This document shows, piece by piece, positions 1 to 64,000 of a stretch of DNA of 64,000 nucleotides. The translations under genes and the position numbers were made by a program. Each line of letters begins with the position of its first letter. Position 1 is the stretch's first letter. Source of the stretch: a virus; the IMG/VR virus record IMGVR_UViG_3300007640_000030, positions 1-64,000 of that record. The stretch is one strand, 5' to 3'. Under the pieces are notes generated by a model that made no database searches, was not told where the DNA came from, and saw nothing but the letters and a program-made list of their open reading frames with translations.

Positions 1-563
1 AGTTGAGTTTGACCCAAACCAGTAGTTGTTCCTGTACCAATAACGCCAATATCAGCAAGAACTGTACCACCTCCAGACGCTGCGGTGGATATAAGAACAT
101 TACCATCATTTGCCGCTAACGCCCCAGCGGTTGCAACAAATGCTCTATAAACTCTTAGGAATGAAGAAGTAGAAGCTGCACCATTTACAGTAATCGTTTC
201 TTCAATTAGATTGAAATCATTATCTAAACCTTGAACAGTAATCGTGCGAGCACCATCGTTGCCAGGACCATCGTCACTACTTGCGCTATATGCATAAATT
301 GTACTATCAGAACCAACATCAAGATATTGATAAAGTCCTCCGTGCATCCAAATAGTTTCTGGTATATTTCCTACATTTGGATTTCTACCAAACTTATGTA
401 TTGCACTATAACCATCAACGAGTCCACCTGCAATAGGGATATTGGAAGCAGAACCATACGAGTTGATAATATTCCCGTCCTGATCAGCCAACAACATGAT
501 TTCATGTAAGTCACTGTTTGATGTGTTGTGATGTGTGTTTCTGTTTACTGAGTATTGTGCCAT
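1..563 (-). CDS. Virion structural protein, 3' end outside window
   Basis: The gene starts at ATG 563 and is cut by the left edge after about 187 residues. The fragment is rich in Gly, Ala, Ser, Thr and Asp and has no catalytic motif. Its second half holds beta-prone modules such as GARTITVQGLD (about residues 104-114) followed by SSFLRVYRAFVATAG (about 133-147). That module looks like one in head or tail decoration proteins of marine T4-like phages. The start lies one base after the stop of the upstream gene, so translation is probably coupled. I infer a structural role from composition and from its place downstream of the structural block; the exact part of the virion is unknown. Confidence 0.55.
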   Translation of the reverse strand, partial: MAQYSVNRNTHHNTSNSDLHEIMLLADQDGNIINSYGSASNIPIAGGLVDGYSAIHKFGRNPNVGNIPETIWMHGGLYQYLDVGSDSTIYAYSASSDDGPGNDGARTITVQGLDNDFNLIEETITVNGAASTSSFLRVYRAFVATAGALAANDGNVLISTAASGGGTVLADIGVIGTGTTTGLGQTQ

Positions 564-564
564 G

Positions 565-1878
565 TTACATTACCTTTAAGTGGACGGCAGAATCTGCTGA
601 TTCTGATTTGGCAACACGATATAGACTCGACATAAAGTCTTGTTCACGTCCTTTGATCATGGTAAAAATCGTTGTTACGTAATATTTAGAAACCAACCAT
701 TCGACATTCTTACTGGCCAGTTTCTTCGAGAACTCCTGTCGGTCAACGGGGTTGGTTACCTCACCGGAATAGAATCCGTAGAACTTATCCAAGAACCCCT
801 CACGGTCTTTCTTAATCTCTGCCTCTAGAGTCTTTCGAGCCTCAGTCTTATTACGTGTAGTTGCATAGAGTGCGGAGTCAATCCCACCGTGGGATACCTT
901 ACCGTGTTTTGCTTTCTTACCGATGACCTCACACTGGAACGTGGGGAAGGTGCGGAACTGAATCTCAACACCACCCTGTCCGAACAGATATCCGTCCTTT
1001 GACTTGAAGAAGTCTCCGCGCTTGTTATAAGAGACAGACTGGAAGACGGGTGGTTTGAATGGTTTCTTGTAGTTGACTTGTGCAAGTCTAGGTTTACCAC
1101 CAGCGGTGGTTTTGAGTGACACCCCAATAATGTCACGTTCTTTGAACGCCTGTAGAAGTACTTGGTTGAGTGCGTTGATAGAATCACAACCGTCTATGTC
1201 ATACGCACCTTCTTTACCTTTTTTTACCAACCAGATGTCGGCGGGAGTCCACTTATTGACGTTCTGAAATAATTTCTCTTGACGGTTCAACGCCTTGAAC
1301 TTGTTCTCAAGGGAATCAACCCAGTCGGACCCACGGTGAAAACTGTAGGTTCCTTGTCTCTTCAAAACCCTGTAGAGGATCCTCGCAATCTCAATCGATG
1401 AACCAATCCAATTATTGTCACCCAACAAAACATCTTCCAAGGTAGCGTCTGTGAAAGTTTTCTTGTATGCGTTGCGGATATCGTCCGGAGAGAATTTGGT
1501 TGAGGGATCATCCCAGATGGCCTGAAGGTAAACGCACTGTGCGGATTCGGTTGCACGGGTATTGTCTGATCCACCGCCGGAACCACGACCACCACCAAAC
1601 TCCTGAGTCTTTGCGAGACTACCGAACGCAATCTTCTGTCCGGTGTTGGTCATGAGACCAATCTTGTTACCTGTCTTTGCGTCTCCCGCCCTCAACGCCT
1701 TTTCAATTGCGGCATCATACTGGAGAGTGACTTGACTACCATCGGTCAGTTCGAAAGGTTCGTTACCTTTGTACTTACGCAAAAACAATTCTAGACGAAA
1801 CGCCCTATCGTCCCGCACGATTTCGCCGAAGGTCAACTTCGACTCTGAGAGTTCTTCGAAACTAGAAAATCTTAACAT
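565..1878 (-). CDS. Conserved-looking phage protein of unknown function
   Basis: The ORF opens at a TTG (1905), but ATG 1878 gives the more natural start MLRFSSFEELSES and 437 residues. I do not recognise a family with confidence. Visible features are a Gly-rich linker near residues 90-105, a KWTPADIW segment in the middle, and a later GVSLK segment after an NALNQVLLQAF helix. An acidic residue followed by a GVSLK strand resembles the core of PD-(D/E)XK nuclease folds, but this is weak. A TATAAATA late promoter lies about 40 nt upstream and the next gene downstream is a virion protein, so late expression is likely. It could be a structural or DNA-processing protein. Confidence 0.6.
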   Translation of the reverse strand: MLRFSSFEELSESKLTFGEIVRDDRAFRLELFLRKYKGNEPFELTDGSQVTLQYDAAIEKALRAGDAKTGNKIGLMTNTGQKIAFGSLAKTQEFGGGRGSGGGSDNTRATESAQCVYLQAIWDDPSTKFSPDDIRNAYKKTFTDATLEDVLLGDNNWIGSSIEIARILYRVLKRQGTYSFHRGSDWVDSLENKFKALNRQEKLFQNVNKWTPADIWLVKKGKEGAYDIDGCDSINALNQVLLQAFKERDIIGVSLKTTAGGKPRLAQVNYKKPFKPPVFQSVSYNKRGDFFKSKDGYLFGQGGVEIQFRTFPTFQCEVIGKKAKHGKVSHGGIDSALYATTRNKTEARKTLEAEIKKDREGFLDKFYGFYSGEVTNPVDRQEFSKKLASKNVEWLVSKYYVTTIFTMIKGREQDFMSSLYRVAKSESADSAVHLKVM

Positions 1879-1917
1879 ACGACTTATTCCGTTAGTGTTT
1901 AACAAAAACTATAACAC

Positions 1918-1925
1918 TATTTATA
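1918..1925 (-). promoter_or_regulatory. T4-type late promoter (TATAAATA)
   Basis: An exact TATAAATA box on the minus strand, 40 nt upstream of ATG 1878 and overlapping the stop codon of the preceding gene. This octamer is the T4 late-promoter element read by gp55, which is also encoded in this window. It probably drives 565..1878 and the structural gene behind it. Confidence 0.7.
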
Positions 1926-2595
1926 AGAATTGTAAAGTCGAATTTTCCTCGTTCCACTGTTCAATGGTTTCTTTGAGAGGGCGTACCCAGTTGTCACGGT
2001 GTTCGATAAACACCTGAGGCGGATTATCATCTACTGCAATAATGGTGACCAACTGAGTGATGGGTTGACCAGTACGTTCTTCCCACATGATTGCGTAGGC
2101 AGATTCTTGCATGAAGTAGTTCTTGATCATGGACGGGAACTTCTTCTTACGAGAAGTCTTGAAGTCTATAATAGAAATTGTACCGTCAAACTCAGCCACA
2201 CAGTCAACCCTACCAGCAACGCCAAGATGATTGGAGTAAAGAGGTGCTTCCTGTGCAAATACTCTGCCAATACGATCATCAAGAATGGACTTAAGGTCAA
2301 GAAAACTGGAAATAATATCTGGTGTGTATCCATCTTTAAAATCCTCCTCGTTGTTAATGTACTTCTCTATGATTTCGTGTACCTTAGTACCACGAGTAGA
2401 AGCAACACGAGAGATTCGATTAGCCTCTTCCTCACCTACACGTTTACGCCATGCGGCAATACCGTCCCGTGAGAGAATACTCAGGACGGTAGTAATGGAT
2501 GGGAGGTTAATACCTTCGGGAGTCTGATACTTACGACCCTCTTCGGTAGTGACCGCTTCCATCTCTTTCAATTCAACTGATACGTGTTCAAACAT
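1921..2595 (-). CDS. PD-(D/E)XK exonuclease, Cas4/RecB-like
   Basis: A 224-residue protein with the core of the RecB/Cas4-type nuclease family. It has a conserved helix with GTKVHEIIEKY near residues 89-99, the catalytic Asp in GRVDCV (about 148-153), the IIDFKTS strand (about 161-167) giving D-x-K, and a QESAYAIMW helix (about 183-191) matching the QxxxY motif. Such nucleases degrade or trim DNA ends in recombination or host DNA breakdown. The start ATG overlaps the end of the upstream gene by 8 nt. There is no cysteine cluster, so it is not a full iron-sulfur Cas4. Confidence 0.8.
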   Translation of the reverse strand: MFEHVSVELKEMEAVTTEEGRKYQTPEGINLPSITTVLSILSRDGIAAWRKRVGEEEANRISRVASTRGTKVHEIIEKYINNEEDFKDGYTPDIISSFLDLKSILDDRIGRVFAQEAPLYSNHLGVAGRVDCVAEFDGTISIIDFKTSRKKKFPSMIKNYFMQESAYAIMWEERTGQPITQLVTIIAVDDNPPQVFIEHRDNWVRPLKETIEQWNEENSTLQFL

Positions 2596-2860
2596 CTTCT
2601 TTCATCTTTTCCATTTGTTTACGTGCGTACTTGGCCGCCTTCTCCAGTTCCCGCACGAACTCTTCGACCTCATCAAAATGTTCAGGGGGAATCTTTCCTA
2701 ACACAGTATAACAGAATAGATTCTGTTTGACAAGATCTTTGTATGGAGTGTGTCCCTCATAGGCAGGTTCACATGCGTCTCCAATATAGAGACTAGTAAG
2801 AACACCCTTTTCATCAAACCAAGGTGTCACTTCAACGTTCAGTTCAACATTCATTACCAT
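2588..2860 (-). CDS. Hypothetical protein, 90 aa
   Basis: A small acidic protein I do not recognise. The N-terminal half is beta-prone (MVMNVELNVEVTPWFDEKG), and the C-terminal third (from about residue 60) is a charged helix rich in Glu and Lys. The start at 2860 has an AGGAAAA sequence very close; the second ATG two codons later has better spacing. It sits in an overlapping operon between a membrane protein and the PD-(D/E)XK nuclease, which supports it being a real gene. Function unknown. Confidence 0.6.
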   Translation of the reverse strand: MVMNVELNVEVTPWFDEKGVLTSLYIGDACEPAYEGHTPYKDLVKQNLFCYTVLGKIPPEHFDEVEEFVRELEKAAKYARKQMEKMKEDV

Positions 2861-2866
2861 TTTTTC

Positions 2867-3172
2867 CTAATTTACGAAGTAACGTATCAGTCCAGAGAAC
2901 AACAGGACACCCATCACTCCGTTGAGTAGTATAAGTGCCCTATCCTGCCATATGTAGGAAACTACAAACCACCCAATTGCACCAACCCAAGAGAACGCCA
3001 TATCGTAAATCTGCAACTCCGGTATACCAGTCGATCTGATAGTGACCGCTGAGAGTATCATTACGGTTGCGAACCATTTAATGTACCAGTCAAATCCACC
3101 CTTCGGTGTAGCGGACTTAAATATTCTTTTTGAATTCGCCAGTTCTTCTGGCGCGAATTCCTTCTCATCCAT
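2867..3172 (-). CDS. Small inner-membrane protein, 101 aa
   Basis: The open frame extends upstream to 3271, but ATG 3172 (MDEKEFAPEEL) overlaps the upstream stop by 8 nt (ATGGATGA), a normal junction in this genome, so I use it. After a soluble N-terminus of about 26 residues there are three hydrophobic segments: near 30-46 (WFATVMILSAV), 54-75 (MAFSWVGAIGWFVVSYIW) and 78-98 (ALILLNGVMGVLLFSGLI). The compact three-helix layout with a WQDRALI turn resembles a small membrane-protein family seen in marine T4-like phages. No enzyme motif. Role unknown; it may alter the host membrane. Confidence 0.65.
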   Translation of the reverse strand: MDEKEFAPEELANSKRIFKSATPKGGFDWYIKWFATVMILSAVTIRSTGIPELQIYDMAFSWVGAIGWFVVSYIWQDRALILLNGVMGVLLFSGLIRYFVN

Positions 3173-3752
3173 TACGTATTTTCTCCATACGTTGTCTTGC
3201 AGACATCCACTGTTCGTAACTGAGGGGTTTACGTTCCTCACCACAAGCGAGTTTACGTTTCCTGAACTCACCCTTCAGGATCTTCGCGGCGTCTCTACCA
3301 AGGAACCTAGAAACCAGAGAGAGTAAGTCTTTCCGGAAAGATCGTCCGTGATGCATGTTACCCAGACAGTGAGTCAACTCGTGTAACAAGACGTAAACGT
3401 CCAAACCGCATTTGGTATCTAGGGTAACGGTATGTCCGTTAGTCCAACCAGAAGTACCCCGACCCGAACTACGGAGTTTCGCAACAACCGGAGGGTTAGA
3501 GGCGAACAGTCGAGTCACATCCTCATTGATATGCGTGGACCAGAGTTTCTGCCAAGTCTTAGACTTGTAGATTTTCTTAGCGTACTTCTGCGCCTCTTTA
3601 ATGTCATTGAATTTGGGGACATTGAATTGACGTTGGAACGCCCACTCAGACTCATAAGTCTTGGCACGTTCGGAGTCTCTAGTACCCCGTGCACCCTTGT
3701 TCTGTTTCTTTTTGAATTTGAGAAGGTAGGTTTTGTACTCGATTTGTGACAT
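3165..3752 (-). CDS. Putative zinc metallopeptidase (HExxH, SprT-like)
   Basis: A 195-residue basic protein with the zinc-binding motif LLHELTHCLGNMHHGRSF near residues 120-137. HELTH supplies two His ligands and the catalytic Glu, and the downstream HHGRSF supplies a likely third ligand, as in SprT-type metallopeptidases. The rest is Lys/Arg rich, which would suit nucleic-acid contact. A strong sigma70-type promoter (3785-3813) and GAGAGGA Shine-Dalgarno lie just upstream, so it is probably an early gene. The substrate is unknown; cleavage of a host DNA-bound protein is one possibility. Confidence 0.65.
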   Translation of the reverse strand: MSQIEYKTYLLKFKKKQNKGARGTRDSERAKTYESEWAFQRQFNVPKFNDIKEAQKYAKKIYKSKTWQKLWSTHINEDVTRLFASNPPVVAKLRSSGRGTSGWTNGHTVTLDTKCGLDVYVLLHELTHCLGNMHHGRSFRKDLLSLVSRFLGRDAAKILKGEFRKRKLACGEERKPLSYEQWMSARQRMEKIRNG

Positions 3753-3784
3753 TAGATTCCTCTCGAATCACCATTTCAGTACCT

Positions 3785-3813
3785 ATAATACCAGCCTCCG
3801 CAAGAAATGTCAA
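3785..3813 (-). promoter_or_regulatory. Early sigma70-type promoter
   Basis: Minus strand: TTGACA (3813-3808), 17 nt, TATTAT (3790-3785). Start of transcription is expected about 25 nt before ATG 3752 of the metallopeptidase-like gene, with GAGAGGA in the leader. Confidence 0.75.
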
Positions 3814-3992
3814 GAACTTTTTTTCAAAACATTTCGCTCCTTGAACAAGGATTTGACCAGATTTTGGAGCTCCTTACGGCGCTTCCGAACCATCCCCAGA
3901 CCCAGAAGGTCTCCGTTCTGGATATCGTCCAACTCATTCTGAGCCCATGCGATATCGATTTCGATGTCACGAACGGTACGTACTTCACTCAT
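3810..3992 (-). CDS. Hypothetical helical protein, 60 aa
   Basis: A short charged, helical, probably coiled-coil protein ending in a basic tail (KERNVLKKSS). Two in-frame ATGs exist (3998 and 3992). A GGAG lies only 2 nt from the first and 8 nt from the second, so the second (MSEVRTVRDI) is preferred. No recognisable family. Its 3' end overlaps the -35 box of the early promoter for the next gene. Confidence 0.5.
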   Translation of the reverse strand: MSEVRTVRDIEIDIAWAQNELDDIQNGDLLGLGMVRKRRKELQNLVKSLFKERNVLKKSS

Positions 3993-4015
3993 TTTCATAT
4001 CTCCGTACTAGAGTG

Positions 4016-4633
4016 TTAATCGTATTGTTGATTCTCTGTGAGACCACACCAGTTACAGGGCGACCCCGATTCAACTTCCATCTCACATTTTTCTATGATA
4101 CAGAAGTGAGACCACATTGTCAAGACTTTTTTGTATCTATTGTAAGATCCATCAAGTTCCTCGACCATGACCTCATTCAATCTATCGTTCACCGCAATGA
4201 TTGTCGGTAACTTAGAACTGGTCCGATCTTCCATTTTTACAATCTCACCATCACGAATTTTGTACAATACAACATCACCGCTTGAGCGAATGTATGCTCT
4301 GCCACCATCAATCATGTTGTCACCGATCATTTTGCAGTCATGTCGATGAGCACTGTAATGTAGGTTACCTTCACTGTCTTCGATCATGGCAAACTCTGCA
4401 CCCTCGATACGATCTGCATTGGTGATCATCACACGATCCTCTGTGTCAATAAACATACCAAAGTAGCGATTACCAAATTGAGGATGAGGAGTATCACGAT
4501 AGAAAATATCCATAGCCTGTGCTTCACCGCCCAGTGCACTTGTGCAAACATACTTAACAGCTACACCGTCTTTTTTAGAATAGTGTTCTGCCATAGCATC
4601 AGTGTTAAAAATAGGTTCATGTTTTATATTCAA
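4016..4633 (-). CDS. Hypothetical protein with C-terminal CxxC
   Basis: I do not recognise this protein. The frame is open to 4660, but the likely start is TTG 4633: GGAGG sits 6 nt upstream of it, while the first in-frame ATG (4594) has no good ribosome site. The middle is beta-rich (GNRYFGMFIDTEDRVMIT near residues 55-72) and the end has CNWCGLTE, a possible half zinc site. The gene overlaps the upstream BPSL0761-like gene by 17 nt. A promoter-like sequence (4095-4123) lies inside it. Start choice is uncertain by up to 13 codons. Confidence 0.5.
   Translation of the reverse strand: MNIKHEPIFNTDAMAEHYSKKDGVAVKYVCTSALGGEAQAMDIFYRDTPHPQFGNRYFGMFIDTEDRVMITNADRIEGAEFAMIEDSEGNLHYSAHRHDCKMIGDNMIDGGRAYIRSSGDVVLYKIRDGEIVKMEDRTSSKLPTIIAVNDRLNEVMVEELDGSYNRYKKVLTMWSHFCIIEKCEMEVESGSPCNWCGLTENQQYD
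4095..4123 (-). promoter_or_regulatory. Possible internal sigma70-type promoter
   Basis: TTGACA (4123-4118), 17 nt, TATCAT (4100-4095) on the minus strand inside 4016..4633. It would transcribe the 60-aa gene at 3992. The -10 is one mismatch from consensus; there is no independent support. Confidence 0.4.
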
Positions 4634-4805
4634 AACGTCCCTCCATTTCTTCCATATCATATTTGCTGGGATAGTGTTTTAGCAGTCTGCCTGCCTCTTG
4701 CCTCACTGCTCGTGGAACTCTAGGTGTAGCCTTGGGATTGCAGAGGTCTAATAGGAAATTCTCTGTTCTCAATACTGCATTGGTTCTTTCAGTTGGTAAG
4801 GTCAT
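4617..4805 (-). CDS. BPSL0761-like small protein, 62 aa
   Basis: The sequence starts MTLPTERTNAVLRTENFLLDL and continues with ATPRVPRAVRQEAGRLLKHYPS (about residues 26-47). That pattern (PxERTxAVLxTxxFLLDL, then PRVP...LLxHYPS) is the hallmark of the small BPSL0761 family found in proteobacteria and phages, whose function is unknown. Length (62) fits. It overlaps the downstream gene by 17 nt and the upstream one by 17 nt, so it lies within a tight operon. Confidence 0.7.
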   Translation of the reverse strand: MTLPTERTNAVLRTENFLLDLCNPKATPRVPRAVRQEAGRLLKHYPSKYDMEEMEGRFEYKT

Positions 4806-5073
4806 CTTTCTTTCCTTGTTCGTATCCTACTTCATAGGCGGCTCGTAGCCATTTTATCAATGCATCTGATACAGGCAGTTCTTCACCTAGGCGTTCTCGA
4901 CGTGTCGAGTAGCATTCTATTTCATCTAACCATTCTTCAAATGTCAGTGCGTGGTCTTCGTAGGCTTCCTCAAGAGCAGATACCATGTAAGAAACATCTT
5001 CAGGTTTCAACTTACCGCCATTGACCACATGATGATAAAAACGCCTTGCTTGTGATAGTATGTCTTGGTTCAT
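4789..5073 (-). CDS. Hypothetical acidic protein, 94 aa
   Basis: The open frame begins inside the tRNA-Thr gene at TTG 5118, but those first residues are only the tRNA 3' end read as protein. ATG 5073 (MNQDILSQARRFYHH) is the real start candidate. The product is helical and acidic, ending in an AAYEVGYEQGKKDD segment. No recognised family. It overlaps the BPSL0761-like gene downstream by 17 nt and directly follows the tRNA. Confidence 0.55.
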   Translation of the reverse strand: MNQDILSQARRFYHHVVNGGKLKPEDVSYMVSALEEAYEDHALTFEEWLDEIECYSTRRERLGEELPVSDALIKWLRAAYEVGYEQGKKDDLTN

Positions 5074-5088
5074 CACATCAATCTCATA

Positions 5089-5163
5089 TGGTGCCGGAGA
5101 AAGGAATCGAACCCTCAACCTACTGATTACAAATCAGTTGCACTACCGTTGTGCTACTCCGGC
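5089..5163 (-). tRNA. tRNA-Thr (anticodon UGU)
   Basis: A full cloverleaf on the minus strand. The acceptor stem GCCGGAG pairs with CTCCGGC, the D-arm contains AACGGTAGT, and the anticodon stem ACTGA/TCAGT encloses loop TTTGTAA (anticodon TGT, reading ACA). The T-arm has GGTTCGATTCC. Discriminator A and an encoded CCA (5091-5089) complete the 3' end. Phage tRNAs of this type usually supplement codons rare in the host. Confidence 0.95.
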
Positions 5164-5172
5164 GAATAAAAA

Positions 5173-5246
5173 GTGGGTAGGGTGACAGGGTTTGCATGTC
5201 CCAAGCGTCCGGTTGAGGCCCCCTGTTACCAGAGGGCCGTACCCAC
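5173..5246 (-). ncRNA. Non-canonical tRNA-like cloverleaf
   Basis: Exactly 74 nt closed by GTGGGTA/TACCCAC (7 bp), with three internal hairpins: GGCCCTC/GGGGGCC around TGGTAACA, CTCAA/TTGGG around an 8-nt loop, and GACA/TGTC around a 9-nt loop. The four-way shape and length match a tRNA, and it lies next to tRNA-Thr. On neither strand does the anticodon loop have 7 nt with U33, and there is no standard TTCRA T-loop. It may be a decayed tRNA, a tRNA mimic or a structured processing signal. The strand is assumed from the neighbours. Confidence 0.45.
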
Positions 5247-5252
5247 AAACTG

Positions 5253-6227
5253 TTAAGCGGCTACTGCGAACTCCACCGCCTTTTCAACCGCACGTTGTTT
5301 ACGAGTCTGGTTAGAACCAAACCATGCAGAGGTCAAACGTGAGTCTGCCTCTCGACCCATAATGTGATCGGTCAAGTAGGTGACACTGTTAAGTGCCTGC
5401 CACCATGAACCTTCCGCGAACTCCGCACCAGGCTGAGTCTCTAGAACCTCAAACGCCTTCTTCGCGTTCGTAGTTAGGTCTTCGAACTGTTGTACATTGT
5501 CCGGAGACTTCTTACCAGTGTAAGTACGTGGGAAGACTTCGTTGTAGTACTGGATCAGAGAGTCCATAGTGAACCGCCTCTTTGCGAGGAACTCTGCCAT
5601 CTCTTTGTACTGATCAAACTTCTCGTGGGCGATACCCAGAGCTTCCTTAACCTTCTGAGGGTTAAACTCAGAACGGTGGTTCATCTTGCAGGAGTTTGCA
5701 ACCTGCTGACCCAGCGACATGGTAAGAGTGTTGTTGCAGACCACACGAATCGGAGTGAACCGAACGTCAATCGACTTACCGTACTGGTGAGGGTTAGAGA
5801 AGAGAAGGTAGGAGTCAACCTGATCACCACCAAGGATATCGAACGACTCCTTGATCTTGGCGAGTGCCCAAACCATCTGTCCACCCTTCAGTGAACCAGC
5901 GGTGTGCATTTCCATGTCACCAGCAAGAACGTACTCAGAGAAGAATTCAAACGCTTCTTCGTTCTGGACGGGGTTCCAGTTCTCACCAACCTGAGTCAGA
6001 ACCTTGTTGTCCGAAGAACGAACAAGAGCCTCGACACCTGTCGGGATTTCAATTTGCGACAGAACCGTGTCACCCACACGTGCATAGGTAGGAACCTTCT
6101 CGACTGTCCAGTCAAGACCAGCCTTCTGCATCATCTGTGCGGGAGTGAGATCGTTAGATACTGGTACACCAAGACCATGCCAAGGGACTGCACCTGCGTA
6201 TGCCATAGTTTCGACTTCATGCGACAT
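5253..6227 (-). CDS. DUF932 / phage-plasmid-like protein
   Basis: A 324-residue protein matching the DUF932 (phage/plasmid-like, TIGR03299) pattern: N-terminal MSHEVETMAYAGAVPWHGLG, a PVQNEEAFEFF segment near residue 90, and RFTPIRVVCNNTL near residues 160-172. The family is common in phages and plasmids; its biochemical role is not established. ATG 6227 is preferred over an upstream TTG because a GGAGA lies 8 nt before it. A strong early promoter sits 50 nt upstream, giving a leader of about 44 nt. Probably an early, highly expressed gene. Confidence 0.85.
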   Translation of the reverse strand: MSHEVETMAYAGAVPWHGLGVPVSNDLTPAQMMQKAGLDWTVEKVPTYARVGDTVLSQIEIPTGVEALVRSSDNKVLTQVGENWNPVQNEEAFEFFSEYVLAGDMEMHTAGSLKGGQMVWALAKIKESFDILGGDQVDSYLLFSNPHQYGKSIDVRFTPIRVVCNNTLTMSLGQQVANSCKMNHRSEFNPQKVKEALGIAHEKFDQYKEMAEFLAKRRFTMDSLIQYYNEVFPRTYTGKKSPDNVQQFEDLTTNAKKAFEVLETQPGAEFAEGSWWQALNSVTYLTDHIMGREADSRLTSAWFGSNQTRKQRAVEKAVEFAVAA

Positions 6228-6277
6228 AATATATTTCTCCAAAGTTCTGAGAAGACTATCTCCTCAGTTATGTATGT

Positions 6278-6306
6278 ATAATACTACACTAGGCAGAGAT
6301 TGTCAA
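6278..6306 (-). promoter_or_regulatory. Early sigma70-type promoter of the DUF932 gene
   Basis: TTGACA (6306-6301), 17 nt, TATTAT (6283-6278) on the minus strand, in the gap before the DUF932 gene. Only one -10 base differs from consensus. Confidence 0.8.
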
Positions 6307-6337
6307 TACTTTTTTCGAAAAAAAGTTAAATTTATTT

Positions 6338-6574
6338 TCAGTACAAGGACATGAGGGTTGAGATCGCCAAAATCAGTCGGTTTCTCCAGATCATGGAGTT
6401 GGACTGTTCTGCAATCTCCTGAGTGGTCTTGATGTCTTCGAGGATCTCAAAGAACTCTTCCTTGGTCAGGTTACCCGACTCGTACTCGACTTGGGTGGAC
6501 TGGACTAACAGGGCCAGTCTAGACATGTCTTGGTCTTCTGCTTGCCGTTTAATTTCTTGTAGTTCTGGACTCAT
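6338..6574 (-). CDS. Hypothetical protein with C-terminal hydrophobic segment, 78 aa
   Basis: A charged helical N-terminal part (residues 1-60) is followed by a short hydrophobic tail, WRNRLILAISTLMSL, which could anchor in a membrane. No recognised family. Its ATG overlaps the stop of the upstream lipoprotein gene by 4 nt (ATGA). It is the last gene of the membrane/secreted cluster that runs down from 10748. Confidence 0.55.
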   Translation of the reverse strand: MSPELQEIKRQAEDQDMSRLALLVQSTQVEYESGNLTKEEFFEILEDIKTTQEIAEQSNSMIWRNRLILAISTLMSLY

Positions 6575-6945
6575 TTGTTTCTCCGTAGGATCGCCGTTCC
6601 AACGTCACGACTCTGTTCCTGCAATAAAGTTTTCTTCAGTCCACAATATGTAGGTGACATCGATTCTCGCGCCGCGAGGGGTTCCGTTGTGGTTTTCATA
6701 AGTAGTAGAAGGTTATTAACATCACGGGATCCTTTGAGTTCGGAGTACGCAATCAACCAGTCAACGTTATCATCGATAATCGCCGCTTGTTCTATTGCGA
6801 GACCTTCGTCACTACATTCTAGATTATTGATGTTGTGATAGAGTTCTACCGCTTGATACGACTCATTATCGTCGTAGAGTGATGCACAACCGCTGAGTAT
6901 ACTCATCCCCAGCAAGCTAGCTAAGATTATAACACGATTTTTCAT
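6571..6945 (-). CDS. Putative lipoprotein, about 124 aa
   Basis: From ATG 6945 the protein begins MKNRVIILASLLGMSILSGCAS: a basic n-region, a hydrophobic stretch and an LSGC lipobox with Cys near residue 20. This predicts lipidation by Lgt and cleavage by signal peptidase II. The mature part is about 105 residues, mainly helical, with two more cysteines (NLECSDEG and SPTYCGLKK) that could form a disulfide. A TTG three codons upstream is the alternative start. Family unknown. It is co-linear with secreted genes upstream. Oddly, a perfect sigma70 promoter overlaps its start. Confidence 0.65.
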   Translation of the reverse strand: MKNRVIILASLLGMSILSGCASLYDDNESYQAVELYHNINNLECSDEGLAIEQAAIIDDNVDWLIAYSELKGSRDVNNLLLLMKTTTEPLAARESMSPTYCGLKKTLLQEQSRDVGTAILRRNK

Positions 6946-6954
6946 TTTTGTCAA
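6926..6954 (-). promoter_or_regulatory. Perfect sigma70 promoter overlapping a start codon
   Basis: TTGACA (6954-6949), 17 nt, TATAAT (6931-6926), both perfect. The predicted transcription start (about 6919) is inside the lipoprotein gene, downstream of its ATG. The transcript could use an inner ATG at 6906 or serve the 78-aa gene. Confidence 0.6.
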
Positions 6955-6957
6955 GAC

Positions 6958-7437
6958 CTAATTTGATAAAGGATTATCTAAAAACGCCTGTATTTTTGCG
7001 TCGAGTCTTTCCTCTACCTGTTGAAGTTTACGATCAGTATCCACAACGAGTGCATCTCGTTTGGTATCAAATCGTTCGTCAGCCCTATCTATCATATCTT
7101 CAACTACGGTTTCTAGAGTTCTCCCTTGATCCTCCACACGGTCAACGTTGCGTTCCATGCGATTGAAATCGTCTCGTAAGTCGTTCTTGATAGTTCTGGA
7201 ATAGTCTACTGCGGCGTCAACTTGAATCAACGCATCGTCTAACTTCTGTTCGATTAGTCTATTGCGGTTCTCAATCTCTGTGGTATCGATGTTCGCAATG
7301 ATCTCTTTCATATCCATGTAGTCTTTATAGAACTCAAATGCACCCCAAGATGCACCACCCAAGGTTGACAGGGCGGTGAGGATAACCATTATCCTACCAC
7401 CTCTGAAGGTCATTCCCGCGAATTCAAATTCTGCCAT
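6958..7437 (-). CDS. Membrane-anchored coiled-coil protein, 159 aa
   Basis: One N-terminal membrane segment (about residues 17-37, VILTALSTLGGASWGAF) is followed by about 110 residues of heptad-like charged helix (MDMKEIIANID onward), predicted coiled coil. No signal cleavage site is obvious, so it is probably a single-span anchor with a long coiled coil. The shape resembles inner-membrane spanins, but nothing specific identifies it. The gap to the upstream gene is 9 nt, consistent with one operon. Confidence 0.6.
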   Translation of the reverse strand: MAEFEFAGMTFRGGRIMVILTALSTLGGASWGAFEFYKDYMDMKEIIANIDTTEIENRNRLIEQKLDDALIQVDAAVDYSRTIKNDLRDDFNRMERNVDRVEDQGRTLETVVEDMIDRADERFDTKRDALVVDTDRKLQQVEERLDAKIQAFLDNPLSN

Positions 7438-7446
7438 CTGTTATCC

Positions 7447-7914
7447 TTAACTTACGATTACTGTGATGAGTCCTGTGATCACAAATATACTTATTCCTAT
7501 ACCAAAAACAAGCGCCGCAACATCAATCCAGAACGCCTTGGCCTGCGCCTTCCTACGCATTTCGTTCTGACGATACCTTCGTATCCTTTTGCGTTCTTCC
7601 ATCATGTCTTCGTAGAAGGCGCCTTGTCCGGAATAGATCAGGTACTCTCTGAGTTCTTTTTCCATCCATGCAATCTTGTGTTTCGCGGCGGTGATCTCCA
7701 ACGCCTGCGCCTCTACACTGTTACCACTAAAAAGTTTCTGAACTCCTGCGGTAGATTGGTTCTTGATGTTTGCTTCACTCACTGCGTCCATAGAATCGAA
7801 AAACTTTCCGAACGCGCCAATCATATCTTGGGCTTCCCTACCCTTTTCCACTGCTCCCTTAATTGCATTATATGCGGCACCAGCGACTTGCACCGCGACA
7901 GCTAGTTCTACCAT
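7447..7914 (-). CDS. Tail-anchored protein with Ala-rich N-terminus, 155 aa
   Basis: The N-terminus is a moderately hydrophobic Ala/Val helix (MVELAVAVQVAGAAYNAIKG). It is followed by a soluble helical region, a strongly basic RKRIRRYRQNEMRRK stretch near residues 107-121, and a C-terminal membrane segment (about 129-154, VAALVFGIGISIFVITGLITVIV). Basic residues before the anchor suggest the bulk stays in the cytoplasm. I recall similar proteins from marine phages but no function. A late-type box (AATAAATA) lies 35 nt upstream. Confidence 0.6.
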   Translation of the reverse strand: MVELAVAVQVAGAAYNAIKGAVEKGREAQDMIGAFGKFFDSMDAVSEANIKNQSTAGVQKLFSGNSVEAQALEITAAKHKIAWMEKELREYLIYSGQGAFYEDMMEERKRIRRYRQNEMRRKAQAKAFWIDVAALVFGIGISIFVITGLITVIVS

Positions 7915-7948
7915 ATTATTATTCTCTTTTTGGTAGTTAGTTTAACTG

Positions 7949-7956
7949 TATTTATT
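7949..7956 (-). promoter_or_regulatory. Late-type promoter box (AATAAATA)
   Basis: Minus-strand AATAAATA followed by CAG, 35 nt before ATG 7914; one mismatch from the T4 late octamer TATAAATA. It would start late transcription of 7447..7914 and the genes below. Confidence 0.5.
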
Positions 7957-8452
7957 ATTCTTCGAATTGCAAGTTGCGTAAGTTTTGTAGTTCCTGTTGT
8001 AGTCTTAAGACCTCTAGTCGTTTCTTCTCCAACTCTAGTTTATATAACAAGTTACAGTTGGGTCTCTCTTTTGGTGCACCGATAGGAATATTGATCCGTG
8101 CGTAAACACCCACGTCTCGTGTGAACGCTTGATTTCCAAATCTCGTGGGTGGACCTATGTCCGTACCATAGTAAGTTCCGTAGTAAGGGTCATCCTGATT
8201 GAGGATACCCACCACACCAAACTCTAGATTTGTTGCAGAACCAATCGCGGCAGAACACTCGAAGTCTCCTGCACGTACACGGTCCTGTTGAAAACTTTGG
8301 GGAGAGTTGGGCATATTAAGATTGAGAGAACTCGCGCTGTTACTAGTGGGCGCTCTCTCAATTATTGTTGTAGTGGTTGTTGCGGGTATAGAATCCTGCG
8401 CTGCGGTCTCAGCAGAAAACAATAACGCTACAATAACGAGTAATTTTTTCAT
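7955..8452 (-). CDS. Secreted protein of the membrane/fimbria-like cassette, 165 aa
   Basis: From ATG 8452 the protein starts MKKLLVIVALLFSAETAAQD, a clear Sec signal peptide with probable cleavage after ETAA. A Ser/Thr/Asn-rich linker follows (about 22-55), then a core with FECSAAIGSATNLEFGVVG (about 64-82) and GVYARINIPIGAP. The end is a charged helix (LEKKRLEVLRLQQEL), likely coiled coil. The Cys-x-x-x-x-G core and the later NCNLLYKLE motif are echoed in 10173..10748, suggesting related modules. The start overlaps the upstream stop (ATGA). Function unknown; the location points to the periplasm or surface. Confidence 0.65.
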   Translation of the reverse strand: MKKLLVIVALLFSAETAAQDSIPATTTTTIIERAPTSNSASSLNLNMPNSPQSFQQDRVRAGDFECSAAIGSATNLEFGVVGILNQDDPYYGTYYGTDIGPPTRFGNQAFTRDVGVYARINIPIGAPKERPNCNLLYKLELEKKRLEVLRLQQELQNLRNLQFEE

Positions 8453-8826
8453 TTCAATCTCGAACATATCCTAGAAGACACGGACGTTCCGGTAGTCCTT
8501 TGTCTGACAATTTTAGTTTTTGTACATATGTAATCTGCAATACCAACATCTTGTTGTCGGATATACACCATTACTTCTCTTCTCTCTAAGTAAGGAACCC
8601 TAATTATCTTTTCGCTCGTGGCGAATTTCACGGGGTTCCACTCAGAGTCGTAAACACTAATCTCGAAGAACTCAACATCACTTCTTCGATTGATCAGTAA
8701 CATCTCAGTCTGCATCACATTCTCAACAAAACTTCTTTCGAGTTTTGGATATGTTGGTGTCCAAGAGTGGGCCATCGCTGACCCACTCAAGAACAATCCT
8801 GTCAATAACATAATAAAACGTATCAT
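8449..8826 (-). CDS. Periplasmic protein resembling a pilus-assembly chaperone domain
   Basis: A signal peptide (MIRFIMLLTGLFLSGSAMAH, cleavage after AMA) precedes about 105 residues. Hydrophobic strands alternate in an order like the N-terminal Ig-like domain of fimbrial chaperones: EMLLINRRSDVEFFEISVYD, then EWNPVKFAT, then IIRVPYLERREVMVYI. The mature part has two Cys (ADYICTKTK and SRICSR). It is only about half the length of a classic two-domain chaperone, so it may be a one-domain version. It lies directly downstream of a fimbrial-subunit-like gene with no gap. The chaperone role is inferred from strand pattern and context only. Confidence 0.5.
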   Translation of the reverse strand: MIRFIMLLTGLFLSGSAMAHSWTPTYPKLERSFVENVMQTEMLLINRRSDVEFFEISVYDSEWNPVKFATSEKIIRVPYLERREVMVYIRQQDVGIADYICTKTKIVRQRTTGTSVSSRICSRLK

Positions 8827-9330
8827 TTAGATTGCGATACACTCCGCCTGTACTGTCGCACGATAGATACCAGCGGGTAATGCCTTGTCAAATCCATAGT
8901 CGGCTTCTGAAGATACTTTGAACCAAGTACTTCCTGCAACCGTTAGATCGATTTCTGTTACGTTGTTGTAGAGTCTCTTCTCAGTGTCGTATGCCGCCAT
9001 CGCGGGATCCGAAACTTCACTGACCGAAACTGTTCCACTCCAAGTCACAACATCGTCCAAAGCAGGACTCTCAACGAATTGGTCTGGAGTTGTTATTGTC
9101 GCCTTGTAATAATCAGCCTGAATAACATCGTAGCGAACGATGGGTTCAACACCCCCGTCAACTGCGTCAGTACTGAGTGTACTTGGTGTCGGGTTTCCAA
9201 AGACACCTAGAGTGTCTGTTGTCACCACACACTTAGAATCTACAGTACCCGTGATATCGACATTAGTTGCATTCGCACTTGTTGCGAGAACAAGAGACAA
9301 CGCCGTTAATGGTAGTACTTTCTTTAACAT
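8827..9330 (-). CDS. Secreted beta-rich protein resembling a fimbrial / spore-coat-U-type subunit
   Basis: A strong signal peptide (MLKKVLPLTALSLVLATSANA) is followed by a mature domain of about 146 residues. It begins VDITGTVDSKCVVTTDTLG and ends PAGIYRATVQAECIA. An early GTVxxxC, a later Cys that could form a disulfide, alternating Thr/Val strands and a closing PAGxYxxTV strand are typical of type-1-like and spore-coat-U-like pilin subunits. The adjacent downstream gene has a chaperone-like pattern. No usher is visible in the window, so it may use host machinery or act alone. Family membership is inferred by eye. Confidence 0.55.
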   Translation of the reverse strand: MLKKVLPLTALSLVLATSANATNVDITGTVDSKCVVTTDTLGVFGNPTPSTLSTDAVDGGVEPIVRYDVIQADYYKATITTPDQFVESPALDDVVTWSGTVSVSEVSDPAMAAYDTEKRLYNNVTEIDLTVAGSTWFKVSSEADYGFDKALPAGIYRATVQAECIAI

Positions 9331-9343
9331 TTAATGTTCCTTT

Positions 9344-10240
9344 TTATGGTTGTTCATACTGTAGATTGACCATCTCTTGATGTAGTTGGTCTTGGGCAAA
9401 GTTTACACGATACCCGTTAGTATTGTCAGGTAAATTCGCATCCTGTAGAGTTATGGTCTCCTCGTATTTAGTGTCGGGGAGTGTATCATAATAAAAAGTT
9501 GGTACGAAGTTTAGTAAGAGTAGTTGGTTGTGTATCTGTTGGTCAGCGGACGCGATAAGTGACCTCTCAACAATACCTAACATCTCTTCGAGGGATTTCC
9601 TTCTCAGGTTTGGTTTTGATTCACCACCCTCCTCAATCTGTTCTCTATCTCTCTCTTCTTCCTCCTCATCTTTAGTTTCAGTTTCTTTTTCCAGTTCTTC
9701 TTGTACGAACTGATCGTCCATTGGATCATACGCTACAATTTCCGGTACGGTTGGAGTGGACGGAATATAATTCGGGCACTCCGGTCTATCAGTTACACCA
9801 AAACAAGGATCGTACTGATAGTTGTAGAGGACAGTAGGATCCGTTACTTTACCTTCACCTTCCACAACAATAGATCCGTCTCCCCACCTACTTCGAGGTA
9901 TGTTAGAGACAGGAACCAATCTCCTTATCGAACTGCCTGGCAATCCAGACCAATCGTCTGCGGATCGAAAAATGTATTGACCTTCGTTCTCCGCATCCTC
10001 GTTCTGCACGTAGACGATCATATCGTCTTCGGGGTTCTTTATGGTTGTGTATCTGTACACAACACCATTAACTGTAAGTCCTGTCTGTTGAGGCAGGACG
10101 TTGGTCATTACCCATGTAAGACCATCTTGCGCCGCATTTCCGGTTGTCCCGAAAACGGTTTGTGCATGTACGTTAGATGACCAGAAGCATGAGAAGAATA
10201 CTAAGGACACCACCAGCGCCCAGTAAGGTTTTCTTGTCAT
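9344..10240 (-). CDS. Large secreted protein of the cassette, 298 aa
   Basis: ATG 10240 gives MTRKPYWALVVSLVFFSCFW, continuing SSNVHA, a Sec signal peptide with cleavage after VHA. The mature part has a beta-rich region with VPVSNIPRSRWGDGS and YNYQYDPCFGV, both suggestive of a conserved extracellular domain. Then come a Pro-rich stretch (IPSTPTVPEI), a very acidic Glu-rich linker near residues 190-215 and a helical C-terminal part. An AAGGG ribosome site lies 7 nt upstream. The signal-peptide codons overlap the C-terminal membrane segment of the upstream gene in another frame for 68 nt. Function unknown. Confidence 0.65.
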   Translation of the reverse strand: MTRKPYWALVVSLVFFSCFWSSNVHAQTVFGTTGNAAQDGLTWVMTNVLPQQTGLTVNGVVYRYTTIKNPEDDMIVYVQNEDAENEGQYIFRSADDWSGLPGSSIRRLVPVSNIPRSRWGDGSIVVEGEGKVTDPTVLYNYQYDPCFGVTDRPECPNYIPSTPTVPEIVAYDPMDDQFVQEELEKETETKDEEEEERDREQIEEGGESKPNLRRKSLEEMLGIVERSLIASADQQIHNQLLLLNFVPTFYYDTLPDTKYEETITLQDANLPDNTNGYRVNFAQDQLHQEMVNLQYEQP

Positions 10241-10748
10241 TTGTAAACCCTTTGTCGTAGTCTTCTGCATTGGGTTGTTCCTCTTCGTTGATTTCCCACG
10301 CCGCCTTTGCCGCTGGACCTATTAGACCATCATATGGACACGGTGTTCCGGCGTGCATCATTGCATCAAAGACTCTTTCGTCTTGGCACATAACCGACAC
10401 GGCGGCCACTTTCATTCCCATATCATAGAGCGTCTTTGCATTCTTTAACCTCTCACAATTTTCATCCGTTACCTGAGTACCTGTAGAGACACCAAGAATC
10501 TGAGTTTGAATTGCACCCGCAACTCCAAAGGTACACAAGTCTGAGTTCGACGTGTTGATTGTCGGGGTGATCGCAGAGGCAGGGGGTGATCTGAGAATAG
10601 TAGTCGTTTTACCGTTGGTAGTAACGGTACTCTCAGTTATGATAGGTTCAACTGTTTGAGTCGGAGTTTCGTCAGCGTCCTGTGCATTGACTGCGACTCC
10701 AAAAATTAATGATGTAAGTAACACCACGCTGCTAATTACTAAGCGCAT
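10173..10748 (-). CDS. Secreted, C-terminally anchored protein of the cassette, 191 aa
   Basis: ATG 10748 follows an AAGGAA site and yields MRLVISSVVLLTSLIFGVAV ending in NAQ, a signal peptide. A Thr-rich linker (TNGKTTTIL) leads to a core with LCTFGVAGAIQTQILGVSTG, NCERLKNAKTLYDMGMKV, AAVSVMCQDERVFDAMM and AGTPCPYDG. Five Cys are present. The end is a hydrophobic helix (TLLGAGGVLSILLMLLVI), probably a membrane anchor. It is the first gene of the cassette and is preceded by a late-type box and a strong hairpin. I recall the core from marine phages but no function is known to me. Confidence 0.65.
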   Translation of the reverse strand: MRLVISSVVLLTSLIFGVAVNAQDADETPTQTVEPIITESTVTTNGKTTTILRSPPASAITPTINTSNSDLCTFGVAGAIQTQILGVSTGTQVTDENCERLKNAKTLYDMGMKVAAVSVMCQDERVFDAMMHAGTPCPYDGLIGPAAKAAWEINEEEQPNAEDYDKGFTNDKKTLLGAGGVLSILLMLLVI

Positions 10749-10772
10749 ACCATATTCCTTTTCCAATTAGTT

Positions 10773-10796
10773 GGGGTGTCATTTAATTGACACCCC
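10773..10796 (-). other. Perfect 9-bp hairpin in a 5' leader
   Basis: GGGGTGTCA (10773-10781) pairs with TGACACCCC (10788-10796) around a 6-nt AT-rich loop. It lies between the late-type box at 10810-10817 and the ribosome site of 10173..10748, so it is in the mRNA leader. There is no T-run, so it is not a standard terminator; it may stabilise the mRNA or bind a regulator. Confidence 0.6.
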
Positions 10797-10809
10797 CATA
10801 GTATGCCTG

Positions 10810-10817
10810 TATTTAGT
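10810..10817 (-). promoter_or_regulatory. Late-type promoter box (ACTAAATA)
   Basis: Minus-strand ACTAAATA followed by CAG, 62 nt before ATG 10748. The same octamer occurs upstream of the plus-strand orphan gene at 25576-25583. It differs from TATAAATA at the first two positions. It probably drives the secreted cassette late in infection. Confidence 0.45.
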
Positions 10818-10843
10818 CTTTTGAGATTTTTAAATTTGAACGA

Positions 10844-11611
10844 TTATTCCATTTGTTCGAAGATGTGATATAAAAGAGTCGAATACTCTGTATGTGCGTC
10901 TTCGTCTGGATGATTGTGTTCGTGGATCGTATAGTTCTCTTTGGCGAGAGTGTAGAGGTCTTTCCAATGTCCCATTCCAATCCTAGACTCTTTCTTTAGT
11001 CTACCCAGATGTTCATTACACTGTTTCTGCCAATTGCGAAAAATTTTATCTCGTCCATTTTCCTGAGTCATGTAGATCATCATATCATACATCATCTTAT
11101 GGAAAGCGCCTTGAATCAATTTAATACCAAGAGTATCACATGTGTTTTGTAGACTTAACATGAAAGTAAGGGTGTGTAGAATATCGGTTCTTGGTTCATG
11201 ACCCTTATGGATATACATGTACATCGCACCCCACTTACTCTCGTCAAGAATATCGATTCTCTCCGGAGAATATTGGGTCATGTCATCATATCGTTTTATG
11301 TTCAACCACTTTTCGTTGTGAACCTCTCTGGACTCAGCGACCTCATGTCGAGTAAACCCAGACCACATAACCACAATGTGAGTGGGCATGGTTCTCTTTC
11401 CCGCCTGTGCATCCGCAAGGTACACTGTGAGATCACGGAAAATCTTTTCGTTACCTCCGCCACAGGTTGCAAGATTTACTGGTGGTTCCTCAAAACCAAG
11501 ATGATTACTTAACTTACTTGCCCAGTTTCTAGGCCAGTGAGTAGGGGGGTCATCATTACAACCCTCCAACTCATCCCCATATGTAAAACTGCAACCATTG
11601 ACTAGTAACAT
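10844..11611 (-). CDS. SGNH/GDSL-type hydrolase-like protein, 255 aa
   Basis: The N-terminus MLLVNGCSFTYGDEL carries the block-I motif (GCSFT; Ser about residue 8 as nucleophile) of a phage-associated SGNH-like family (DUF6071-type). Further support is NLATCGGGNEKIFRD (about 47-61, Gly/Asn block) and a C-terminal HNHPDEDAHTEY (about 233-244), where an Asp-x-x-His pair could complete the triad. SGNH enzymes act as esterases or acyl-transferases. Here it neighbours an AMP-ligase-like protein and iron oxygenases, hinting at a shared modification pathway. The substrate is unknown. Confidence 0.7.
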   Translation of the reverse strand: MLLVNGCSFTYGDELEGCNDDPPTHWPRNWASKLSNHLGFEEPPVNLATCGGGNEKIFRDLTVYLADAQAGKRTMPTHIVVMWSGFTRHEVAESREVHNEKWLNIKRYDDMTQYSPERIDILDESKWGAMYMYIHKGHEPRTDILHTLTFMLSLQNTCDTLGIKLIQGAFHKMMYDMMIYMTQENGRDKIFRNWQKQCNEHLGRLKKESRIGMGHWKDLYTLAKENYTIHEHNHPDEDAHTEYSTLLYHIFEQME

Positions 11612-11614
11612 AAA

Positions 11615-12148
11615 TTATCCATTTTCTAGATCGTGAACATACAACGCCAGTAGTGCGTAGTGCAATACTTTCATTAGGTCTTTGCGGTGATCAGATACAT
11701 CACCCTTATTACCGTAGCGACTGTTGTATTTATCCACGTTACCTAGAAAGAAACCCATACCTCTTCCCCTGTCAATGATAACCTCACTTGACTGGATACC
11801 GGACTGACAATAGTGGGCGCTGTACGTACTATCGATGTACTCTTTAAATTCCTTGATCAACTCATCCTCACGGAACTTATAGTCCGGACGATGTTCAACG
11901 CTGCCATAGTCATCATCAGTAACAGTCAGGGTTACTGTAGTGGCGTCCCCATAGTCAAGTGTGTAGGGATTTCCGATACTAGTTGTAAAGTCTAGGGGCA
12001 CAGTATCAACAGTTATACCATCTACTTTAATAGTGTCCTCCTTCTTTCCAAACTTCTCTTCCCTATGTTTACGGGCCATCTCGTTCCACTCTTCTGGAGT
12101 GATGTCATCAATACTACCCCTACCACTTCTATCCTTCTTTTTCGACAT
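11615..12148 (-). CDS. DUF3310-like protein, 177 aa
   Basis: A basic and charged N-terminus (residues 1-45) is followed by a beta-prone middle rich in Thr/Asp. The C-terminal domain has GMGFFLGNVDKYNSRYGNKG and DLMKVLHYALLAL, which match the DUF3310 signature (FxxGNxxKYxxRxxxK, then DLxKxxxY) common in phage nucleotide-metabolism regions. DUF3310 has no proven function. The gene overlaps the end of the upstream AMP-ligase-like gene by 20 nt, and a perfect internal promoter (12537-12565) can transcribe it. Confidence 0.7.
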   Translation of the reverse strand: MSKKKDRSGRGSIDDITPEEWNEMARKHREEKFGKKEDTIKVDGITVDTVPLDFTTSIGNPYTLDYGDATTVTLTVTDDDYGSVEHRPDYKFREDELIKEFKEYIDSTYSAHYCQSGIQSSEVIIDRGRGMGFFLGNVDKYNSRYGNKGDVSDHRKDLMKVLHYALLALYVHDLENG

Positions 12149-13583
12149 CTCTATACCTCAATCTATCAGTTTCATAATCATCGAAACCATACTCCAGTTG
12201 ACTCTTCAGGTTGTGCCAGTATCGACATCTTAGATTGTCGAGACAAAACGCTTCCCTAGACTGGTGTACGATATCCTTAAAATACCGAAGGTCAGAGAGT
12301 TTCTCGTTCTCTTCGGCGGTAAAGTCTTCGTATACAACCAAGTAGTTTCTACCGTACTTGGATAGTATGTCGAAGTTCTCATGACCCAGAATCTCCTTCA
12401 CTGGTCTTGAGTACGGGTTCTTGAACACTCTATGTAACCGAATGTACTCACCCGCCTCGTTCTTGTCATAAAAATGAGAAAGTTGCACGAATTCTCTACA
12501 CGGTTTTGCACGAACCAGTGCGACCTTTTCCCTTTCATTATACAAAATATTATAGAAGTTGTCAAGGGGTTTTCCTACGTTACCCTCTTCGAACGGTGTC
12601 TTTTTGTCAACCACCTTGCAGAACAGATTAAACGCCTGCGCCCTCTTTTCTCCACTTAGGATCGCAACTCTTAGATCCCACTTCTTTATAATACGGTGTA
12701 GGTTCTCCGTGAACTCACCATAGGGGTAAATGAATGTCACATCTCTCCTAGATTTTTTAGACATACGAGCGACCATGTTTTCAAGGGTCTCCTCGTTCTT
12801 GATCATGACTTGTTTCTTACCCTCTTCCTCCATGACAGACACAACAAAGTTTGTGAACACGGGGTTCCACATGGACAACCTGTCCCAGAAATTCATTAAC
12901 AGATGTTCCGTACAGTAGATGTAAGCCGGTAGGAAATACGTCATGAAAGATTCTGCGTGAATGAAATTGAAGGTGTGGATTGCACGAGTGTCTTTTAGAT
13001 TAAATATTGCACCGTTACGTGCAGAGAGTGCGGCGACCTCTTTATGTGTGTAGTACCTGAAATTGAAACTGTCATCTTCCAGTCCGTCATCATACGAGAT
13101 GTATAGAAGATCATGGGGTCCGGATAAGATGCCAGGCACCTGACCTCCTTCATAAGAGTCTAGGTCAACATCATCGATGTTAATCAGACACCCAGTGTTA
13201 CCGTAACTCTCCATTTCATGTACAAGGTAGTCAGGTATGATACCCTCACACATGCGAGAAGCCTCTTCATCTATCACAAGTAGTTCAGGTTTGAGAAGAG
13301 GGATTGCACCATCAACTAGGATGTCTCTGTTCCAAGGCAGGTGGCCCGGAAACATAACAACACCCAGTTCTGCAAGTGCAAAAACAAAGGCGTGAAAATT
13401 TGTTTTGTTGGTGACACAACCAATCGCACATATGTCACCCTTCTGGATACCCACCTCGTTATGGAGATAGCACTTCCACTTATCAATTAGTTCGACAAAC
13501 TCTTCTTTGTTGTGTTCACTAGCACGTCCCCTATGGACGTTTCTAACCAGAAGTTGTTCTCGAAGTAAACTCCGATTAATCAC
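12129..13583 (-). CDS. ANL-superfamily (AMP-binding / acyl-CoA synthetase)-like protein, 484 aa
   Basis: The length and order of segments match adenylate-forming enzymes: an N-terminal helix and GIQKGDICAIGCVTNKTNFH (like the GDRV core), FALAELGVVMFPGHL, PELLVIDEEA, LLYISYDDGLEDD, then YYTHKEVAALS and AIHTFNFIHAESFMTYFLPA. The usual Gly/Ser/Thr-rich P-loop (SGTTGxPK) is replaced by acidic DDGLEDDSF, so classic ATP binding may be lost. The Lys-containing C-terminal domain is also divergent. The start is GTG 13583, 7 nt after GAGGAG and overlapping the upstream stop. It may be a pseudo-enzyme or a specialised ligase acting with the adjacent SGNH protein and oxygenase. Confidence 0.6.
   Translation of the reverse strand: MINRSLLREQLLVRNVHRGRASEHNKEEFVELIDKWKCYLHNEVGIQKGDICAIGCVTNKTNFHAFVFALAELGVVMFPGHLPWNRDILVDGAIPLLKPELLVIDEEASRMCEGIIPDYLVHEMESYGNTGCLINIDDVDLDSYEGGQVPGILSGPHDLLYISYDDGLEDDSFNFRYYTHKEVAALSARNGAIFNLKDTRAIHTFNFIHAESFMTYFLPAYIYCTEHLLMNFWDRLSMWNPVFTNFVVSVMEEEGKKQVMIKNEETLENMVARMSKKSRRDVTFIYPYGEFTENLHRIIKKWDLRVAILSGEKRAQAFNLFCKVVDKKTPFEEGNVGKPLDNFYNILYNEREKVALVRAKPCREFVQLSHFYDKNEAGEYIRLHRVFKNPYSRPVKEILGHENFDILSKYGRNYLVVYEDFTAEENEKLSDLRYFKDIVHQSREAFCLDNLRCRYWHNLKSQLEYGFDDYETDRLRYRDVEKEG
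12537..12565 (-). promoter_or_regulatory. Perfect sigma70 promoter inside the AMP-ligase-like gene
   Basis: TTGACA (12565-12560), 17 nt, TATAAT (12542-12537), 12/12 matches. It lies in coding sequence and would transcribe the DUF3310-like and SGNH genes. Confidence 0.6.
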
Positions 13584-14241
13584 TCTCAATCTCCTCAATT
13601 AACATGTCACGTAACTGTCTCGCCTTCTCATCACGAGGATCATTTTCACCATACCCACAGAATTTATATGCGAGGGTAATCCGTTTACCTCCTGCATATG
13701 CGGCGTGCCAACACAAATTATCAGGTTCCTCTTTGGGTCCAAAGTAATAGTGTCTGCACTGCCAGCCTGGTACGTCTGGTATGGTCACCACTTCATCTTT
13801 CTTGATATCATAATAAGTGAAGTAACCATCACCCTCAGACCAAGTGAACAGAACTTGATATGCGGTAGCGTCCCAGTTGGTATGCCAACCTACGAAACCG
13901 CCTGGCGGGTAATACGACAACAGTGCACTGGTGTGCGCCCCTATCTCAGATGCGAACTCGTACTTGACCATATTCATGTACGAACTCCAGACTTCCGGAT
14001 CCCTTCGTACCATAGACGCAATCGGTTGTGCATAGTGTCTATCTGGCGGACCTACAGGATCACCCTTAAGAGAAACCTCTCTCAAGAACTCTTCGCTTGT
14101 AAGGTACTGTCCGTTTTGTCTGTCCTCTTCAGAAGAGTACATGAAGTACTTTGGATCCTCGTACCCGTCAACCTTAAAGAACTCATCTTTGAAATGGTTG
14201 AGGGTTGCGAGAAAGTCTTTATTCCGTATCTGAACTTCCAT
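13576..14241 (-). CDS. Putative Fe(II)/2-oxoglutarate-type oxygenase, 221 aa
   Basis: ATG 14241 (MEVQIRNKDFLATL) follows an AGGAAAC site and is preferred to an upstream start. The core holds YYPPGGFVGWHTNWDATAYQ (about residues 107-126), where His plus Asn/Asp resembles the HxD metal motif. Downstream CWHAAYAGGKRITLAYKF (about 177-194) supplies the distal His and the Arg that holds 2-oxoglutarate. This order (H..D, then H, then R) is the double-stranded beta-helix signature. It overlaps both neighbours. It could hydroxylate a nucleotide, sugar or protein; it sits upstream of the AMP-ligase-like gene. Confidence 0.65.
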   Translation of the reverse strand: MEVQIRNKDFLATLNHFKDEFFKVDGYEDPKYFMYSSEEDRQNGQYLTSEEFLREVSLKGDPVGPPDRHYAQPIASMVRRDPEVWSSYMNMVKYEFASEIGAHTSALLSYYPPGGFVGWHTNWDATAYQVLFTWSEGDGYFTYYDIKKDEVVTIPDVPGWQCRHYYFGPKEEPDNLCWHAAYAGGKRITLAYKFCGYGENDPRDEKARQLRDMLIEEIESD

Positions 14242-14395
14242 CTTGTTTCCTAAAACTCCACTGACCAGTAATCTTATTTTGTTCCCAAACGATCTGGTCA
14301 CCAACTTTCAAATCGAGCGCTTCCATCATCTCATCAGAAAATTCCAAACATTGATATCCATCGCTGTCTTCAAATACTTTCGTCGTATATATCAT
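14219..14395 (-). CDS. AbrB/MazE-like DNA-binding-type protein, 58 aa
   Basis: From ATG 14395 the protein reads MIYTTKVFEDSDGYQCLEFS and continues DEMMEALDLKVGDQIVWEQ. The pattern of a short strand, then LEFSDEMMEALDLKVGDQI, matches the swapped-hairpin AbrB/SpoVT fold (usually ...LPxELxxxLxLxxGDxI). Such proteins bind DNA as antitoxins or transition regulators. No toxin gene is adjacent, so a regulator role is more likely. It overlaps both neighbours by about 23 to 26 nt. Confidence 0.65.
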   Translation of the reverse strand: MIYTTKVFEDSDGYQCLEFSDEMMEALDLKVGDQIVWEQNKITGQWSFRKQDGSSDTE

Positions 14396-14507
14396 CGTCC
14401 TTAACTCCTTCGATGTCACCTTTGAAATAACCATCTATCAACATGTACACAACAGTATTGACAATCGCCAACGTAATCAAAAACATCCAACCGGCAAATT
14501 GTTCCAT
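14370..14507 (-). CDS. Small single-span membrane protein, 45 aa
   Basis: ATG 14507 shares its last base with the stop of thyX (TAATG), giving MEQFAGWMFLITLAIVNTVV and then YMLIDGYF. This is one membrane helix (about residues 5-25) with an acidic C-terminal tail. The longer frame to 14558 lies inside thyX and is not preferred. Function unknown. Confidence 0.55.
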   Translation of the reverse strand: MEQFAGWMFLITLAIVNTVVYMLIDGYFKGDIEGVKDDDIYDESI

Positions 14508-15196
14508 TAGTCTAACGCCTCCACTACAGATGGAAAGTGTGCACCGATTACCGCCCATGCCTTTTTCGCAATATCGATGTGTTCTTTCTGAGTACCATTC
14601 GCCATGCGTAGATCACAGTAATGGATCCAAGACCTCAGAGTACCGGACATGTACAAAGTTGTCTTAGTGTTACCCTCCGGTAATACCGCACGGGCCTGTT
14701 CCTTTGCAATACCTTGGTTCAGGGCCCACTCATACGCCTGTCTCGCCTTGTTGATAACTTCGGACTGTTTCATGTTCCACTGTTCGTAGAGTCGTTCATT
14801 AGGGGTCTTGTTACCACCCTTTCCAAAATCATCAATGTCATCCAGTTCGATAGAGTTCTGTCGGTTCTTAGGATCTTGCAACCTCGCCTCTCGTAGATTA
14901 AAGGTGTCACTTTCCGCATACCGTTGAGAGAACTCTTGGAATGAAAACGAACGGTGTCGAACAATCTGACGTGAAATGTCACGTGTTGTCTTGATCTCCA
15001 TCGTTACTGACACCATCTCGAAGGGAGACCAGTGTTTATGTTTGATCAGATACTTCAGAAGTTTCGGTGCGGTCAATGCGTTGTTCTGATTGATCGGGTT
15101 TGAAACTCTTGCGGCGTATGCAACCAACTCCTCCGCCGTGTGACACCCAGTGCTAGCACTAGGAGTAGTGAGACCCACAAGGTTAACCTCACTCAT
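14507..15196 (-). CDS. thyX: Flavin-dependent thymidylate synthase ThyX
   Basis: ThyX makes dTMP from dUMP using FAD and methylene-tetrahydrofolate. The diagnostic ThyX motif (RHRxxSxxxxSxRY) appears as RHRSFSFQEFSQRY near residues 79-92. C-terminal ARAVLPEGNTKTTLYMSGT and LRSWIHYCDLR are the usual substrate-binding parts. Length 229 is normal. It works with the dCMP deaminase at 28358 in supplying thymidylate for phage DNA. It ends one base into the small membrane gene. Confidence 0.95.
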   Translation of the reverse strand: MSEVNLVGLTTPSASTGCHTAEELVAYAARVSNPINQNNALTAPKLLKYLIKHKHWSPFEMVSVTMEIKTTRDISRQIVRHRSFSFQEFSQRYAESDTFNLREARLQDPKNRQNSIELDDIDDFGKGGNKTPNERLYEQWNMKQSEVINKARQAYEWALNQGIAKEQARAVLPEGNTKTTLYMSGTLRSWIHYCDLRMANGTQKEHIDIAKKAWAVIGAHFPSVVEALD

Positions 15197-15206
15197 TTTA
15201 CTCTCC

Positions 15207-15758
15207 TTATTGGTAATGTAGACATGTCATCATGATGTACTTATCGTGATCATTAGGTGTCAGTCCTGCATGGGGAAACATCCACATGGGTGGGAAGACA
15301 ACGACACGTCCGGTCTTTGGTCTGATTTCTAAATCACCCCCGTCAACATCTAATGCGGGGAACATAGTTGAACCATCGTTGTTGTTAAGGTATATGATTG
15401 CGACAGCCGCTCTACGAGCTGTCGGATAATCCGTAACGTCAACGTGGGTTTGAAACTCCTGAGTGGATTTCTTTGCGTACTTCTTTATACGCAACGCCTC
15501 CATCGCTGTCACCTTTAGATAGTTCTCCGCACCACACTCTTGAATATAACTTCTATAGATGGGTAACAGTTTGGTGTAGACGTACTGGCACTCAGAAGGA
15601 ACGCTCTCGTTCAGGTCCAATTGGTCAAAGTGGTAACCACCAGTCTTGTAAGACGTGACCGATTTCTTATTGTTCTTGAAAATTCTTACGTAACGTGCAC
15701 ATACATCTTCATTGAGAACATTATCGTATACCTTGATAAGTTCTCTAAGTGAGGTCAT
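15207..15758 (-). CDS. Fe(II)/2-oxoglutarate-type oxygenase, 183 aa
   Basis: Double-stranded beta-helix oxygenase pattern: FQTHVDVTDYP (H-x-D), then AAVAIIYLNNNDGSTMFPAL, GDLEIRPKTGRVVVFPP and MFPHAGLTPNDHDKYIMM (distal His, with a Lys where Arg is common). This resembles prolyl-4-hydroxylase-like phage proteins. I choose ATG 15758 (MTSLRELIKVYDNVL), which overlaps the upstream microgene by 14 nt; ATG 15791 is an alternative. Substrate unknown. Confidence 0.75.
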   Translation of the reverse strand: MTSLRELIKVYDNVLNEDVCARYVRIFKNNKKSVTSYKTGGYHFDQLDLNESVPSECQYVYTKLLPIYRSYIQECGAENYLKVTAMEALRIKKYAKKSTQEFQTHVDVTDYPTARRAAVAIIYLNNNDGSTMFPALDVDGGDLEIRPKTGRVVVFPPMWMFPHAGLTPNDHDKYIMMTCLHYQ

Positions 15759-15924
15759 CCCAGTCAACCTTGTCTTTGTCGAGACAGTCATTATCGTGCA
15801 ACCATTGTAGTGCGTTCTCAATTCCAATGAGAGTGCCGGCTTTGATTCCGGATCGGTAACCTATAGTGTGACTCGCCCACAACAAGAATGTGGCGACCAC
15901 TGCAATTTCCCAATTGTCAAACAT
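15745..15924 (-). CDS. Small membrane protein, 59 aa
   Basis: ATG 15924 to TAG 15745. The N-terminal MFDNWEIAVVATFLLWASHT is one membrane helix, followed by GYRSGIKAGTLIGIENALQW and an acidic tail ending VDWDDLT. It fills the gap between gp41 and the oxygenase, starting 3 nt after the gp41 stop side and overlapping the next gene. The charged, well-ordered tail and lack of any other ORF support it as real. Function unknown. Confidence 0.6.
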   Translation of the reverse strand: MFDNWEIAVVATFLLWASHTIGYRSGIKAGTLIGIENALQWLHDNDCLDKDKVDWDDLT

Positions 15925-15927
15925 GAT

Positions 15928-17319
15928 TTATACCTTAAATAAATTGAACCTCTCGGCACTGAGACGTTCTCCCGCAGATGACTTGTCAAACGCTGGACGG
16001 TCATCTACTACTTCACCTTCTTCTTCCGAAGACTGTTCACAATCATACAGTCTCATTTTCGATCTGTCAACCCCTACAACAAATTTCTGATTCACTGTGG
16101 GATCGTTGTAACGGTTCTTCAACTGTTTTACGAGGATCTTACCCTGAGAGTTTAGTTCAGTGTTAGAGATCAGAGCGAACATGAAGTCTGCGGTTGCGGG
16201 TAGACCAAAAGACTCAGAGGTATCTTCGAGACCCACATCATCGTTTGAGTAACCAGATCGTGTAGTCTGAGTTGCAGAGACGATAGGAACATTGAACTCC
16301 ACTGCCAGTCCACGGATCTCTTCTGCAATACTCTTGATATAAGAGTAAGAGTTAATTGCACCACCCATACCCTTCATACGAGAAGAGGCGCAGATGTTCA
16401 AGTAATCGATGAAGACAATATCCGGAGTAAACTTCTTCTTCAGTTTCAGTTCGTTCAACAAAGCACGGAAGTGTGAAGTGTTCGCCTGTCCGGTAGGGTA
16501 CTCCTTGATTATCAACTTACCCTGAGTCTTACGTGCGAGTTCTCCAACCCGATCACGGAACATATCCTTCGACATGTTCTCTAACTGGTCAATCGCTACG
16601 TTGAGTAGATTCGCATCGATACGTTCCGCGATTCGTTCTTCAGCCATCTCCATAGTGATGTAAAGGACATTTTTTCCCTGAGACAAGGAAGCTCCAGCAC
16701 AATGACACATGAAAAGACTTTTACCGACACCCGTACCTGCAAGTGCAATGTTGAGGGTCTTATTAGGTAGACCACCCTTAGTGATGGAATTAAAGTATTC
16801 CAGATCGAACGGAAGTCTTTCTTCTTTCTGGTGGTAGAACTCATATCGTTGGTCTACGTTTTCAATATAGTCGTGTCCAATATTGGTATCGAAACTAACT
16901 GCGAGCGCCTTACTCAGGATCTCCGGTATCGCATTCTTACTTAGTGTTTTGTGTTTACCATCAATTACGGATATAGACTCCATGACTGCATTGAATACCG
17001 CACGGTCTTGACACCACTTCTCTGTACGGTCAACCAACCAATTTACGTCTACCTCTTCAAAAGAAAAGATGTTGGGCAAAATCTCCATTGCATGTCGGTA
17101 CTGTTCATCCGACAGTCGGTCACCCTCATCGATCTCAATCTTGAAGGATTCCATAGTCGGAAGTTTGTTGTACTTGGCAATGAACTTGGTGAACTCTTTG
17201 AAGAGATTACGATAGACCCCTTCGAAATAGTCCGGTGATACGAATGCTGCAACCTTCCTCGCATACTCATCATTCGTTACTAAGTTGCGAAGTATAGTTT
17301 GTTCTAGGTTTATATCCAT
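15928..17319 (-). CDS. 41: Replicative DNA helicase gp41
   Basis: A DnaB-family hexameric helicase that unwinds DNA at the phage fork. It has an N-terminal helical domain, Walker A GTGVGKS near residue 205, FIDYLNI (Walker B) near 305, and SATQTTRSG, typical of the DnaB ATPase. ATG 17319 (MDINLEQTILRNL) shares a base with the upstream stop (TGATG), giving 463 residues against about 475 in T4. The acidic tail with a final LFKV may bind a partner. A promoter-like sequence lies inside its 3' end. Confidence 0.93.
   Translation of the reverse strand: MDINLEQTILRNLVTNDEYARKVAAFVSPDYFEGVYRNLFKEFTKFIAKYNKLPTMESFKIEIDEGDRLSDEQYRHAMEILPNIFSFEEVDVNWLVDRTEKWCQDRAVFNAVMESISVIDGKHKTLSKNAIPEILSKALAVSFDTNIGHDYIENVDQRYEFYHQKEERLPFDLEYFNSITKGGLPNKTLNIALAGTGVGKSLFMCHCAGASLSQGKNVLYITMEMAEERIAERIDANLLNVAIDQLENMSKDMFRDRVGELARKTQGKLIIKEYPTGQANTSHFRALLNELKLKKKFTPDIVFIDYLNICASSRMKGMGGAINSYSYIKSIAEEIRGLAVEFNVPIVSATQTTRSGYSNDDVGLEDTSESFGLPATADFMFALISNTELNSQGKILVKQLKNRYNDPTVNQKFVVGVDRSKMRLYDCEQSSEEEGEVVDDRPAFDKSSAGERLSAERFNLFKV
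16042..16070 (-). promoter_or_regulatory. Sigma70-type promoter inside the 3' end of gene 41
   Basis: TTGACA (16070-16065), 17 nt, TATGAT (16047-16042), one mismatch. It would transcribe the 59-aa membrane gene, the oxygenase and thyX. Confidence 0.5.
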
Positions 17320-17639
17320 CAAGTCCTCGGCTGTGCGATTGCCCACCCTTCATTGAAGGCGGTTTCTAGAATGTCCTCCAGAATGTCTGCTGCATATTCC
17401 TGAAGTTGAATGTCATCAGATGTCAATAAAGGATCAGGTGAGAATACCACCTTATAATTGAATGTAAGGCAATCCTGAATTTCATTGAATGCAACATTTC
17501 CATAACGAATAACGGTTTCAGTGAAATCACCACGTAGAATACGTATGTCCCACGCCTGATCATTAGGAGAGTCTTCGACGGGGATCAACTTATAATCAAT
17601 CCCCTCAGAGACCTTATCTACATTAAGTTTCTTCGGCAT
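17319..17639 (-). CDS. Conserved hypothetical protein between uvsX and gene 41, 106 aa
   Basis: An acidic protein of mixed strands and helices (DYKLIPVEDSPNDQAWDIRI in the N-terminal half, a long helix AADILEDILETAFNEG near the end). It overlaps the end of uvsX by 17 nt and gene 41 by 1 nt. I recall a small gene in this same place in cyanophage-like genomes. Nothing shows an activity; co-expression with recombinase and helicase suggests a replication or recombination accessory. Confidence 0.7.
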   Translation of the reverse strand: MPKKLNVDKVSEGIDYKLIPVEDSPNDQAWDIRILRGDFTETVIRYGNVAFNEIQDCLTFNYKVVFSPDPLLTSDDIQLQEYAADILEDILETAFNEGWAIAQPRT

Positions 17640-18678
17640 CGACTATCGCATCCATATCAACCTGTTGAGGTAGTCCAATCTTGTACTGTTTCTCTAGGAA
17701 GTCTGCGAAGTCTGTGAACTCAAAGATCGGAGTCCAGAACTCTTCTTCCAGAGTTTGAGTCAGACGAACCTTCGGGTCAAGTAACTCTCCAGTTTCTCTA
17801 TCAACGCGACAATACCAACCATTACTAGGCTTAGTGACATAACCACCAACAAGAGCAGCATCCAGAAGACCGCTATAACGCTGTACACCACCTTCCCAAG
17901 ACACAGAAATAGGAATCTTAGACTTTTCTTTAACATATCGACTCTTCTCCACATTGATCACAAAGTGGTAACCCTTGATCTCTGTACCAACTTTATCCTG
18001 TTGGCGTCCAAGGATCCAGATGTTGTCTGCACTGTAATAGATACCAGTACCACCACCCACAATATCTTTGGGGAAGAGACCGATCTCTTTGTACGTATGG
18101 TTCACCGCCAACATAGGAATGTTCTTCATTGCGAGGTATGGTGTACACATACGGAACAGACCCTTCAGTGCCTTCGCACGTGACATGTCTGCAACAGACT
18201 TCTCGTTGATTGCATCCTCAAGTTCTTTCTTGGATGCAAGGTTACCGATTGAGTCGATCACTACGATTACATCATCGTTGCGATCCAACTCTTCGAGTTG
18301 ACTGATCAAGTCAAACTTGAGTTCTTCTACATTCGTGATAGGAGTGTGAAGCACCCGATCAGTGTCAATTCCAAACTGTTGGAAATAAGATTGGGGGGAA
18401 CCGAACTCACTATCATAGAATAGTAATACCGCATCTTTCTTTGCCTCCAGATATGCACCCGCCATCAACAAGGCGAATGAGGTCTTGAAGTGTTTGGATG
18501 GACCCGCAAGTACCGTAAGGCCTGGCGTAACTCCACCGTTGACAGATCCGGATAGTGCAACGTTCACCATAGGAACGTTGGTTGGGACCATATCTTTCTC
18601 AGTGAAGAACTTACTCTCCGACAGTACCTCCGTTGTCTTGATCTTCGAGTTCTTCTTCAGTTTGTCCATCACGCTCAT
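17623..18678 (-). CDS. uvsX: RecA-like recombinase UvsX
   Basis: UvsX forms filaments on single-stranded DNA and drives strand exchange in recombination-dependent replication. Walker A appears as AGPSKHFKTS near residues 58-67, the variant GPxxxxKT form seen in UvsX. VIVVIDSIGNL (about 138-148) is Walker B, and PMLAVNHTYKEIG matches the L2 region. 351 residues against about 391 in T4. GGAG lies 8 to 9 nt before ATG 18678. Its start overlaps the upstream dehydrogenase gene by 68 nt. UvsY and UvsW are also in the window. Confidence 0.93.
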   Translation of the reverse strand: MSVMDKLKKNSKIKTTEVLSESKFFTEKDMVPTNVPMVNVALSGSVNGGVTPGLTVLAGPSKHFKTSFALLMAGAYLEAKKDAVLLFYDSEFGSPQSYFQQFGIDTDRVLHTPITNVEELKFDLISQLEELDRNDDVIVVIDSIGNLASKKELEDAINEKSVADMSRAKALKGLFRMCTPYLAMKNIPMLAVNHTYKEIGLFPKDIVGGGTGIYYSADNIWILGRQQDKVGTEIKGYHFVINVEKSRYVKEKSKIPISVSWEGGVQRYSGLLDAALVGGYVTKPSNGWYCRVDRETGELLDPKVRLTQTLEEEFWTPIFEFTDFADFLEKQYKIGLPQQVDMDAIVDAEET

Positions 18679-19642
18679 TATTCACATCTCCAAAAGTAAT
18701 ATTGTTCGCTTTCTCTCGTTCATCTAGCTCATAGTATGCACGATATCGGCTGTTTATGTCAAGGACTTTTTCGATTAAATCGAAACTAATCTTGTTACCC
18801 TCTTGGTCCTCTGCCTCAGAGAACTTTAAGAATGCGGTTGCATCCTTGGGTAAACATGCACCACCAAACCCACGTTTGCGGTCATAACCCGGCACACGGG
18901 TGTGTCCAACACCAACACGAGGATCTCGGCCAACCGCACGTGTAACGATGTTGTAAGAACAACCCCACGCATTGATCAGGTCATACAGTTGGTTAAAGAA
19001 GGTAACCTTAGTTGCAAGGTAAGTGTTGATTGCATACTTCACGAACGATGCCTCTGCGGCCGCCATGCGGAAGTACTCGTTAGACTTACACAGACTGAAC
19101 ACGTCATAGATTTCTACCAGTTCGGCAGTTGCACGTTCACTACCACCAAGTACGTGGAACTCTGCATTTACAAACTGTTCCTCTGCCGACTTCTCCGTAA
19201 GGAACTCAGGGTTGTACACGAAACGATCAATACCGTCCTCAAACATAGAGTTGTAGAGTCGATCAATAACGTCCGGAGTGATTGTTGATTTGACAACAAC
19301 AAGAGACTCGGTGTGTTCGATCAGTTTGAGTACCGCATCCTCTACGATAGATGCATCAACAAATCCACTGTCGGGGTTCATGGGTGTGGGTGCACACACA
19401 AACACACAGTGTGGTTCGAACTCAACCATCGCATCGATGGATGCCTCTGGACCATACTTTGGATCTGCAATCTGCAAGTCCACTAGTGGATGTAGGAATG
19501 CATACTCTACTGCCTTACCTACAAACCCATGACCGACAATACCCAACTTGAAAGGGTTATCCGGACTAATAGGTTTCTGTTTGTCTGCCTGAGATGGACC
19601 GTCCGAAGTCTTCGGAACAAAGTCATCAAAATTATCTGCCAT
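18611..19642 (-). CDS. UDP-glucose/GDP-mannose dehydrogenase family protein
   Basis: NAD-dependent oxidation of a UDP-sugar to a uronic acid. A Pro/Asp-rich extension (residues 1-30) precedes the Rossmann motif GIVGHGFVGKAVEYA (about 34-48). CAPTPMN, KSTITP and YNPEFLTEKSAEEQF (about 141-155) are family hallmarks, and the catalytic Cys is in GFGGACLPKDATAFL (about 258-272). An acidic tail of about 30 residues overlaps uvsX. The epimerase gene lies 2 nt upstream, so the pair could make UDP-glucuronate and then UDP-galacturonate for surface glycans. UDP-glucose 6-dehydrogenase is the most likely activity. Confidence 0.85.
   Translation of the reverse strand: MADNFDDFVPKTSDGPSQADKQKPISPDNPFKLGIVGHGFVGKAVEYAFLHPLVDLQIADPKYGPEASIDAMVEFEPHCVFVCAPTPMNPDSGFVDASIVEDAVLKLIEHTESLVVVKSTITPDVIDRLYNSMFEDGIDRFVYNPEFLTEKSAEEQFVNAEFHVLGGSERATAELVEIYDVFSLCKSNEYFRMAAAEASFVKYAINTYLATKVTFFNQLYDLINAWGCSYNIVTRAVGRDPRVGVGHTRVPGYDRKRGFGGACLPKDATAFLKFSEAEDQEGNKISFDLIEKVLDINSRYRAYYELDEREKANNITFGDVNNERDGQTEEELEDQDNGGTVGE
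18733..18762 (-). promoter_or_regulatory. Possible uvsX promoter
   Basis: TTGACA (18762-18757), 18 nt, CATACT (18738-18733) on the minus strand, 55 nt before uvsX and inside the dehydrogenase gene. The -35 is perfect but the -10 is poor. Confidence 0.4.
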
Positions 19643-19644
19643 TA

Positions 19645-20643
19645 TTATGTCTCCTCTACGTCATAAAAATTTTTGTACCACTCATAGAATTTTGCAACAC
19701 CTTCTGCAATACTGACCTTCGGTGTATATCCTAGTTTTTGAAGTTTGTCTGTGTTACTCCACGTCTCTTTTGTATCGGCGGGATGTTTCGCAACCATCTC
19801 CTTCGTAACTTCCTTACCAACGTTCTTCTCAATCTCTGAGATGAAGTCCATCAGTTGAACCTGTTCGCCTCTACCAATATTAAATATCTCATTATTGGAA
19901 ATGACTCCAGATTCCACGTTCGCCAAAACGATGCAGATCCCGTCAAGGATATCATCGATGTAGGTGAAGTCCCGCTTCATATCCCCATAATTATACACCT
20001 TTATTGGCGTTCCGTCAAGGGTTGATTTCGTAAATTGGAAGAGTGCCATGTCTGGTCTACCCCAAGGTCCGTACACGGTAAAGAAACGTAGTCCTGTACT
20101 AAACAACTTGGAAATTCCGAACTGACACTCGTTGATGTATTTGGTATATGCATAGGCGTTAAGTTGGTGCGCCTGAACAAAGTCTTCCTTCCACCCATTC
20201 TCTGAAATAGGAGTTCCTCCATATACAGAACTGGTAGATGCATAGATGAATTTTGTTTGGGGACTGTAGTTTTCGAACAGATTAATTAGGTTCTGTGTAC
20301 CATCAATGTTGTTTGAGTGATACTCTGATTCTTTCCCAAACGAGTCACGCACCCCTGCGTGTGCGGCGAGATGTATAACATAGTCAAAGGGTTCGCCCAC
20401 AACATCCGGTATCAAACGTTGATCGTTTAAAAGGTTACCCAGCATCAGTTCATCACGTATGTCCATGTCCATGATCTGCATACCAAAGTTAGTATGTCTT
20501 TTAACTTTCAACCAAGGATCATAGAGATGACTGTTCCAGTTATCGCATCCAATAACATCATGACCCATTCCTGTGAGTCTTAGACACAACTGAGATCCTA
20601 TGAACCCTGCAGCTCCGGTGACTAATATTCTTTTATTATCCAT
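19645..20643 (-). CDS. NAD-dependent sugar epimerase (UDP-glucuronate 4-epimerase-like)
   Basis: An extended short-chain dehydrogenase. NAD motif VTGAAGFIGSQLCLRL near residues 8-23, YASTSSVYGG near 134-143 with the catalytic Ser, YAYTKYINE (about 164-172) with the Tyr-x-x-x-Lys pair, and RFFTVYGPWGRPDMA (about 186-200), a segment typical of UDP-glucuronate epimerases. 332 residues is normal. It overlaps the primase-fold gene by 8 nt and precedes the dehydrogenase, which would supply its UDP-uronate. Probably acts on lipopolysaccharide or capsule precursors in the cytoplasm. Confidence 0.85.
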   Translation of the reverse strand: MDNKRILVTGAAGFIGSQLCLRLTGMGHDVIGCDNWNSHLYDPWLKVKRHTNFGMQIMDMDIRDELMLGNLLNDQRLIPDVVGEPFDYVIHLAAHAGVRDSFGKESEYHSNNIDGTQNLINLFENYSPQTKFIYASTSSVYGGTPISENGWKEDFVQAHQLNAYAYTKYINECQFGISKLFSTGLRFFTVYGPWGRPDMALFQFTKSTLDGTPIKVYNYGDMKRDFTYIDDILDGICIVLANVESGVISNNEIFNIGRGEQVQLMDFISEIEKNVGKEVTKEMVAKHPADTKETWSNTDKLQKLGYTPKVSIAEGVAKFYEWYKNFYDVEET

Positions 20644-21574
20644 TTCGGTAAATGTACTCCAATGCTCTGTCGGCCTCTACAATGAGAGGTCTGTTCTCGT
20701 ACCAGTTACCAGTTTCAGCGTCGAACTGTTTACACATATCCGCAATCTGTTGTGCAGTTATGGGATAGTTACTTTCTGTTGCGCGGCCCGCAACAGCGAC
20801 CATGATCTGATACATTTTGTGATACCAACCTGTACCACTGATCTGTATATATTCCGCACCTAACGACTTAGGCCAGAACGGACAATCGTGATACGATGTC
20901 CATACTATGTTAGTGTTGTCCAGTTGGGACTTACGATGTTCTATCACTGCCTTCTGTAAACTTTCTGGTAATCTATCTAGGAAAGAATTACCTGTCTTCT
21001 CGTGGTAAGGATGTTTTGCAATCAACTCAGATACGTTGAGTGCAGAACCAGAGTTCGCAAAGAAGAAAGATGTTGCGTTAGGATACTGCGCCGGCACATA
21101 GTACATACGTGCAAGGTCTTTTGTCTGAGGATCTCCGATCTCACCTAGTTCTGTATTCAGAGCATACCAGAAGGATTTGATCCTTTCGTTTTCGACGGGT
21201 TCGTCGAGTCGGAAGACGATCCGAAACTTGAGGTTGTCTGATCTACTTGACGCAGTATTGTACACAACATAGTCGTATCCTCCGAATTGATCTTGCAGTC
21301 TTCGCTCAAGGGTTGAAAGATCCACACCAAAATTGTGATCATCAACATCAACAGCGCACCAACCACCCCAATGACTAGTAGATTTATTAGAACGTTTCGA
21401 ACCCATTTCGAAAACAGCAGGACTAATAAGAGGACTAGAATTATTTCCACCCTTCTCTCCTTTCACTTGTGATATGCGATACAACCACTTAACAAATTTA
21501 TCCCACGAATCGAACTGGACCCGATTGTGAGTCTTGTTATCAAACTGATTGCGGAATAGTGTTAGTTCAAACAT
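20636..21574 (-). CDS. Primase/polymerase-fold (AEP-like) replication protein
   Basis: ATG 21574 (MFELTLFRNQFDN) is used because upstream codons overlap the polymerase gene and promoter. The core shows WCAVDVDDHNF (Asp-x-Asp metal motif, about residues 69-79), TASSRSDNLKFRIVFRLDEP (about 106-125) and DLARMYYVPAQYP (about 153-165). This order resembles archaeo-eukaryotic primase-like domains. The C-terminal part (GWYHKMYQIMVAVAG) is helical. It sits beside DNA polymerase and appears conserved there in cyanophage-like genomes as I recall. The fold assignment is by motif only. A promoter places transcription start at its ATG. Confidence 0.6.
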   Translation of the reverse strand: MFELTLFRNQFDNKTHNRVQFDSWDKFVKWLYRISQVKGEKGGNNSSPLISPAVFEMGSKRSNKSTSHWGGWCAVDVDDHNFGVDLSTLERRLQDQFGGYDYVVYNTASSRSDNLKFRIVFRLDEPVENERIKSFWYALNTELGEIGDPQTKDLARMYYVPAQYPNATSFFFANSGSALNVSELIAKHPYHEKTGNSFLDRLPESLQKAVIEHRKSQLDNTNIVWTSYHDCPFWPKSLGAEYIQISGTGWYHKMYQIMVAVAGRATESNYPITAQQIADMCKQFDAETGNWYENRPLIVEADRALEYIYRNG

Positions 21575-21580
21575 AGACAC

Positions 21581-21610
21581 ATCATAACAAATCTTCGCGG
21601 TTTCTGTCAA
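21581..21610 (-). promoter_or_regulatory. Early promoter giving a leaderless transcript
   Basis: TTGACA (21610-21605), 18 nt, TATGAT (21586-21581). Six bases follow the -10 before ATG 21574, so the predicted start of transcription is the A of the ATG. Confidence 0.65.
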
Positions 21611-24090
21611 GAGAAAAAGTCTTCTAGGGTTGCACGTGGTTCTGCCGCCCACCCGACTGCATCAAGGATTGGTTCGAGAGGATCTAGGAACGTCTTCCGG
21701 AACATCATGTCATAGTCGATGAAGTCATGCAACCCGAACTCCTTGGGTAGGTTCAAGGGGAACGACACCACGTTCTCACCCAGACGGTTGGGCATCTTCA
21801 GGTAGACGAACTTGATCTTCTCTCCGTTCTGGACGTAGACGTACCTCTTGTCAAGTGCGTTCTTCTTAACCGTATCGTTGTAGACCAGTGCACCACGCAC
21901 GTGGATAGGACAACCCTTCTTGTAGACGGTCTGTCGATCCTGCCACTTGGTGATCTCCGAAACCCCACGAGGGAACGACACGTCTTCGGGAGGAAGAGTC
22001 CCAAATTGGGTCTTAAAGTTCCCAATAAAGGACTGTGTGTCTGACTCAGTACCTTCTATGATGACCCGAAAGATTTCTTGAAACTTGTCACGCACAACCT
22101 GAGGCGTAGATGACTTGACCGCTTCGATACCCATCAACTTGAGTTTGGGTTGTGCGTACTGCACACCCTCGTTGTTGTGCACGTTGAGGATGTAACGTTT
22201 CTTCGCCATCCAGATACCACGGTCTGCGATTACCTCGCGTCCCATCTCCATACGGTTGACCATTGCACTGGTGACTCTCGCCATCTCCGCATAGGATTTA
22301 GACAATACTTTCTCGAAGTGTTCGGAACAAATCTTGTCAAGGAACTTTACAGGATCCTTCGGGTTGAACTTGTCAACAAGATCACCCATCCGAATGTAAA
22401 CAGAGTCGGTGTCAATTGCAACAACGTAGTCTTCTTCCGTCTTGAGAAGTTTTTGCATCTCATCGTTGACCGCACGTTCCGCCCACTTGATTGCGAGTTG
22501 TCCCGCAAGGGTGATCGACTCCGCAACACGTTGGTCAAAGTATCGGAACCACCGATTACCCAACGCACCGTAGAGTGAGTTCATCAGAATCTTGATCGCC
22601 ATCTGTTGGTTGTTCAGTGACGTGATCTTGTTGTCCAGTTCCCGTGTGGGATTGTTCTGGTATTCTTGTTGTAGTCGCAACATCTCCTTCTTGACCACAC
22701 GGCGTTCGTCATAGTATTTCTTAATGATGTTGGGGATCACACCCTCACGTTCGTGAGTAAACTTAATTCCGGTAGGTGCGACAGAGAAAGGACTACCGGA
22801 CACATCGATGTCGCCGGAAAGGAATGCGTCCACGGACACGTCATTGTAGAAACCATCAAGGACAGTCTCAGGTGACATGTTGTACTGGACAATGATGTTC
22901 GGGTACAGTGAGTTCAAGTCGAACGATGTCACCCAGTCATGGGAACCGACTTGAGGTTCCTTGACGTATCCGCCTGGATACGATGTCTTGACCTTCTCGA
23001 CCTTGGGTGGTACTGCAACTTTCTGTTCGTTCAAGATGCGGTAGATGATGGTGTCCCAGATGTTTGTGGTCCCCATCGTGTCGTTGTAGTTCACACCACC
23101 GCGATACGCCATGGTCAGGACCAGAGAGATCAGGTCAAGTTTCTCGTCGAGTTTCTCGACCAGTTCCACGTCCTTGATGTTGTAGTCAATGAACTTCTGG
23201 AAGTCAGTCTTGTACAGGGAGTACAGTGTACCGTGTTCTTCGTAGGATAGTTTACCCTCACCCAGTACTACGTGGGCGATGTGATCCAGTCGATAGGACT
23301 CCTGTTGACCCAGAGTGTTGTAGGTGAACTTCTTGAAGATTTCTAGATAGTCGAGGTGTTGGATACCTTCGAGGGTGTACTCCTGTTGTTTCTTTCCGTT
23401 GATGGTTACGTTACCTTCACGTACCAGACCCCACGGTGAAAGTTTCTTCACCATGTCCGCGCCAATGGTTTTACCAATACGGTTGACCAGATAGGGAATG
23501 TCGAAGAATCGTGTGTTCCATCCGGTCACGATGTCGGGTTGGTTACGGAACCAGTGATCGACGAACTTCATGAGGAGTTGCGCTTCGGAGTCGCACTTCT
23601 CGTAGATCACATCCTCACCCGCATTGTAGTCATACAGACCCCAGACGCGATAGGGACCGTTGGGGTTCTTGATAGTGATGGCGATGACCGGATGATCTGC
23701 CTTGTCGGGTTCGGGGAACCCTTCGTCAGATGCGACCTCAATGTCGATGGTGCACACATCGATCCAGTCACGGTTGAATTCGATAGGGGTAGGGAACATG
23801 TCTGCAATGAACTGAGACACGAAGTTGTTCATCCCGTAGACCTTGAAGTTGGGTACGTCCTCGTAACGTTTCTGGAACTCAGTCGCCTCCTTCATGGAGT
23901 CAAACTTGAGGGGTTCGACAGAAGTACCGTCAATCGCCTTCCACCCCGATTGTCTCTTGTCGGACTGCACGTACAGGGTAGGTTTGTAGGGGACTTTGGT
24001 TTGAAGTTTTTTTCCGTTCTCCGCAAACCCACGGAACAGGATGTTACTGCCGTACCGGACCACGGAAGTGTAAAACATTGGTTGATTCAT
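21607..24090 (-). CDS. 43: Family B DNA polymerase gp43
   Basis: The replicative phage polymerase with 3'-5' exonuclease. [15 protein letters not shown] (about residues 113-127) is the Exo I Asp/Glu motif and [12 protein letters not shown] (about 194-205) is Exo [18 protein letters not shown] is polymerase motif [16 protein letters not shown] motif B, and [13 protein letters not shown] motif C with its two catalytic Asp. 827 residues against about 898 in T4, typical of the marine group. An early promoter and AAGGCG ribosome site precede it. RegA, encoded at 26830, represses early phage mRNAs in T4. Confidence 0.97.
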
Positions 24091-24116
24091 GGTGCGCCTT
24101 TTTTCAGTAGGGTTGT

Positions 24117-24146
24117 ATTATATAACAGTAGGGCGTCTTCTGTCAA
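24117..24146 (-). promoter_or_regulatory. Early promoter of gene 43
   Basis: TTGACA (24146-24141), 18 nt, TATAAT (24122-24117). The leader to ATG 24090 is about 20 nt and contains AAGGCG. Confidence 0.8.
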
Positions 24147-24943
24147 GGGATAACTTTAAATTGATCTGAACGAGTCCAAGGTTGTTCTATGTGTATGTCT
24201 GGATAACCATGATGGTCCTGAGTCACGGCGAGAGACTTAGACACCATCTGCGTTGTCGGGTTTTTGACTGACTGCATTGGATCGGGGTCACGGTGATTGT
24301 ATGGTAAATGTATGTCTCTACCAAAATACAAGGTGTCTCCGTTAGACCAAGGGTGGATGATGTAGTTCTCAGGTATACGACTCTTATCTTGTTTTGACAA
24401 GAAGTGATCAACGTAGTTCTTGAATAGTCTCTCTAGTACACCATAAGGACCACAGTTAATCCAGAACTTTTGTTCGGTTAGTAGTCTGTACTGCCACGCT
24501 GCACAAAACGGTTTGAAGGTATAACACCCCATGAACAAACCTATGTTTGCGTAGATTATATTTTTTGCGTGAATGTACGTGAGTAGGTTGCGGAATTCGT
24601 TTTCATGTTGAGGCCATAGATACGTATCATGTTCCATAACTAGGAACCGTTCTCCGGTTGCACCTTGTTGACGCATCAACTCCCAGTGAGAACACATTCC
24701 CGCTTTCTCTGTTGGGGAATGATCTTGAGGTTGTTTCCCCGCATCCAGTCTGGCGAGGGATGGTCTCCAATCGTACTTCGCAACGTGTTCTTCGAAGTCA
24801 GGGTGTTCTGGAGTGATCGCATCAAACACGTTCCAGTCCAACGTGCCATCATCTATAAGGTTCTGAAAAGATAACTTACTGAGTTCGGCGTACTTCTCCG
24901 ATCTCTCATCACCCTTCATTACAATTTGGTATACCTTCATCAT
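24143..24943 (-). CDS. Glycosyltransferase family 25-like protein
   Basis: A 266-residue protein with LPS-type transferase features: MKVYQIVMKGDERS at the N-terminus, SPTEKAGMCSHWELMRQQ near residues 78-95 (like the GCxxSHxxL helix), and ERFLVMEHDTYLW (about 99-111), where EHD stands for the metal-binding E-D-D/DxD motif. Family 25 enzymes add galactose or related sugars to lipopolysaccharide. The single-base variation in the acidic motif makes activity uncertain. It lies downstream of Hsp20 and upstream of gene 43. A GC hairpin precedes its start. Confidence 0.65.
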   Translation of the reverse strand: MMKVYQIVMKGDERSEKYAELSKLSFQNLIDDGTLDWNVFDAITPEHPDFEEHVAKYDWRPSLARLDAGKQPQDHSPTEKAGMCSHWELMRQQGATGERFLVMEHDTYLWPQHENEFRNLLTYIHAKNIIYANIGLFMGCYTFKPFCAAWQYRLLTEQKFWINCGPYGVLERLFKNYVDHFLSKQDKSRIPENYIIHPWSNGDTLYFGRDIHLPYNHRDPDPMQSVKNPTTQMVSKSLAVTQDHHGYPDIHIEQPWTRSDQFKVIP

Positions 24944-24954
24944 TCCTCACGAGT

Positions 24955-24981
24955 GGGGGGACTTTCACCCCCCTGTCTTTT
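24955..24981 (+). terminator. GC hairpin with T-run facing plus-ward
   Basis: GGGGGG (24955-24960), 7-nt loop, CCCCCC (24968-24973), then TGTCTTTTT. As a terminator it works only for plus-strand transcription, yet no plus-strand gene ends here. On the minus strand it is a leader hairpin before 24143..24943. Confidence 0.45.
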
Positions 24982-25073
24982 TATACTAGGGGCTGGAAAG
25001 CCGTGACCATGATTGCGACTACCCACAAACACATCACTGCCTCACCGACCCGTTCTACTAGGTCAGTTTTCAT
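24981..25073 (-). CDS. Membrane microprotein, 30 aa
   Basis: ATG 25073 to TAA 24981, with AGGAG 6 nt upstream of the start, an excellent ribosome site. The peptide begins MKTDLVERVGEAVMCLWVVA and ends in a hydrophobic stretch, one likely membrane helix. It lies directly below the Hsp20 gene, which ends at 25093. The strong ribosome site and position argue that it is translated; function unknown. Confidence 0.5.
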   Translation of the reverse strand: MKTDLVERVGEAVMCLWVVAIMVTAFQPLV

Positions 25074-25092
25074 AATTTTCTCCTCGTTAGAT

Positions 25093-25509
25093 TTATGAAA
25101 TATCGATCTTACGAGGTCTCTTCTCTTCGGGAAGTTCAAACTTCAACTGGATAGACAGGATTCCGTCCGTCAAAGAAGCACCGTCAACAAAGACGTATTC
25201 TGACAGTCTAAACACTCTCTTGAACTTCTTCTGCGAGATACCTTTATGTAGGTATTCACGTTCAGCAGGAACTTCCTGTTGACCAGTTACGGTCAATGTC
25301 CGTTCGTCCTGTTCGATCTCCAAATCGTCCAAAGTAAACCCTGCACATGCGACTTCGATTAGATAATCGTCATCAGATACCTTCACTATATTGTGAGGTG
25401 GGTACGTATCAGTAGCGTGTTTGGCAACCCAATCAAGTTCTTGAAACAGGTGGTCAAACCCCACAAAAGATGCACGAGGGAAGAGCGTATTCGCTTTAAG
25501 ATTAGTCAT
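25093..25509 (-). CDS. Small heat-shock protein Hsp20
   Basis: A 138-residue alpha-crystallin-domain chaperone. YPPHNIVKVSDDDYLIEVA opens the domain, followed by GFTLDDLEIEQDERTLTVTG, then FKRVFRLSEYVFVDGASLTD and the closing GILSIQLKFELPEE. Hsp20 genes are common in marine T4-like phages and may help protein folding during infection or virion assembly. An early promoter (25594-25622) lies about 85 nt upstream. Confidence 0.9.
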   Translation of the reverse strand: MTNLKANTLFPRASFVGFDHLFQELDWVAKHATDTYPPHNIVKVSDDDYLIEVACAGFTLDDLEIEQDERTLTVTGQQEVPAEREYLHKGISQKKFKRVFRLSEYVFVDGASLTDGILSIQLKFELPEEKRPRKIDIS

Positions 25510-25575
25510 GTTGTATCTCCTTTTTTAAGCAAGACTAATGTACACCGGACTATCCGCATGTACACTGCTATATAT

Positions 25576-25583
25576 ACTAAATA
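25576..25583 (+). promoter_or_regulatory. Late-type promoter box (ACTAAATA)
   Basis: Plus-strand ACTAAATA, 39 nt before ATG 25622 of the orphan plus gene. It matches the box at 10810-10817 on the other strand. Confidence 0.45.
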
Positions 25584-25593
25584 GTATTGCAAA

Positions 25594-25622
25594 ACTATAA
25601 CACAACGAGGATTTTTTGTCAA
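25594..25622 (-). promoter_or_regulatory. Early promoter of the Hsp20 gene
   Basis: TTGACA (25622-25617), 17 nt, TATAGT (25599-25594) on the minus strand. Its -35 box overlaps the start codon of the divergent plus-strand gene at 25622. Confidence 0.75.
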
Positions 25623-26191
25623 TGCCCCAACCGAAAAAATATACATTCAATAACATGCATGGTCTAGTGGATAGTGGTGCATCCCTTTACGCACTAGACA
25701 GTAGTCCGGGCTCAACTGGTAAAGGTAAGTCTCTTATGTGGGATTCTGACAAGGGAACTATGTCTTGGCAAAATCCTCCCATCCAAGTTGCAGTACCCCG
25801 TCAAATGGGTTGGGTCAATGTCGATATTAATGGTGTTCAGGTGATATCCGATACAATAACCTTTAGTGGTAAGACAGGAACCATTATAACGGGAACAAAA
25901 GACGAGAATGGTGGAACGCTTACTCTACAGGGTGGTGGATATGATTCTTTGACAAATATAGTAGACGGTGCAGTTTATATTACTACTACCGATTCGGACT
26001 TCACTATTGTTGGAGCGCCTCACTTATTGACATTAGTCGATTCGGATAGTACACACAGTATACCAACAACTCCCGTCAACGATTCGGACACCGACACGGA
26101 TACAGTCAGACTTCGTGTACTAGATAGGGTAGTAGTACCGTCTATCGCGTTTGTTCACAAAACGATAAACCCAGACGGATCGGATTACTAA
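25622..26191 (+). CDS. Orphan plus-strand protein, probably structural, 189 aa
   Basis: ATG 25622 is preferred; a TTG at 25616 is closer to the GAGG ribosome site. The protein begins MPQPKKYTFNNMHGLVDSGA and has KSLMWDSDKGTMSW near residue 40. The rest is beta-prone, rich in Thr, Asp, Gly and Ser, without Cys or catalytic motifs. This composition resembles phage fibre or decoration proteins. It is the only plus gene between 1 and 43900 and has a late-type box upstream. Its stop overlaps the stop of the converging minus gene by 3 nt. Family not recognised. Confidence 0.6.
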   Translation: MPQPKKYTFNNMHGLVDSGASLYALDSSPGSTGKGKSLMWDSDKGTMSWQNPPIQVAVPRQMGWVNVDINGVQVISDTITFSGKTGTIITGTKDENGGTLTLQGGGYDSLTNIVDGAVYITTTDSDFTIVGAPHLLTLVDSDSTHSIPTTPVNDSDTDTDTVRLRVLDRVVVPSIAFVHKTINPDGSDY

Positions 26192-26727
26192 AAGTATATC
26201 GCTGGGTCCGGATCCCCTTCTACACCGAACGAGAACGTACAACGACTTGTTCTTGGAAGAACTTGGTGATGGGTTCCTCTTGGTAACCAGACGTAATCGC
26301 CAGGCGAGAAGTCGAACTCCTCATCGTTGTTGTGTCCTTCGACACGAAGTCCCACGGTTCCAATAACTTGTACTAAAAACACGTCCATAGAATCCTTATG
26401 CCAAGGATAACTATCCGACTCTTGACCGAATCCAGTAAACGCAATGTTGGTGATTTTTCTTTTGTCTCCATGCAGAGAGAAAGTCTCAGTCATCTGATCG
26501 ACAATCTCTTTTGCAAATTCAGGAGCGGAAGGTCTCAGATGAAAACTGTTAAGACCAATACGGAACTTCGTACTGTTAGAATCTATCATTTCTTGAGGAT
26601 GCCAGTCTAACAGATCCATATGTTGGTTCCAGTCATACGCCTCAGCGAGACCCTCATCCAACTTACCAAAGAACGGGGTTTTAGATGCAATGTACTCATC
26701 CTTACCCTCAAATATATCAACTTTCAT
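26188..26727 (-). CDS. Cupin / JmjC-like oxygenase-type protein, 179 aa
   Basis: The core reads SYPWHKDSMDVFLVQVIGTV (about residues 109-128) with a His-x-Asp pair, then FDFSPGDYVWLPRGTHHQVL (about 138-157) with the distal His. That is the double-stranded beta-helix order of cupin-type iron enzymes (JmjC or 2-oxoglutarate oxygenases). ATG 26727 (MKVDIFEG) is chosen; ATG 26745 with a GGAAGG site is possible and adds six residues. It overlaps the upstream microgene. The substrate is unknown; ribosomal-protein or nucleotide hydroxylation are possibilities. Confidence 0.65.
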   Translation of the reverse strand: MKVDIFEGKDEYIASKTPFFGKLDEGLAEAYDWNQHMDLLDWHPQEMIDSNSTKFRIGLNSFHLRPSAPEFAKEIVDQMTETFSLHGDKRKITNIAFTGFGQESDSYPWHKDSMDVFLVQVIGTVGLRVEGHNNDEEFDFSPGDYVWLPRGTHHQVLPRTSRCTFSFGVEGDPDPAIYF

Positions 26728-26830
26728 TACCATACTCTCTTTCATGTACGACCTTCCATGAGTAGTAGAAGGTTATTCCACCAAACACCATAGGACACAT
26801 GAACACCGCCAACAGGCCAACTAATCCCAT
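26717..26830 (-). CDS. Membrane microprotein, 37 aa
   Basis: ATG 26830 overlaps the stop of regA (TAATG), and its TGA lies 8 nt inside the next gene. The peptide starts MGLVGLLAVFMCPMVFGGIT, a membrane helix, and ends in a charged tail (WKVVHEREYGNES). Tight coupling to regA supports translation. Function unknown. Confidence 0.5.
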   Translation of the reverse strand: MGLVGLLAVFMCPMVFGGITFYYSWKVVHEREYGNES

Positions 26831-27201
26831 TACTTGTTTCCGATATTGTACTTAGGACACAACTCCCATTCGTCCTTATCCTTAAAACCAATAATTTTGA
26901 TCTGTCTCATTGGTGCACAATCTTGTGCGACTTCCCTGTTGTGAATATCTACGAGTCCCCAGTCCTGCAATAGAGTTGCGATTGTGTTTCTTCGTTGCAC
27001 GTCTGTCAACTCTAGATTAGACTTCTTACCGTCTAACATAAACAGTTCCTTGAAATGTACGATAAAGTACCTACCCTGTTTGTGTAGAATGTGGCAGGAC
27101 TGAAACAACCTCTTTTCTTTACGAGACGCTACTCCAATGCGGGTCAAGGTTTCTCTCACTTTCAAAAAGTCATCTGGTTCCCTCAGAGTGACTTCCAACA
27201 T
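26830..27201 (-). CDS. regA: RegA translational repressor of early genes
   Basis: RegA binds early phage mRNAs near their start codons and blocks translation. From ATG 27201 the protein (MLEVTLREPDDFLKVRETLT) lines up with the start of T4 RegA and gives 123 residues (T4 has 122). KRLFQSCHILHKQGRYFIVH is the most conserved block, and the C-terminal CPKYNIGNK matches the T4 end closely. A GTG at 27240 would add 13 residues. It follows gp62 as in T4. Confidence 0.9.
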   Translation of the reverse strand: MLEVTLREPDDFLKVRETLTRIGVASRKEKRLFQSCHILHKQGRYFIVHFKELFMLDGKKSNLELTDVQRRNTIATLLQDWGLVDIHNREVAQDCAPMRQIKIIGFKDKDEWELCPKYNIGNK

Positions 27202-27226
27202 TTTCGTTGGATTCCATTCGACTAAC

Positions 27227-27625
27227 TTATTTTCTTCCACCTTTATTCACCTTATTTTTTATAAACTCTAGTTGTTGGGAAGACAGTAAGGGTATTACTT
27301 GGCGGGCTTTCTCATCGTTGTAGCCATAATACTCTTTGATTACTTCCACGTCATTGTAAGTGGTTGGTTTAACCCACTTAGAGAAACGTTTTCGTTTCCT
27401 AACGATATTTATAAAAAAGTCATATTGTAGACGGTTGTCAATATGATGGTGAATGTTCATCGCATTCGCAAGACCAACCGTGTCTTGAAAGTACGACAGT
27501 GTACGGTTTACTACGAAGGGTACGTACTGCTTCTCTTCGTCTGTTCCTATCATGAGGTTTTTCTTGGTAGTGTTGATACTATTCAAGAAATCAAACGGAC
27601 TAATCTTCTGTCCATCCATAATCAT
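27227..27625 (-). CDS. 62: Clamp loader small subunit gp62
   Basis: gp62 and gp44 form the clamp loader that opens gp45 on DNA. SPFDFLNSINTTKKNLM at the N-terminus, VPFVVNRTLSYFQDTVGLAN in the middle and RLQYDFFINIVRKRKRFSKW after it are the typical gp62 blocks. Length 132 is short compared with T4 (187) but usual for the marine group. A perfect promoter sits 21 to 49 nt upstream. It overlaps the sulfotransferase gene by 26 nt and precedes regA. Confidence 0.88.
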   Translation of the reverse strand: MIMDGQKISPFDFLNSINTTKKNLMIGTDEEKQYVPFVVNRTLSYFQDTVGLANAMNIHHHIDNRLQYDFFINIVRKRKRFSKWVKPTTYNDVEVIKEYYGYNDEKARQVIPLLSSQQLEFIKNKVNKGGRK

Positions 27626-28361
27626 AATCCTCTTCGTAAATACGCATTATACGTTTTTTCTGGTCTGGTGTCAAGAGTTCAACGCCTCCAAACCATTGAC
27701 CGGATGTATAGTTCGAATGTATCTTATCAATCTTTCTACTGCACTTGGTTTCGGTTCTGAGCCATTCCATCATCCGTTTGAAATCACTCATACTCCAAAT
27801 CTTGTTATACTGACCACGGTTACCGTGAAAGTATGTCTGCGTAAAGAAGTGTGAGTTATGTATTTCACCAGTCCACACACCGTCTATAATATCATCCAAA
27901 GAATCTGGAAGTGGGTTTACATCTGAGAGTCTCGACAAACGTTCTAGTTGTTCGACAGTTAATGACTTCGAAGTTGACAACATCTCCGCCGAGCTCGCAT
28001 ACTCAGTCTTGATATACTCACATGCGGACATGAACCTTTTGATGGGATCTCTTGAAACACAAGTTTTGTAACTGTCCTTACGAAAAGGTAAGTCTGGTTT
28101 ATGTCCATGTTTCTTAATATCTTCCATCCTCCAAACTTTCGTACCCATAGTCAGACTCACACGATCAGACTGATCTTGTGGGACACCGTAGACATACAAC
28201 ATAGCCCACTTCAAACTACTCATACCATTCTTAGGACATATCCTAACATCGATGTTGTTTGGGAAGTACAAGACATTTTCTATGGGGGTCATCGTTCCCC
28301 TGAGGCGATGCCGCAGAACCTTTCTCAGTTCTTTTGCATATAAATCATCTGCGGTTGTCAT
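27600..28361 (-). CDS. Sulfotransferase-like protein (family 2 type)
   Basis: PAPS-dependent sulfotransferase features: RICPKNGMSSLKWAMLYVYG near residues 40-59 matches the 5'-phosphosulfate loop (xPKxGxSSxK), and CVSRDPIKRFMSACEYI (about 100-116) matches the 3'-phosphate motif (xRDPxxRxxSx). The rest is helical with a basic C-terminus. Such enzymes sulfate carbohydrates or other acceptors. The gene is packed between dCMP deaminase (4-nt overlap) and gp62, so it is expressed with replication genes. Together with sugar genes nearby it suggests a modified surface glycan. Confidence 0.75.
   Translation of the reverse strand: MTTADDLYAKELRKVLRHRLRGTMTPIENVLYFPNNIDVRICPKNGMSSLKWAMLYVYGVPQDQSDRVSLTMGTKVWRMEDIKKHGHKPDLPFRKDSYKTCVSRDPIKRFMSACEYIKTEYASSAEMLSTSKSLTVEQLERLSRLSDVNPLPDSLDDIIDGVWTGEIHNSHFFTQTYFHGNRGQYNKIWSMSDFKRMMEWLRTETKCSRKIDKIHSNYTSGQWFGGVELLTPDQKKRIMRIYEEDYDYGWTED
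27646..27674 (-). promoter_or_regulatory. Perfect sigma70 promoter of gene 62
   Basis: TTGACA (27674-27669), 17 nt, TATAAT (27651-27646), 12/12, inside the 3' end of the sulfotransferase gene. The leader to ATG 27625 or 27619 is about 14 to 20 nt. Confidence 0.75.
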
Positions 28362-28780
28362 ATTTGGGTTACTTCTATATCACACTTTGAAAGAAACTTT
28401 AGACCCAGTTCTCCACGTGGATACTCGTTTCTCCAAAACACTTTCGATATTCCAGACTGGTAGATAAGTTTTGCACAGTCCAAACAGGGGGCAACCGTAG
28501 TATACAAGGATGCGTTTTCACAAGACTCGTTACTACGGGCGACCTTTGCAATTGCATTGGTCTCTGCATGTAACACTTCGGGTTTGGTTCTCAGGATCGT
28601 CGGTTCTGCATCAAGACCATACTCACAGTTATTATCCCAACCACTAGGCATACCATTATACCCGATAGACACGATGCGGTTGTCCTTCACAATAACACAA
28701 CCAACCTTCGCCCGTCTTGCAGACGAAAGGTTTGCGTAGACTTCCGCAGAGGTCATATGAGCAGCATCCCACTTATTCAT
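28358..28780 (-). CDS. cd: Deoxycytidylate (dCMP) deaminase
   Basis: A zinc deaminase converting dCMP to dUMP, which feeds thymidylate synthesis by ThyX. VLHAETNAIAKVA near residues 69-81 contains His-Ala-Glu, and TVAPCLDCAKLI (about 93-104) supplies the two Cys ligands. VGCVIVKDNRIVSIGYNGMP is the conserved N-terminal block. Length 140 is a little shorter than T4 Cd. It overlaps both neighbours by 4 nt. Confidence 0.93.
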   Translation of the reverse strand: MNKWDAAHMTSAEVYANLSSARRAKVGCVIVKDNRIVSIGYNGMPSGWDNNCEYGLDAEPTILRTKPEVLHAETNAIAKVARSNESCENASLYTTVAPCLDCAKLIYQSGISKVFWRNEYPRGELGLKFLSKCDIEVTQI

Positions 28781-28980
28781 TTTTCTTCCACTCCATATCT
28801 TATGTACTTATACCAAACACGTTCGTGTCCGTAGTACAATCCGAATTTTAATACTAGGTCTACAAAGAATACCGCTCCGATTGCGGACGGGGGTAGACCG
28901 AACATCCATGCAATCAATGCGGTTGTAGTACTAGCGATTATCCTCCAAGTTACTGCCTTAGTCAGGTGTCTCTTCTTCAA
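28777..28980 (-). CDS. DUF2061 membrane protein, 67 aa
   Basis: MKKRHLTKAVTWRIIASTTT opens the protein and FVDLVLKFGLYYGHERVWYK closes it; this pattern (KaxxWRxxxxxxT ... KxxxYYxHERxW) is the DUF2061 signature. Two short hydrophobic segments (about 9-26 and 30-48) suggest membrane insertion. The family is widespread in marine bacteria and phages and has no known role. It overlaps the MazG-like gene by 23 nt and dCMP deaminase by 4 nt. Confidence 0.8.
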   Translation of the reverse strand: MKKRHLTKAVTWRIIASTTTALIAWMFGLPPSAIGAVFFVDLVLKFGLYYGHERVWYKYIRYGVEEK

Positions 28981-29386
28981 GACCCAATGCCTCCCTTATC
29001 TTCGGGGGGAAGTAACTATCCGGTTTCATGACTTTACCAGTTTCGGGATTTTTAATCAACTTACCTTCGACCACTTTACTCATGTTGGATTGGAATACCG
29101 CCTCCCACACTTTATAGAAATCTATACCCAGAGTACTGGATAAACCCATCAATACCCACACCGTATCTGCGATACCATCCGCAACCTCAACGATGTCTTG
29201 ATTCGCAAACGCTTCTTTGATTTCATTGAACTCTTCTTCAACCAGATCCATGTAGAGTCTAGACTGATCCTCTTCGAACATCATCTCAGGGTTTTGGGGT
29301 AACTCATACCGCATGGGTTGTTCTGCCGCCATCATGAAGACATCAACGTCTTCTTGGGGACTAAACCCTTTCTTATCTTCTACCAA
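28958..29386 (-). CDS. MazG-like nucleotide pyrophosphohydrolase
   Basis: All-alpha NTP-PPase family pattern: DLVEEEFNEIKEAFANQDIV near residues 47-66 gives the ExxE(E) metal motif, and VEVADGIADTVWVLMGLS (about 66-83) gives the ExxD motif. The C-terminal KNPETGKVMKPDSYFPP is seen in phage MazG-like proteins. Such enzymes hydrolyse NTPs or may lower (p)ppGpp. The start is TTG 29386 overlapping the upstream stop; ATG 29335 is an alternative but would remove conserved sequence. Confidence 0.8.
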   Translation of the reverse strand: MVEDKKGFSPQEDVDVFMMAAEQPMRYELPQNPEMMFEEDQSRLYMDLVEEEFNEIKEAFANQDIVEVADGIADTVWVLMGLSSTLGIDFYKVWEAVFQSNMSKVVEGKLIKNPETGKVMKPDSYFPPKIREALGLEEETPD

Positions 29387-29538
29387 TGTCTTAACACTCC
29401 ACTTATAATGAAACAGTTAGTCGCAACGGCTTGCAGTATTAGGATGGTTCTCACCCAAGCGACTGCATCCGATTCTTCGTCTGTACTCCCAGACTTTTCT
29501 CCAAGAGCCTTAAACCAAATTCTCTTCATCTTGTCCAT
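29380..29538 (-). CDS. Small helical protein, 52 aa
   Basis: ATG 29538 to TAG 29380. It begins MDKMKRIWFKALGEKSGSTD and continues with SDAVAWVRTILILQAVATNC, a hydrophobic helix. It overlaps both the PsiE-like gene (29 nt) and the MazG-like gene. I recall similar small proteins next to mazG in cyanophage-like genomes. Function unknown. Confidence 0.55.
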   Translation of the reverse strand: MDKMKRIWFKALGEKSGSTDEESDAVAWVRTILILQAVATNCFIISGVLRHW

Positions 29539-29932
29539 CACGAATCCTCATCTTTTCTAAACTGAGTTTGTCCTTTAGTGACATCAAGTATGCCGCAGCA
29601 GATAGAATTAGAATCGCCCCACCCTCAGCGAGTAGTTGCATCTCCTGCATCTCCTTACTATGTAGGATGATTAATCGACACAGTGCGGTAATCGCAATAA
29701 TGATAGGTAGGGTTACGGGAATACGTGTAGTACTATAGAACGCACCAACCATACCTAGAACCTCTGCGTAGATAAACAACATGAACAGATCTGACAGTTC
29801 AATTGACAGGTTCATGTACATACCATACAGGTATTGTATTGCAGCGCCAAAGGTGAGTGTACCTATAATACCCAATAAGACTTTCTCACTCCACTCCGTT
29901 GTCCAGTGCAAATTTCTATCAAACTTACTCAC
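29510..29932 (-). CDS. PsiE-like membrane protein
   Basis: A 140-residue protein with four hydrophobic segments (about 19-40, 45-63, 67-88, 98-115). The central LFIYAEVLGMVGAFYSTTRI and the following PVTLPIIIAITALCRLIILH match the PsiE (phosphate-starvation-inducible) family. The C-terminus is charged and cytoplasmic. Marine phages often carry phosphate-stress genes, but the role of PsiE is not established. It overlaps its neighbours by 8 and 29 nt. Confidence 0.8.
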   Translation of the reverse strand: MSKFDRNLHWTTEWSEKVLLGIIGTLTFGAAIQYLYGMYMNLSIELSDLFMLFIYAEVLGMVGAFYSTTRIPVTLPIIIAITALCRLIILHSKEMQEMQLLAEGGAILILSAAAYLMSLKDKLSLEKMRIRDGQDEENLV

Positions 29933-30185
29933 GTAGATTCTCTCCTCTAGAATTCCTATCTAGATCGAAACATTCTGTAAAGGTATCCCACAACCTTTGA
30001 AAACGAATCTCATAAAGTTCCTTGATACCAAGATACTTGTTACACATAGCATCCGCAACATCAGGTGGTATATGTTCCCACTTAGGACTGTCCATAAAAT
30101 GTTCGGTCACCATATTAATATCTTCGGTGACATTCCAACATTCCATGATAGATTGTTCTAAATCAAATCGATCTTTACTCATCAT
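29925..30185 (-). CDS. Hypothetical acidic helical protein, 86 aa
   Basis: A helical acidic protein (MSKDRFDLEQSIMECWNVTE, later IPPDVADAMCNKYLGIKELY). It overlaps the gp44 stop with ATGA (4 nt) and the PsiE-like start by 8 nt. I recall a gene of this size following gp44 in cyanophage-like genomes, but no function. Four Cys and three Trp give no clear metal site. Confidence 0.65.
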   Translation of the reverse strand: MMSKDRFDLEQSIMECWNVTEDINMVTEHFMDSPKWEHIPPDVADAMCNKYLGIKELYEIRFQRLWDTFTECFDLDRNSRGENLRE

Positions 30186-31120
30186 TTAATCTCCACGTTT
30201 GCCATGATCTCAGTCATACAGGCGACTAGGTTAAGTTCATGATCTGCCACGAACGCATTCTTGTATTGATAATCAGCGAGGATCAATACGAGTTGTGGAA
30301 TAGACTGTGGTGCAACATATTCGTTCATCAAGTCATAGATCCCACGAAACACTGCGGCGGGTTCTACGTCCATGTTGTTGACCACCCATGACCGCATGGT
30401 CTTGAAGTTCTTCTCTTTGAGGGAACGGAACAAGAGACTGTAGTTCTCATTTGCGTCATTAATGATAACTGTAGTTTCCAGTTGACCAGAGATAGAGTGA
30501 CGTTGCAACTCATTGAGTACACGTCTCCAGTCTGGAGAGTGACGCATGATAACTTGTGCGAGAGTATCCTTGTTATAGGCGACACCCTCAGTCTTGAGGA
30601 TATCATCCGCACGTCTCATGAACTCCGAACAGAGTTGCGCCTGAACCTTCTTGTTGAAGTTAAACTCGTAATTAGAACAACGAGAGTGTAGGGGTTCGAT
30701 GACACGGTTCTTGAAGTTACAGGTCAGGATGAACCGACAGTTAGAAGAGAACTCTTCGATGAACCCACGGAGTGCGGGTTGTGTTGATTGAGGATTGAGG
30801 TAATCTGCCTCGTCTAGAATGACAACCTTGTACCCACCACTCAGAGATATGGAAGATGCAAACTGTTTAATCTTCCCACGAAGGGTATCGATGTTCCCCT
30901 CCTCGCTACCATTGATGACGATGTAATCGAGTCCAAGTTCATCACATATTGCACGTGCGACAGTGGTCTTACCAGTACCAGCAGTGCCAGAGAACAACAT
31001 GTTAGGAATTTCACCGCCCGCAACTACCTTGGTAAATACTTGTTTGAGTTCAGACGGAAGGATCGTGTCAGAGACAGTTCGAGGACGATACTTCTCAACC
31101 CAGAGGAATTCATCACGCAT
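30182..31120 (-). CDS. 44: Clamp loader ATPase subunit gp44
   Basis: AAA+ ATPase that, with gp62, loads the gp45 clamp. FLWVEKYRPRTVSDTILP is the RFC-type N-terminus, Walker A is FSGTAGTGKTTVARAI near residues 43-58, Walker B is VVILDEADYLN (about 98-108), and a sensor region lies near FILTCNFKNRVIEP with Ser-Arg-Cys (SRCSNYEF) as the arginine-finger motif. 312 residues against 319 in T4. A strong early promoter precedes it. Confidence 0.96.
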   Translation of the reverse strand: MRDEFLWVEKYRPRTVSDTILPSELKQVFTKVVAGGEIPNMLFSGTAGTGKTTVARAICDELGLDYIVINGSEEGNIDTLRGKIKQFASSISLSGGYKVVILDEADYLNPQSTQPALRGFIEEFSSNCRFILTCNFKNRVIEPLHSRCSNYEFNFNKKVQAQLCSEFMRRADDILKTEGVAYNKDTLAQVIMRHSPDWRRVLNELQRHSISGQLETTVIINDANENYSLLFRSLKEKNFKTMRSWVVNNMDVEPAAVFRGIYDLMNEYVAPQSIPQLVLILADYQYKNAFVADHELNLVACMTEIMANVEIK

Positions 31121-31146
31121 ATAGGTTTCTCCATAATAAAAATCAC

Positions 31147-31175
31147 ATTGTACACCATACGGTACAATCTGTCAA
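31147..31175 (-). promoter_or_regulatory. Early promoter of gene 44
   Basis: TTGACA (31175-31170), 17 nt, TACAAT (31152-31147). The leader of about 20 nt holds GGAG 8 nt before ATG 31120. Confidence 0.8.
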
Positions 31176-31184
31176 GAAAAAGAA

Positions 31185-31200
31185 GGGGGCATTAGCCCCC
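31185..31200 (-). terminator. Intrinsic terminator after 31205..31468
   Basis: Minus strand: GGGGGC, 4-nt loop TAAT, GCCCCC, then TTCTTTTT. It ends the endolysin-side transcript immediately before the gene 44 promoter, separating the two units. Confidence 0.8.
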
Positions 31201-31204
31201 TTTC

Positions 31205-31468
31205 TTAAACACCAAAATTTTTGCGAACGAGTTCGAATACTTCTGCTTTTCGCATTCGGGATCTGACTCCTGCGATGTTGCATTCATCTGCAACCTCCAG
31301 AAGTTCGGCCTTCGTCATATCTTCTAAGGGTTTAGGTGGTAAATCAAAAGCTGGTTCACCATCTACCTCTTCAAGTCGATCTTCCGCATTATTTGCGGCT
31401 TTCGTAACAAGGACAAATACGACTGCAACAAACACGATTGCGATAATGCCGAGAGCATTTAGTTCCAT
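31205..31468 (-). CDS. Membrane protein with Rho-N/SAP-like domain, 87 aa
   Basis: An N-terminal membrane helix (MELNALGIIAIVFVAVVFVL) is followed by an acidic linker. The C-terminal helix-extension-helix region has MTKAELLEVADECNIAG (about residues 51-67) and KAEVFELVRKNF, similar to Rho-N/SAP/HeH nucleic-acid-binding motifs. This would place a small DNA- or RNA-binding domain at the membrane. It is downstream of the endolysin gene and ends at a strong terminator. Confidence 0.6.
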   Translation of the reverse strand: MELNALGIIAIVFVAVVFVLVTKAANNAEDRLEEVDGEPAFDLPPKPLEDMTKAELLEVADECNIAGVRSRMRKAEVFELVRKNFGV

Positions 31469-31507
31469 ATCAAACCTCCTTAGTTTGTGTGTGTATATAG
31501 TCTTGGG

Positions 31508-32131
31508 TTAACTGTCCATTGTGTAGAATATATGTCTACCCAATTGGACCTCACGGTTCATACGTCTGTTCCAGTGGGGATCAACGTAATCAGCATGGTA
31601 GAATAAACTACCCTTCGTGATGTCGTTACCAACACCTTGTGCACGATCTGTTGCGACCTTTGCGACAAGTTGGTATATTTCAGTGTACCTTTTCCATGCC
31701 CTTGGTATGTCGGATCTACCGTCACAATACCAACTGAATTGACACCTGTTGCGGAGAGGCATACGTCTCCCGTCCGGTGTCGTATATGTCTGACCTTGAT
31801 AGATCACACCACAAACTGTGTTGGGGAACCGTGCACTCTCTACACGATTTAAGACAACGTGTGTCACTCCAATCTTACCAGCGGTGGGTTCATTCAACGA
31901 CTCAAAGTAAGCGTTGAGTGCGAGACACTCAAGGTCTCGTTCAGAATAAATGTCATCTCCACCAATCGCCTCCGTTTCGAGAGAGAGTGAGGATGCGGAA
32001 GCCGCATTAGTGGAGATGACTTCTTCCAGACTATCCAGTCTAGTCGAAACCGAATCTATTAAATAATATTCAAAACTCAGTATAGATGCAAATAGTGCAC
32101 CCACGGTAGCTACTTGATAACCAGTTCGCAT
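31508..32131 (-). CDS. SleB-type cell wall hydrolase (endolysin candidate)
   Basis: An N-terminal hydrophobic segment (about residues 7-26, VATVGALFASILSFEYYLI) acts as signal or signal-anchor. The hydrolase domain spans about 65-205: LECLALNAYFESLNEPTAGK has the catalytic Glu of SleB-type glycosidases, followed by THVVLNRVESARFPNTVCGV, NRCQFSWYCDG and FYHADYVDPHW. It would cleave peptidoglycan glycan strands at lysis. No holin is recognised with certainty. The N-terminal anchor suggests a signal-arrest-release type endolysin. Confidence 0.82.
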   Translation of the reverse strand: MRTGYQVATVGALFASILSFEYYLIDSVSTRLDSLEEVISTNAASASSLSLETEAIGGDDIYSERDLECLALNAYFESLNEPTAGKIGVTHVVLNRVESARFPNTVCGVIYQGQTYTTPDGRRMPLRNRCQFSWYCDGRSDIPRAWKRYTEIYQLVAKVATDRAQGVGNDITKGSLFYHADYVDPHWNRRMNREVQLGRHIFYTMDS

Positions 32132-32142
32132 ACTTCAAACCT

Positions 32143-32634
32143 TCACGATGCCTCACTAAAAAACTGTTGCAACTCCTCGTAGTTTAGAACATCACCATTA
32201 CGCATGGTGTACTCGACCTTGAAGTCGGACTTTTCGCCACCTTCCATTGGGATCCACGTCTCTTTTGCGGACGCAATCTCATAACGATAGTAACCACCGT
32301 CTTTGGTGTTATCAACTACCCGCTGGGCCAACCAACGGTCACCACCCCACGAGTATTCGATGGGTGAATCCCAATCTTCGATTGGATCTCCCACGCAATC
32401 GTCCATGATATCCCAGTCCAAGATGTACTCTTCGAAGTACTCATTGTTCTCTTCGATGAGAGCCGTCAGAGTAGGGATACCCGTTCTCAATTTCATCGCC
32501 TGATCTACAGTGATATCACGGACTATAATGGTGTTACCACCCTTGAACTTCCAGCGCTGCGGGCATTCGCCCTTACCGTCCCATGCATGGGCGCCGTAGT
32601 TCTCTTTGATTTGGGTGAAGATTACAAGTTTCAT
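32143..32634 (-). CDS. Hypothetical protein, 163 aa
   Basis: An acidic, aromatic-rich protein starting MKLVIFTQIKENYGAHAWDG with CPQRWKFKGGNTIIV near residue 24. Many Trp and Tyr and a long acidic middle (EYILDWDIMDDCVGDPIEDW) suggest a small mixed fold. I recall similar proteins in phages, but no function. It lies 2 nt after the 55-aa coiled-coil gene and 11 nt before the endolysin gene. Confidence 0.65.
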   Translation of the reverse strand: MKLVIFTQIKENYGAHAWDGKGECPQRWKFKGGNTIIVRDITVDQAMKLRTGIPTLTALIEENNEYFEEYILDWDIMDDCVGDPIEDWDSPIEYSWGGDRWLAQRVVDNTKDGGYYRYEIASAKETWIPMEGGEKSDFKVEYTMRNGDVLNYEELQQFFSEAS

Positions 32635-32636
32635 AA

Positions 32637-32804
32637 TTAGCCTCCGATTAACACTTTACCTTGATCGATCTTGTCAAACAACTTATCGATCTCTTGTTGA
32701 TGATTAAGAAGTTCGTTGATCTTCTTCTCATTCTGAGTCCAGATCCGTTGGAGCATCGCGAGCTCCTTCTCAGATATTGACTTCACCATGTGCATCGGTT
32801 TCAT
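32637..32804 (-). CDS. Small coiled-coil protein, 55 aa
   Basis: ATG 32804 has a GAGAGGA ribosome site, and the TAA lies at 32637. The product (MKPMHMVKSISEKELAMLQR, then heptads with NELLNHQQEIDKLFDKID) is one long charged helix. It is the first gene after the promoter at 32836-32864. Function unknown. Confidence 0.6.
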   Translation of the reverse strand: MKPMHMVKSISEKELAMLQRIWTQNEKKINELLNHQQEIDKLFDKIDQGKVLIGG

Positions 32805-32835
32805 AACCAGTCCTCTCTCACCAAATTACATATAC

Positions 32836-32864
32836 ACTATAACCTACTCCGCAAGAAAAGTCAA
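32836..32864 (-). promoter_or_regulatory. Early sigma70-type promoter
   Basis: TTGACT (32864-32859), 17 nt, TATAGT (32841-32836), overlapping the 3' end of kdsA. It would drive the 55-aa gene, 32143..32634 and perhaps the endolysin. Confidence 0.6.
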
Positions 32865-33626
32865 GCGTTTTTTTGAAATTTTTTCAAGAGAACAGACAAG
32901 TTGTTTAAAATCAGATAGATGGAGAGAGTTGGGTCCATCAGATTTTGCGTTATCGGGGTCCGGATGTACCTCAAAAAAGAAGTTCTGGACCCCCATTGCG
33001 GCGGCCGCGCAGGCGAGAGGGGTGATGGCGGACCTATCCGAAGTCTCCACCTTTGCGGGGTTTTGGATAGAGTGAGTCACGTCAAACACCACATCGGGGT
33101 AGTTATTGATCATGTAGTTGAGACCCACGAAGTCCACCACCAATCTGTTGTAACCAAAAGAAGTTCCCCGTTCTGTCAACCAAACTTCCCTTGCACCGGA
33201 CGCCTTGTCCAAGACATCTTGACAATCATAGGGAGACATGAACTGACCCTTCTTGATATTAACGATCTTACCACTGAGAGATGCGGCTTTGATCAAATCC
33301 GTCTGTCTTGATAAGAGGGCAGGGATCTGTAGGACATCCACACATTCATCATGTTCTGACGCGATGTTATAGACTTGATGAGTCTCATGTACATCGGTTA
33401 GTGTCTTCAACTCAGGAATTTCTGCCTTCAATCTCCAGAAATGATCCATACATTGTTTCAGTCCTACACCCCTTGCACTCGTCCCTTTACTACGGTTCGC
33501 TTTGTCAAAGGACGCCTTGAAGTAGTACTCAATACCATATTCGTCACAGATACCTTTGCAGTGTTCTGCAACTTCACGTGCCATATCGAACGACTCGAAC
33601 TGGCATGGGCCTGCAATAATTCTCAT
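32844..33626 (-). CDS. kdsA: 3-deoxy-D-manno-octulosonate 8-phosphate synthase KdsA
   Basis: KdsA condenses arabinose-5-phosphate with phosphoenolpyruvate, the first committed step to KDO of lipopolysaccharide. MRIIAGPCQFES is the conserved start, YYFKASFDKANRSKG (about residues 34-48) is the family signature (KxSFDKANR), TDVHE and QIPALLSRQTDL line the active site, and FDVTHSIQNP (about 180-189) contains conserved ligands. 260 residues is slightly short of about 280 in bacteria. It overlaps kdsB by 4 nt. Confidence 0.93.
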   Translation of the reverse strand: MRIIAGPCQFESFDMAREVAEHCKGICDEYGIEYYFKASFDKANRSKGTSARGVGLKQCMDHFWRLKAEIPELKTLTDVHETHQVYNIASEHDECVDVLQIPALLSRQTDLIKAASLSGKIVNIKKGQFMSPYDCQDVLDKASGAREVWLTERGTSFGYNRLVVDFVGLNYMINNYPDVVFDVTHSIQNPAKVETSDRSAITPLACAAAAMGVQNFFFEVHPDPDNAKSDGPNSLHLSDFKQLVCSLEKISKKRLTFLAE

Positions 33627-34312
33627 ACCAACTTATTCCTCATATGCCAAGAATGTACGTCACCCACTGTGTTAATCTCCATACCATCAAACTGAGTTTC
33701 GTATACACCAATCTCAACTTCATTTTCAATCCATCGAAGTTGTTCCAAACTCTCAATTTCTTCATACAGACTAACATCCCAGTTTCCATACTCTCTTAAG
33801 GTTGGTTGAGAGTATCCATATACACCAAGGTGACGTACACCGTAAGTTATGTCACGAGCGAACCAGTGTGCGAGTTCTTGGTTATGTACCATCTTCACAT
33901 TGTTACGGTTCGACTGTTCCTCTTCTGTCATCTTGGTGTAAAGAGTACAGACATCCCACTCATCGTTACGAAGACCATGCGCCAGAGTCTCAATCATGTT
34001 AGTGGTAACATCAGGCATGTCTCCTTGGACATTGATGATGTACTTGTAGGGTTCCAACATAGGAAAGTATGAAGCGGAGGCACATCTTTCCGTACCGTTA
34101 CAATAGTGTTGACTATCAATTACAACCTCAAAACCCTTTACACAATCCGCGACTCTTTTACTGTCTGTCAATACCACAACCGGATATCCAGACTTTTCGC
34201 AAGCCTCCGCAACACGTCTTACCAGAGGTACACCCCCCAATTTGGTAAGTGGTTTATGGATGAGTCTTTTACTCCCCAGCCTTGCAGGAATAAAGATCAC
34301 CGTGTCCATCAT
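33623..34312 (-). CDS. kdsB: CMP-KDO synthetase KdsB
   Basis: KdsB activates KDO as CMP-KDO. The nucleotide-binding N-terminus IPARLGSKRLIHKPLTKLGG (about residues 8-27) and IINVQGDMPDVTTNMI (about 91-106) are hallmark motifs; the usual second acidic residue of QGDEP is Met here (QGDMP), a small deviation. 229 residues is a little short. It is first in a two-gene unit with kdsA, directly below tRNA-Arg. The pair implies that infected cells keep or redirect KDO supply. Confidence 0.9.
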   Translation of the reverse strand: MMDTVIFIPARLGSKRLIHKPLTKLGGVPLVRRVAEACEKSGYPVVVLTDSKRVADCVKGFEVVIDSQHYCNGTERCASASYFPMLEPYKYIINVQGDMPDVTTNMIETLAHGLRNDEWDVCTLYTKMTEEEQSNRNNVKMVHNQELAHWFARDITYGVRHLGVYGYSQPTLREYGNWDVSLYEEIESLEQLRWIENEVEIGVYETQFDGMEINTVGDVHSWHMRNKLV

Positions 34313-34325
34313 CTTCCTTTCAAAT

Positions 34326-34402
34326 TGGCGGGACCGAAAGGACTCGAACCTTTAACCTACGGCTTAGAAGGCCGTTGCTCTATCCAGTTGAGCTACGATC
34401 CC
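34326..34402 (-). tRNA. tRNA-Arg (anticodon UCU)
   Basis: A complete minus-strand cloverleaf. Acceptor GGGATCG pairs with CGGTCCC (one G-T), the D-arm is AGCTCAACTGGATAGAGC, the anticodon loop CTTCTAA gives TCT (reads AGA), and the T-loop lies in GGTTCGAGTCC. Discriminator G and encoded CCA (34328-34326) follow. AGA is rare in many Gram-negative hosts. Confidence 0.95.
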
Positions 34403-34408
34403 AGAGGG

Positions 34409-34633
34409 TTACTTCGTTTCACCAGTCTCTTCTGACTGAAACGCCTCTGCAAGTTGAATAACCTGAACCGCTTGGTCACGCAACTGACCAATGGTTGAGA
34501 GTTCTTCACCCTTAAAACCCCCACGTTGAACCACAGTATCAATCACTGCGATAGTGGATCGTGCGACCCGATTACTCAATTCATAGACCTGAGAGTGGTC
34601 TTGTGCCGGTGCGGCGGTCTCTGTCTTTGCCAT
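34409..34633 (-). CDS. Conserved small protein downstream of gp45, 74 aa
   Basis: MAKTETAAPAQDHSQVYELS begins the protein, and a helical body follows with IAVIDTVVQRGGFKGEELST. No catalytic residues stand out. I recall a short gene in this place after the sliding clamp in cyanophage-like genomes. It sits 3 nt after gene 45 and just before tRNA-Arg. A clamp accessory role is only a guess. Confidence 0.65.
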   Translation of the reverse strand: MAKTETAAPAQDHSQVYELSNRVARSTIAVIDTVVQRGGFKGEELSTIGQLRDQAVQVIQLAEAFQSEETGETK

Positions 34634-34636
34634 CTT

Positions 34637-35314
34637 TTAAGCTCCGTAGTTAGATGATTTTTCAAGTGCAATATAGTACTCAATCTCTGACTGTTTTGAT
34701 GCGAACCGTGAGATCAGTTTCGAAGAGATACTGACATCATAGTCCTCACTAACAATCTTGAGGTTGTTCACATTCAGAATAAAGTTGAAATCAACTCCTT
34801 CTTGATACGAACCTTCCACGTCAATCGAAAACGCATTCGAGGTTGCGTCCTTAGAATCAACAACAGAGATTTGTACTGAACCACTCTGTGGTGTGATAGA
34901 AATCTCATTGTGACCCAATGTCGCAGCAGCACGTTTGATTCGATTCAACGTGTCATTATCTAGTGAAAACTTAACTTCCGCTTCGGGCATAATGATGTCC
35001 TTGGAAGGAGTAGTCAATAGATCCGGATCGGAAAGAAAATACTTGATACGAGAACGACCAGTGTGATCGCCCACGACAAGGTAATCCTTCTCGAACTTGA
35101 TGTTGGGTTTCTCTACCAGAGAGAGAACACCAAGAAACTCATTCAAATCGTAGATACCAAACTCTTGGGGAAACTCTTCCTCAAGGGTAGTCTTAGAGAA
35201 GACGTTCCTTGCAATAGAAACAGTCTTCAATTGTTTACCCGCACTGATCACAATGTTCGGGTTGATGTTTGCATAATTTTTAAGTACTTGCATAGTACGA
35301 TCAGTTAGTTCCAT
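34637..35314 (-). CDS. 45: Sliding clamp gp45
   Basis: A trimeric ring that tethers gp43 to DNA and, in T4, also activates late transcription with gp55. Typical segments are TMQVLKNYANINPNIVISAG at the N-terminus, FGIYDLNEFLGVLSLVEKPN (about 72-91) and IEYYIALEKSSNYGA at the end. 225 residues against 228 in T4. A perfect promoter lies upstream inside the oxygenase gene. Confidence 0.93.
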   Translation of the reverse strand: MELTDRTMQVLKNYANINPNIVISAGKQLKTVSIARNVFSKTTLEEEFPQEFGIYDLNEFLGVLSLVEKPNIKFEKDYLVVGDHTGRSRIKYFLSDPDLLTTPSKDIIMPEAEVKFSLDNDTLNRIKRAAATLGHNEISITPQSGSVQISVVDSKDATSNAFSIDVEGSYQEGVDFNFILNVNNLKIVSEDYDVSISSKLISRFASKQSEIEYYIALEKSSNYGA

Positions 35315-35326
35315 TATATACTCCGC

Positions 35327-35929
35327 TTAGATTTTGGTTAACCAAATTTGTAATGACTTCCTAATGTTTTCCGGTGCAACCGGAGTTGTTTTGTGTCTCG
35401 CCCAACCGTCCAATACAACTGCACGATTTTCTGCGGGCGTGACACGTTTAACGTTATTCAAGTCAGCTGCATCATCATTATACAAAAACTCACCCCCTTT
35501 GTCAAGGGCCCATTCACGATTTAAATAAATTGTTGCCGCCCCATGTCTCTGTTCTGATTCAACCCCAGGCCTAAAGTCGTTATGCCAGTTGATGTAAGAC
35601 TGTGGGGTCCAGATATGAAACATTGGACCTGTTACGTCTTGACACCTCAACCCAAACTCTTTGACCCTTTCATTAGTCTTTTCTTTTATGAGGTCATGGA
35701 TTATTTTACCTCTTTCACCATGTGCTTGGGGGTAGTGAATGAGTACTAAAGGAGGCGCTTCAAGATCACTACCGTTCTGGTGTCTGTATAGTCCATCATC
35801 CCATAAAACCATGTTACACGAGAACAGATGGACTTCATCCTGTTTTGAATACAGGATCCCATTGAGGTAACTGGAAATCTCGTTCAGAGTTTCCGGATCA
35901 TAGAAGTCATCGATTATGTTAACACTCAT
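35327..35929 (-). CDS. Fe(II)/2-oxoglutarate-type oxygenase, 200 aa
   Basis: INWHNDFRPGVESEQRHGAA (about residues 113-132) contains His-x-Asp, followed by TIYLNREWALDKGGEFLYND and ENRAVVLDGWARHKTTPV (distal His) with RKSLQIWLTKI giving the Arg. This is the standard double-stranded beta-helix oxygenase layout. It overlaps gp46 by 4 nt and lies just above gene 45. Substrate unknown. It is one of five such enzymes in the window. Confidence 0.75.
   Translation of the reverse strand: MSVNIIDDFYDPETLNEISSYLNGILYSKQDEVHLFSCNMVLWDDGLYRHQNGSDLEAPPLVLIHYPQAHGERGKIIHDLIKEKTNERVKEFGLRCQDVTGPMFHIWTPQSYINWHNDFRPGVESEQRHGAATIYLNREWALDKGGEFLYNDDAADLNNVKRVTPAENRAVVLDGWARHKTTPVAPENIRKSLQIWLTKI
35478..35506 (-). 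promoter_or_regulatory. Perfect sigma70 promoter upstream of gene 45
   Basis: TTGACA (35506-35501), 17 nt, TATAAT (35483-35478), 12/12, in the oxygenase coding region. The transcript would start about 155 nt before gene 45. Confidence 0.65.
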
Positions 35930-37650
35930 GCGGCTTCTTTCATCTTACTGAAGTTCTTCTCTTTGACGAATTCAATCCTGCGTTGAAACGCAGCGTCTTC
36001 CAGTTCCGCCTTGTGTGAGATAACAAACACGTTGGTCTCTTCACCCAGAGTGTGTATGATCTTCATTAGGTTGTCTACACCATCATCGTCCAAAGAAGAA
36101 TCGAAAGTCTCGTCAAGGATGAGTAGGTTAGTCGCAACACTGTTTTTCATCTTCGCCACTTGTCTCCACGTAAATAGTAGGGACAAGTCGATACGTTGTT
36201 TCTCCCCCTCAGAGAAAGAGTCATAAGAGAAACTGTCACGAAAACGCGAACGGATAGTCTCGTTGAAACTCTCGTCCAGATCGAAGTGAACAAAGAAGTC
36301 TAAGATTTGTAAGTACTGGTTGGTCAGTTGGTTAATGACCGGAAGGTACTGTTTGATGATCTTGGTTTTGATCCCCGTATCCTTAAGAAGTTCAGCGTTG
36401 ATCTGTTGATACGAGTAGTCCTCGTGCATACGATACTTCTCATCTTGTTTTGACTCTAAGTCCTTGTTCAGAGTTTGGAGTTCATCGTTTGCATCCTTGA
36501 GGTCACCAGTGTTATCTCCCAAGTTATCGATCTCTGCACGGATGCGTTCTATCTGTTGGTTAAGTCTGGTGATGGTCTGGTTGTTATTGTTAACCTCATT
36601 CTGTAGTACACGGGCAGACTCCAACTCCTTTTGCAGTTCAACGAGTTGATCATCAAACTCTTTCATCTGAGAGTCAGACTTACCCATCGCCTCACTGAGA
36701 TCCTTTGCACGTTTGTTCGCATCATTCTTTTTAGTCTCACGCAGATCATCCGCAATATCTTGATCACACGTAGGACAGACAGAGTTGTCTTCAAAGAACT
36801 TCGCCTCCTTCACTACGGACTTGATCTGAGACTTGAACGTTGATTGATACTCAAGTAACTTCTCACGTGATGTCTGAACCTTCTGCAATTTGGAAGCCAC
36901 TGACATAGAACGATCCATTGCATCTTGCATGTTCTTATCGTTAAAGTCTTGGAGTTCACTAATCTCCTTAAGAAGGGTTGAGATTGATTCTTCTTTCTCC
37001 TTACGGTGTGCGGTGTTTAGCGCCGACAAATCTCGCAGATACTTCTTCTGTGCGTTGATCTTAGTCTTGACCACCTCAATGGCGTGTCCATTCTCACGGA
37101 TGTTTTCCTTGAGTATAGACATCTTCTCTTTCAGAATTGTGTTCATCTTGGAGAACATGTTGATGTCAAGTAGGTCTTCGATTACATCTCTACGAGAGTT
37201 TGCCGGAAGTTGCATAAACGGTACGAACGAAGAAGAACCCAGTACAACGATCTGGTGGAACGACTTGTGGTTCAGTTTAAGGATATTCGTCTCAAGGATC
37301 TGTTGGTATTCCTTGGCGTGAGAACTCTGGTTCAACATGTTATCGTTGCACCATATCTCAAACTTGTTGGGTTTGATACCACGGAGTACCTTATACCTAA
37401 CAGAGCCGACTGAGAAAAAGACCTCAACTAGTGTACCCTTTCCGTTGATGGAATTGATAAGTTGAGGCTTGGATATCTTACGGTGTGGTTTACCGAACAA
37501 TCCAAAACTGAGAGCGTCGAGTAGTGTTGACTTACCCGCGCCGTTGTGACCCACCACTAGAGTGGTAGGGGTAGATTGGAAATCTATTTCCGTAAAGTTA
37601 TTCCCAGTGGAAAGGAAATTTTTCCACCGGATCTTTTCGAATTTAATCAT
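35926..37650 (-). CDS. 46: Recombination endonuclease subunit gp46 (Rad50/SbcC-like)
   Basis: The ATPase subunit of the gp46/gp47 nuclease that resects DNA ends for recombination-dependent replication. IRWKNFLSTGNNFTEIDF opens the protein, Walker A is VVGHNGAGKSTLLDALSFG (about residues 32-50), the zinc hook is NSVCPTCDQDI near 290, flanked by long coiled coils, then the signature SFSEGEKQRIDLSLLF and Walker B LLILDETFDSSLDDDG. 574 residues against 560 in T4. The predicted transcript starts at its ATG. Confidence 0.96.
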   Translation of the reverse strand: MIKFEKIRWKNFLSTGNNFTEIDFQSTPTTLVVGHNGAGKSTLLDALSFGLFGKPHRKISKPQLINSINGKGTLVEVFFSVGSVRYKVLRGIKPNKFEIWCNDNMLNQSSHAKEYQQILETNILKLNHKSFHQIVVLGSSSFVPFMQLPANSRRDVIEDLLDINMFSKMNTILKEKMSILKENIRENGHAIEVVKTKINAQKKYLRDLSALNTAHRKEKEESISTLLKEISELQDFNDKNMQDAMDRSMSVASKLQKVQTSREKLLEYQSTFKSQIKSVVKEAKFFEDNSVCPTCDQDIADDLRETKKNDANKRAKDLSEAMGKSDSQMKEFDDQLVELQKELESARVLQNEVNNNNQTITRLNQQIERIRAEIDNLGDNTGDLKDANDELQTLNKDLESKQDEKYRMHEDYSYQQINAELLKDTGIKTKIIKQYLPVINQLTNQYLQILDFFVHFDLDESFNETIRSRFRDSFSYDSFSEGEKQRIDLSLLFTWRQVAKMKNSVATNLLILDETFDSSLDDDGVDNLMKIIHTLGEETNVFVISHKAELEDAAFQRRIEFVKEKNFSKMKEAA

Positions 37651-37656
37651 AGGTCA

Positions 37657-37685
37657 ATTATACTATCCCAAACAGGTCTTGTCAA
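37657..37685 (-). promoter_or_regulatory. Perfect promoter of gene 46, leaderless geometry
   Basis: TTGACA (37685-37680), 17 nt, TATAAT (37662-37657), 12/12. Six bases separate the -10 from ATG 37650, so transcription should begin at the A of the start codon. The -35 overlaps the stop of 37682..37831. Confidence 0.8.
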
Positions 37686-37831
37686 CCGTTTTTTGGATCT
37701 TGCGCCTGTTCTTTGAGTTTGTCTTGATCGACGCCTTTGGGTTGTTGCGTCTGTCCTTTGAATATGCGGTCCCAGTTATCATTGAACTGTTTCCGATCTT
37801 TGATAGGTCTTGGTTTGGATCCCTTACCCAC
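37682..37831 (-). CDS. Small basic protein between gp47 and gp46, 49 aa
   Basis: GTG 37831 shares its first base with the gp47 stop (TAGTG) and has GGAGG 7 nt upstream, a strong ribosome site. The peptide (GKGSKPRPIKDRKQFNDNWD, then IFKGQTQQPKG) is basic and hydrophilic, likely disordered. It may bind nucleic acid or the nuclease complex; function unknown. Confidence 0.65.
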   Translation of the reverse strand: MGKGSKPRPIKDRKQFNDNWDRIFKGQTQQPKGVDQDKLKEQAQDPKNG

Positions 37832-38889
37832 TATACTACCTCCATTGATTGTGCCTCTGTCATCAACACAGATATCTCTCTTTTGATTCTCGACTTGTCC
37901 AGATCGGTCTGCACGTTGTCGATATAATTATACACCAAAGTTTCGGTATCGTCAATAGTGATGTTGTGGTCACCCACATTCTCACCAATGAACTCTTTGA
38001 AGTCCTCAACGATCTTGAGTTCGTGTATCTTCTGATTCTGGATGCGGTCTACGAACCGTTCGAAATCATAGGTGTCGCCCTTCTTCACTACGATCAACTT
38101 AACGAATTTATTATCAAGATATCGTAGGTCTTGGAACTTACGCATCTTGTCGGCATCGTAATACACCTTCTCGTAGATGGTGATAGGATTGTGTACCGGA
38201 GTAAGTTCTCTTGTTTCAGTATCAAGAATGTGGAAGTACTTCTTGTCATTGCAATCGTTCCAAAAGAACTCCATCTGAGAACCCAGATAGTGAACATTTC
38301 CCTGTGACGATTTTGCATGGAAGTGACCAGACAACACCATCTCAAAGTTCTCGAAGTGTTTAGGTGACATACCATCGTGACAGGGCATACCACGTTGCAT
38401 ATCGAACCCGACCAGTTCTAGGTGTGCACCTACGACAGGCGCCTTGCACTTCGAAAGAAACTTGAGTGTTGCTTCCTCGTTCTCAGGGTTAATCCAAGGG
38501 ATTAATGCGACATCTAAAGTGTCGTATTTAACCACGGTAGGTTCCATGATAACGTTGACTTCATTCATGTAGTGACCCAACAACTCTTTCAACGAATTTA
38601 GATCGTTGGTGTTCTTGTAGTAGGTGTCATGGTTGCCCGGAATGATATCCATAGTGATACCATACTCCCGCAATTTCTCTAGAAAGATTTTGCGGTTATG
38701 GTTCAACGCCTTGAAGTTGACTGTCTTACGGTTATCGTAGTAGTCTCCAAGGTGTAGGATCTGTTTGATGTCATTTTCTAGCAGATATGGAAAGAACACT
38801 TCTGAGTAGAAGCGTTCTTGGTACGACATAAAAATATCAGATGAGTTACGAATACCCGCATGGGTATCGTTTAAGATGGCAACCTTCAC
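37831..38889 (-). CDS. 47: Recombination endonuclease subunit gp47 (Mre11/SbcD-like)
   Basis: The nuclease partner of gp46. Metallophosphoesterase motifs are in order: ILNDTHAG (about residues 5-12), ILHLGDYYDNRK (about 45-56), IIPGNHDTYYKN (about 83-94), GAHLEL and VLSGHFHAKSS (about 185-195). These bind two metal ions. 352 residues against 339 in T4. The start is GTG 38889, overlapping the upstream stop (TAGTG). Confidence 0.95.
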   Translation of the reverse strand: MKVAILNDTHAGIRNSSDIFMSYQERFYSEVFFPYLLENDIKQILHLGDYYDNRKTVNFKALNHNRKIFLEKLREYGITMDIIPGNHDTYYKNTNDLNSLKELLGHYMNEVNVIMEPTVVKYDTLDVALIPWINPENEEATLKFLSKCKAPVVGAHLELVGFDMQRGMPCHDGMSPKHFENFEMVLSGHFHAKSSQGNVHYLGSQMEFFWNDCNDKKYFHILDTETRELTPVHNPITIYEKVYYDADKMRKFQDLRYLDNKFVKLIVVKKGDTYDFERFVDRIQNQKIHELKIVEDFKEFIGENVGDHNITIDDTETLVYNYIDNVQTDLDKSRIKREISVLMTEAQSMEVV

Positions 38890-39008
38890 TAATCAGAGAA
38901 CCTCCCGTCTTCCACTAGATGATGAAGACGATGTTTAAAAATTATCCACAGTAATTTGTGCAGGGACTCTTCTCTGTATGTCCCTGCGCTACATTCATAT
39001 GTCCACAT
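38889..39008 (-). CDS. Small protein upstream of gp47, 39 aa
   Basis: ATG 39008 to TAG 38889. The peptide MWTYECSAGTYREESLHKLL continues with WIIFKHRLHHLVEDGRF, a compact sequence with patterned aromatic and His residues. I recall a similar small gene before gp47 in cyanophage-like genomes. The promoter -10 lies only 9 nt upstream, so its mRNA would have almost no leader. Function unknown. Confidence 0.6.
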   Translation of the reverse strand: MWTYECSAGTYREESLHKLLWIIFKHRLHHLVEDGRFSD

Positions 39009-39017
39009 AATTAACCT

Positions 39018-39046
39018 ATATTACCAGAATATGCAAAGGATGTCAA
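39018..39046 (-). promoter_or_regulatory. Early promoter of the gp47 unit
   Basis: TTGACA (39046-39041), 17 nt, TAATAT (39023-39018). Transcription would start within about 4 nt of ATG 39008. Confidence 0.7.
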
Positions 39047-39051
39047 GTGTT

Positions 39052-39654
39052 TTATACAAGGAAATCCGACAGGTCTGAATCGACCTTGACAGTCCGTCTC
39101 TTACGTTTCTTCTCTTCTTCAACGTACTCTTTGAACTCCGCATCCGACTCCTTCACGGCGTCGATTCGATTACGCAACACATCGATAAAAGGTACAACGT
39201 GTTGCCATTCGGGGTCACCTTCCTGTTGATCAAGGAACTGTTCGACACCCGCTTCGGAGATGTACTTTAGTTTGATGTCCTGTTGTTTCTTCTCACGTGC
39301 AATACGACGAAGAAACGCATACCAAGAAATCTGTGTGAAGTATGCGAATGCGTTCGGGTTACCTGTACGAGTTGCGGTCTCAATGTTGTAGTTCTCAATC
39401 GCCTTGAGACAGTTCTCCACAGCGTCCATAACCATCTCTTCCCGATAGGTGTAACGGACGAAGTTAGACTTATGTGACAACCCCTCCGCAATCTTCAGGA
39501 AACAAGAAGCGATGTAGTTGGGAACGATTGGAACTTTTTCTCCCTTCTCCCTACATACTCCAACCTCCTTACAGTACTCGACTACGGCCGCAGAGAACTC
39601 TTTGTTGTTCACGTAATGCGGTCTTTCCTTGGGTTTCACTTTTGCGGTTGCCAT
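39052..39654 (-). CDS. 55: Late-transcription sigma factor gp55
   Basis: gp55 directs host RNA polymerase to TATAAATA late promoters, several of which occur in this window. The protein contains NYIASCFLKIAEGLSHKSNF and the region-2-like block VRYTYREEMVMDAVENCLKA followed by FDPexx-like NIETATRTGNPNAFAYFTQI and SWYAFLRRIAREKKQQ. The C-terminus ending DLSDFLV resembles the clamp-binding tail that contacts gp45 in T4. 200 residues against 185 in T4. Confidence 0.93.
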   Translation of the reverse strand: MATAKVKPKERPHYVNNKEFSAAVVEYCKEVGVCREKGEKVPIVPNYIASCFLKIAEGLSHKSNFVRYTYREEMVMDAVENCLKAIENYNIETATRTGNPNAFAYFTQISWYAFLRRIAREKKQQDIKLKYISEAGVEQFLDQQEGDPEWQHVVPFIDVLRNRIDAVKESDAEFKEYVEEEKKRKRRTVKVDSDLSDFLV

Positions 39655-39680
39655 TAAATACTCCTAATTCAATTTAACGT

Positions 39681-39710
39681 ATTATATTACATCAAGGGGT
39701 GGGTTGTCAA
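39681..39710 (-). promoter_or_regulatory. Early promoter of gene 55
   Basis: TTGACA (39710-39705), 18 nt, TATAAT (39686-39681), at the 3' end of the cytidylyltransferase gene. The leader of about 20 nt carries TTAGGAG before ATG 39654. Confidence 0.75.
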
Positions 39711-40125
39711 GACCATATTCGCTCGCACTGACTCTTCTTCTTAAGTCACTAGTGGAGAACCTATGGTCCCTCTTGTTGAAATATATTTCAATACCTCGTG
39801 CGGCGCACGTGGCTCTTCCTGTGAAGGTCTTGTCTTTGTACTCCGATCCTATGATGCGGAGATCGATGTTGACCATCTTAAGAATGTCTTCAAGGTCTTC
39901 TTCGGTCTGGTAGGGAATGATCTCATCGACGTACTTGATACCCGCCAGTTGCGTGTACCTCTCGACCAAGGTCTGAACGGGTTTGTTCTTCTCAGGTCTA
40001 TCCAAAGAGGGATCAACCTGTAGACCACAGATCAAGTAGTCACACTGTTCCTTCGCCTCTCTCAACATGGAGACGTGACCCGCATGTAAGAGATCAAATG
40101 TCGATGCAGTAAATCCAACTGTCAT
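39682..40125 (-). CDS. Cytidylyltransferase-like nucleotidyl transferase
   Basis: A 147-residue HxGH-type nucleotidyl transferase. VGFTASTFDLLHAGHVSMLR (about residues 3-22) carries the HAGH motif, and RFSTSDLRRR (about 122-131) the RxSTSxLR motif. This fits the glycerol-3-phosphate cytidylyltransferase / RfaE C-terminal group, which makes CDP- or ADP-linked precursors for surface polymers. Similar genes occur in T4-like cyanophages. It ends one base into the upstream oxygenase gene's stop and may belong to the same glycan theme as KdsA/KdsB. Confidence 0.85.
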   Translation of the reverse strand: MTVGFTASTFDLLHAGHVSMLREAKEQCDYLICGLQVDPSLDRPEKNKPVQTLVERYTQLAGIKYVDEIIPYQTEEDLEDILKMVNIDLRIIGSEYKDKTFTGRATCAARGIEIYFNKRDHRFSTSDLRRRVSASEYGLDNPPLDVI

Positions 40126-40589
40126 TATTCTTCACCTATAAAAAATGTAATTACCAACCTATCGACGGGAAACCCTTGAGGTCTATGTGGGGTTCTGCCA
40201 TCGTACATAACCAACTTTCCAACTTCGAACTCTTCAACCACACCATCGATTTCCGTACCACATCCTTCACCACCTATAAGGTAGATCACTCCACTCATTG
40301 ACAGGTCTGCGTGGATTTTCGGTGTCCACTCAGGATCCGCATCATGCCAGTGGAAGTAGAGACGTGTTGGTCTTAATCCCGTTGCGTTATATATGTCCGT
40401 TCCTATGTCACATATTGTATGGACGCTTTCTGTCCGCTTTCCCGTAAACTTAAAAACACCTTGACGCACCGCCTCACCCGCTTCGCCAGGCAGATCACGA
40501 TCTCTATAGTAAGGGAGAGAGTTTGCGAAGTCGAGTACTTCGGGTAGGTCTTCCTCTTTTATAAAATTTCTGATAATTCTTCTTGACAA
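40125..40589 (-). CDS. Fe(II)/2-oxoglutarate-type oxygenase, 154 aa
   Basis: KIHADLSMSGVIYLIGGEG (about residues 91-109) gives His-x-Asp, and GKLVMYDGRTPHRPQGFPVD (about 123-142) gives the distal His, followed by RLVITFF with Arg. The small size and layout match compact phage oxygenases. The start is TTG 40589 with no strong ribosome site; no ATG fits the frame upstream. The substrate is unknown. Confidence 0.65.
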   Translation of the reverse strand: MSRRIIRNFIKEEDLPEVLDFANSLPYYRDRDLPGEAGEAVRQGVFKFTGKRTESVHTICDIGTDIYNATGLRPTRLYFHWHDADPEWTPKIHADLSMSGVIYLIGGEGCGTEIDGVVEEFEVGKLVMYDGRTPHRPQGFPVDRLVITFFIGEE

Positions 40590-40640
40590 ATCACGTATCT
40601 CATGTTAAACTAAAGCCACTAAGTGCGGGGGGAATATACC

Positions 40641-41018
40641 CTAGTGATGGGTAGGTTTTTTGAATGCGACAACATTAGAGTCTGAGTCTCCCGAAAACTT
40701 CGGCATCGAAAGATCCTCTTCTACCTCGTCGTTAATCTGAGACAAGGCTTCTCTGTATTCCGCGATAAGGGTATCATGAGGAATTGTGTACGAGATGATC
40801 GCACCGTCTCGCAACATAGTCAGAGAGTCCTTAGTATCGGAAAAAACCATGAATGGTTTGAAGGTGTAATACTTGTAACCATTATGAATTTTAGACACGA
40901 TTTTTAAGGCGTGACGAATTATAATTTCGTCGGACTGTTCATCCACCGAATCATGAAGTACCTCGCAAACAAGTTCCTCTCCAGAAACCAACTTTACTTG
41001 TCTTATCATTGTTCTCAT
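40641..41018 (-). CDS. Conserved hypothetical protein, 125 aa
   Basis: MRTMIRQVKLVSGEELVCEV begins the protein, followed by a beta-rich region with YKYYTFKPFMVFSDT near residue 50. The start of the pattern (VKLVSGEExxCEV) recalls an Sm-like barrel and I recall the protein from cyanophage-like genomes downstream of uvsW. The C-terminal 30 residues are acidic then basic. It overlaps uvsW by 4 nt. Function unknown. The 50-nt gap after it (40590-40640) holds no gene. Confidence 0.65.
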   Translation of the reverse strand: MRTMIRQVKLVSGEELVCEVLHDSVDEQSDEIIIRHALKIVSKIHNGYKYYTFKPFMVFSDTKDSLTMLRDGAIISYTIPHDTLIAEYREALSQINDEVEEDLSMPKFSGDSDSNVVAFKKPTHH

Positions 41019-42493
41019 CTCAAACTAATCGGGTACACTTTGTATTTAAACCCTTCTCTAGTATATATCTTTATTCTTTCGGCGGAATGTTTTAGAGTAA
41101 AGTTCTTGTAGCCTCTACAATGTAGATCATCTGATAGATCATAAAGCTTAGTAGCAACCCCATTGTCACTTTTTCGTAACCCTCTTCCGATAGATTGAAG
41201 AACCTTAATCTGAGATTTACTTGGAGAAGCGAATACAATATTATGCAGATTCCGAATATTAATCCCAGTAGAAAAAGTTCCAAGGCTTGCCACGATGATT
41301 GCATCTTTCTGTTTCTCGACGATCCCACGGATCTGTTCACGGTCATTGGCTGCCACTTCACCGGACACATAGAATACTTTTCGGTTCTCGTCGGCAGAGT
41401 CACGGATAAGGTCATACAAAACCTTTCCATGTTTTTCAACGAATTGAAATAGTACCAGAGTGTTCCCCTCTTGATCAAGGGACAACTTCGTGATGAACTT
41501 ATTTCTTTTCTCGTTCGTTACTATATATTCAATTTCTTCCTGATAGGTTTTACCCTTCATCTTATGGCACTCATCGTTGTGATAACGCATGAGTATGACC
41601 TTGATGTCTAGGTCTGCAAGTGTGTTGTCTTCCTGTAACTGTACTGTAGTGGTGACCTTGAAGACCGGACCAAACAATCCTTCTAGTACCAACTTATTAG
41701 TCTCAGTACCATCCAGTGTACCTGTTGTCCCAAAACGATACTCCGCATTTCTGCACTTGTCCATGAGAGTGGATAAGGATTTTGCCTTGAATAAATGGAC
41801 TTCATCTCCGAATATACAAGGAAACTGTTCGAACCATTCTGAACCCAACTTGTAGATAGACTGCCATGTTGAGATGATAATACGTTTATTTGTTTCTTTA
41901 TCTTTACCACTGTATATTTTATGAATCAAATCTGACTCATAACCATAGTCCGCAAAGTCCTGATGCATCTGTTCTACCAGAGACGTTGTTGGTACAACAA
42001 TAAGAACCTTGCCTTCGTGATTGTCAAGGAACCACCTCATCGTATTATAGATGATGAACGACTTACCCGAACCTGTGGGGGATAGAAGAATGGCCCGCTT
42101 GTTTTCGATGGCGTGTGTTATCGCATCGTACTGATAGTCACGGGGTTCGAACGGGGTTTGTAATGACCCAAGAAACTTGACTAGTCCTTGATGATCAATC
42201 TTATTCTTGGCATTGGGAATGCCGTATTTTTTATTCTCTACGATCTGGAGAGGGTACATGCGGTCTGCACAAAATTTGCGGAGTTGGTGATACAGACCAA
42301 CATGTATCTCTCGTTTTACTTGATTATATAGACGCACCTTACCGTCCCACACCTTGCGTTTAAATGCAGGCATGAACCGATAGCCCGGAACGAAGAAAGA
42401 GAAGTAATCTCTTAGTTCCTGTTGTTGTGCGGGGTTAGACTCAACCGCCATTCTCGAATGATCTAACATCCGAATACGAATGGTACTTTCCAT
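41015..42493 (-). CDS. uvsW: DNA/RNA helicase UvsW
   Basis: A superfamily 2 helicase that resolves R-loops and branched recombination intermediates. Walker A LLSPTGSGKSFIIYNT (about residues 135-150), the DExH-type box FGDEVHLF (about 229-236), FGTTGTLDG motif III, and the C-terminal RecA domain with VASLGTFSTGINIRNLHN and QSIGRGLRKSD motif VI. 492 residues against 503 in T4. Part of the UvsX/UvsY/UvsW set. Confidence 0.95.
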   Translation of the reverse strand: MESTIRIRMLDHSRMAVESNPAQQQELRDYFSFFVPGYRFMPAFKRKVWDGKVRLYNQVKREIHVGLYHQLRKFCADRMYPLQIVENKKYGIPNAKNKIDHQGLVKFLGSLQTPFEPRDYQYDAITHAIENKRAILLSPTGSGKSFIIYNTMRWFLDNHEGKVLIVVPTTSLVEQMHQDFADYGYESDLIHKIYSGKDKETNKRIIISTWQSIYKLGSEWFEQFPCIFGDEVHLFKAKSLSTLMDKCRNAEYRFGTTGTLDGTETNKLVLEGLFGPVFKVTTTVQLQEDNTLADLDIKVILMRYHNDECHKMKGKTYQEEIEYIVTNEKRNKFITKLSLDQEGNTLVLFQFVEKHGKVLYDLIRDSADENRKVFYVSGEVAANDREQIRGIVEKQKDAIIVASLGTFSTGINIRNLHNIVFASPSKSQIKVLQSIGRGLRKSDNGVATKLYDLSDDLHCRGYKNFTLKHSAERIKIYTREGFKYKVYPISLR

Positions 42494-42496
42494 GAA

Positions 42497-42646
42497 CTAT
42501 CGTCCTTGACCGCGATACTTCTTGAAGGAACGTTTCTTATCCTTGTTCATGGAACTGCGCTTGACTTTACCATTACCAATAGACGTACCCTTGCGGTGTA
42601 CGTCATTAATAACCTTCTTGGTAATGACGTTAGAATTCTTCGCCAC
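42497..42646 (-). CDS. Small highly basic protein upstream of uvsW, 49 aa
   Basis: GTG 42646 has GGAGG 6 nt upstream. The product (AKNSNVITKKVINDVHRKGT, then a Lys/Arg tail KDKKRSFKKYRGQGR) is strongly basic and probably binds nucleic acid. It lies between uvsY and uvsW with 2 to 3 nt gaps. Function unknown. Confidence 0.65.
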   Translation of the reverse strand: MAKNSNVITKKVINDVHRKGTSIGNGKVKRSSMNKDKKRSFKKYRGQGR

Positions 42647-42648
42647 GA

Positions 42649-43095
42649 TTAACCTCCGGCATCGAACTTTCTCCACTCAATAATGTTCTTCACGGTCTGG
42701 TGTCTCCACTTCAGACTATCGACTATCTCGACCAGAGTATCTATAATCGTTTTAAGGTAAACGATTTTTTCTTCGGACTTCTGAATCTCAGGATCGGAGT
42801 CATAGTAATAGTTCATGTCACCTTTCATAATCTTCAATCCGTCAAAGGGGTCCGGATGCCAGTTCTTAGACTGAAGAGTTTCCTCATCCATCTTACCGTT
42901 GTAGTACAACCACTTGTCTTTGAGTAGATCCTTCTGAGAGTGTTCTGCCCTCTTCAGGTTCAATTTAGTCAAAGATAGGTACTGCAAGTACTTTGCGTGT
43001 AGACTAGGTGTGTTACGGGATGTTTCATCTAGTTGGTGTTGGGGGATCTTACAGTCTTCTGCCCACTCTTTCAAAATATTATCAAGGTCTAGCAT
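42649..43095 (-). CDS. uvsY: Recombination mediator UvsY
   Basis: UvsY loads UvsX onto single-stranded DNA coated by gp32. MLDLDNILKEWAEDCKIPQH at the N-terminus and the helix KTIIDTLVEIVDSLKWRHQT with NIIEWRKF at the end match UvsY. 148 residues against 137 in T4. It lies 2 nt above the basic small gene and uvsW, forming a recombination operon. Confidence 0.9.
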   Translation of the reverse strand: MLDLDNILKEWAEDCKIPQHQLDETSRNTPSLHAKYLQYLSLTKLNLKRAEHSQKDLLKDKWLYYNGKMDEETLQSKNWHPDPFDGLKIMKGDMNYYYDSDPEIQKSEEKIVYLKTIIDTLVEIVDSLKWRHQTVKNIIEWRKFDAGG

Positions 43096-43287
43096 CTATG
43101 CCCTCATATCAAGTTGTTGAACCCTCACCTCAGACTCTATCAGTTGTCCATATCGGTTATATGTATAGATGGTGTATTGCATTGCAGTACCACCCTCTAC
43201 CAATTTCTTTTGAACCTTTTGTGTCTGTACCTCGTTCCACCATGACTTCATTGGCATAGACGCTGGTTCTATTGGGTTTATTTCCAT
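43096..43287 (-). CDS. Hypothetical protein upstream of uvsY, 63 aa
   Basis: MEINPIEPASMPMKSWWNEV starts the protein; the second half is beta-prone (YTIYTYNRYGQLIESEVRVQ). The promoter -10 ends only 3 nt before ATG 43287, so the true start may be Met 11 or Met 13 (43257, 43251) or another promoter may be used. It abuts uvsY without a gap. Function unknown. Confidence 0.55.
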   Translation of the reverse strand: MEINPIEPASMPMKSWWNEVQTQKVQKKLVEGGTAMQYTIYTYNRYGQLIESEVRVQQLDMRA

Positions 43288-43290
43288 ATT

Positions 43291-43319
43291 ATTATACCCG
43301 TTTTGTCGTGTTGTGTCAA
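43291..43319 (-). promoter_or_regulatory. Perfect promoter of the uvsY-uvsW operon
   Basis: TTGACA (43319-43314), 17 nt, TATAAT (43296-43291), 12/12, immediately upstream of 43096..43287 and just past the end of the late gene at 43321. Confidence 0.75.
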
Positions 43320-43320
43320 G

Positions 43321-43842
43321 TTATAGTTTGACGATCTCGAAGTCCCTGAACCGGAAGGTTGCGGGGAATTGAATGTAAGTAATATCGTTTGCGTTTGCGT
43401 TCAACTCAAAACTGCCCAGATTAGTGATGATCGCATCGTTGTATCTGATTCGCAAGTTTGAGTTGTTCTGACTGGTCAAGATGGTAACCGTGATGTCGGA
43501 ATATGTTTCATCCTTCTCGACCTGTCCTCTGTACCTATCGCCTGGCCTAACCTCTTTCTCGTTGACCAGACGCTCCATCCACTTCTGTAGTTCTGTGTAG
43601 GACTGCATGTCTTCGTCAAGAATAAGGTTGACAGTAAGGTCAGAATATGTTATCTTAGATCCTGAAAATGGGATTCCAGTAACTCTAGGTATACCAACCT
43701 CGACTGCGTTCGTGGAAGCGCCCGGATGTGATATGGATTGTGCAAAGAACTGCACGTTACCGAACAACGTGTTGTCGATGCTTACTCTAAACCCTGTGGG
43801 TTGTAAAAAGTTTTTGTTTGCGGTTAAGGTAGATTTCGCCAT
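43321..43842 (-). CDS. Tail-tube-fold structural protein (gp19/gp54-like)
   Basis: A 173-residue protein starting MAKSTLTANKNFLQPTGFRV with FFAQSISHPGASTNAVEVGI near residues 32-51, ITYSDLTVNLILDEDMQSY near 64-82, and a C-terminal TYIQFPATFRFRDFEIV. This layout (N-terminal insertion strand, LILDED, aromatic C-terminal strands) is that of T4-type tube or tube-initiator proteins and is a paralogue-type match to gp19 in this window. A TATAAATA box lies 23 nt upstream, so it is a late gene. Confidence 0.7.
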   Translation of the reverse strand: MAKSTLTANKNFLQPTGFRVSIDNTLFGNVQFFAQSISHPGASTNAVEVGIPRVTGIPFSGSKITYSDLTVNLILDEDMQSYTELQKWMERLVNEKEVRPGDRYRGQVEKDETYSDITVTILTSQNNSNLRIRYNDAIITNLGSFELNANANDITYIQFPATFRFRDFEIVKL

Positions 43843-43864
43843 GAGTCACTCCTATGTACACCTC

Positions 43865-43872
43865 TATTTATA
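43865..43872 (-). promoter_or_regulatory. T4-type late promoter (TATAAATA)
   Basis: An exact minus-strand TATAAATA, 23 nt before ATG 43842. It is back-to-back with the plus-strand early promoter starting at 43876. Confidence 0.75.
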
Positions 43873-43875
43873 CAC

Positions 43876-43904
43876 TTGACAAACTTGTCTGGATGCTATA
43901 TAAT
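43876..43904 (+). promoter_or_regulatory. Perfect early promoter, plus strand
   Basis: TTGACA (43876-43881), 17 nt, TATAAT (43899-43904), 12/12. AGAGG in the short leader precedes ATG 43927. Confidence 0.85.
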
Positions 43905-43926
43905 GGTACATGATTAGAGGTTCAAT

Positions 43927-45039
43927 ATGATTTTATCAAAGAAAGACGCATTTCACGCAGCGTGGAAACTCATGGATTACTTCGATGACTTCGAACGTAT
44001 CGATGACTATTTCCGTGCACGTAAGATCGAACGTGTGAGGAACATCCCCGCACCGTTGCCAGGCATGTCCGTTGAGGATGACCTGTTCCAACAGTTTGAT
44101 TTGCACCCCCAAGATATGGACTTCCGTATCCAACAAATCCCACACGAGTTGTTTGACACCCTACTTGAAAAGACTGCCTCGTTCTCTCCGGATGAGTCGC
44201 CTGGCAAGACATTAAAGATGGTAGTCAGAGAAACAACCACCAACACCATATGTGGGTTCATTCGGTTTGGATCTCCTCTAATCAATTCCAAACCACGGAA
44301 CGAGTATCTTGGGGGTGTACCGGATCTTGACATATTCAACAAACGTGCAATCATGGGGTTCAACATCGTACCCGCCCAACCCTTTGGGTTTAACTATCTT
44401 GGTGGTAAGTTACTTGCCGCCATCTGTTGTTCCCATGATAGTCGCAGAATGTTGAATGACAAATATGATACAGAGTTCTGTCTCTTTGAAACCACCTCGT
44501 TGTATGGTAACCTCAAGGGCGCATCGATGTATGATGGTATGCGTCCTTATCTACGGTACAAGGGCGACACACAATCTAAGTTCCTGTTGACTCTAGGGGA
44601 TGACTTCTATCCAGAGATGAGGGATTGGTTTACTGAGAAGAACGGTGGTGAGGAGTTAGTGCACAAGGGTGCGTCATCCCGTAAACTAAAGATGCAAACC
44701 AAGATGGTGAGTATCGTCAAGGCATCACTGAAACATCATGACACGGAGGCGTACAACAAATTTGTTGATAAGATATCGACTGCGGGTGATGTGACTACAC
44801 AGAAACGTTTTTATATGGGTGAGTATGGTTACTCTAATGTGCGGGACGTTCTATTGGGTAGGACCGATAACCTGATCAAGGCAGAAAACTTTGATAGGTT
44901 TGAACTAGATAACGTGATCGCGTGGTGGAAGAAACTCGCCAGTAAACGTTACGACAAGTTGAAGAATGAAAATCGTGTCCGTACAGAACTAGAGGTCTGG
45001 AATCAGGACACCATGAACGAGATTGATATTATACGATGA
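43927..45039 (+). CDS. DUF4338-like protein (distant DruA-type)
   Basis: A 370-residue early plus-strand protein. The core has CGFIRFGSPLINSKPRNEYL (about residues 109-128), AIMGFNIVPAQPFGFNYLGG (about 140-159), KLLAAICCSH, and LFETTSLYGNLKGASMYDGM (about 184-203). That order (xGFxxxxSP, MxxxVPxxPxGxxxLxxKLL, LxETxSLYG) resembles the DUF4338 domain found in Druantia DruA and transposon-linked proteins. Here it has its own early promoter and is coupled by ATGA to a glycosyltransferase-like gene. It could be a nucleic-acid enzyme or a counter-defence protein; family call by eye. Confidence 0.6.
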   Translation: MILSKKDAFHAAWKLMDYFDDFERIDDYFRARKIERVRNIPAPLPGMSVEDDLFQQFDLHPQDMDFRIQQIPHELFDTLLEKTASFSPDESPGKTLKMVVRETTTNTICGFIRFGSPLINSKPRNEYLGGVPDLDIFNKRAIMGFNIVPAQPFGFNYLGGKLLAAICCSHDSRRMLNDKYDTEFCLFETTSLYGNLKGASMYDGMRPYLRYKGDTQSKFLLTLGDDFYPEMRDWFTEKNGGEELVHKGASSRKLKMQTKMVSIVKASLKHHDTEAYNKFVDKISTAGDVTTQKRFYMGEYGYSNVRDVLLGRTDNLIKAENFDRFELDNVIAWWKKLASKRYDKLKNENRVRTELEVWNQDTMNEIDIIR

Positions 45040-46019
45040 ACATTACCATCGCAAGACTGAGATCCTTTGTTAAGTATGAAGGACCACTCGAAACCGTACT
45101 GGACAGTTTCTTCGAGAACTACGTCAAGTGGATGAAGGCGCACCCCGAACACAACTACGATACGTACAATTGTTCCTTTGATGGGACACGCCCTAAACGT
45201 ACACCCGAAACCATTGAGTCCGCAGATGTTATTGTCATACCAAGTGACAGTGAGTTTCGGTATCACGGTGAGTTACAGATGAACCCCAAAGACTTGGCGA
45301 AGAGTCAGTCTCACATTGATAAGATTGCACCCTACTTCGAAGGCAAGACTGTAGTGATGTTCCGTAGTGACAGGGGAGACACCGAAGAACTGTACCGCAG
45401 TTTCCTGCCAAACATCAAGAAGTTTGTGACCATAGATGAGATAGACTTCAGTGGAAATATTCACGGTATGAAGTATCACTTCATTCAGAGGTTGAAGAAC
45501 CCCATCTCCGATTTGATGTTCGAAGGTAAGTCTGTGGACTTTGGGTATTGGGGTAGGATGAAACATGGAAACGATAGAGAGAAGACCATCCGTAAAATCT
45601 ATAGGTCTCAGTTGTCTACCGTCATGATCGGCGGATTCCCTTCGGGTGTGCAGAGACAATCCAAGTGGATCAAGGACTGGAGAAAACTCTATCCTCTACT
45701 AGAACCCGCACGGTCTACTCTATGTTTCAACTGGTTAGACCCACACGCCACTACGTCACGATATCCAGAGGCGTTGTCTATTGGTATCGTCCCCTTTGTG
45801 TGGCAGGACTATGACATAGACAACACGTATAACATAGACCCTTGGCAGAGAGTCCAGACGTTTGAGGAACTTGAGGAAAAGATCCTAGAGTTACGAGACC
45901 CTACTTTCTTTGATAACAAGTTGGAAGAGTACCGCAACAACTACTCCAAGGTTCTTCTGAGTGAAGACCAGTATTTCGAGGAATTCGCAAAAAAGATGGA
46001 TAAAGCCCTTGACAAATAG
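45036..46019 (+). CDS. Putative GT-B glycosyltransferase, 327 aa
   Basis: The start ATG overlaps the DUF4338 stop (ATGA). The C-terminal half has RSTLCFNWLDPHATTSRYPE (about residues 227-246) and ALSIGIVPFVWQDYD (about 247-261), the E-x7-E-like donor-sugar loop seen in GT-B enzymes, including phage DNA glucosyltransferases. The N-terminal half is a Rossmann-like domain (ADVIVIPSDSEF). It may glycosylate DNA, protein or a surface glycan; co-transcription with the DUF4338-like gene suggests a joint function. The exact family is not recognised. Confidence 0.6.
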   Translation: MNITIARLRSFVKYEGPLETVLDSFFENYVKWMKAHPEHNYDTYNCSFDGTRPKRTPETIESADVIVIPSDSEFRYHGELQMNPKDLAKSQSHIDKIAPYFEGKTVVMFRSDRGDTEELYRSFLPNIKKFVTIDEIDFSGNIHGMKYHFIQRLKNPISDLMFEGKSVDFGYWGRMKHGNDREKTIRKIYRSQLSTVMIGGFPSGVQRQSKWIKDWRKLYPLLEPARSTLCFNWLDPHATTSRYPEALSIGIVPFVWQDYDIDNTYNIDPWQRVQTFEELEEKILELRDPTFFDNKLEEYRNNYSKVLLSEDQYFEEFAKKMDKALDK

Positions 46020-46037
46020 TGTCCAGTTTGTTATTAT
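46009..46037 (+). promoter_or_regulatory. Early promoter, plus strand, leaderless geometry
   Basis: TTGACA (46009-46014), 17 nt, TATTAT (46032-46037). Six bases lie between the -10 and ATG 46044, so transcription should start at the ATG. The -35 overlaps the end of the glycosyltransferase gene. Confidence 0.8.
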
Positions 46038-46043
46038 TAAAAC

Positions 46044-47282
46044 ATGAAATACGAAGCATACCTATACCAATATACGCACCGTCCAACCGGACGTATGTAT
46101 GTTGGCATCCATAAGGGTCTGATCTCAGATGGGTATAACCATTCTTCCAAATGTGAAGAATTTAACCAACTCTTGAGAGAGAGTTATAATGACTTTGACT
46201 ACGAGATACTACGTACTGGTAGTTGGGGTGCAATGCAAAATGAGGAATATAGAGTGTTAAGTGAAGCAAATGCAAAATCCAATGTGATGTTTTTTAATAA
46301 GTCTAACGGGTCACCCGCCAGTAAGAAGTTCGATATGGATCGTGTTCTGACTCTCGCAGAAGAGATCAAGAACATGAAGGGTGAACAGGAGATGGCGTCT
46401 GAGGTTGTCAAGACAACCTTCATTCAAGTACGTGCAGAAGATGACTGGACGCACAAACAGAATATCCAGAACGCTATCGATGAGGAACACGGGAACACAG
46501 AGAAGTTAAAACTTCAGGCGGTTCTTTTAGAAGGATATTTTGAAGAAGGTGATCGAGACTTTGGTGTTGATGGTTCTGCTGGTATTGGTGGTAACCACTC
46601 TACCCGTGCGACCAACGACTCAAAACACGGTGTTACTCTTGAGGTAGTTCGTGTTCCCCTGTCAATGTGGGAAGGTCTGACAGATTCAGAGATCGAATAT
46701 TTGGGCATGATGTTGAATGTTCAGGAAGGTAAGATTCAACCAAAGGTAAACCAATCTGACGATTTCTCCAAGATTGCACAGAGTCTCTACTATAACCACA
46801 ACATCGATCTTGATTCGGATGCAATGATCCTTGCACTTGAGAAGTTCAATATCACCAAACGTCAAATCAACTCTGCTATCAACAAGGCGAAGAAAGCAAT
46901 CGAGAACGAAGAACTGAGTTTGCTAGGCCAGAAGCACATCAAGTGGAGAGAGGGTGCCAACAAGAAAAAACTTTACGAAGAGATCATTCCATCTTACCAA
47001 GACGGCAAGACATTTGTTGAAGTTATCACAAGTGGTTCTGGTGGTTCGCTTCAGACCTTCATGTCTAACTTTTTCGAGGCACACCAAGAACACGGATACA
47101 CGAAGGCAGTGTGTATCGTCTATCACCCAAAAATCTCTGACCATGATCAATGGATCGGTTCGCCAAAGTATATTGCAGACCGTAACATGATAGAGTTCTT
47201 CTTTGAAAAGTCTGGTTTCGAATTCAAAGAAGTTGGTTTGAAACTGTTACAAGATCAGAAACAACAATTAACAGTTGGTTAA
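46044..47282 (+). CDS. GIY-YIG nuclease-domain protein, 412 aa
   Basis: The N-terminal 75 residues show a GIY-YIG-like fold: AYLYQYTHRPTGRMYVGIHK (about residues 4-23, with Y..Y and YVGIHK for the YVG motif), then FNQLLRESYNDFDYEILRTG and a Glu in MQNEEYRVLSE. The remainder (about 90-412) is unknown and includes a helical KFNITKRQINSAINKAKKAI segment. It has its own promoter and a strong terminator and lies just downstream, on the opposite strand, of gene 23. This fits a free-standing homing-type nuclease; a host-DNA or anti-competitor nuclease is the alternative. Confidence 0.7.
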   Translation: MKYEAYLYQYTHRPTGRMYVGIHKGLISDGYNHSSKCEEFNQLLRESYNDFDYEILRTGSWGAMQNEEYRVLSEANAKSNVMFFNKSNGSPASKKFDMDRVLTLAEEIKNMKGEQEMASEVVKTTFIQVRAEDDWTHKQNIQNAIDEEHGNTEKLKLQAVLLEGYFEEGDRDFGVDGSAGIGGNHSTRATNDSKHGVTLEVVRVPLSMWEGLTDSEIEYLGMMLNVQEGKIQPKVNQSDDFSKIAQSLYYNHNIDLDSDAMILALEKFNITKRQINSAINKAKKAIENEELSLLGQKHIKWREGANKKKLYEEIIPSYQDGKTFVEVITSGSGGSLQTFMSNFFEAHQEHGYTKAVCIVYHPKISDHDQWIGSPKYIADRNMIEFFFEKSGFEFKEVGLKLLQDQKQQLTVG

Positions 47283-47303
47283 ATTTAACCAACAGTTGGT
47301 TAA
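47266..47303. repeat. Direct and inverted repeat at the end of the GIY-YIG gene
   Basis: AACAGTTGGTTAA occurs twice, once ending in the stop codon and once just beyond, and the region between forms the palindrome TTGGTTAAATTTAACCAA. It lies immediately before the terminator. It may be a binding site or a scar of module insertion. Confidence 0.6.
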
Positions 47304-47310
47304 AAAAGAG

Positions 47311-47332
47311 GGGACGTTAAGTCCCCTTTTTA
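47311..47332 (+). terminator. Intrinsic terminator (bidirectional)
   Basis: GGGGAC, 5-nt loop, GTCCCC, then TTTTT on the plus strand. An A-run lies on the left side, so it can also stop minus transcription coming from 47333..47707. Confidence 0.85.
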
Positions 47333-47707
47333 TTACTCATTCCAACGATCATCGTCTTCGTCATAGTCACCATCATTATCGGTGTCACAGAAACGTTGCC
47401 ACGCAATCATATCAAAAGTTAGACCTTCATGCCACGGTACATATGCTTTGCACCATTCATGAGAACCCACTACCATATCATCGGTTCCGTCTGGATCGGG
47501 AACATAATCTCTCTTGGTATGTTCTTTCTGAAGTGTAAAATACACATTACCGTTATTGTAGTTTTTCTGTGTGAACAACTTACGTTTGGCGATGTAAATT
47601 TTCTCGCCTTCGGATAGAGTGTATGTCGATCCATCATCATAATTGATTACCGTTTCAGAATGGGCAGAAAACGGAATCAACACTAGCGCTAGTATTAACC
47701 ATTTCAT
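47333..47707 (-). CDS. Secreted protein with Asp-rich calcium-binding-like end, 124 aa
   Basis: A signal peptide (MKWLILALVLIPFSAHS) precedes a small mature protein. The middle is beta-prone with aromatic residues (YNNGNVYFTLQKEHTKRDY) and two Cys (HEWCKAY, QRFCDTD). The end, DTDNDGDYDEDDDRW, matches the D-x-D-x-D-G-x-x-D calcium loop seen in thrombospondin-3 or dockerin repeats. It follows gene 23 after a terminator and has no clear promoter in the 138-nt gap. Function unknown. Confidence 0.6.
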   Translation of the reverse strand: MKWLILALVLIPFSAHSETVINYDDGSTYTLSEGEKIYIAKRKLFTQKNYNNGNVYFTLQKEHTKRDYVPDPDGTDDMVVGSHEWCKAYVPWHEGLTFDMIAWQRFCDTDNDGDYDEDDDRWNE

Positions 47708-47780
47708 ACTACATGCTCCTTTAAGTTATGCTTCCTTTCACTAGGAGACTACCATGTCGTACCATTATTATATATGCATA

Positions 47781-47807
47781 AAAAAGGGGGGACTGCAGCG
47801 TCCCCCC
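47781..47807 (-). terminator. Terminator after gene 23
   Basis: Minus strand: GGGGGGAC, 6-nt loop, GTCCCCCC, then TTTTT. It would stop the very strong capsid transcript. Confidence 0.85.
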
Positions 47808-47845
47808 AAAAAATGACTCTTTCGAGTTTCTTTTTATTTTTTATC

Positions 47846-49180
47846 TTATGTGAGGATGTTGTCCACACGGAAGATACGGTAGTACTGGTTACTCTTAGCA
47901 GCAGCGAGACCGTCAGCAGGTGTTGCACCCACGAAAGGATTCGAAGCCATGCCGTAACGAGTCTTGAAACCGATCTTCGGTTGGAAAGTGTCTTCCCCAA
48001 CGGCCTTGACCATAGTCAGAGGAACGTAAGGACAATAGAAAACACCAGAGTCATAAGGGTTAGTACCCTTATATCCAACAGTTACATAGTCGGTTTGTGC
48101 ATAAGGATCGATGTAGACCTTGATGCGTCCGTTCAATGTACCAGCGAAGGTGTTACCTGTGTCATCAACCTGAAGTTGAGTAGACATTGCAGGAGTGTAA
48201 TCCAACATACCAGAAGCAGACAGAGCAGTCGCAACATCTGAAGAACAGATGATTACGTTACCCTTACCGCGACGAGTTTCTTTTGCGATTACGTTCGCTT
48301 CGCGGTCAAGTTGTACAACCAGACCCTTGAACTTCTCAGCAGACCAACGACCATCAGCGTCCGAAGAAAGGTTAAAGATACCGTTCTTAGTAACGTTTGC
48401 CTGAAGACAACCCGTCTTCGCCTGAGAGTTGATGGTACGGATAACTTCACGGTTGATTTCCGCGAGGATTTCCGTTGACAGAATGTTCGCCAATTCTGTC
48501 TCTGCGTCAAGACCGTGAATCGCCTTCAGGTCTTGTGCGAGTTCAAGTGAGTACTCGGCTTTCAACGCACGAGACTTCGCAGTCACCGTGGCCTTTTCGA
48601 TGGTGAAACCCATCTCTTCGAAAGCACCTGCACCAGAAGAACCAAGGGCTTCTGCATCAGCAGTAGACATTGGGCGACCAGTGAGATTAGTACCACGAAG
48701 AGTATCAGCGGAGTCACCAGAAGGTGCGATTCCGTTGAAACCAGATACGTTGTCACTATCGTGAGCAGCAACACCAGAAGAGTCACCAGAGAATGTGGTT
48801 TCTGCTTCGTTGAACAGTGCTTCACGGTTAGAGGTAGAACCACCACCGTAACGAGACTTCATGGCGAAAATAAGACCAGTAGGTCCAGACATAGGCTGAA
48901 CACCACATACGTCATATGCCATGAGGTTAGGCATAGCGCGACGAACGAGAGAGATCAGAATAGGATCCCAGTTCGATGCACTGGTAGTGTTGTTGGCAGG
49001 AGCGGCTTCCGTGAGGAACCCAGCGGATGCAGCGCGGTCTTCCCGCATTGCACGTTCTTGGTTTTCAAGAATCGCGGCAGTAACGGCCTTGCGGTGACGA
49101 TCTGCGATCACACCAGCAGACTCTTCGTTCAGTACCGGACTCCACTTTTCGATCAATTGATCGTAAGAGTTAGTGTTCAT
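47846..49180 (-). CDS. 23: Major capsid protein gp23
   Basis: The hexameric head shell protein. The N-terminal pro-region ends at FLTEAAPANN, a fit to the L-x-E site cut by the gp21 protease (after Glu 58, comparable to T4). PILISLVRRAMPNLMAYDVC, then GVQPMSGPTGLIFAMKSRYG is the most conserved gp23 block, and the C-terminus holds GKTRYG-like KIGFKTRYGMASNPFVGA. 444 residues against 521 in T4, normal for the marine group. It is followed by a strong terminator. Confidence 0.97.
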   Translation of the reverse strand: MNTNSYDQLIEKWSPVLNEESAGVIADRHRKAVTAAILENQERAMREDRAASAGFLTEAAPANNTTSASNWDPILISLVRRAMPNLMAYDVCGVQPMSGPTGLIFAMKSRYGGGSTSNREALFNEAETTFSGDSSGVAAHDSDNVSGFNGIAPSGDSADTLRGTNLTGRPMSTADAEALGSSGAGAFEEMGFTIEKATVTAKSRALKAEYSLELAQDLKAIHGLDAETELANILSTEILAEINREVIRTINSQAKTGCLQANVTKNGIFNLSSDADGRWSAEKFKGLVVQLDREANVIAKETRRGKGNVIICSSDVATALSASGMLDYTPAMSTQLQVDDTGNTFAGTLNGRIKVYIDPYAQTDYVTVGYKGTNPYDSGVFYCPYVPLTMVKAVGEDTFQPKIGFKTRYGMASNPFVGATPADGLAAAKSNQYYRIFRVDNILT

Positions 49181-49191
49181 TTAGATATTCC

Positions 49192-50247
49192 TTACTGTGA
49201 TTGAGTAGTTTTCTTAATGGCAGCGAGGTATTGTTCCATCACAGAAGAAACTTCGATTTCAGTCTCAGGTTCTTCGGCGGTGAGTTCCTCACTAACCACG
49301 GGTTTTTCTGTCTTAAAGAAAGATTCTTTAACTGTCTGAACTTTAGTTTTGAAAGACTCTTCGTCATCAAAATCTACAGACTCTACCATACCACGCAGTT
49401 TCTCAACTTGAGTCTCTGCCATTCCACGAGTTGCTTCTGCAATGATCGCGTCACGTTGGAGTACTTCCAGTTGTTCTGCAAGTTTGATGTTGTCTCCAGT
49501 TTGAGTGTTGAGTTTTCCTTCCAACTCTTCAACCTGTTCAGCCAGTTCGTCAACTAGATCCAACTTGGACTCAGGAACTTCGATGTAAGACTCTACGAAT
49601 AGATCCTTCATCTTGTTCATGAACGTCTCTGCAATTTCAGTACGGAGACCGTTCTGAACTGCAACTTTGTTCTCTTCCATCCAAGTCTCAACAACGTAGT
49701 TGAGGTAGCTGTCTACTTTACCTACGAGGTCTTCTTTAATAGAGGATACCTCTTCGGCAAGTTCGCTCTTATACTGATCTTCGATTCTCTCAACTTCTTC
49801 AGAGAGTTTCGTCTTCACAGCAGCTTCGAAAATTACGGCAGTCTTGGCCTTGAACTCATCACTGAGTGTTGCCTCAGACTCGACCAATGCGTTCAGTTCT
49901 GCGGTAGTGTCAATGGTTTCAGCAACCACTTCTTCCGCACCTTCTTCAACTTCAACACCTTCACCCATGTATGATGCATACATCTTAGACATTTCTGCCT
50001 TAGACATACCGTTCATCTTAGTGAACATAGCATTGATCATACCTGCCTTAGTTTTCGGAACAGGAGCTTGCGATTTAACGGCGTCTGCAGCCTTGTCTAC
50101 AGATGCGATTGACTCAGGTTCCGTTACGGCCCCTTCATCACCCTTTGCACCCTTAGCAGCAGGAGCCGCCTCTTCGAGAGTCTCTTCCACGATATCGTTA
50201 ATTTCTTCATCGTGGAGTTCAACTTCGACTTTAGTTTCTTCAGTCAT
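49192..50247 (-). CDS. 22: Prohead core scaffold gp22
   Basis: A very acidic, Ala/Glu/Val-rich helical protein (351 residues; T4 has 269) between gp21 and gp23, the conserved place of the main scaffold. Long coiled-coil stretches run from about residue 115 onward (AVKTKLSEEVERIEDQYKSE and beyond). KTKAGMINAMFTKMNGMSKA (about 65-84) is a patch seen in marine gp22 proteins. Scattered LxE-type sites would be cut by gp21 during head maturation. Confidence 0.9.
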   Translation of the reverse strand: MTEETKVEVELHDEEINDIVEETLEEAAPAAKGAKGDEGAVTEPESIASVDKAADAVKSQAPVPKTKAGMINAMFTKMNGMSKAEMSKMYASYMGEGVEVEEGAEEVVAETIDTTAELNALVESEATLSDEFKAKTAVIFEAAVKTKLSEEVERIEDQYKSELAEEVSSIKEDLVGKVDSYLNYVVETWMEENKVAVQNGLRTEIAETFMNKMKDLFVESYIEVPESKLDLVDELAEQVEELEGKLNTQTGDNIKLAEQLEVLQRDAIIAEATRGMAETQVEKLRGMVESVDFDDEESFKTKVQTVKESFFKTEKPVVSEELTAEEPETEIEVSSVMEQYLAAIKKTTQSQ

Positions 50248-50257
50248 TATTGACTCC

Positions 50258-50917
50258 TTACAATTGTGATTTAATTAACGAGAGGAAATTCTTAAACTCT
50301 CGAATTTGCGTTTCAGGACGAAACGCCTTCGGAGCAGTTTTAATTTCAGTCTCCATTTTTTCAATTACCTGAGCTTCTAGAACGCCGTTATTCCAGATCC
50401 AATCAACACCTTCCATGATTCCATTAACGAAGGCATCCGGTGCGGATGGATCTTGTACGATGTCAACCGTACTAAGAATAAAATCGTCTTTGACGTACAT
50501 TGCGCCGTTCCGTTGTTCAAGGCTACCCATACCACGAGTTGACACACCTAGTTGAACACCACCCTCAAGAAGACCTTGAACGATCTTACCCATAGGAGTA
50601 TCCAATATTTGTGCCTTTCCTACCACATCATTCCCCTCAAACTTGAGGTCAGTGATGAGGTGAGAAACTTTGTCTAAGTTAACTGTCGGTCCTTCAGGGT
50701 GATTCAATTCACCAACCGCACGTTTCTTAGATACTTGTTCTTTTACGTACTTACCTACCGCATTCTCCATAATTGGTTTGGGGTAGATACGTCCGTTTCT
50801 ATTCTTTGCGTCCGCCTGCGCGAAAATACCTTCGATGACGTATTTCTTTGCGCCATCTTCTTTCTTCTCTACAATACATTGTAGATCGTTTTCTACGTAT
50901 TCGCTGATTAACTTCAT
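50258..50917 (-). CDS. 21: Prohead core protease gp21
   Basis: A serine protease of the U9/S78-like type that matures the prohead. The catalytic His is in GELNHPEGPTVNLDKVSH (His about 73), and the Ser is in GVQLGVSTRGMGSL (about 126). IEGIFAQADAKNRNGRIYPK (about 28-47) is the conserved start of the fold. 219 residues against 212 in T4. It ends 10 nt before gene 22. Confidence 0.95.
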   Translation of the reverse strand: MKLISEYVENDLQCIVEKKEDGAKKYVIEGIFAQADAKNRNGRIYPKPIMENAVGKYVKEQVSKKRAVGELNHPEGPTVNLDKVSHLITDLKFEGNDVVGKAQILDTPMGKIVQGLLEGGVQLGVSTRGMGSLEQRNGAMYVKDDFILSTVDIVQDPSAPDAFVNGIMEGVDWIWNNGVLEAQVIEKMETEIKTAPKAFRPETQIREFKNFLSLIKSQL

Positions 50918-51126
50918 TAGGTTAATTCCTTGACGATGTTCTCTGCGGACCTCTGTGCATCTTTCTGCGACTTAAAGGTGTCCAATCTATCGCCATCAAC
51001 ATAGGCGGTGAACCCTTTATTGTCCTTATAAATCTGTACAGGGATCTTATTAATTTTTTTATCGTAGACGATAGTACCAGTTGGTTTTCGTCCCAACTTC
51101 TCACGAAGTTCTAAAAAAGTTTGCAT
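50917..51126 (-). CDS. Hypothetical head-region protein, 69 aa
   Basis: A small basic protein (MQTFLELREKLGRKPTGTIV, then KINKIPVQIYKDNKGFTAYV and a C-terminal helix). The mix of strands and basic residues would suit a small scaffold or DNA-contact role. It shares one base with the gp21 start and has a TATAAATA box 18 nt upstream, so it is late. It occupies the T4 gene 67/68 region but I cannot assign it to either. Confidence 0.65.
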   Translation of the reverse strand: MQTFLELREKLGRKPTGTIVYDKKINKIPVQIYKDNKGFTAYVDGDRLDTFKSQKDAQRSAENIVKELT

Positions 51127-51143
51127 AAGTTTCCCTTGACTAT

Positions 51144-51151
51144 TATTTATA
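51144..51151 (-). promoter_or_regulatory. T4-type late promoter (TATAAATA)
   Basis: An exact octamer on the minus strand, 18 nt before ATG 51126, probably driving the 69-aa gene, gp21, gp22 and gp23. Confidence 0.75.
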
Positions 51152-51156
51152 CAAAT

Positions 51157-51501
51157 TTAGATTTCTGCACCAGAATAAATTTCTTTACCCTCTTGTTCAG
51201 CGGTGTCCTCATCTTCGAGTTCTAACTCGTACTCGTCGAGTTCATCCAGTTCATCTTCATCTTCTACATCGAAGAAATCATCGTCTTCTAGATCGATGTC
51301 TTCGTCAGAGTTAAAGATACTAGATGCGACTGCCGCTTTCTCGGCGTCAAGACGTGCAGTCATCTTGTCCGCCATCATGGTGTCAAACTGTTCCTTCGCT
51401 TTGTTGAAGTTACCAGCCTGCACCATGTCAATAAAATCCTGTTGCATAGATGTAGGGATCTCTTGATCAACTACGTCTTCAACTGTTTCGTTATCACTCA
51501 T
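51157..51501 (-). CDS. Acidic prohead core protein (gp67/gp68-like)
   Basis: 114 residues. The N-terminal half has IPTSMQQDFIDMVQAGNFNK and a helix through DTMMADKMTARLDAEKAAVA, and the second half is almost solid Asp/Glu (about residues 65-105). Highly acidic small core proteins between portal and protease are typical of T4 gp67/gp68, which fill the prohead scaffold and are removed by gp21. Its start overlaps the 34-aa gene by 8 nt. Confidence 0.75.
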   Translation of the reverse strand: MSDNETVEDVVDQEIPTSMQQDFIDMVQAGNFNKAKEQFDTMMADKMTARLDAEKAAVASSIFNSDEDIDLEDDDFFDVEDEDELDELDEYELELEDEDTAEQEGKEIYSGAEI

Positions 51502-51598
51502 CTTCAGGTTCTCCTATTTTCTCATAGTCATCGTGACGGTCTTCTTGACCATCATGGTTTAAATCAAAGAACTGTGCCAACCACTCCAAGTAATTCAT
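51494..51598 (-). CDS. Microprotein with EF-hand-like loop, 34 aa
   Basis: ATG 51598 shares its last base with the portal stop (TAATG), and the TGA overlaps the next start. The peptide MNYLEWLAQFFDLNHDGQED continues with RHDDYEK. DLNHDGQEDRHD has the spacing of an EF-hand calcium loop (D-x-N-x-D-G-x-x-D-x-x-D). Tight coupling at both ends suggests it is translated with the head genes. Function unknown. Confidence 0.6.
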   Translation of the reverse strand: MNYLEWLAQFFDLNHDGQEDRHDDYEKIGEPEDE

Positions 51599-53124
51599 TA
51601 CTGGAATTCGTCGCCATCGTCCGCCTCTCCTCCGTCACCTTTATCGTTTTCGGATTCGACCTCATCTTTCATCTGTTCGATGTCATCATCTGACATCATC
51701 ATAACATTTTTCATTACCCATTCACGCGAGAAGTATTCACCAACATACTGTGTAATTCTGTCCATAGTATCCAGACGTTCCCTTAACAACTCAGCGTTCT
51801 TAAGTTCGGTGAAGTGGTTGTCACGAATAAAGTCGATGACGATATCGTTCTTCCACTCATCCCAATCCTCATCGGTGATGATACCCTTGAGGACAAGTTG
51901 TTTCTTGATGATGCCCAAGAACATCATAGAGAAACGTCTGCGAAGTCTATCAACAAACTTCTGGAACTTTACTTCGTCCCTATTGATTTCTGTTGAACGA
52001 CCTAACGAGAACTGGGCTTCTTGTTCCAGTCTATTGATAGGTACATTCAATGAACGGTACAGTTTCTTCTGGAAGTAGATGATGTCATCTATCTGTCCAA
52101 GGTTCTCCCCGCCAGGCAGGGTACTGATCTCTGTACCACGTCCACCCTCTCTACGAGGTAACCAGAAGTCTTCCAACATGGACATGTGTTTACGATCATC
52201 TTTGATCTGTCCAGTGTTTGCATCGTAGACTAACTTATTTCTATAACGAGACATGATGTCTTTCATGTGTTGTTCTGCCTTACCCGTAGGTAGGTTACCA
52301 ACGTCGATATAGAAAATTCTTCTCTCAGGTGCACGTGCGAGACGATAGATCACCAGAGAGTCTTCCATCATCCTTAACTGGTTGACGGGTTTAATTGCCT
52401 TGTGTAGATAAGACACTACACGTTTGCGAGAGGGGTCAAGTAGACCCGAAGTCACATACGAAACAGAATCCGGAGACAATTTGATGCCTTGGTTCGCACC
52501 CGCCTTCTCTTGATAGATGTAAAACTCATTTACACTATCAACGATTTTGGCGTCTGTCTTTTGATCCTTTTTGTATTTGACCTCTTTTACTTTGCGGATC
52601 TTAGAGGAGTCGATTGACCGGATCTCTTGAATACCCGCCTTGAGGTTTGATTCGTTTACTACTAGATGGTGTACGATACGACCATCAACGTACCACGATC
52701 TAAAGATATCGTGGGCGTGATCATTGAAGTTCATCATAGAACATACATTGTCAAATTCTTCAACAATCAGTTTCTTAATTCTGTCGGGTGCCTCTACCTT
52801 ATCAAGAACGATTTCAACGGATGACTCTGCATCAGATGCACTGATAGACTCATTAACAATATCTTCGATGGCGGCATCTACTTCAGGATGTTCTGCGATA
52901 CCACGATATTTTTTGATGAGTTCTGCATTGTCTTTCGCTTCGTTCCCATTCATGTCAATATATTGACCGAAGTGGGCTCCACTGGCAGTTACATACCCCG
53001 CGCCATCATCATCCTGTTTTGGGACAATAGAGGGGAGTTTTTCCTGTTCTTTATCTTTCTTCTGGATCCTCTTTAACTCGAATCCAAAAAGTTTGATACC
53101 GTTGTTCTCTGCCATATATTCCAA
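51598..53124 (-). CDS. 20: Portal vertex protein gp20
   Basis: The dodecameric portal through which DNA is packaged. 508 residues against 524 in T4. Conserved parts include ISASDAESSVEIVLDKVEAP (about 91-110), YRLARAPERRIFYIDVGNLP (about 258-277), the long helix, EDFWLPRREGGRGTEISTLP (about 318-337) and SLGRSTEINRDEVKFQKFVD. This gene block is widely used as a marker for T4-like cyanophages. An acidic C-terminal tail is present. Confidence 0.96.
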   Translation of the reverse strand: MEYMAENNGIKLFGFELKRIQKKDKEQEKLPSIVPKQDDDGAGYVTASGAHFGQYIDMNGNEAKDNAELIKKYRGIAEHPEVDAAIEDIVNESISASDAESSVEIVLDKVEAPDRIKKLIVEEFDNVCSMMNFNDHAHDIFRSWYVDGRIVHHLVVNESNLKAGIQEIRSIDSSKIRKVKEVKYKKDQKTDAKIVDSVNEFYIYQEKAGANQGIKLSPDSVSYVTSGLLDPSRKRVVSYLHKAIKPVNQLRMMEDSLVIYRLARAPERRIFYIDVGNLPTGKAEQHMKDIMSRYRNKLVYDANTGQIKDDRKHMSMLEDFWLPRREGGRGTEISTLPGGENLGQIDDIIYFQKKLYRSLNVPINRLEQEAQFSLGRSTEINRDEVKFQKFVDRLRRRFSMMFLGIIKKQLVLKGIITDEDWDEWKNDIVIDFIRDNHFTELKNAELLRERLDTMDRITQYVGEYFSREWVMKNVMMMSDDDIEQMKDEVESENDKGDGGEADDGDEFQ

Positions 53125-53142
53125 ACTCTACTATAGTAAGAA

Positions 53143-53168
53143 GGTACGGAGAGTTACCCCTCCGTACC
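53143..53168 (-). terminator. Stem-loop between genes 19 and 20
   Basis: GGTACGGAG pairs with CTCCGTACC (9 bp) around an 8-nt loop. On the minus strand it is followed by TTCTTACT, a weak T-run. It may be a partial terminator or RNA-processing site that sets the gp19 to gp20 ratio. Confidence 0.6.
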
Positions 53169-53185
53169 CTATACTTATACCACCA

Positions 53186-53713
53186 TTAATTGGTAGTGTT
53201 AGACTCCCAGTACTGGACTTGGAATTCACAAGTGAAGTCCTCAATCGCATCTACTGTTTCATAATTCACGTCGATGGCCGCAACGTTAGTTGGGAAACAC
53301 CCACGGAAATTATATGTCTTGATAGTTGACCCATCCTTGTCCAACTGTTCAACGATCAGGTCAGCCTGATAGTCAACGGGGTTGGTAAGACCAGTGTTTG
53401 CTTGGTGAGAATTAATACCATTCATCCACTGTTCGAGTGAGTTACGTACCAAGAAGTCCGTATCGTTGATGATAGTCACGGTCCACGTACCGAAGGTACG
53501 GTCACCGGCGATCTTCAACTGTCTACCACGAAACGGGATTGTAACAACCCCCATTTCGGATGCGGGCAACTGTGCCGCCTTACATAGGAAAGATGTGAGT
53601 TCCACATCTCCCCCTGCATATGCGGGGAAGTTAACAGTCGCCTTGAACATGTTGGCGCGAGCGCCACCACCTCTTAACTTCGACTTGAAGTCATCTACTC
53701 CTAAAATTGCCAT
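53186..53713 (-). CDS. 19: Tail tube protein gp19
   Basis: The stacked rings of this protein form the inner tail tube. MAILGVDDFKSKLRGGGARA at the start, then FLCKAAQLPASEMGVVTIPF (about 42-61), GRQLKIAGDRTFGTWTVTII (about 62-81) and GCFPTNVAAIDVNYET near the end are standard gp19 features. 175 residues against 163 in T4. It follows the sheath gene by 19 nt and precedes a stem-loop. Confidence 0.93.
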   Translation of the reverse strand: MAILGVDDFKSKLRGGGARANMFKATVNFPAYAGGDVELTSFLCKAAQLPASEMGVVTIPFRGRQLKIAGDRTFGTWTVTIINDTDFLVRNSLEQWMNGINSHQANTGLTNPVDYQADLIVEQLDKDGSTIKTYNFRGCFPTNVAAIDVNYETVDAIEDFTCEFQVQYWESNTTN

Positions 53714-53732
53714 TTCTTAAGCTCCTGTTATC

Positions 53733-55571
53733 TTAGACCGCACCCACAACTTCATCAAACTGGACACCCGTTCTAACTGCAACAAAGTTCAGTGTTACGT
53801 AGTTGATTGAACGTGCGGGTTTGATAAAGATGGAAGCGACAAATTCGTTTCTATCGACCACAGCGGGCGTGTTGTTTGTTTCGTCACATACAACACGGAA
53901 GTCTGTGATACCTCTTCGACCCCTGATCTCACGCAACAGAGGTTCGACAACGTTCACGAATTCTGCACGAGTAAACTCGTCGTTGAATTCAAACAGGATG
54001 TTCTTCGCAGCGGCAGCGATTGAACGCTCCAGTGCAAGGAACAATCTACGAACGTTGATTCTGTCGAATGCAGAAGGTCTGTTCTCATGGGTTTTATCCC
54101 CGAAGAGTACGATTGCAGCGCCAGGAATGTTGGCGATGGGGTTAATACCCGCCTTATACAATGTATCTCTCTGAGTCTTGTTAGGAGTAATTGCAAGATC
54201 GGTTACACCGACATAATTACCTCTACGTTGACCAGCAGGGGAGAACCAAGGAGCGGCCACCGCATCTGTTGCAGCCATAAGACCAGCAGTAGATGATGCA
54301 GCAGGAATGAAGACATACTTGTCATTGTACTTGTCGAAAACCTTGAGGTAGTTGTTATCGACTACTAGGTACGATGAGTTTGTCAAACTATTTGCAAACG
54401 TAACCGCATTGGAAACCGCAGTGCCAGCGGCGACACCAACAGTATCATTACGCTTAGGTGAAGTCACGACAACACAGTCTTTACGAGTCTGTTGTGCGAT
54501 ACCGTTAAGATCATTGACAATAGTAACAGCGTCACTGTCATTCACTGATCCGTTACCTACAGGTGAGATCAGGAAGTCTACTGTGACGTTCTCTGTATCT
54601 TCAAACAAGTCGAATGCAGTACCAATATCACCAGCGGTGAAGTCAGTGTCATCTGCACCATTCGAAAGTTTGATGAGTGCGTTATTGTCTGAGTCCCAAT
54701 TCAACCATCCAGAAGTTCCTGTACTAAAGTTAGTAGCGGAATCTACTTCAGGAGTGGTTCCCCAGTACTGACCAATACCCTGTCCACCAGCAAGAGTGGA
54801 AGAGAATGCAGAGTCACCATCAAAGTAACCAGACATTCTGATATATCCAGAAGACTGGTTGATGGCGTCTACCACGTACTGTGGTTCACCTTCTGTAGAT
54901 ACCGCACCTTTTGCAACTGAAAGGTGTGGGAAGGTTTCGAGTACCGAGCCAGGCGTACCTGTGAATTCACCCTTGCGGTCAATAACCGCAACGTGGATTT
55001 CATCCAAAGTACCTGAACGATCTGTCGCCCAAGAACTTGAAGTGGGTGCACGGTCAAAGGAACCACGATAGTCCCATTGATTAAAGTAACGATCTGCACT
55101 GTCGGCAGGACAGAATGTTACTGAAAGTCCGTTACCCAAAGCGCCAGGGAATCTCGAAATGAATGCACCAGAGTTATTGGTGGATGCATTGAGAGAACTC
55201 TTGACTGTGGTATCGAAGTGATTAGTGTTTTTTACTACGATGTTGTCTCCGGAGTCACTGGTGTTCACATCCGCGGCATAACCGGAATGTGCGTTTTTAG
55301 AACCATTGTGACCACGTACAACAAACAACGAGTTTGAGTACTTTAAAAAGTACACGGCAGACAAAAAGTCTGTCGCATGATCTTCATTAGGTGCGGCGAA
55401 AACTTGCACTAGACCAGCTTCATCTGCTACTAGTGTGCGTTCCTCTGCCGGGCCCCAACGAAACTTACCTACAAACGCACCAGTCGAAGTTGTGACATTA
55501 GGAGCGAATCCTGAGAGGTCGATCTCTTTGACTGTGATTGCAGGAGAAGCAGACGGTGTGGTTAATGCCAT
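53733..55571 (-). CDS. 18: Tail sheath protein gp18
   Basis: The contractile sheath subunit, 612 residues (T4 has 659). ITVKEIDLSGFAPNVTTSTG opens the protein, TGAFVGKFRWGPAEERTLV continues it, and the C-terminal domain has INVRRLFLALERSIAAAAKN, LFEFNDEFTRAEFVNVVEPL and IKPARSINYVTLNFVAVRTG. These are the most conserved sheath parts. The middle (about 100-350) is variable and likely forms the outer surface. A late promoter lies 66 nt upstream. Confidence 0.96.
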   Translation of the reverse strand: MALTTPSASPAITVKEIDLSGFAPNVTTSTGAFVGKFRWGPAEERTLVADEAGLVQVFAAPNEDHATDFLSAVYFLKYSNSLFVVRGHNGSKNAHSGYAADVNTSDSGDNIVVKNTNHFDTTVKSSLNASTNNSGAFISRFPGALGNGLSVTFCPADSADRYFNQWDYRGSFDRAPTSSSWATDRSGTLDEIHVAVIDRKGEFTGTPGSVLETFPHLSVAKGAVSTEGEPQYVVDAINQSSGYIRMSGYFDGDSAFSSTLAGGQGIGQYWGTTPEVDSATNFSTGTSGWLNWDSDNNALIKLSNGADDTDFTAGDIGTAFDLFEDTENVTVDFLISPVGNGSVNDSDAVTIVNDLNGIAQQTRKDCVVVTSPKRNDTVGVAAGTAVSNAVTFANSLTNSSYLVVDNNYLKVFDKYNDKYVFIPAASSTAGLMAATDAVAAPWFSPAGQRRGNYVGVTDLAITPNKTQRDTLYKAGINPIANIPGAAIVLFGDKTHENRPSAFDRINVRRLFLALERSIAAAAKNILFEFNDEFTRAEFVNVVEPLLREIRGRRGITDFRVVCDETNNTPAVVDRNEFVASIFIKPARSINYVTLNFVAVRTGVQFDEVVGAV

Positions 55572-55636
55572 GACTGTTTTCCTTTTTTCGTTTACAAATT
55601 ATGAGTTTAACATGATACGGGTCTATTCAACACTTT

Positions 55637-55644
55637 TATTTATA
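55637..55644 (-). promoter_or_regulatory. T4-type late promoter (TATAAATA)
   Basis: An exact octamer on the minus strand in the gap between genes 17 and 18, 66 nt before the sheath start. Confidence 0.75.
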
Positions 55645-55657
55645 AAAAGGGAGAATT

Positions 55658-57262
55658 TCACCAGTTATCCTGTTTCCAGACTTGCCACTCATTTTCTATA
55701 ATCGGTTCCTCAACTATATTTTCTAATCCAGTATCAACAAAACCGAATGGGGGTACATCGTCTTCGATCTCCTTCATTCTTCTTTCAAATAACATCTGTT
55801 TGATGTTGATGTCGGTCATATCTGCAAAGAATTGCGTTGAGACAAAATACCCAAACAGTACTAAGTTCATCATGAGATCATCGTGGTTTCCTTCAGACGC
55901 CTCATAAGACTGACCCTTCGATACGAACGTCGATATCTCTAGTATGGTATTCTCATCAACAATTTCCAACTTGCGGTTTTCAAGGATGTCCTTGATTGCA
56001 GAACAGCCCAGACGTTTGACCTTACGGTTCATTTCAATACCAATACCAGACGCTTTTACTGAACTGGTAACGTGAACATTCTCATACTCCAAGTCATGAT
56101 ATAATCCATTACATACCACCGAACCCGCATCATTTGATTCAATTACTACGTATGCGTTGTTGTAGAGATTCGAATACTTATAGATAAAGTTGGGTAAGAG
56201 AATTGGAGATATAGTGTTACAGCGATAAACCGCAACCTGTTTAAAAGGTTGGACCGATATGTCGATTACGTTAAACGTAGAATAATCCTGCCCTCTACCT
56301 TTTGATACATCTACTAAGGTGATGTATTCGTGACCCTTTTGAGGGGTCTGATATACCAAGAAGTTCCCACCTTCGAGAACTTCAATTGGCGGTTTTGATC
56401 GAAAGTCAAGCAGAGTCTCTGCATTGATTAAAGTATCACCCGTCCCGAAAAATGTGTTCCCGAACTCCTGATCAAACTGGAGTTGAGATGTATTTGATAT
56501 AGTCTGTTTCTTCCACTCCTCATCACGGCCTGGCACATCCCACCAGTTTACTGTGAATGCCTGATACTCATTAACTTTTTGTACCGCCCCTTCCCATATC
56601 TTGTGGAAAGTGTTTCCGATACCGTTTGCAGTAGATGTGATGACAACCTTTGTGTCCTTTCCAGAAGAGATGACAGGGTAGGTAGAAGTATAGAATTCAG
56701 AAGCCCGTTCAACGAAAGCAAACTCATCAAGAAATAGAAGGTTAACAGACATACCACGGATAGAACTGCCACTGGTAGCAGCAGCGATAATACGACTATT
56801 GTTGGAAAATTCGATGCTACCTTTGTTGAGTGCTTTGCAGCCCGGTTGGAGAAAGAAAGGTAAATTTTCAAGGGCGAGTGTAACACGCGCTAACATCTCC
56901 CTTGCAGTTGAACCCTTGTTTGCAAGAATTGCAATAGTCTTTTCGGGATGAAAGATTGCATACCATAGAAGGTAGACCACAGACGAAATAGATTTGCCGG
57001 ACTGTCTACAAGCGAGTACAATAGAAAATCTGTTCTCGTTGAAGTGTCGGAACATTTTCTCTTGGTATGGATACAAGTCGAAGTTGACAAGTCCCTTATC
57101 AAGTGATATAATCTTGACATAGGTCTTCGCAAAGTATGCGGGATTTTGCATACATTTCTGATATTCCGAAACCTTGTGAGAATCCCATTCCTCGTTAACC
57201 CCATCCTTTTTAACGTTAGGATTACCAAGGTAATTATTCTTCTCGTATGGGCTCTGCATCAA
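55658..57262 (-). CDS. 17: Terminase large subunit gp17
   Basis: The DNA-packaging motor. The ATPase has an adenine-binding VNFDLYPYQEKMFRHFNEN block, Walker A VLACRQSGKSIS (about residues 80-91) and Walker B LLFLDEFAFV (about 173-182). The RNase H-like nuclease has TLVDVSKGRGQDYS (about 313-326), VVIESNDAG (about 366-374) and GNHDDLMMNLVLFG (about 470-483), giving three acidic clusters. 534 residues against 610 in T4. Its start overlaps gene 16 by 29 nt. A plus-facing promoter lies in its early codons. Confidence 0.96.
   Translation of the reverse strand: MMQSPYEKNNYLGNPNVKKDGVNEEWDSHKVSEYQKCMQNPAYFAKTYVKIISLDKGLVNFDLYPYQEKMFRHFNENRFSIVLACRQSGKSISSVVYLLWYAIFHPEKTIAILANKGSTAREMLARVTLALENLPFFLQPGCKALNKGSIEFSNNSRIIAAATSGSSIRGMSVNLLFLDEFAFVERASEFYTSTYPVISSGKDTKVVITSTANGIGNTFHKIWEGAVQKVNEYQAFTVNWWDVPGRDEEWKKQTISNTSQLQFDQEFGNTFFGTGDTLINAETLLDFRSKPPIEVLEGGNFLVYQTPQKGHEYITLVDVSKGRGQDYSTFNVIDISVQPFKQVAVYRCNTISPILLPNFIYKYSNLYNNAYVVIESNDAGSVVCNGLYHDLEYENVHVTSSVKASGIGIEMNRKVKRLGCSAIKDILENRKLEIVDENTILEISTFVSKGQSYEASEGNHDDLMMNLVLFGYFVSTQFFADMTDINIKQMLFERRMKEIEDDVPPFGFVDTGLENIVEEPIIENEWQVWKQDNW
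57084..57112 (+). promoter_or_regulatory. Perfect sigma70 promoter antisense to gene 17
   Basis: TTGACA (57084-57089), 17 nt, TATAAT (57107-57112), 12/12, on the plus strand inside a minus-strand late gene. It would make RNA antisense to the start of gene 17 and to gene 16. Confidence 0.55.
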
Positions 57263-57581
57263 TCACCTTTTGTTCATTCTGTAGAAATCTTTGGAGTTCA
57301 GTCGTAGACCCGATAAAGAGATTGTTGTTTGTAGTACCGACTTGTTTGGGTTCCTCTTTCTCTACGTCCTTTTTCTTCTTGTTCAGTTCCATCAACTTGT
57401 CGTTGATGTCTGCCATGTTCTTCATCATGGTGGACAGGACTTCAAACGCACGAGGGTGTTCACTCTGTCGAGCGACCTCAATCATCAGATCCATAGACTC
57501 ACGTCCCTTCTCAAGGATGTCGTAATACGTCTCCCTAGAATACTCGTAGTCTGTCTTTATATTCTTGTTGTCTTCACTCAT
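57234..57581 (-). CDS. 16: Terminase small subunit gp16
   Basis: A 115-residue helical protein (T4 has 164) directly before gp17, the conserved place of the small terminase subunit. It has ETYYDILEKGRESMDLMIEV, SEHPRAFEVLSTMMKNMADI and NDKLMELNKKKKD, a helix pair that oligomerises in the family, then GTTNNNLFIGSTTELQRFLQ. It overlaps gp15 by 4 nt (ATGA). Confidence 0.9.
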   Translation of the reverse strand: MSEDNKNIKTDYEYSRETYYDILEKGRESMDLMIEVARQSEHPRAFEVLSTMMKNMADINDKLMELNKKKKDVEKEEPKQVGTTNNNLFIGSTTELQRFLQNEQKVIDAEPIREE

Positions 57582-58351
57582 CCGGCGCTATCCAAATACT
57601 GTACATTAAAACCATAGTCACTATCCGGACTCACATCAATTGGATCCGGTGTAATATTTATGTTATGAATAAAGGTGTCACTGTCTGCACCCATGAGATA
57701 CAGATTGTTATTAACCTCTCTAATAATACTCTGAGTTTTCTCCGGTCCATAGAAAGACAGTTTCATGGTGAAGGTTAGATCATAAACGATTGTCCTTCTT
57801 GTCTCTAAAGGTCCATCGTAGGTATCTTGAAAGGTTATTCCTGTGAGGACGATTGGCACGTCCTCTTTAATATTCATCTCATCCGCAAAGGGTTTTACAG
57901 TAATTGAATACTGTGGGTTGAAGTATGGAATGATTTGTTCTACAATCTGTAGTGCATCATCTTGTGTCTTTGCAAACACACTGAGTTGGAAGTCGATGTC
58001 GTAGGGTACAGATGTGTACACCCGTTTACGTTTGTAATCATCTCCCGCTACGTTTTCGTAGAAAGAGTTTACCTTGGGTAACTGTCTGAGTGAGTCATAC
58101 CGCATGTTGGTGATCTCGAAAGACATTCTAGGTAGTTTGACTGCAACTCTACGTTCTGCCTCTTCACCTCTCTGCATGGCTTCAAGTCTTTCGATAAAGT
58201 CTCTTCGGGGTGCATAGGACAGAGGAACCTTAGCGGTAGATATAGTCTGTCCACTTGCGTTCTGTCTTAGGACATAAAGGTTATTGAACAACGATCCGAA
58301 TACGGATACCGCAGTCCTCACTCTCTTGTTGTAAAACCAAGTACCAAACAT
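57578..58351 (-). CDS. 15: Tail sheath stabiliser gp15
   Basis: A hexamer that caps the tail tube and sheath. MFGTWFYNKRVRTAVSVFGS, then LFNNLYVLR, the LPRMSFEITNMRYDSLRQLP block (about 98-117) and VPYDIDFQLSVFAKTQDDAL (about 139-158) are typical. 257 residues against 272 in T4. It shares a base with gene 14 upstream. Confidence 0.94.
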   Translation of the reverse strand: MFGTWFYNKRVRTAVSVFGSLFNNLYVLRQNASGQTISTAKVPLSYAPRRDFIERLEAMQRGEEAERRVAVKLPRMSFEITNMRYDSLRQLPKVNSFYENVAGDDYKRKRVYTSVPYDIDFQLSVFAKTQDDALQIVEQIIPYFNPQYSITVKPFADEMNIKEDVPIVLTGITFQDTYDGPLETRRTIVYDLTFTMKLSFYGPEKTQSIIREVNNNLYLMGADSDTFIHNINITPDPIDVSPDSDYGFNVQYLDSAG

Positions 58352-60096
58352 TAACTCATATCTCCAAACGGGTTACTTTCTGAGAAGTCTAAGAAGTCGC
58401 CCTCAAAGTCATCGAATATCTTATTCTGTGCGGTATTCTGAATCTCCTGTAACTCAGTCACCAATGAAGGAACGTGTTGCACCGAACCACTAGTAACCAT
58501 GCGTGTTGTATTGAACTCGTGGAACTTCCCGTCTGTCGCACCTACGTGTGCGAGTTGCAGTACACGATCTGAATCTGACCAGTCTGTTACCTCGCCCTTC
58601 ATTGTGTATGTAGGGAATACCTGAGTAACGATCTGTCCCGTAGCGAAGTTTCCTCCGTTTACAGGTGTATTGAAAGATACAGTAGGTGTACCGTTGTAGT
58701 TGAAACCAGCAGTGTCTACTGTTAAAGATCCAATTCCACCCGAAGAGTTCAACACCGCAGTAACCGTAGGTAGAGTTCCGTTAGCGTGTTCAAGTAGAGA
58801 TGTTCTTGAGTCACTATCATGTTCTACAGTAGGAACAGTGATTGTGTCGGAGTCTCCGGAATAACGACTTGCGAGAATCTGATTTTCTGTACCCGCAGAA
58901 ACCTTGATCTCATCGATGTGACCGGAGAGACCACCATAAGATATACCATCCAGATCACGGGCGGCAACCGCACCAAACGAATACGTACCACTGATAAAGT
59001 CCGCAGTATTTGGAAGGGTAACGTTTGGTGTGACTCTACTTCCGTTTATGAACATGTACATGGTATCGCTGTCTTGACCGATACCTATGTGGTTCCAAGA
59101 TCCCAAACTGAGAGTGACACCACCAACAATTTGTGCAGAGTCTCCCTCATTGTCTGCACGAGAGTATACAATACCTCCGCCTGAACCGACACCAAAGATA
59201 TACTGTTTAGTACCTCCGTCTTGTCCACCACCAATGGTGAACATGGCACCTTGACCCGAAGTCGGATATGCATTGAGTCTCAGGAAGTATTCGACAAAAC
59301 CACTACTGTCGATGAGTTTAAGATCGTTACCTTCAATACCTCTAGAGAGGGACATGTTGATAGAGTTTTCACCGAACTTAGCGGTGTTACCGGCCGAGTC
59401 GAAACCAGAGAATGTTGCAACAACCGCACCCGCACTATCATATCCCGCACCGGCGTGAGTAACTGTAAGTCCTGTAATACCTCCGTTGAAATCCAATCCA
59501 TCAACGGTTGCGGTGGCGATACTACCCGTAGTATCATTAGGATGCATTGTCAGTGCATACTGATATGCACCCTCATATTCGATGATGTCAATATCGTCGA
59601 TACCCGTGTCAAAGTCTTCGTCACTGTACTCGAAGAGTTCGCACTGAAGTCTGAACGTAGGTAGTTGACTGAGTTGGTAGAAAGGAGTTTCGGTTTCTAC
59701 CTTAGTGATCTGCCAGATAGACTCTGACAATGGTGTGTAGATTACATCACCCTCACGTGGACGGAAGTTATTTTCGGTCAGATAGTCACCGATCAGTTTC
59801 TTCCAACGTCTACGTGCAACAACAAAGGTAGCTTGGTCACGCAACTCAATACCGAATTTCGTAAACAAGTCACCCTCACCCTGCCATCCTTCCACGTTCT
59901 CAATATACATCTCCACCTTATACGCATCAGTGAAGCGTGACGGAACGTCATCAAGAAAGACTTTATCTTTATTGACGATCTCTCGTGGAATGTAGTATAC
60001 GTCTTGTCCGTAAAACTTCAGTGACTCAATCACCAAGTCTTCGTATAAGTTCTGTTCACTCTTTACAGACTGACTGATATATGGGTTGGTTGGCAT
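58351..60096 (-). CDS. 14: Neck protein gp14 with inserted LamG-like domain
   Basis: The neck (head-completion) protein. The N-terminal part has SEQNLYEDLVIESLKFYGQD and VYYIPREIVNKDKVFLDDVP, the FVVARRRWKKLIGDYL block (about 91-106) and PTFRLQCELFEYSDEDFDTG. These match gp14. T4 gp14 has 256 residues; here it is 581. The extra section (about residues 195-545) is beta-rich, with SWNHIGIGQDSDTMYMFING, YGGLSGHIDEIKVSAG and repeated GYDSAGAVV/FNYNGTPTV-like motifs, typical of a laminin-G/concanavalin-like carbohydrate-binding domain. The gp14 C-terminus resumes with ELQEIQNTAQNKIFDDFEGD. Confidence 0.9.
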   Translation of the reverse strand: MPTNPYISQSVKSEQNLYEDLVIESLKFYGQDVYYIPREIVNKDKVFLDDVPSRFTDAYKVEMYIENVEGWQGEGDLFTKFGIELRDQATFVVARRRWKKLIGDYLTENNFRPREGDVIYTPLSESIWQITKVETETPFYQLSQLPTFRLQCELFEYSDEDFDTGIDDIDIIEYEGAYQYALTMHPNDTTGSIATATVDGLDFNGGITGLTVTHAGAGYDSAGAVVATFSGFDSAGNTAKFGENSINMSLSRGIEGNDLKLIDSSGFVEYFLRLNAYPTSGQGAMFTIGGGQDGGTKQYIFGVGSGGGIVYSRADNEGDSAQIVGGVTLSLGSWNHIGIGQDSDTMYMFINGSRVTPNVTLPNTADFISGTYSFGAVAARDLDGISYGGLSGHIDEIKVSAGTENQILASRYSGDSDTITVPTVEHDSDSRTSLLEHANGTLPTVTAVLNSSGGIGSLTVDTAGFNYNGTPTVSFNTPVNGGNFATGQIVTQVFPTYTMKGEVTDWSDSDRVLQLAHVGATDGKFHEFNTTRMVTSGSVQHVPSLVTELQEIQNTAQNKIFDDFEGDFLDFSESNPFGDMS

Positions 60097-60100
60097 ACTG

Positions 60101-60862
60101 TTATCCTATAAAGAACATAGGTCCAACATCTTCCTCTTCCCTAAACTTAGTTAAGATTCTTTCGATGTCAGTTTGTGCATCCTCGTAGATTTGTCGCCCA
60201 GATATGGTGACACCGCCAGGAAGTTGCATCCCTTCAAATTTCAATAAATTCTGTCCCCACTGTTTTTTGATGATTGCAGTTGTGTATTCTTTTAGGAACT
60301 TGTGGTTCCACAGAGACAAGTAGTCCGAACTACCAGAAGACGGAGTTCGAATACCGTAAACCTCAATAACAACATAGTCACCCACACTCACCTTCTCGCT
60401 ACTCATATAGAAGTAGAGTCGGTTCTCTTGTTTTGAAAATGTCACTTCGGGCATACCCGTTAGTTTCATATCAAGTAGAGACAGGTGTTGTTGCAACATT
60501 TCGTAGTACGCAATATCACCGGCATAATTATTTAGATCGGTGATATCGTTCAACATCATCTGATATTTGATGTCGAAGAAGTTGGTTGTTTGTGACACAG
60601 TATTAACAGGGAACATACGGACCACAGTGTTAATGTCTGTATTCCCCAGATCCAGATATCCATTATTGATGTCCGTCTGTGACAATTGATGAGACACGTA
60701 GAAACGGCGAGACCCATCCGGATGATGTTCCCGAAACCATTGCAAAGACTCATCAACCCTGTCATCCAGTTGTTCGTCATCTATATTGATTTCGATGACC
60801 GGATGTCCAAGTGCACGTAAACAATAATCTATAAACTCGTCTCTAGTATTTGGTGTCGCCAT
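60101..60862 (-). CDS. 13: Neck protein gp13
   Basis: A neck protein that, with gp14, closes the packaged head. FIDYCLRALGHPVIEINIDD (about residues 10-29), DDRVDESLQWFREHHPDGSR, YYEMLQQHLSLLDMKLTGMP and KWGQNLLKFEGMQLPGG-like KKQWGQNLLKFEGMQLPGGV are standard marine gp13 parts. 253 residues against 309 in T4. It follows the tail-fibre gene by 11 nt and precedes gp14 by 4 nt. Confidence 0.93.
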   Translation of the reverse strand: MATPNTRDEFIDYCLRALGHPVIEINIDDEQLDDRVDESLQWFREHHPDGSRRFYVSHQLSQTDINNGYLDLGNTDINTVVRMFPVNTVSQTTNFFDIKYQMMLNDITDLNNYAGDIAYYEMLQQHLSLLDMKLTGMPEVTFSKQENRLYFYMSSEKVSVGDYVVIEVYGIRTPSSGSSDYLSLWNHKFLKEYTTAIIKKQWGQNLLKFEGMQLPGGVTISGRQIYEDAQTDIERILTKFREEEDVGPMFFIG

Positions 60863-60873
60863 TTGTTATTCCT

Positions 60874-63800
60874 TTAGTTCAACAAAGTTCCACTAGAATT
60901 ATACACGTTGATCCTGTAGTAAGAACCGTGTTGACCATCAAGTAAGTCTGCATCTAGGCCGGATGTTGCACCATCCACAGTTTTGATTGCAGTCAAGAGT
61001 TCGTTTGCGGTAGAGTATGTCTCACTGAATGAGAACACACCCGTCCCAGAGTTATAGGATAAGTCTCCACCTGCACTTACCAACCCTCTTACTTCTGCAT
61101 CGGTACGTTCAGTGAAACTCATCACACCAGTACCAGAGTTGTAACTTAGGTCACCACCCGCACTGATCAGTCCACGAACTTGAGCGTCTGTTCTCTGAGT
61201 GAATGTTAATTGTCCACTTGCAGAATCGTAAGTTAAGTCACCACCAACGTTCAGAGCGTTACGGGCCCTTGTGTCTGTGTAGTACAGATTGGTTGACCCT
61301 TCAGGAAGATCGTCGGTCTTCAAATGGTTGATACCATCACTGTCAATAGTTGCAGTGAGGGTTACGTTACCACTTCCGTTAAACGAAACCGCACTCGCAG
61401 TCACGTCTCCCGTAATAGAGAAGTTACGTGAGTTCTGTAGAATGGTTGCAGACCCAGCGTTACCTGACACCGTACCTGTCACATTACCTGTCACATTACC
61501 TTCTAATGTGTCAACTACAAGGATACCGGCGGAGAAAGAAGAGTCCGTGATATCGATTGAACCAGAAGGTTCTGGATAGTATTCGTCAACCAGTCTCCAT
61601 CTACTTGCGGACACATCGTAGAACATACCCACGTGGGTATATCCAACACCCGTACCACCCGTGTTTCTGTTAGAGAAGAAACCAGTGTCTACGTCTGTAG
61701 GAGCGGCAGTACCAGTCCACTTATCACCTGTAGTGTGACCAGTTGTCGCACCAAAGTTGATAGAGATACCGGCGTCAAGTAACTGATCACCACCCGTGAT
61801 ATTGATTCCGGTTGCCTGAGGTGATGCGGAATCATAACCCCATTCAAACTGATCGGGTGTCCCTGTTGTACCAATCTTCACATAGAAGTTTGTAGATGCA
61901 GTTCCAGAGAAGTGTCCTGCAAAGTACGCATCGTCCAGACCACTACCCGTAAAGGCGGTGTTGGTCTCACCGATTGTGTCACCAGCGTTGAGGTAGTTAA
62001 ACGCCGCACCGATAGAGACGTTCTCCGAAGACGCAATAGTCTGAGTACCCAATACTGTGAGGTTACCATCGACCTGTAGGTCATCACCAATGTGTGCAGA
62101 AGTTCTTACACGGAAACTATTGACAGAGTGGTTCTGTTGGTTTATAATAACCTTACCGTTTGTGACAGAGGATTCAATAACCCAACCCAAACACATTGGA
62201 TAGTTCGGGTATGTGGGAGATGCATTCTGAGTTGCACCATCTGTCAGACCCGCAAAGAAGTTTTGACCAGCGGTTAGATGCGAGGTGTCGAAGTCATCCA
62301 GTACACCCGCAACGCAGATCATACCATACGTACCATCCGCAATGTCTTCTGCAGCGAGACCTTGTACGTTATACTTGGAGTCATCTGTTGCATTTGCAAG
62401 TGCAACGGTAGGACATTCCCTACCATCATCTGCTGTTCTGTTACCACTGTAGTAGAGGGGTTTACCCTTTGAGATCGTAGAACCAGTGTCATTGTACACT
62501 CGTTCCATGACCTGTTGACCAAGTTCAATTGCTACGTCTACGTCTGTGTAGAAATTTAGATTCTTGTGATGTGGATCATACCACATTGCACCTTCAGCGA
62601 ATCCAATGTGACTGTCTGCCCAGTTAGTCTTGAAGTTAATCTGTCCAATAGATGCAGAGTCACCTGTGATCTTGGCGAACGTTACGTCACTTGTTGTTGC
62701 AACAGCCTGTCCGATTGCGACAGAACCGTTTGTGATTGTGACTCCAGTACCACCAGAGAACAATGCTCTAGTTTCCGAAGAATCGATAGAGATGTTACCA
62801 GTAGAACTATTGTAGTTTACACCACCACTTGCAGAGATAAGACCACGGACTTCTGCGTCCGTTCTTTCTGTGAAAGAGAATTGTCCGGTTGCACTGTCAT
62901 ACGTTAAGTCACCTGATACTGACAGAAGATTTCTTACTTCTGCGTCTGTTCTTTCTGTGAAAGTAAGTTGTCCTGTACTTGAGTCGTATGTCAGATCACC
63001 ACCAACGTTGAGTGCGTTACGGGCCCTAGTATCCGTGTAGAAGAGATTTGTCCCTTCTGTCATGTTACTGGTGTTGAGTGTAATGGCCTTCGCACTGTCT
63101 ATCTGACCCTGTGCGTTGATCGAAAGTTGAACAACAGAAGAGTCACCACCATACGTACCACTAGTTACACCACTCGCAGTAATAGAGTATACACCCGAAG
63201 CGGAGTCATACGTTAATCCCGTACCCTGTACAAGGTGTGCACGAACCTCTGTTGCAGAAGGACCAATAAAGGTAAATCTACCGGAGGCGGAGTCATAGGA
63301 GAACGTTCCATCTCCACCATTCTGTTGTGCACCAATTGCGTTACGTGCACGGGTGTCCGTGAAGTATAGGTTGGTATTACCTTCAGATAAAGAGTTGGTT
63401 GTCTTCAGTCCAAAGTCTGAGTCGAACCTACCGTTTGTGTAGTACAGGTTGGTTCCCTCAGAGATATCCGAAGTCGTTTTTGTAGCGAGTCTTGTATCAA
63501 ACCTAGTGTCTGTATAATAAAGGTTAGTTCCTTCCGCAACGTTCGTCGTTGTTTTAGTTCCAAATGCACTATCGAACCGAGCGTCCGTATAATACAGATT
63601 GGTCCCTTCGGACAGATTTGTGGTTGACTTATCAGAGAAGTCACTATCAAAACGATTCGTTGTGTAGTAAAGATTACTACCTTCCGAAATGTCGCCGGTA
63701 TTTTTCTGGGCGAGTCTTGCATCGAAAGCACTGTCTACACGAGATTGTGTGTAGTACAGGTTTGTGGTTTCTTGAAGATCCGCAGTACTAAAAGGTGCAA

Positions 63801-64000
63801 GAGTAACGTCTGCTTCATACGTAGTCGTATCACTTGCAGTAATTGTAAGTTTTGCGTTAGTCGGATTATATCCAAATGAGTCTAGGGTCGCGGCAGTAGC
63901 GGTTGTGATAGAGGTAACTTGACCCTGAGAATCGACAGTGACAACGGGAACGAGTGTTGCACTACCGTAAGTCCCAGCGGTAACCCCTGTAGCCGTAACT
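60874..64000 (-). CDS. Repeat-rich tail fibre-like protein, 5' end outside window
   Basis: The frame has no stop from 60874 to the right edge, so ATG 63063 is internal and more than 1,040 residues are visible. The right part has tandem units of about 25 residues (SEGTNLYYTDTRFDS type), then repeated GGDLTYDSSTGQLTFTERTD modules at about 62770-63050 and again at about 61020-61290. The middle (about 61430-62560) is beta-rich with VSIGAAFNYLNAGD. The end has SGLDADLLDGQHGSYYR, a motif often seen in marine phage fibres. It probably mediates host recognition or a long neck/tail fibre. It lies upstream of gp13 in the late operon. Confidence 0.85.
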   Translation of the reverse strand, partial: VTATGVTAGTYGSATLVPVVTVDSQGQVTSITTATAATLDSFGYNPTNAKLTITASDTTTYEADVTLAPFSTADLQETTNLYYTQSRVDSAFDARLAQKNTGDISEGSNLYYTTNRFDSDFSDKSTTNLSEGTNLYYTDARFDSAFGTKTTTNVAEGTNLYYTDTRFDTRLATKTTSDISEGTNLYYTNGRFDSDFGLKTTNSLSEGNTNLYFTDTRARNAIGAQQNGGDGTFSYDSASGRFTFIGPSATEVRAHLVQGTGLTYDSASGVYSITASGVTSGTYGGDSSVVQLSINAQGQIDSAKAITLNTSNMTEGTNLFYTDTRARNALNVGGDLTYDSSTGQLTFTERTDAEVRNLLSVSGDLTYDSATGQFSFTERTDAEVRGLISASGGVNYNSSTGNISIDSSETRALFSGGTGVTITNGSVAIGQAVATTSDVTFAKITGDSASIGQINFKTNWADSHIGFAEGAMWYDPHHKNLNFYTDVDVAIELGQQVMERVYNDTGSTISKGKPLYYSGNRTADDGRECPTVALANATDDSKYNVQGLAAEDIADGTYGMICVAGVLDDFDTSHLTAGQNFFAGLTDGATQNASPTYPNYPMCLGWVIESSVTNGKVIINQQNHSVNSFRVRTSAHIGDDLQVDGNLTVLGTQTIASSENVSIGAAFNYLNAGDTIGETNTAFTGSGLDDAYFAGHFSGTASTNFYVKIGTTGTPDQFEWGYDSASPQATGINITGGDQLLDAGISINFGATTGHTTGDKWTGTAAPTDVDTGFFSNRNTGGTGVGYTHVGMFYDVSASRWRLVDEYYPEPSGSIDITDSSFSAGILVVDTLEGNVTGNVTGTVSGNAGSATILQNSRNFSITGDVTASAVSFNGSGNVTLTATIDSDGINHLKTDDLPEGSTNLYYTDTRARNALNVGGDLTYDSASGQLTFTQRTDAQVRGLISAGGDLSYNSGTGVMSFTERTDAEVRGLVSAGGDLSYNSGTGVFSFSETYSTANELLTAIKTVDGATSGLDADLLDGQHGSYYRINVYNSSGTLLN
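62120..62148 (+). promoter_or_regulatory. Perfect sigma70 promoter antisense to the tail fibre gene
   Basis: TTGACA (62120-62125), 17 nt, TATAAT (62143-62148), 12/12, plus strand. No plus-strand gene follows; the RNA would be antisense to the fibre mRNA. Confidence 0.5.
63355..63775. repeat. Tandem 75-bp coding repeats in the tail fibre gene
   Basis: Six units beginning with codons for NLYYT or NLYFT lie near 63358, 63437, 63510, 63587, 63662 and 63746; inner spacing is 75 to 78 bp and the outermost about 87. Each encodes about 25 residues, with the pattern EGTNLYYTDxRFDSxF. Such arrays allow length change by recombination. Confidence 0.85.

Follow-up and report, generated by a model that had tools for sequence, protein, structure and literature searches.

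Pelagimyophages and pelagipodophages such as HTVC008M and Melnitz encode curli (type VIII secretion) operons, and a function in lysis timing has been proposed for the operon of Melnitz (PMC7029224, PMC9599517, PMC9004378). A further precedent is T4 RI, an antiholin that is secreted by way of a cleavable signal peptide (PMC8385771). The locus described here lies in a window of 64,000 nucleotides, positions 1 to 64,000 of the IMG/VR virus record IMGVR_UViG_3300007640_000030. Like the phage curli operons, it is a block of genes for exported envelope proteins that has moved between phage families, but curli-type repeats were not noticed in it. CsgG (PF03783) was not found in the whole 115-kb record, possibly a fragment, in a search that detected its controls; the first-pass annotation had reported the absence of a curli pore for the window, and this now extends to the record. 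Among named phages, the set that carries CsgG and the set that carries g9 are disjoint. The locus shares with the Rz/Rz1 two-component spanins the i-spanin topology of g3, overlapping genes for envelope proteins and, in some relatives, lipoproteins nearby. It differs from them in having three to six exported proteins and no obligatory lipoprotein, in matching no spanin family and in coexisting with a spanin pair in two loci, L087 and L095. The Ig-like folds of g6 and g7 and the GxVxxxC start of g7 recall chaperone-usher pili (FimC/PapD; FimA/CsuA/B), from which the locus is set apart by a single-domain g6, differently placed cysteines in g7, no profile homology and no usher seen. A search of open-access full text, with subscription papers outside its scope, found no paper describing this module.

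Organization and Export Features of the Locus

All nine ORFs are consecutive on the minus strand and closely packed (Table 1), as first annotated. The single nine-gene unit proposed for them is retained as a six-gene core, g9-g8-g7-g6-g5-g3 (10748 down to 6958), which we refer to as the cassette; g4, absent in most related cassettes, and the g2-g1 pair, which travels together outside the invariant core, are accessory.

Table 1. Positions of genes and sequence features at the locus
Feature	Position	Strand	Description
g9	10173..10748	-	leads the cassette; predicted signal peptide, invariant four-cysteine domain, C-terminal TM
g9/g8 overlap	10173..10240	-	68 nt
g8	9344..10240	-	predicted signal peptide, N-terminal domain, acidic coiled linker, conserved C-terminal segment
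g7	8827..9330	-	predicted secreted Ig-like protein, C34/C164 invariant, GxVxSKC start; weak pilin likeness
g6	8449..8826	-	predicted secreted single Ig-like domain, C101/C121 invariant; chaperone-domain folds nearest
g5	7955..8452	-	predicted secreted, two invariant cysteines, C-terminal helix-prone segment
g4	7447..7914	-	accessory membrane protein, C-terminal anchor
g3	6958..7437	-	core member; N-terminal TM and predicted periplasmic coiled coil
g3 C-terminal NPL motif	6967..6975	-	protein ends DNPLSN
g2	6571..6945	-	predicted lipoprotein, lipobox SILSGC, Cys20
g1	6338..6574	-	small accessory protein paired with g2
Late-promoter-like box CTAAATAC	10809..10816	-	upstream of g9; off-consensus in this phage
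Late-promoter-like box ATAAATA	7949..7955	-	upstream of g4

Export features were called by a simple hydropathy and cleavage-site heuristic, not SignalP, which predicts cleavable signals for g9, g8, g7, g6, and g5. The Sec signals first ascribed to g8, g7, g6, and g5 are upheld by the heuristic, as are the signal peptide and C-terminal anchor of g9 and the lipobox of g2. Of three further products thought to have membrane segments, g3 and g4 are predicted to have one, at the N and C terminus, respectively, but g1 has none that is convincing. The heuristic scores 19 of the 125 ORFs in the 115-kb record as exported; 7 of the 19 are within the cassette, and many of the others resemble false positives. 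Signal peptide-like N termini are present in the orthologs of g9 (93/93), g8 (91/92), g7 (82/83), g6 (69/69), and g5 (74/74), the cysteines in the mature forms of g9, g7, g6, and g5 are even in number and invariant across aligned orthologs, and the cassette genes are under purifying selection, with pN well below pS. These three features together indicate that the export pattern is not a product of chance. Inside the coding region of the g9 C-terminal TM, a second reading frame encodes the g8 signal peptide, and an overlap of at least 62 nt with a constant relative frame is present in all 92 loci measured.

Family searches of g1 to g9 in Pfam and PHROGs gave only phrog_20531 for g9 (E 3.4e-16) and phrog_37374 for g5 (E 9e-6), both of unknown function, and comparison of g5 to g9 with PDB sequence profiles assigned no family. 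A match of g8 to Rad54_N (E 1e-4), under the Pfam cut-off, falls in the acidic coil and was rejected.

Conservation of the Cassette and Its Minimal Core

In a sample of 93 distinct IMG/VR loci seeded on g7 and g9, the order g9-g8-g7-g6-g5 is present in all 76 complete copies, g3 comes next in 71 of the 71 copies not cut off at that point, and g7 and g6 are adjacent in every copy. The genes are co-inherited as a set, a point that the first-pass annotation had put forward for checking; the combination that would have refuted its interpretation, folds unrelated to pilins or chaperones and genes carried singly, was not observed. The cassette is transferred as one block between phage families. What other phages conserve is not the pilin/chaperone pair but the set of g9, an exported linker protein and g3, and in this phage group the core appears to have been enlarged by three periplasmic proteins, g7, g6, and g5.

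Searches with g9 matched at least 595 places in IMG/VR, and 11 named marine phages have homologs of it; the cultured carriers include HTVC023P, HTVC033P, HTVC115P, HTVC202P, Mosig, CRP-207, and CRP-810. In cultured phages the exported core is annotated as "hypothetical protein" or, wrongly, as "lysozyme". Reduced to its minimum, the core consists of g9, a single exported protein and a coiled coil of the inner membrane that ends in NPL or NPM. An N-terminally anchored protein with this ending is downstream of g9 in 166 of 168 untruncated loci from three phage groups (68/69, 47/47, and 51/52) and upstream of g9 in 0 of 214. In relatives, annotations or weak matches point to a CBM-like domain at the N terminus of the linker proteins that follow g9; g8 occupies the same position as the CBM/TonB-like linker proteins of pelagiphages, with homology unproven.

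In their sequence features, g3 and its NPL/NPM-ending relatives show the i-spanin layout of an N-terminal TM followed by a periplasmic coiled coil. No spanin PHROG matched g3, g2, or four relatives of g3. A universal o-spanin partner was rejected because lipobox ORFs are near only some cassettes, and the simple identification of g3 as the missing i-spanin is weakened by the additional presence of a spanin pair in loci L087 and L095.

Late-promoter-like Boxes and Lysis-gene Neighborhood

Late-type boxes, which resemble those of T4, had been placed at 7949 and 10810. The former is ATAAATA, but the latter is off-consensus in this phage, although TAAATA is common there in relatives: it is found upstream of g9 in 61 of 96 loci, as compared with 12 of 96 when the opposite strand is read, and often takes the form TATAAATA. 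Judged from these boxes, the cassette is probably expressed late. The published transcriptome of HTVC027P, an HTVC023P-type phage (PMC12753301), gives no timing for g9 because HTVC027P is not among the g9 matches.

Among the proteins that T4-type phages export through Sec late in infection are spanins and the antiholin RI. In Mosig, a GTA_holin_3TM gene is directly upstream of g9, and genes for Phage_lysozyme, Amidase_2, and Peptidase_M15 are near g9 in ctXG6705, HTVC033P, and HTVC023P, respectively. Directly upstream of the entire cassette, loci L087 and L095 have an i-spanin-like ORF, a GH19-type endolysin and a lipoprotein that weakly matches Rz-like spanin PHROGs; as a spanin pair is already present, the cassette is no plain spanin substitute in them. 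A GH19-type gene is downstream of g3 in L110, L117, L118, L125, and L130, and g5 and g3 are separated by a Lipase_3 gene in L126 and by a C93-like peptidase gene in L077. The recognized endolysin of this phage (31508..32131) is 21 kb from the cassette, enrichment of endolysins near the cassette across T4-like loci is not clear, and neither Pfam nor PHROGs places any cassette member in a lysis family. A search of 12 named phages over their whole genomes did not find g7, and no bacterial relatives of it were confirmed in genome_contigs; the link with lysis is therefore drawn from context, chiefly around g9 and g3.

Export toward the envelope, mobility as a block between phage families and the CBM-like domains of the relatives' linker proteins (by annotation or weak match) would also suit superinfection exclusion or surface remodeling, with the exported products hiding or changing the receptors of the infected cell and so preventing re-adsorption by progeny and rivals. 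This is unlikely, given that exclusion genes are usually early whereas the promoters are of late type, that lysis genes are nearby in several lineages and that the core is kept across phages of different hosts.

Predicted Folds of g6 and g7

AlphaFold2 models g6 as one Ig-like domain (pLDDT 85), whose top matches in the PDB are mostly pilus chaperones (FimC, SfaE, Caf1M, and FaeE), with E-values of 1.5e-3 to 2e-2, none below 1e-3, a probability of 1.00 and TM of about 0.5. The g7 model (pLDDT 82) is Ig-like with a low-confidence N terminus, and its top 50 Foldseek matches include the pilins PapG, CfaB, CsuA/B, and PapK, none at E<1e-3; a BFVD search with g7 gave a single match below 1e-3, to an uncharacterized protein. 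Profile homology to the chaperones and pilins of E. coli K-12 was rejected by hhalign, and there is also no Pfam match. The profile-profile probability is 0.75% for g6 against the chaperones and, for g7 against the pilins, 50%, no better than that of the control g5 (57%), the g7 match being confined to the signal peptide and GxVxxxC.

Of the first-pass view of g6 as a pilus-chaperone N-domain, what stands is that chaperones are its nearest solved folds; the mature protein of about 105 aa has a single domain, without the second chaperone domain. For g7 as a pilin or spore-coat-U-type subunit, the Ig-like model and the GxVxxxC start are retained, but not the homology. The corresponding structure, a fimbria- or fiber-like assembly displayed late on the infected cell from g7 subunits held by a chaperone-like g6, agrees with the likeness of g6 to chaperones, with pilins among the g7 matches and with the constant adjacency of the two genes. 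It is quite unlikely, however, because g6 is single-domain, neither protein has profile homology to the K-12 proteins, the g7 matches are not significant, C34 and C164 occupy the first strand and the last whereas classical pilins have an A-B disulfide, and the 115-kb record yielded no CsgG and, in ORF listings inspected by eye, no usher-sized exported β-barrel, the record being possibly a fragment. The fimbria interpretation is thus only partly supported: a phage-encoded surface or periplasmic structure built late agrees with the export, co-inheritance, late-type promoters and destination in the envelope or periplasm, but its identity as a fimbria is unlikely.

Lysis timing of the T4 RI kind, in which disulfide proteins of the periplasm would restrain the holin after sensing a superinfecting phage or the envelope, has a precedent in RI itself (PMC8385771) and would fit secreted, disulfide-rich, late products and the holin-family gene adjoining g9 in Mosig, but it is improbable because six proteins are many for an antiholin and no holin gene is recognized beside the cassette in this genome.

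Proposed Role

The core recurs in marine phages that are not related to one another, in some cases next to genes for cell bursting, so that a role in exit is more probable than one in building a pilus. We infer that the products form a complex arranged across the envelope; a late trans-envelope module active at the lysis stage is the leading explanation, if still somewhat short of probable. Such a late-expressed, Sec-exported, disulfide-containing module would assemble within the infected cell's envelope, with g9 as its four-cysteine exported core protein, g8 as an exported linker that could bridge the periplasm and g3 as the coiled coil, ending in NPL, anchored in the inner membrane. The Ig-like g7, the chaperone-fold-like g6 and g5 would be added periplasmic proteins. 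Acting with the endolysin and, where present, with conventional spanins, the module may bridge and destabilize the envelope or set the timing of lysis. A further-reaching and doubtful proposal is that the g9/linker/NPL-coiled-coil core common to unrelated marine phages is a new trans-envelope apparatus in aquatic phages, one that differs from holins, endolysins, spanins, disruptins, and curli and to which one phage community added a pair with chaperone and pilin folds for mechanical action on the envelope at exit.

Pelagiphages and Roseobacter phages are abundant, and the means by which they breach the Gram-negative envelope are largely unannotated. The strictly conserved exported core is a concrete candidate for envelope breach in cultured marine phages, and the enlarged six-gene version indicates that entire envelope cassettes pass between phage families.

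Organization and Conservation of the Gene Cassette

The coordinates and tight packing of the nine genes g1–g9 agree with the first-pass annotation, and the membrane segment that it had assigned to g1 was not convincing by our own heuristic. The whole virus record in IMG/VR is 115,009 bp long, the window being its first 64 kb, and its ORF listings (tail, portal, capsid, terminase, clamp, UvsX, UvsW, and gp55-like late sigma ORFs) identify the source phage, as judged from gene content, as a T4-like myovirus. Elsewhere in the window, an ORF with a clear signal peptide and no PHROG match lies immediately 3' of the major capsid gene, and two neighboring ORFs, read from the sequence, putatively resemble KdsA and KdsB of KDO synthesis and activation.

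The core cassette, g9-g8-g7-g6-g5-g3, is real and strongly conserved. Loci from an IMG/VR scan with g7 (41 loci) and from one with a g9 alignment (80 best-scoring places out of at least 595 confirmed) were pooled, giving 93 after removal of duplicates. The order g9-g8-g7-g6-g5 was present in 76/76 loci in which all five genes are complete, and g3 comes next in all 71 loci where it is not cut off; since loci were ascertained via g7 or g9, these counts show that g7-g6-g5 accompany g9-g8 and g3 within this set, not that g9 always has g7. The 17 partial cassettes all stop at contig ends, and no exception to the order was seen among the 93 loci. Most related cassettes lack g4, and g2-g1 form a pair separate from the core. 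Compared with four loci, pN/pS is ∼0.1–0.6 for the core genes and 0.5–0.7 for g2-g1; many of these comparisons approach saturation at synonymous sites.

Non-overlapping sets among 50 records, five with T4-type gp23 and seven with a different terminase (one being locus L119), carry the same cassette and interleave on a tree of five concatenated cassette proteins, so several transfers of the cassette between phage families, each time as a block, are probable; such movement has been reported for phage curli operons (PMC9599517).

Features discussed in the text, with positions in the window unless a locus is named
Feature	Position	Strand	Remark
g1–g9	6338-10748	minus	ORF listing of window
SleB-type (Hydrolase_2) endolysin	31508..32131	minus	SAR-endolysin-like, N-terminal membrane segment
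KdsA- and KdsB-like ORFs	32844..33626, 33623..34312	minus	putative
Signal-peptide ORF	47333..47707	minus	3' of major capsid gene
CRP-207 gp73	L137 3292-3873		weak g3 homolog (7e-5)
CRP-810 gp51	L006 8297-8719		g3 homolog (1e-10)
Lipobox mini-g9 protein	L138 886-1101		just upstream of g9
Lipobox mini-g9 proteins	L255, L266, L270, L278, L289, L296		∼80–130 nt upstream of g9 start
Large repeat proteins	L052 6560..10066, 10088..12682		record ∼70560-76682

Export, Folds, and Expression

Export of these proteins, proposed earlier, is upheld by signal-peptide-like N termini (own heuristic, not SignalP) in nearly all orthologs: 93/93 for g9, 91/92 for g8, 82/83 for g7, 69/69 for g6, and 74/74 for g5. 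The mature cysteine count is even in every exported core protein, and in alignments these cysteines are invariant in g9, g7, g6, and g5. The g8 start lies within g9 in all 92 loci measured, with an overlap of at least 62 nt and a constant relative frame, so that one stretch of DNA encodes both the C-terminal anchor of g9 and the signal peptide of g8.

The first-pass annotation likened g7 to a pilin or spore-coat-U-type subunit and the strand order of g6 to that of a pilus chaperone N-domain. Good AlphaFold2 models from 23-sequence alignments (g7, pLDDT 82 and pTM 0.71; g6, pLDDT 85 and pTM 0.75) are Ig-like, and the PDB folds nearest to g6 in Foldseek are pilus chaperones (E 1.5e-3 to 2e-2, TM ∼0.5); g6 also matches Ig-like domains outside that group, VAP-A MSP among them. 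For g7, pilins appear among many other sandwiches, with no PDB match at E <1e-3; profile-profile comparison with eight chaperones and 18 pilins of Escherichia coli K-12 gave no homology for either protein, and the control g5 scored as high against pilins as g7. The resemblance is therefore a hint at the level of predicted fold, not family membership. A CsgG search of the whole record was negative, in keeping with the curli pore noted earlier as missing, and reading its ORF listings by eye revealed no usher ORF.

Late expression, suggested earlier from promoter-like boxes, is predicted here also. ATAAATA-type boxes number 17 on the gene-bearing strand versus 3 on the other, several standing before structural genes, and TAAATA occurs just 5' of g9 in 61/96 loci versus 12/96 on the opposite strand, although the window's own box upstream of g9, CTAAATAC, is off-consensus.

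A Core Shared with Other Phages

The conserved core extends beyond the cassette. g9 is present in 11 named phage records of several unrelated types (six Pelagibacter phages, two Roseobacter phages, one uncultured marine phage, and two from Manatee Spring). In the majority of the records examined, an exported protein of linker type comes after g9, and then a small coiled-coil protein with an N-terminal transmembrane segment. The linker-type protein bears a CBM-like or TonB-like annotation in three records; HMMs did not show homology to g8. Homologs of g3 include HTVC115P gp49 (E 2e-33), a ct7L0027 ORF (6e-7), and two Roseobacter phage proteins, CRP-810 gp51 and CRP-207 gp73, both annotated as lysozyme. 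At the C terminus, these coiled-coil proteins have NPL or NPM and then few residues. Among 214 distinct g9 loci, such a protein lies downstream of g9 in 68/69 T4-like, 47/47 pelagiphage-like, and 51/52 Roseobacter-like untruncated loci, and upstream in 0/214; the transmembrane threshold was loosened after a stricter first run in which fewer of the T4-like loci showed the motif, and the upstream control used the same loosened threshold. In L302 the protein ends KPL, and L069 was scored as missing, though its g3 ORF sits at a contig end.

In Roseobacter-type phages, a short lipobox protein like a miniature g9 domain lies just 5' of g9. Phages with CsgG (HTVC008M, Melnitz strains, and Brevundimonas phages) and those with g9 were disjoint in a collection of named phage records, a small sample. 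Locus L052 encodes two very large proteins of YTRTR/GNYxGDY-like repeats, possibly tail fibers.

Lysis Context and Possible Role

In Mosig, a GTA_holin_3TM gene is immediately 5' of g9, and Phage_lysozyme (ctXG6705), Amidase_2 (HTVC033P), and Peptidase_M15 (HTVC023P) are encoded near it. Directly upstream of the whole cassette in loci L087 and L095 are an i-spanin-like ORF, a lipoprotein whose match to Rz-like spanin PHROGs is weak (E 7e-4), and a GH19-type endolysin; a GH19-type gene is downstream of g3 in five further loci. Among the accessory genes between g5 and g3 are those for a Lipase_3 protein (L126) and a C93-like peptidase (L077). Against a link with lysis, the endolysin of the window's phage is 21 kb from the cassette, and endolysin enrichment around T4-like cassettes generally is not clear.

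No paper describing the module was found in the open-access literature searched, which is no proof of novelty. Rival explanations are surface remodeling or exclusion, control of lysis timing, and a fiber. The safest description of the cassette is a late module, built around a conserved core, whose exported proteins contain disulfides and are directed to the envelope; its most likely role, proposed tentatively at somewhat less than an even chance, would be at the lysis stage, additional to the endolysin and spanins.
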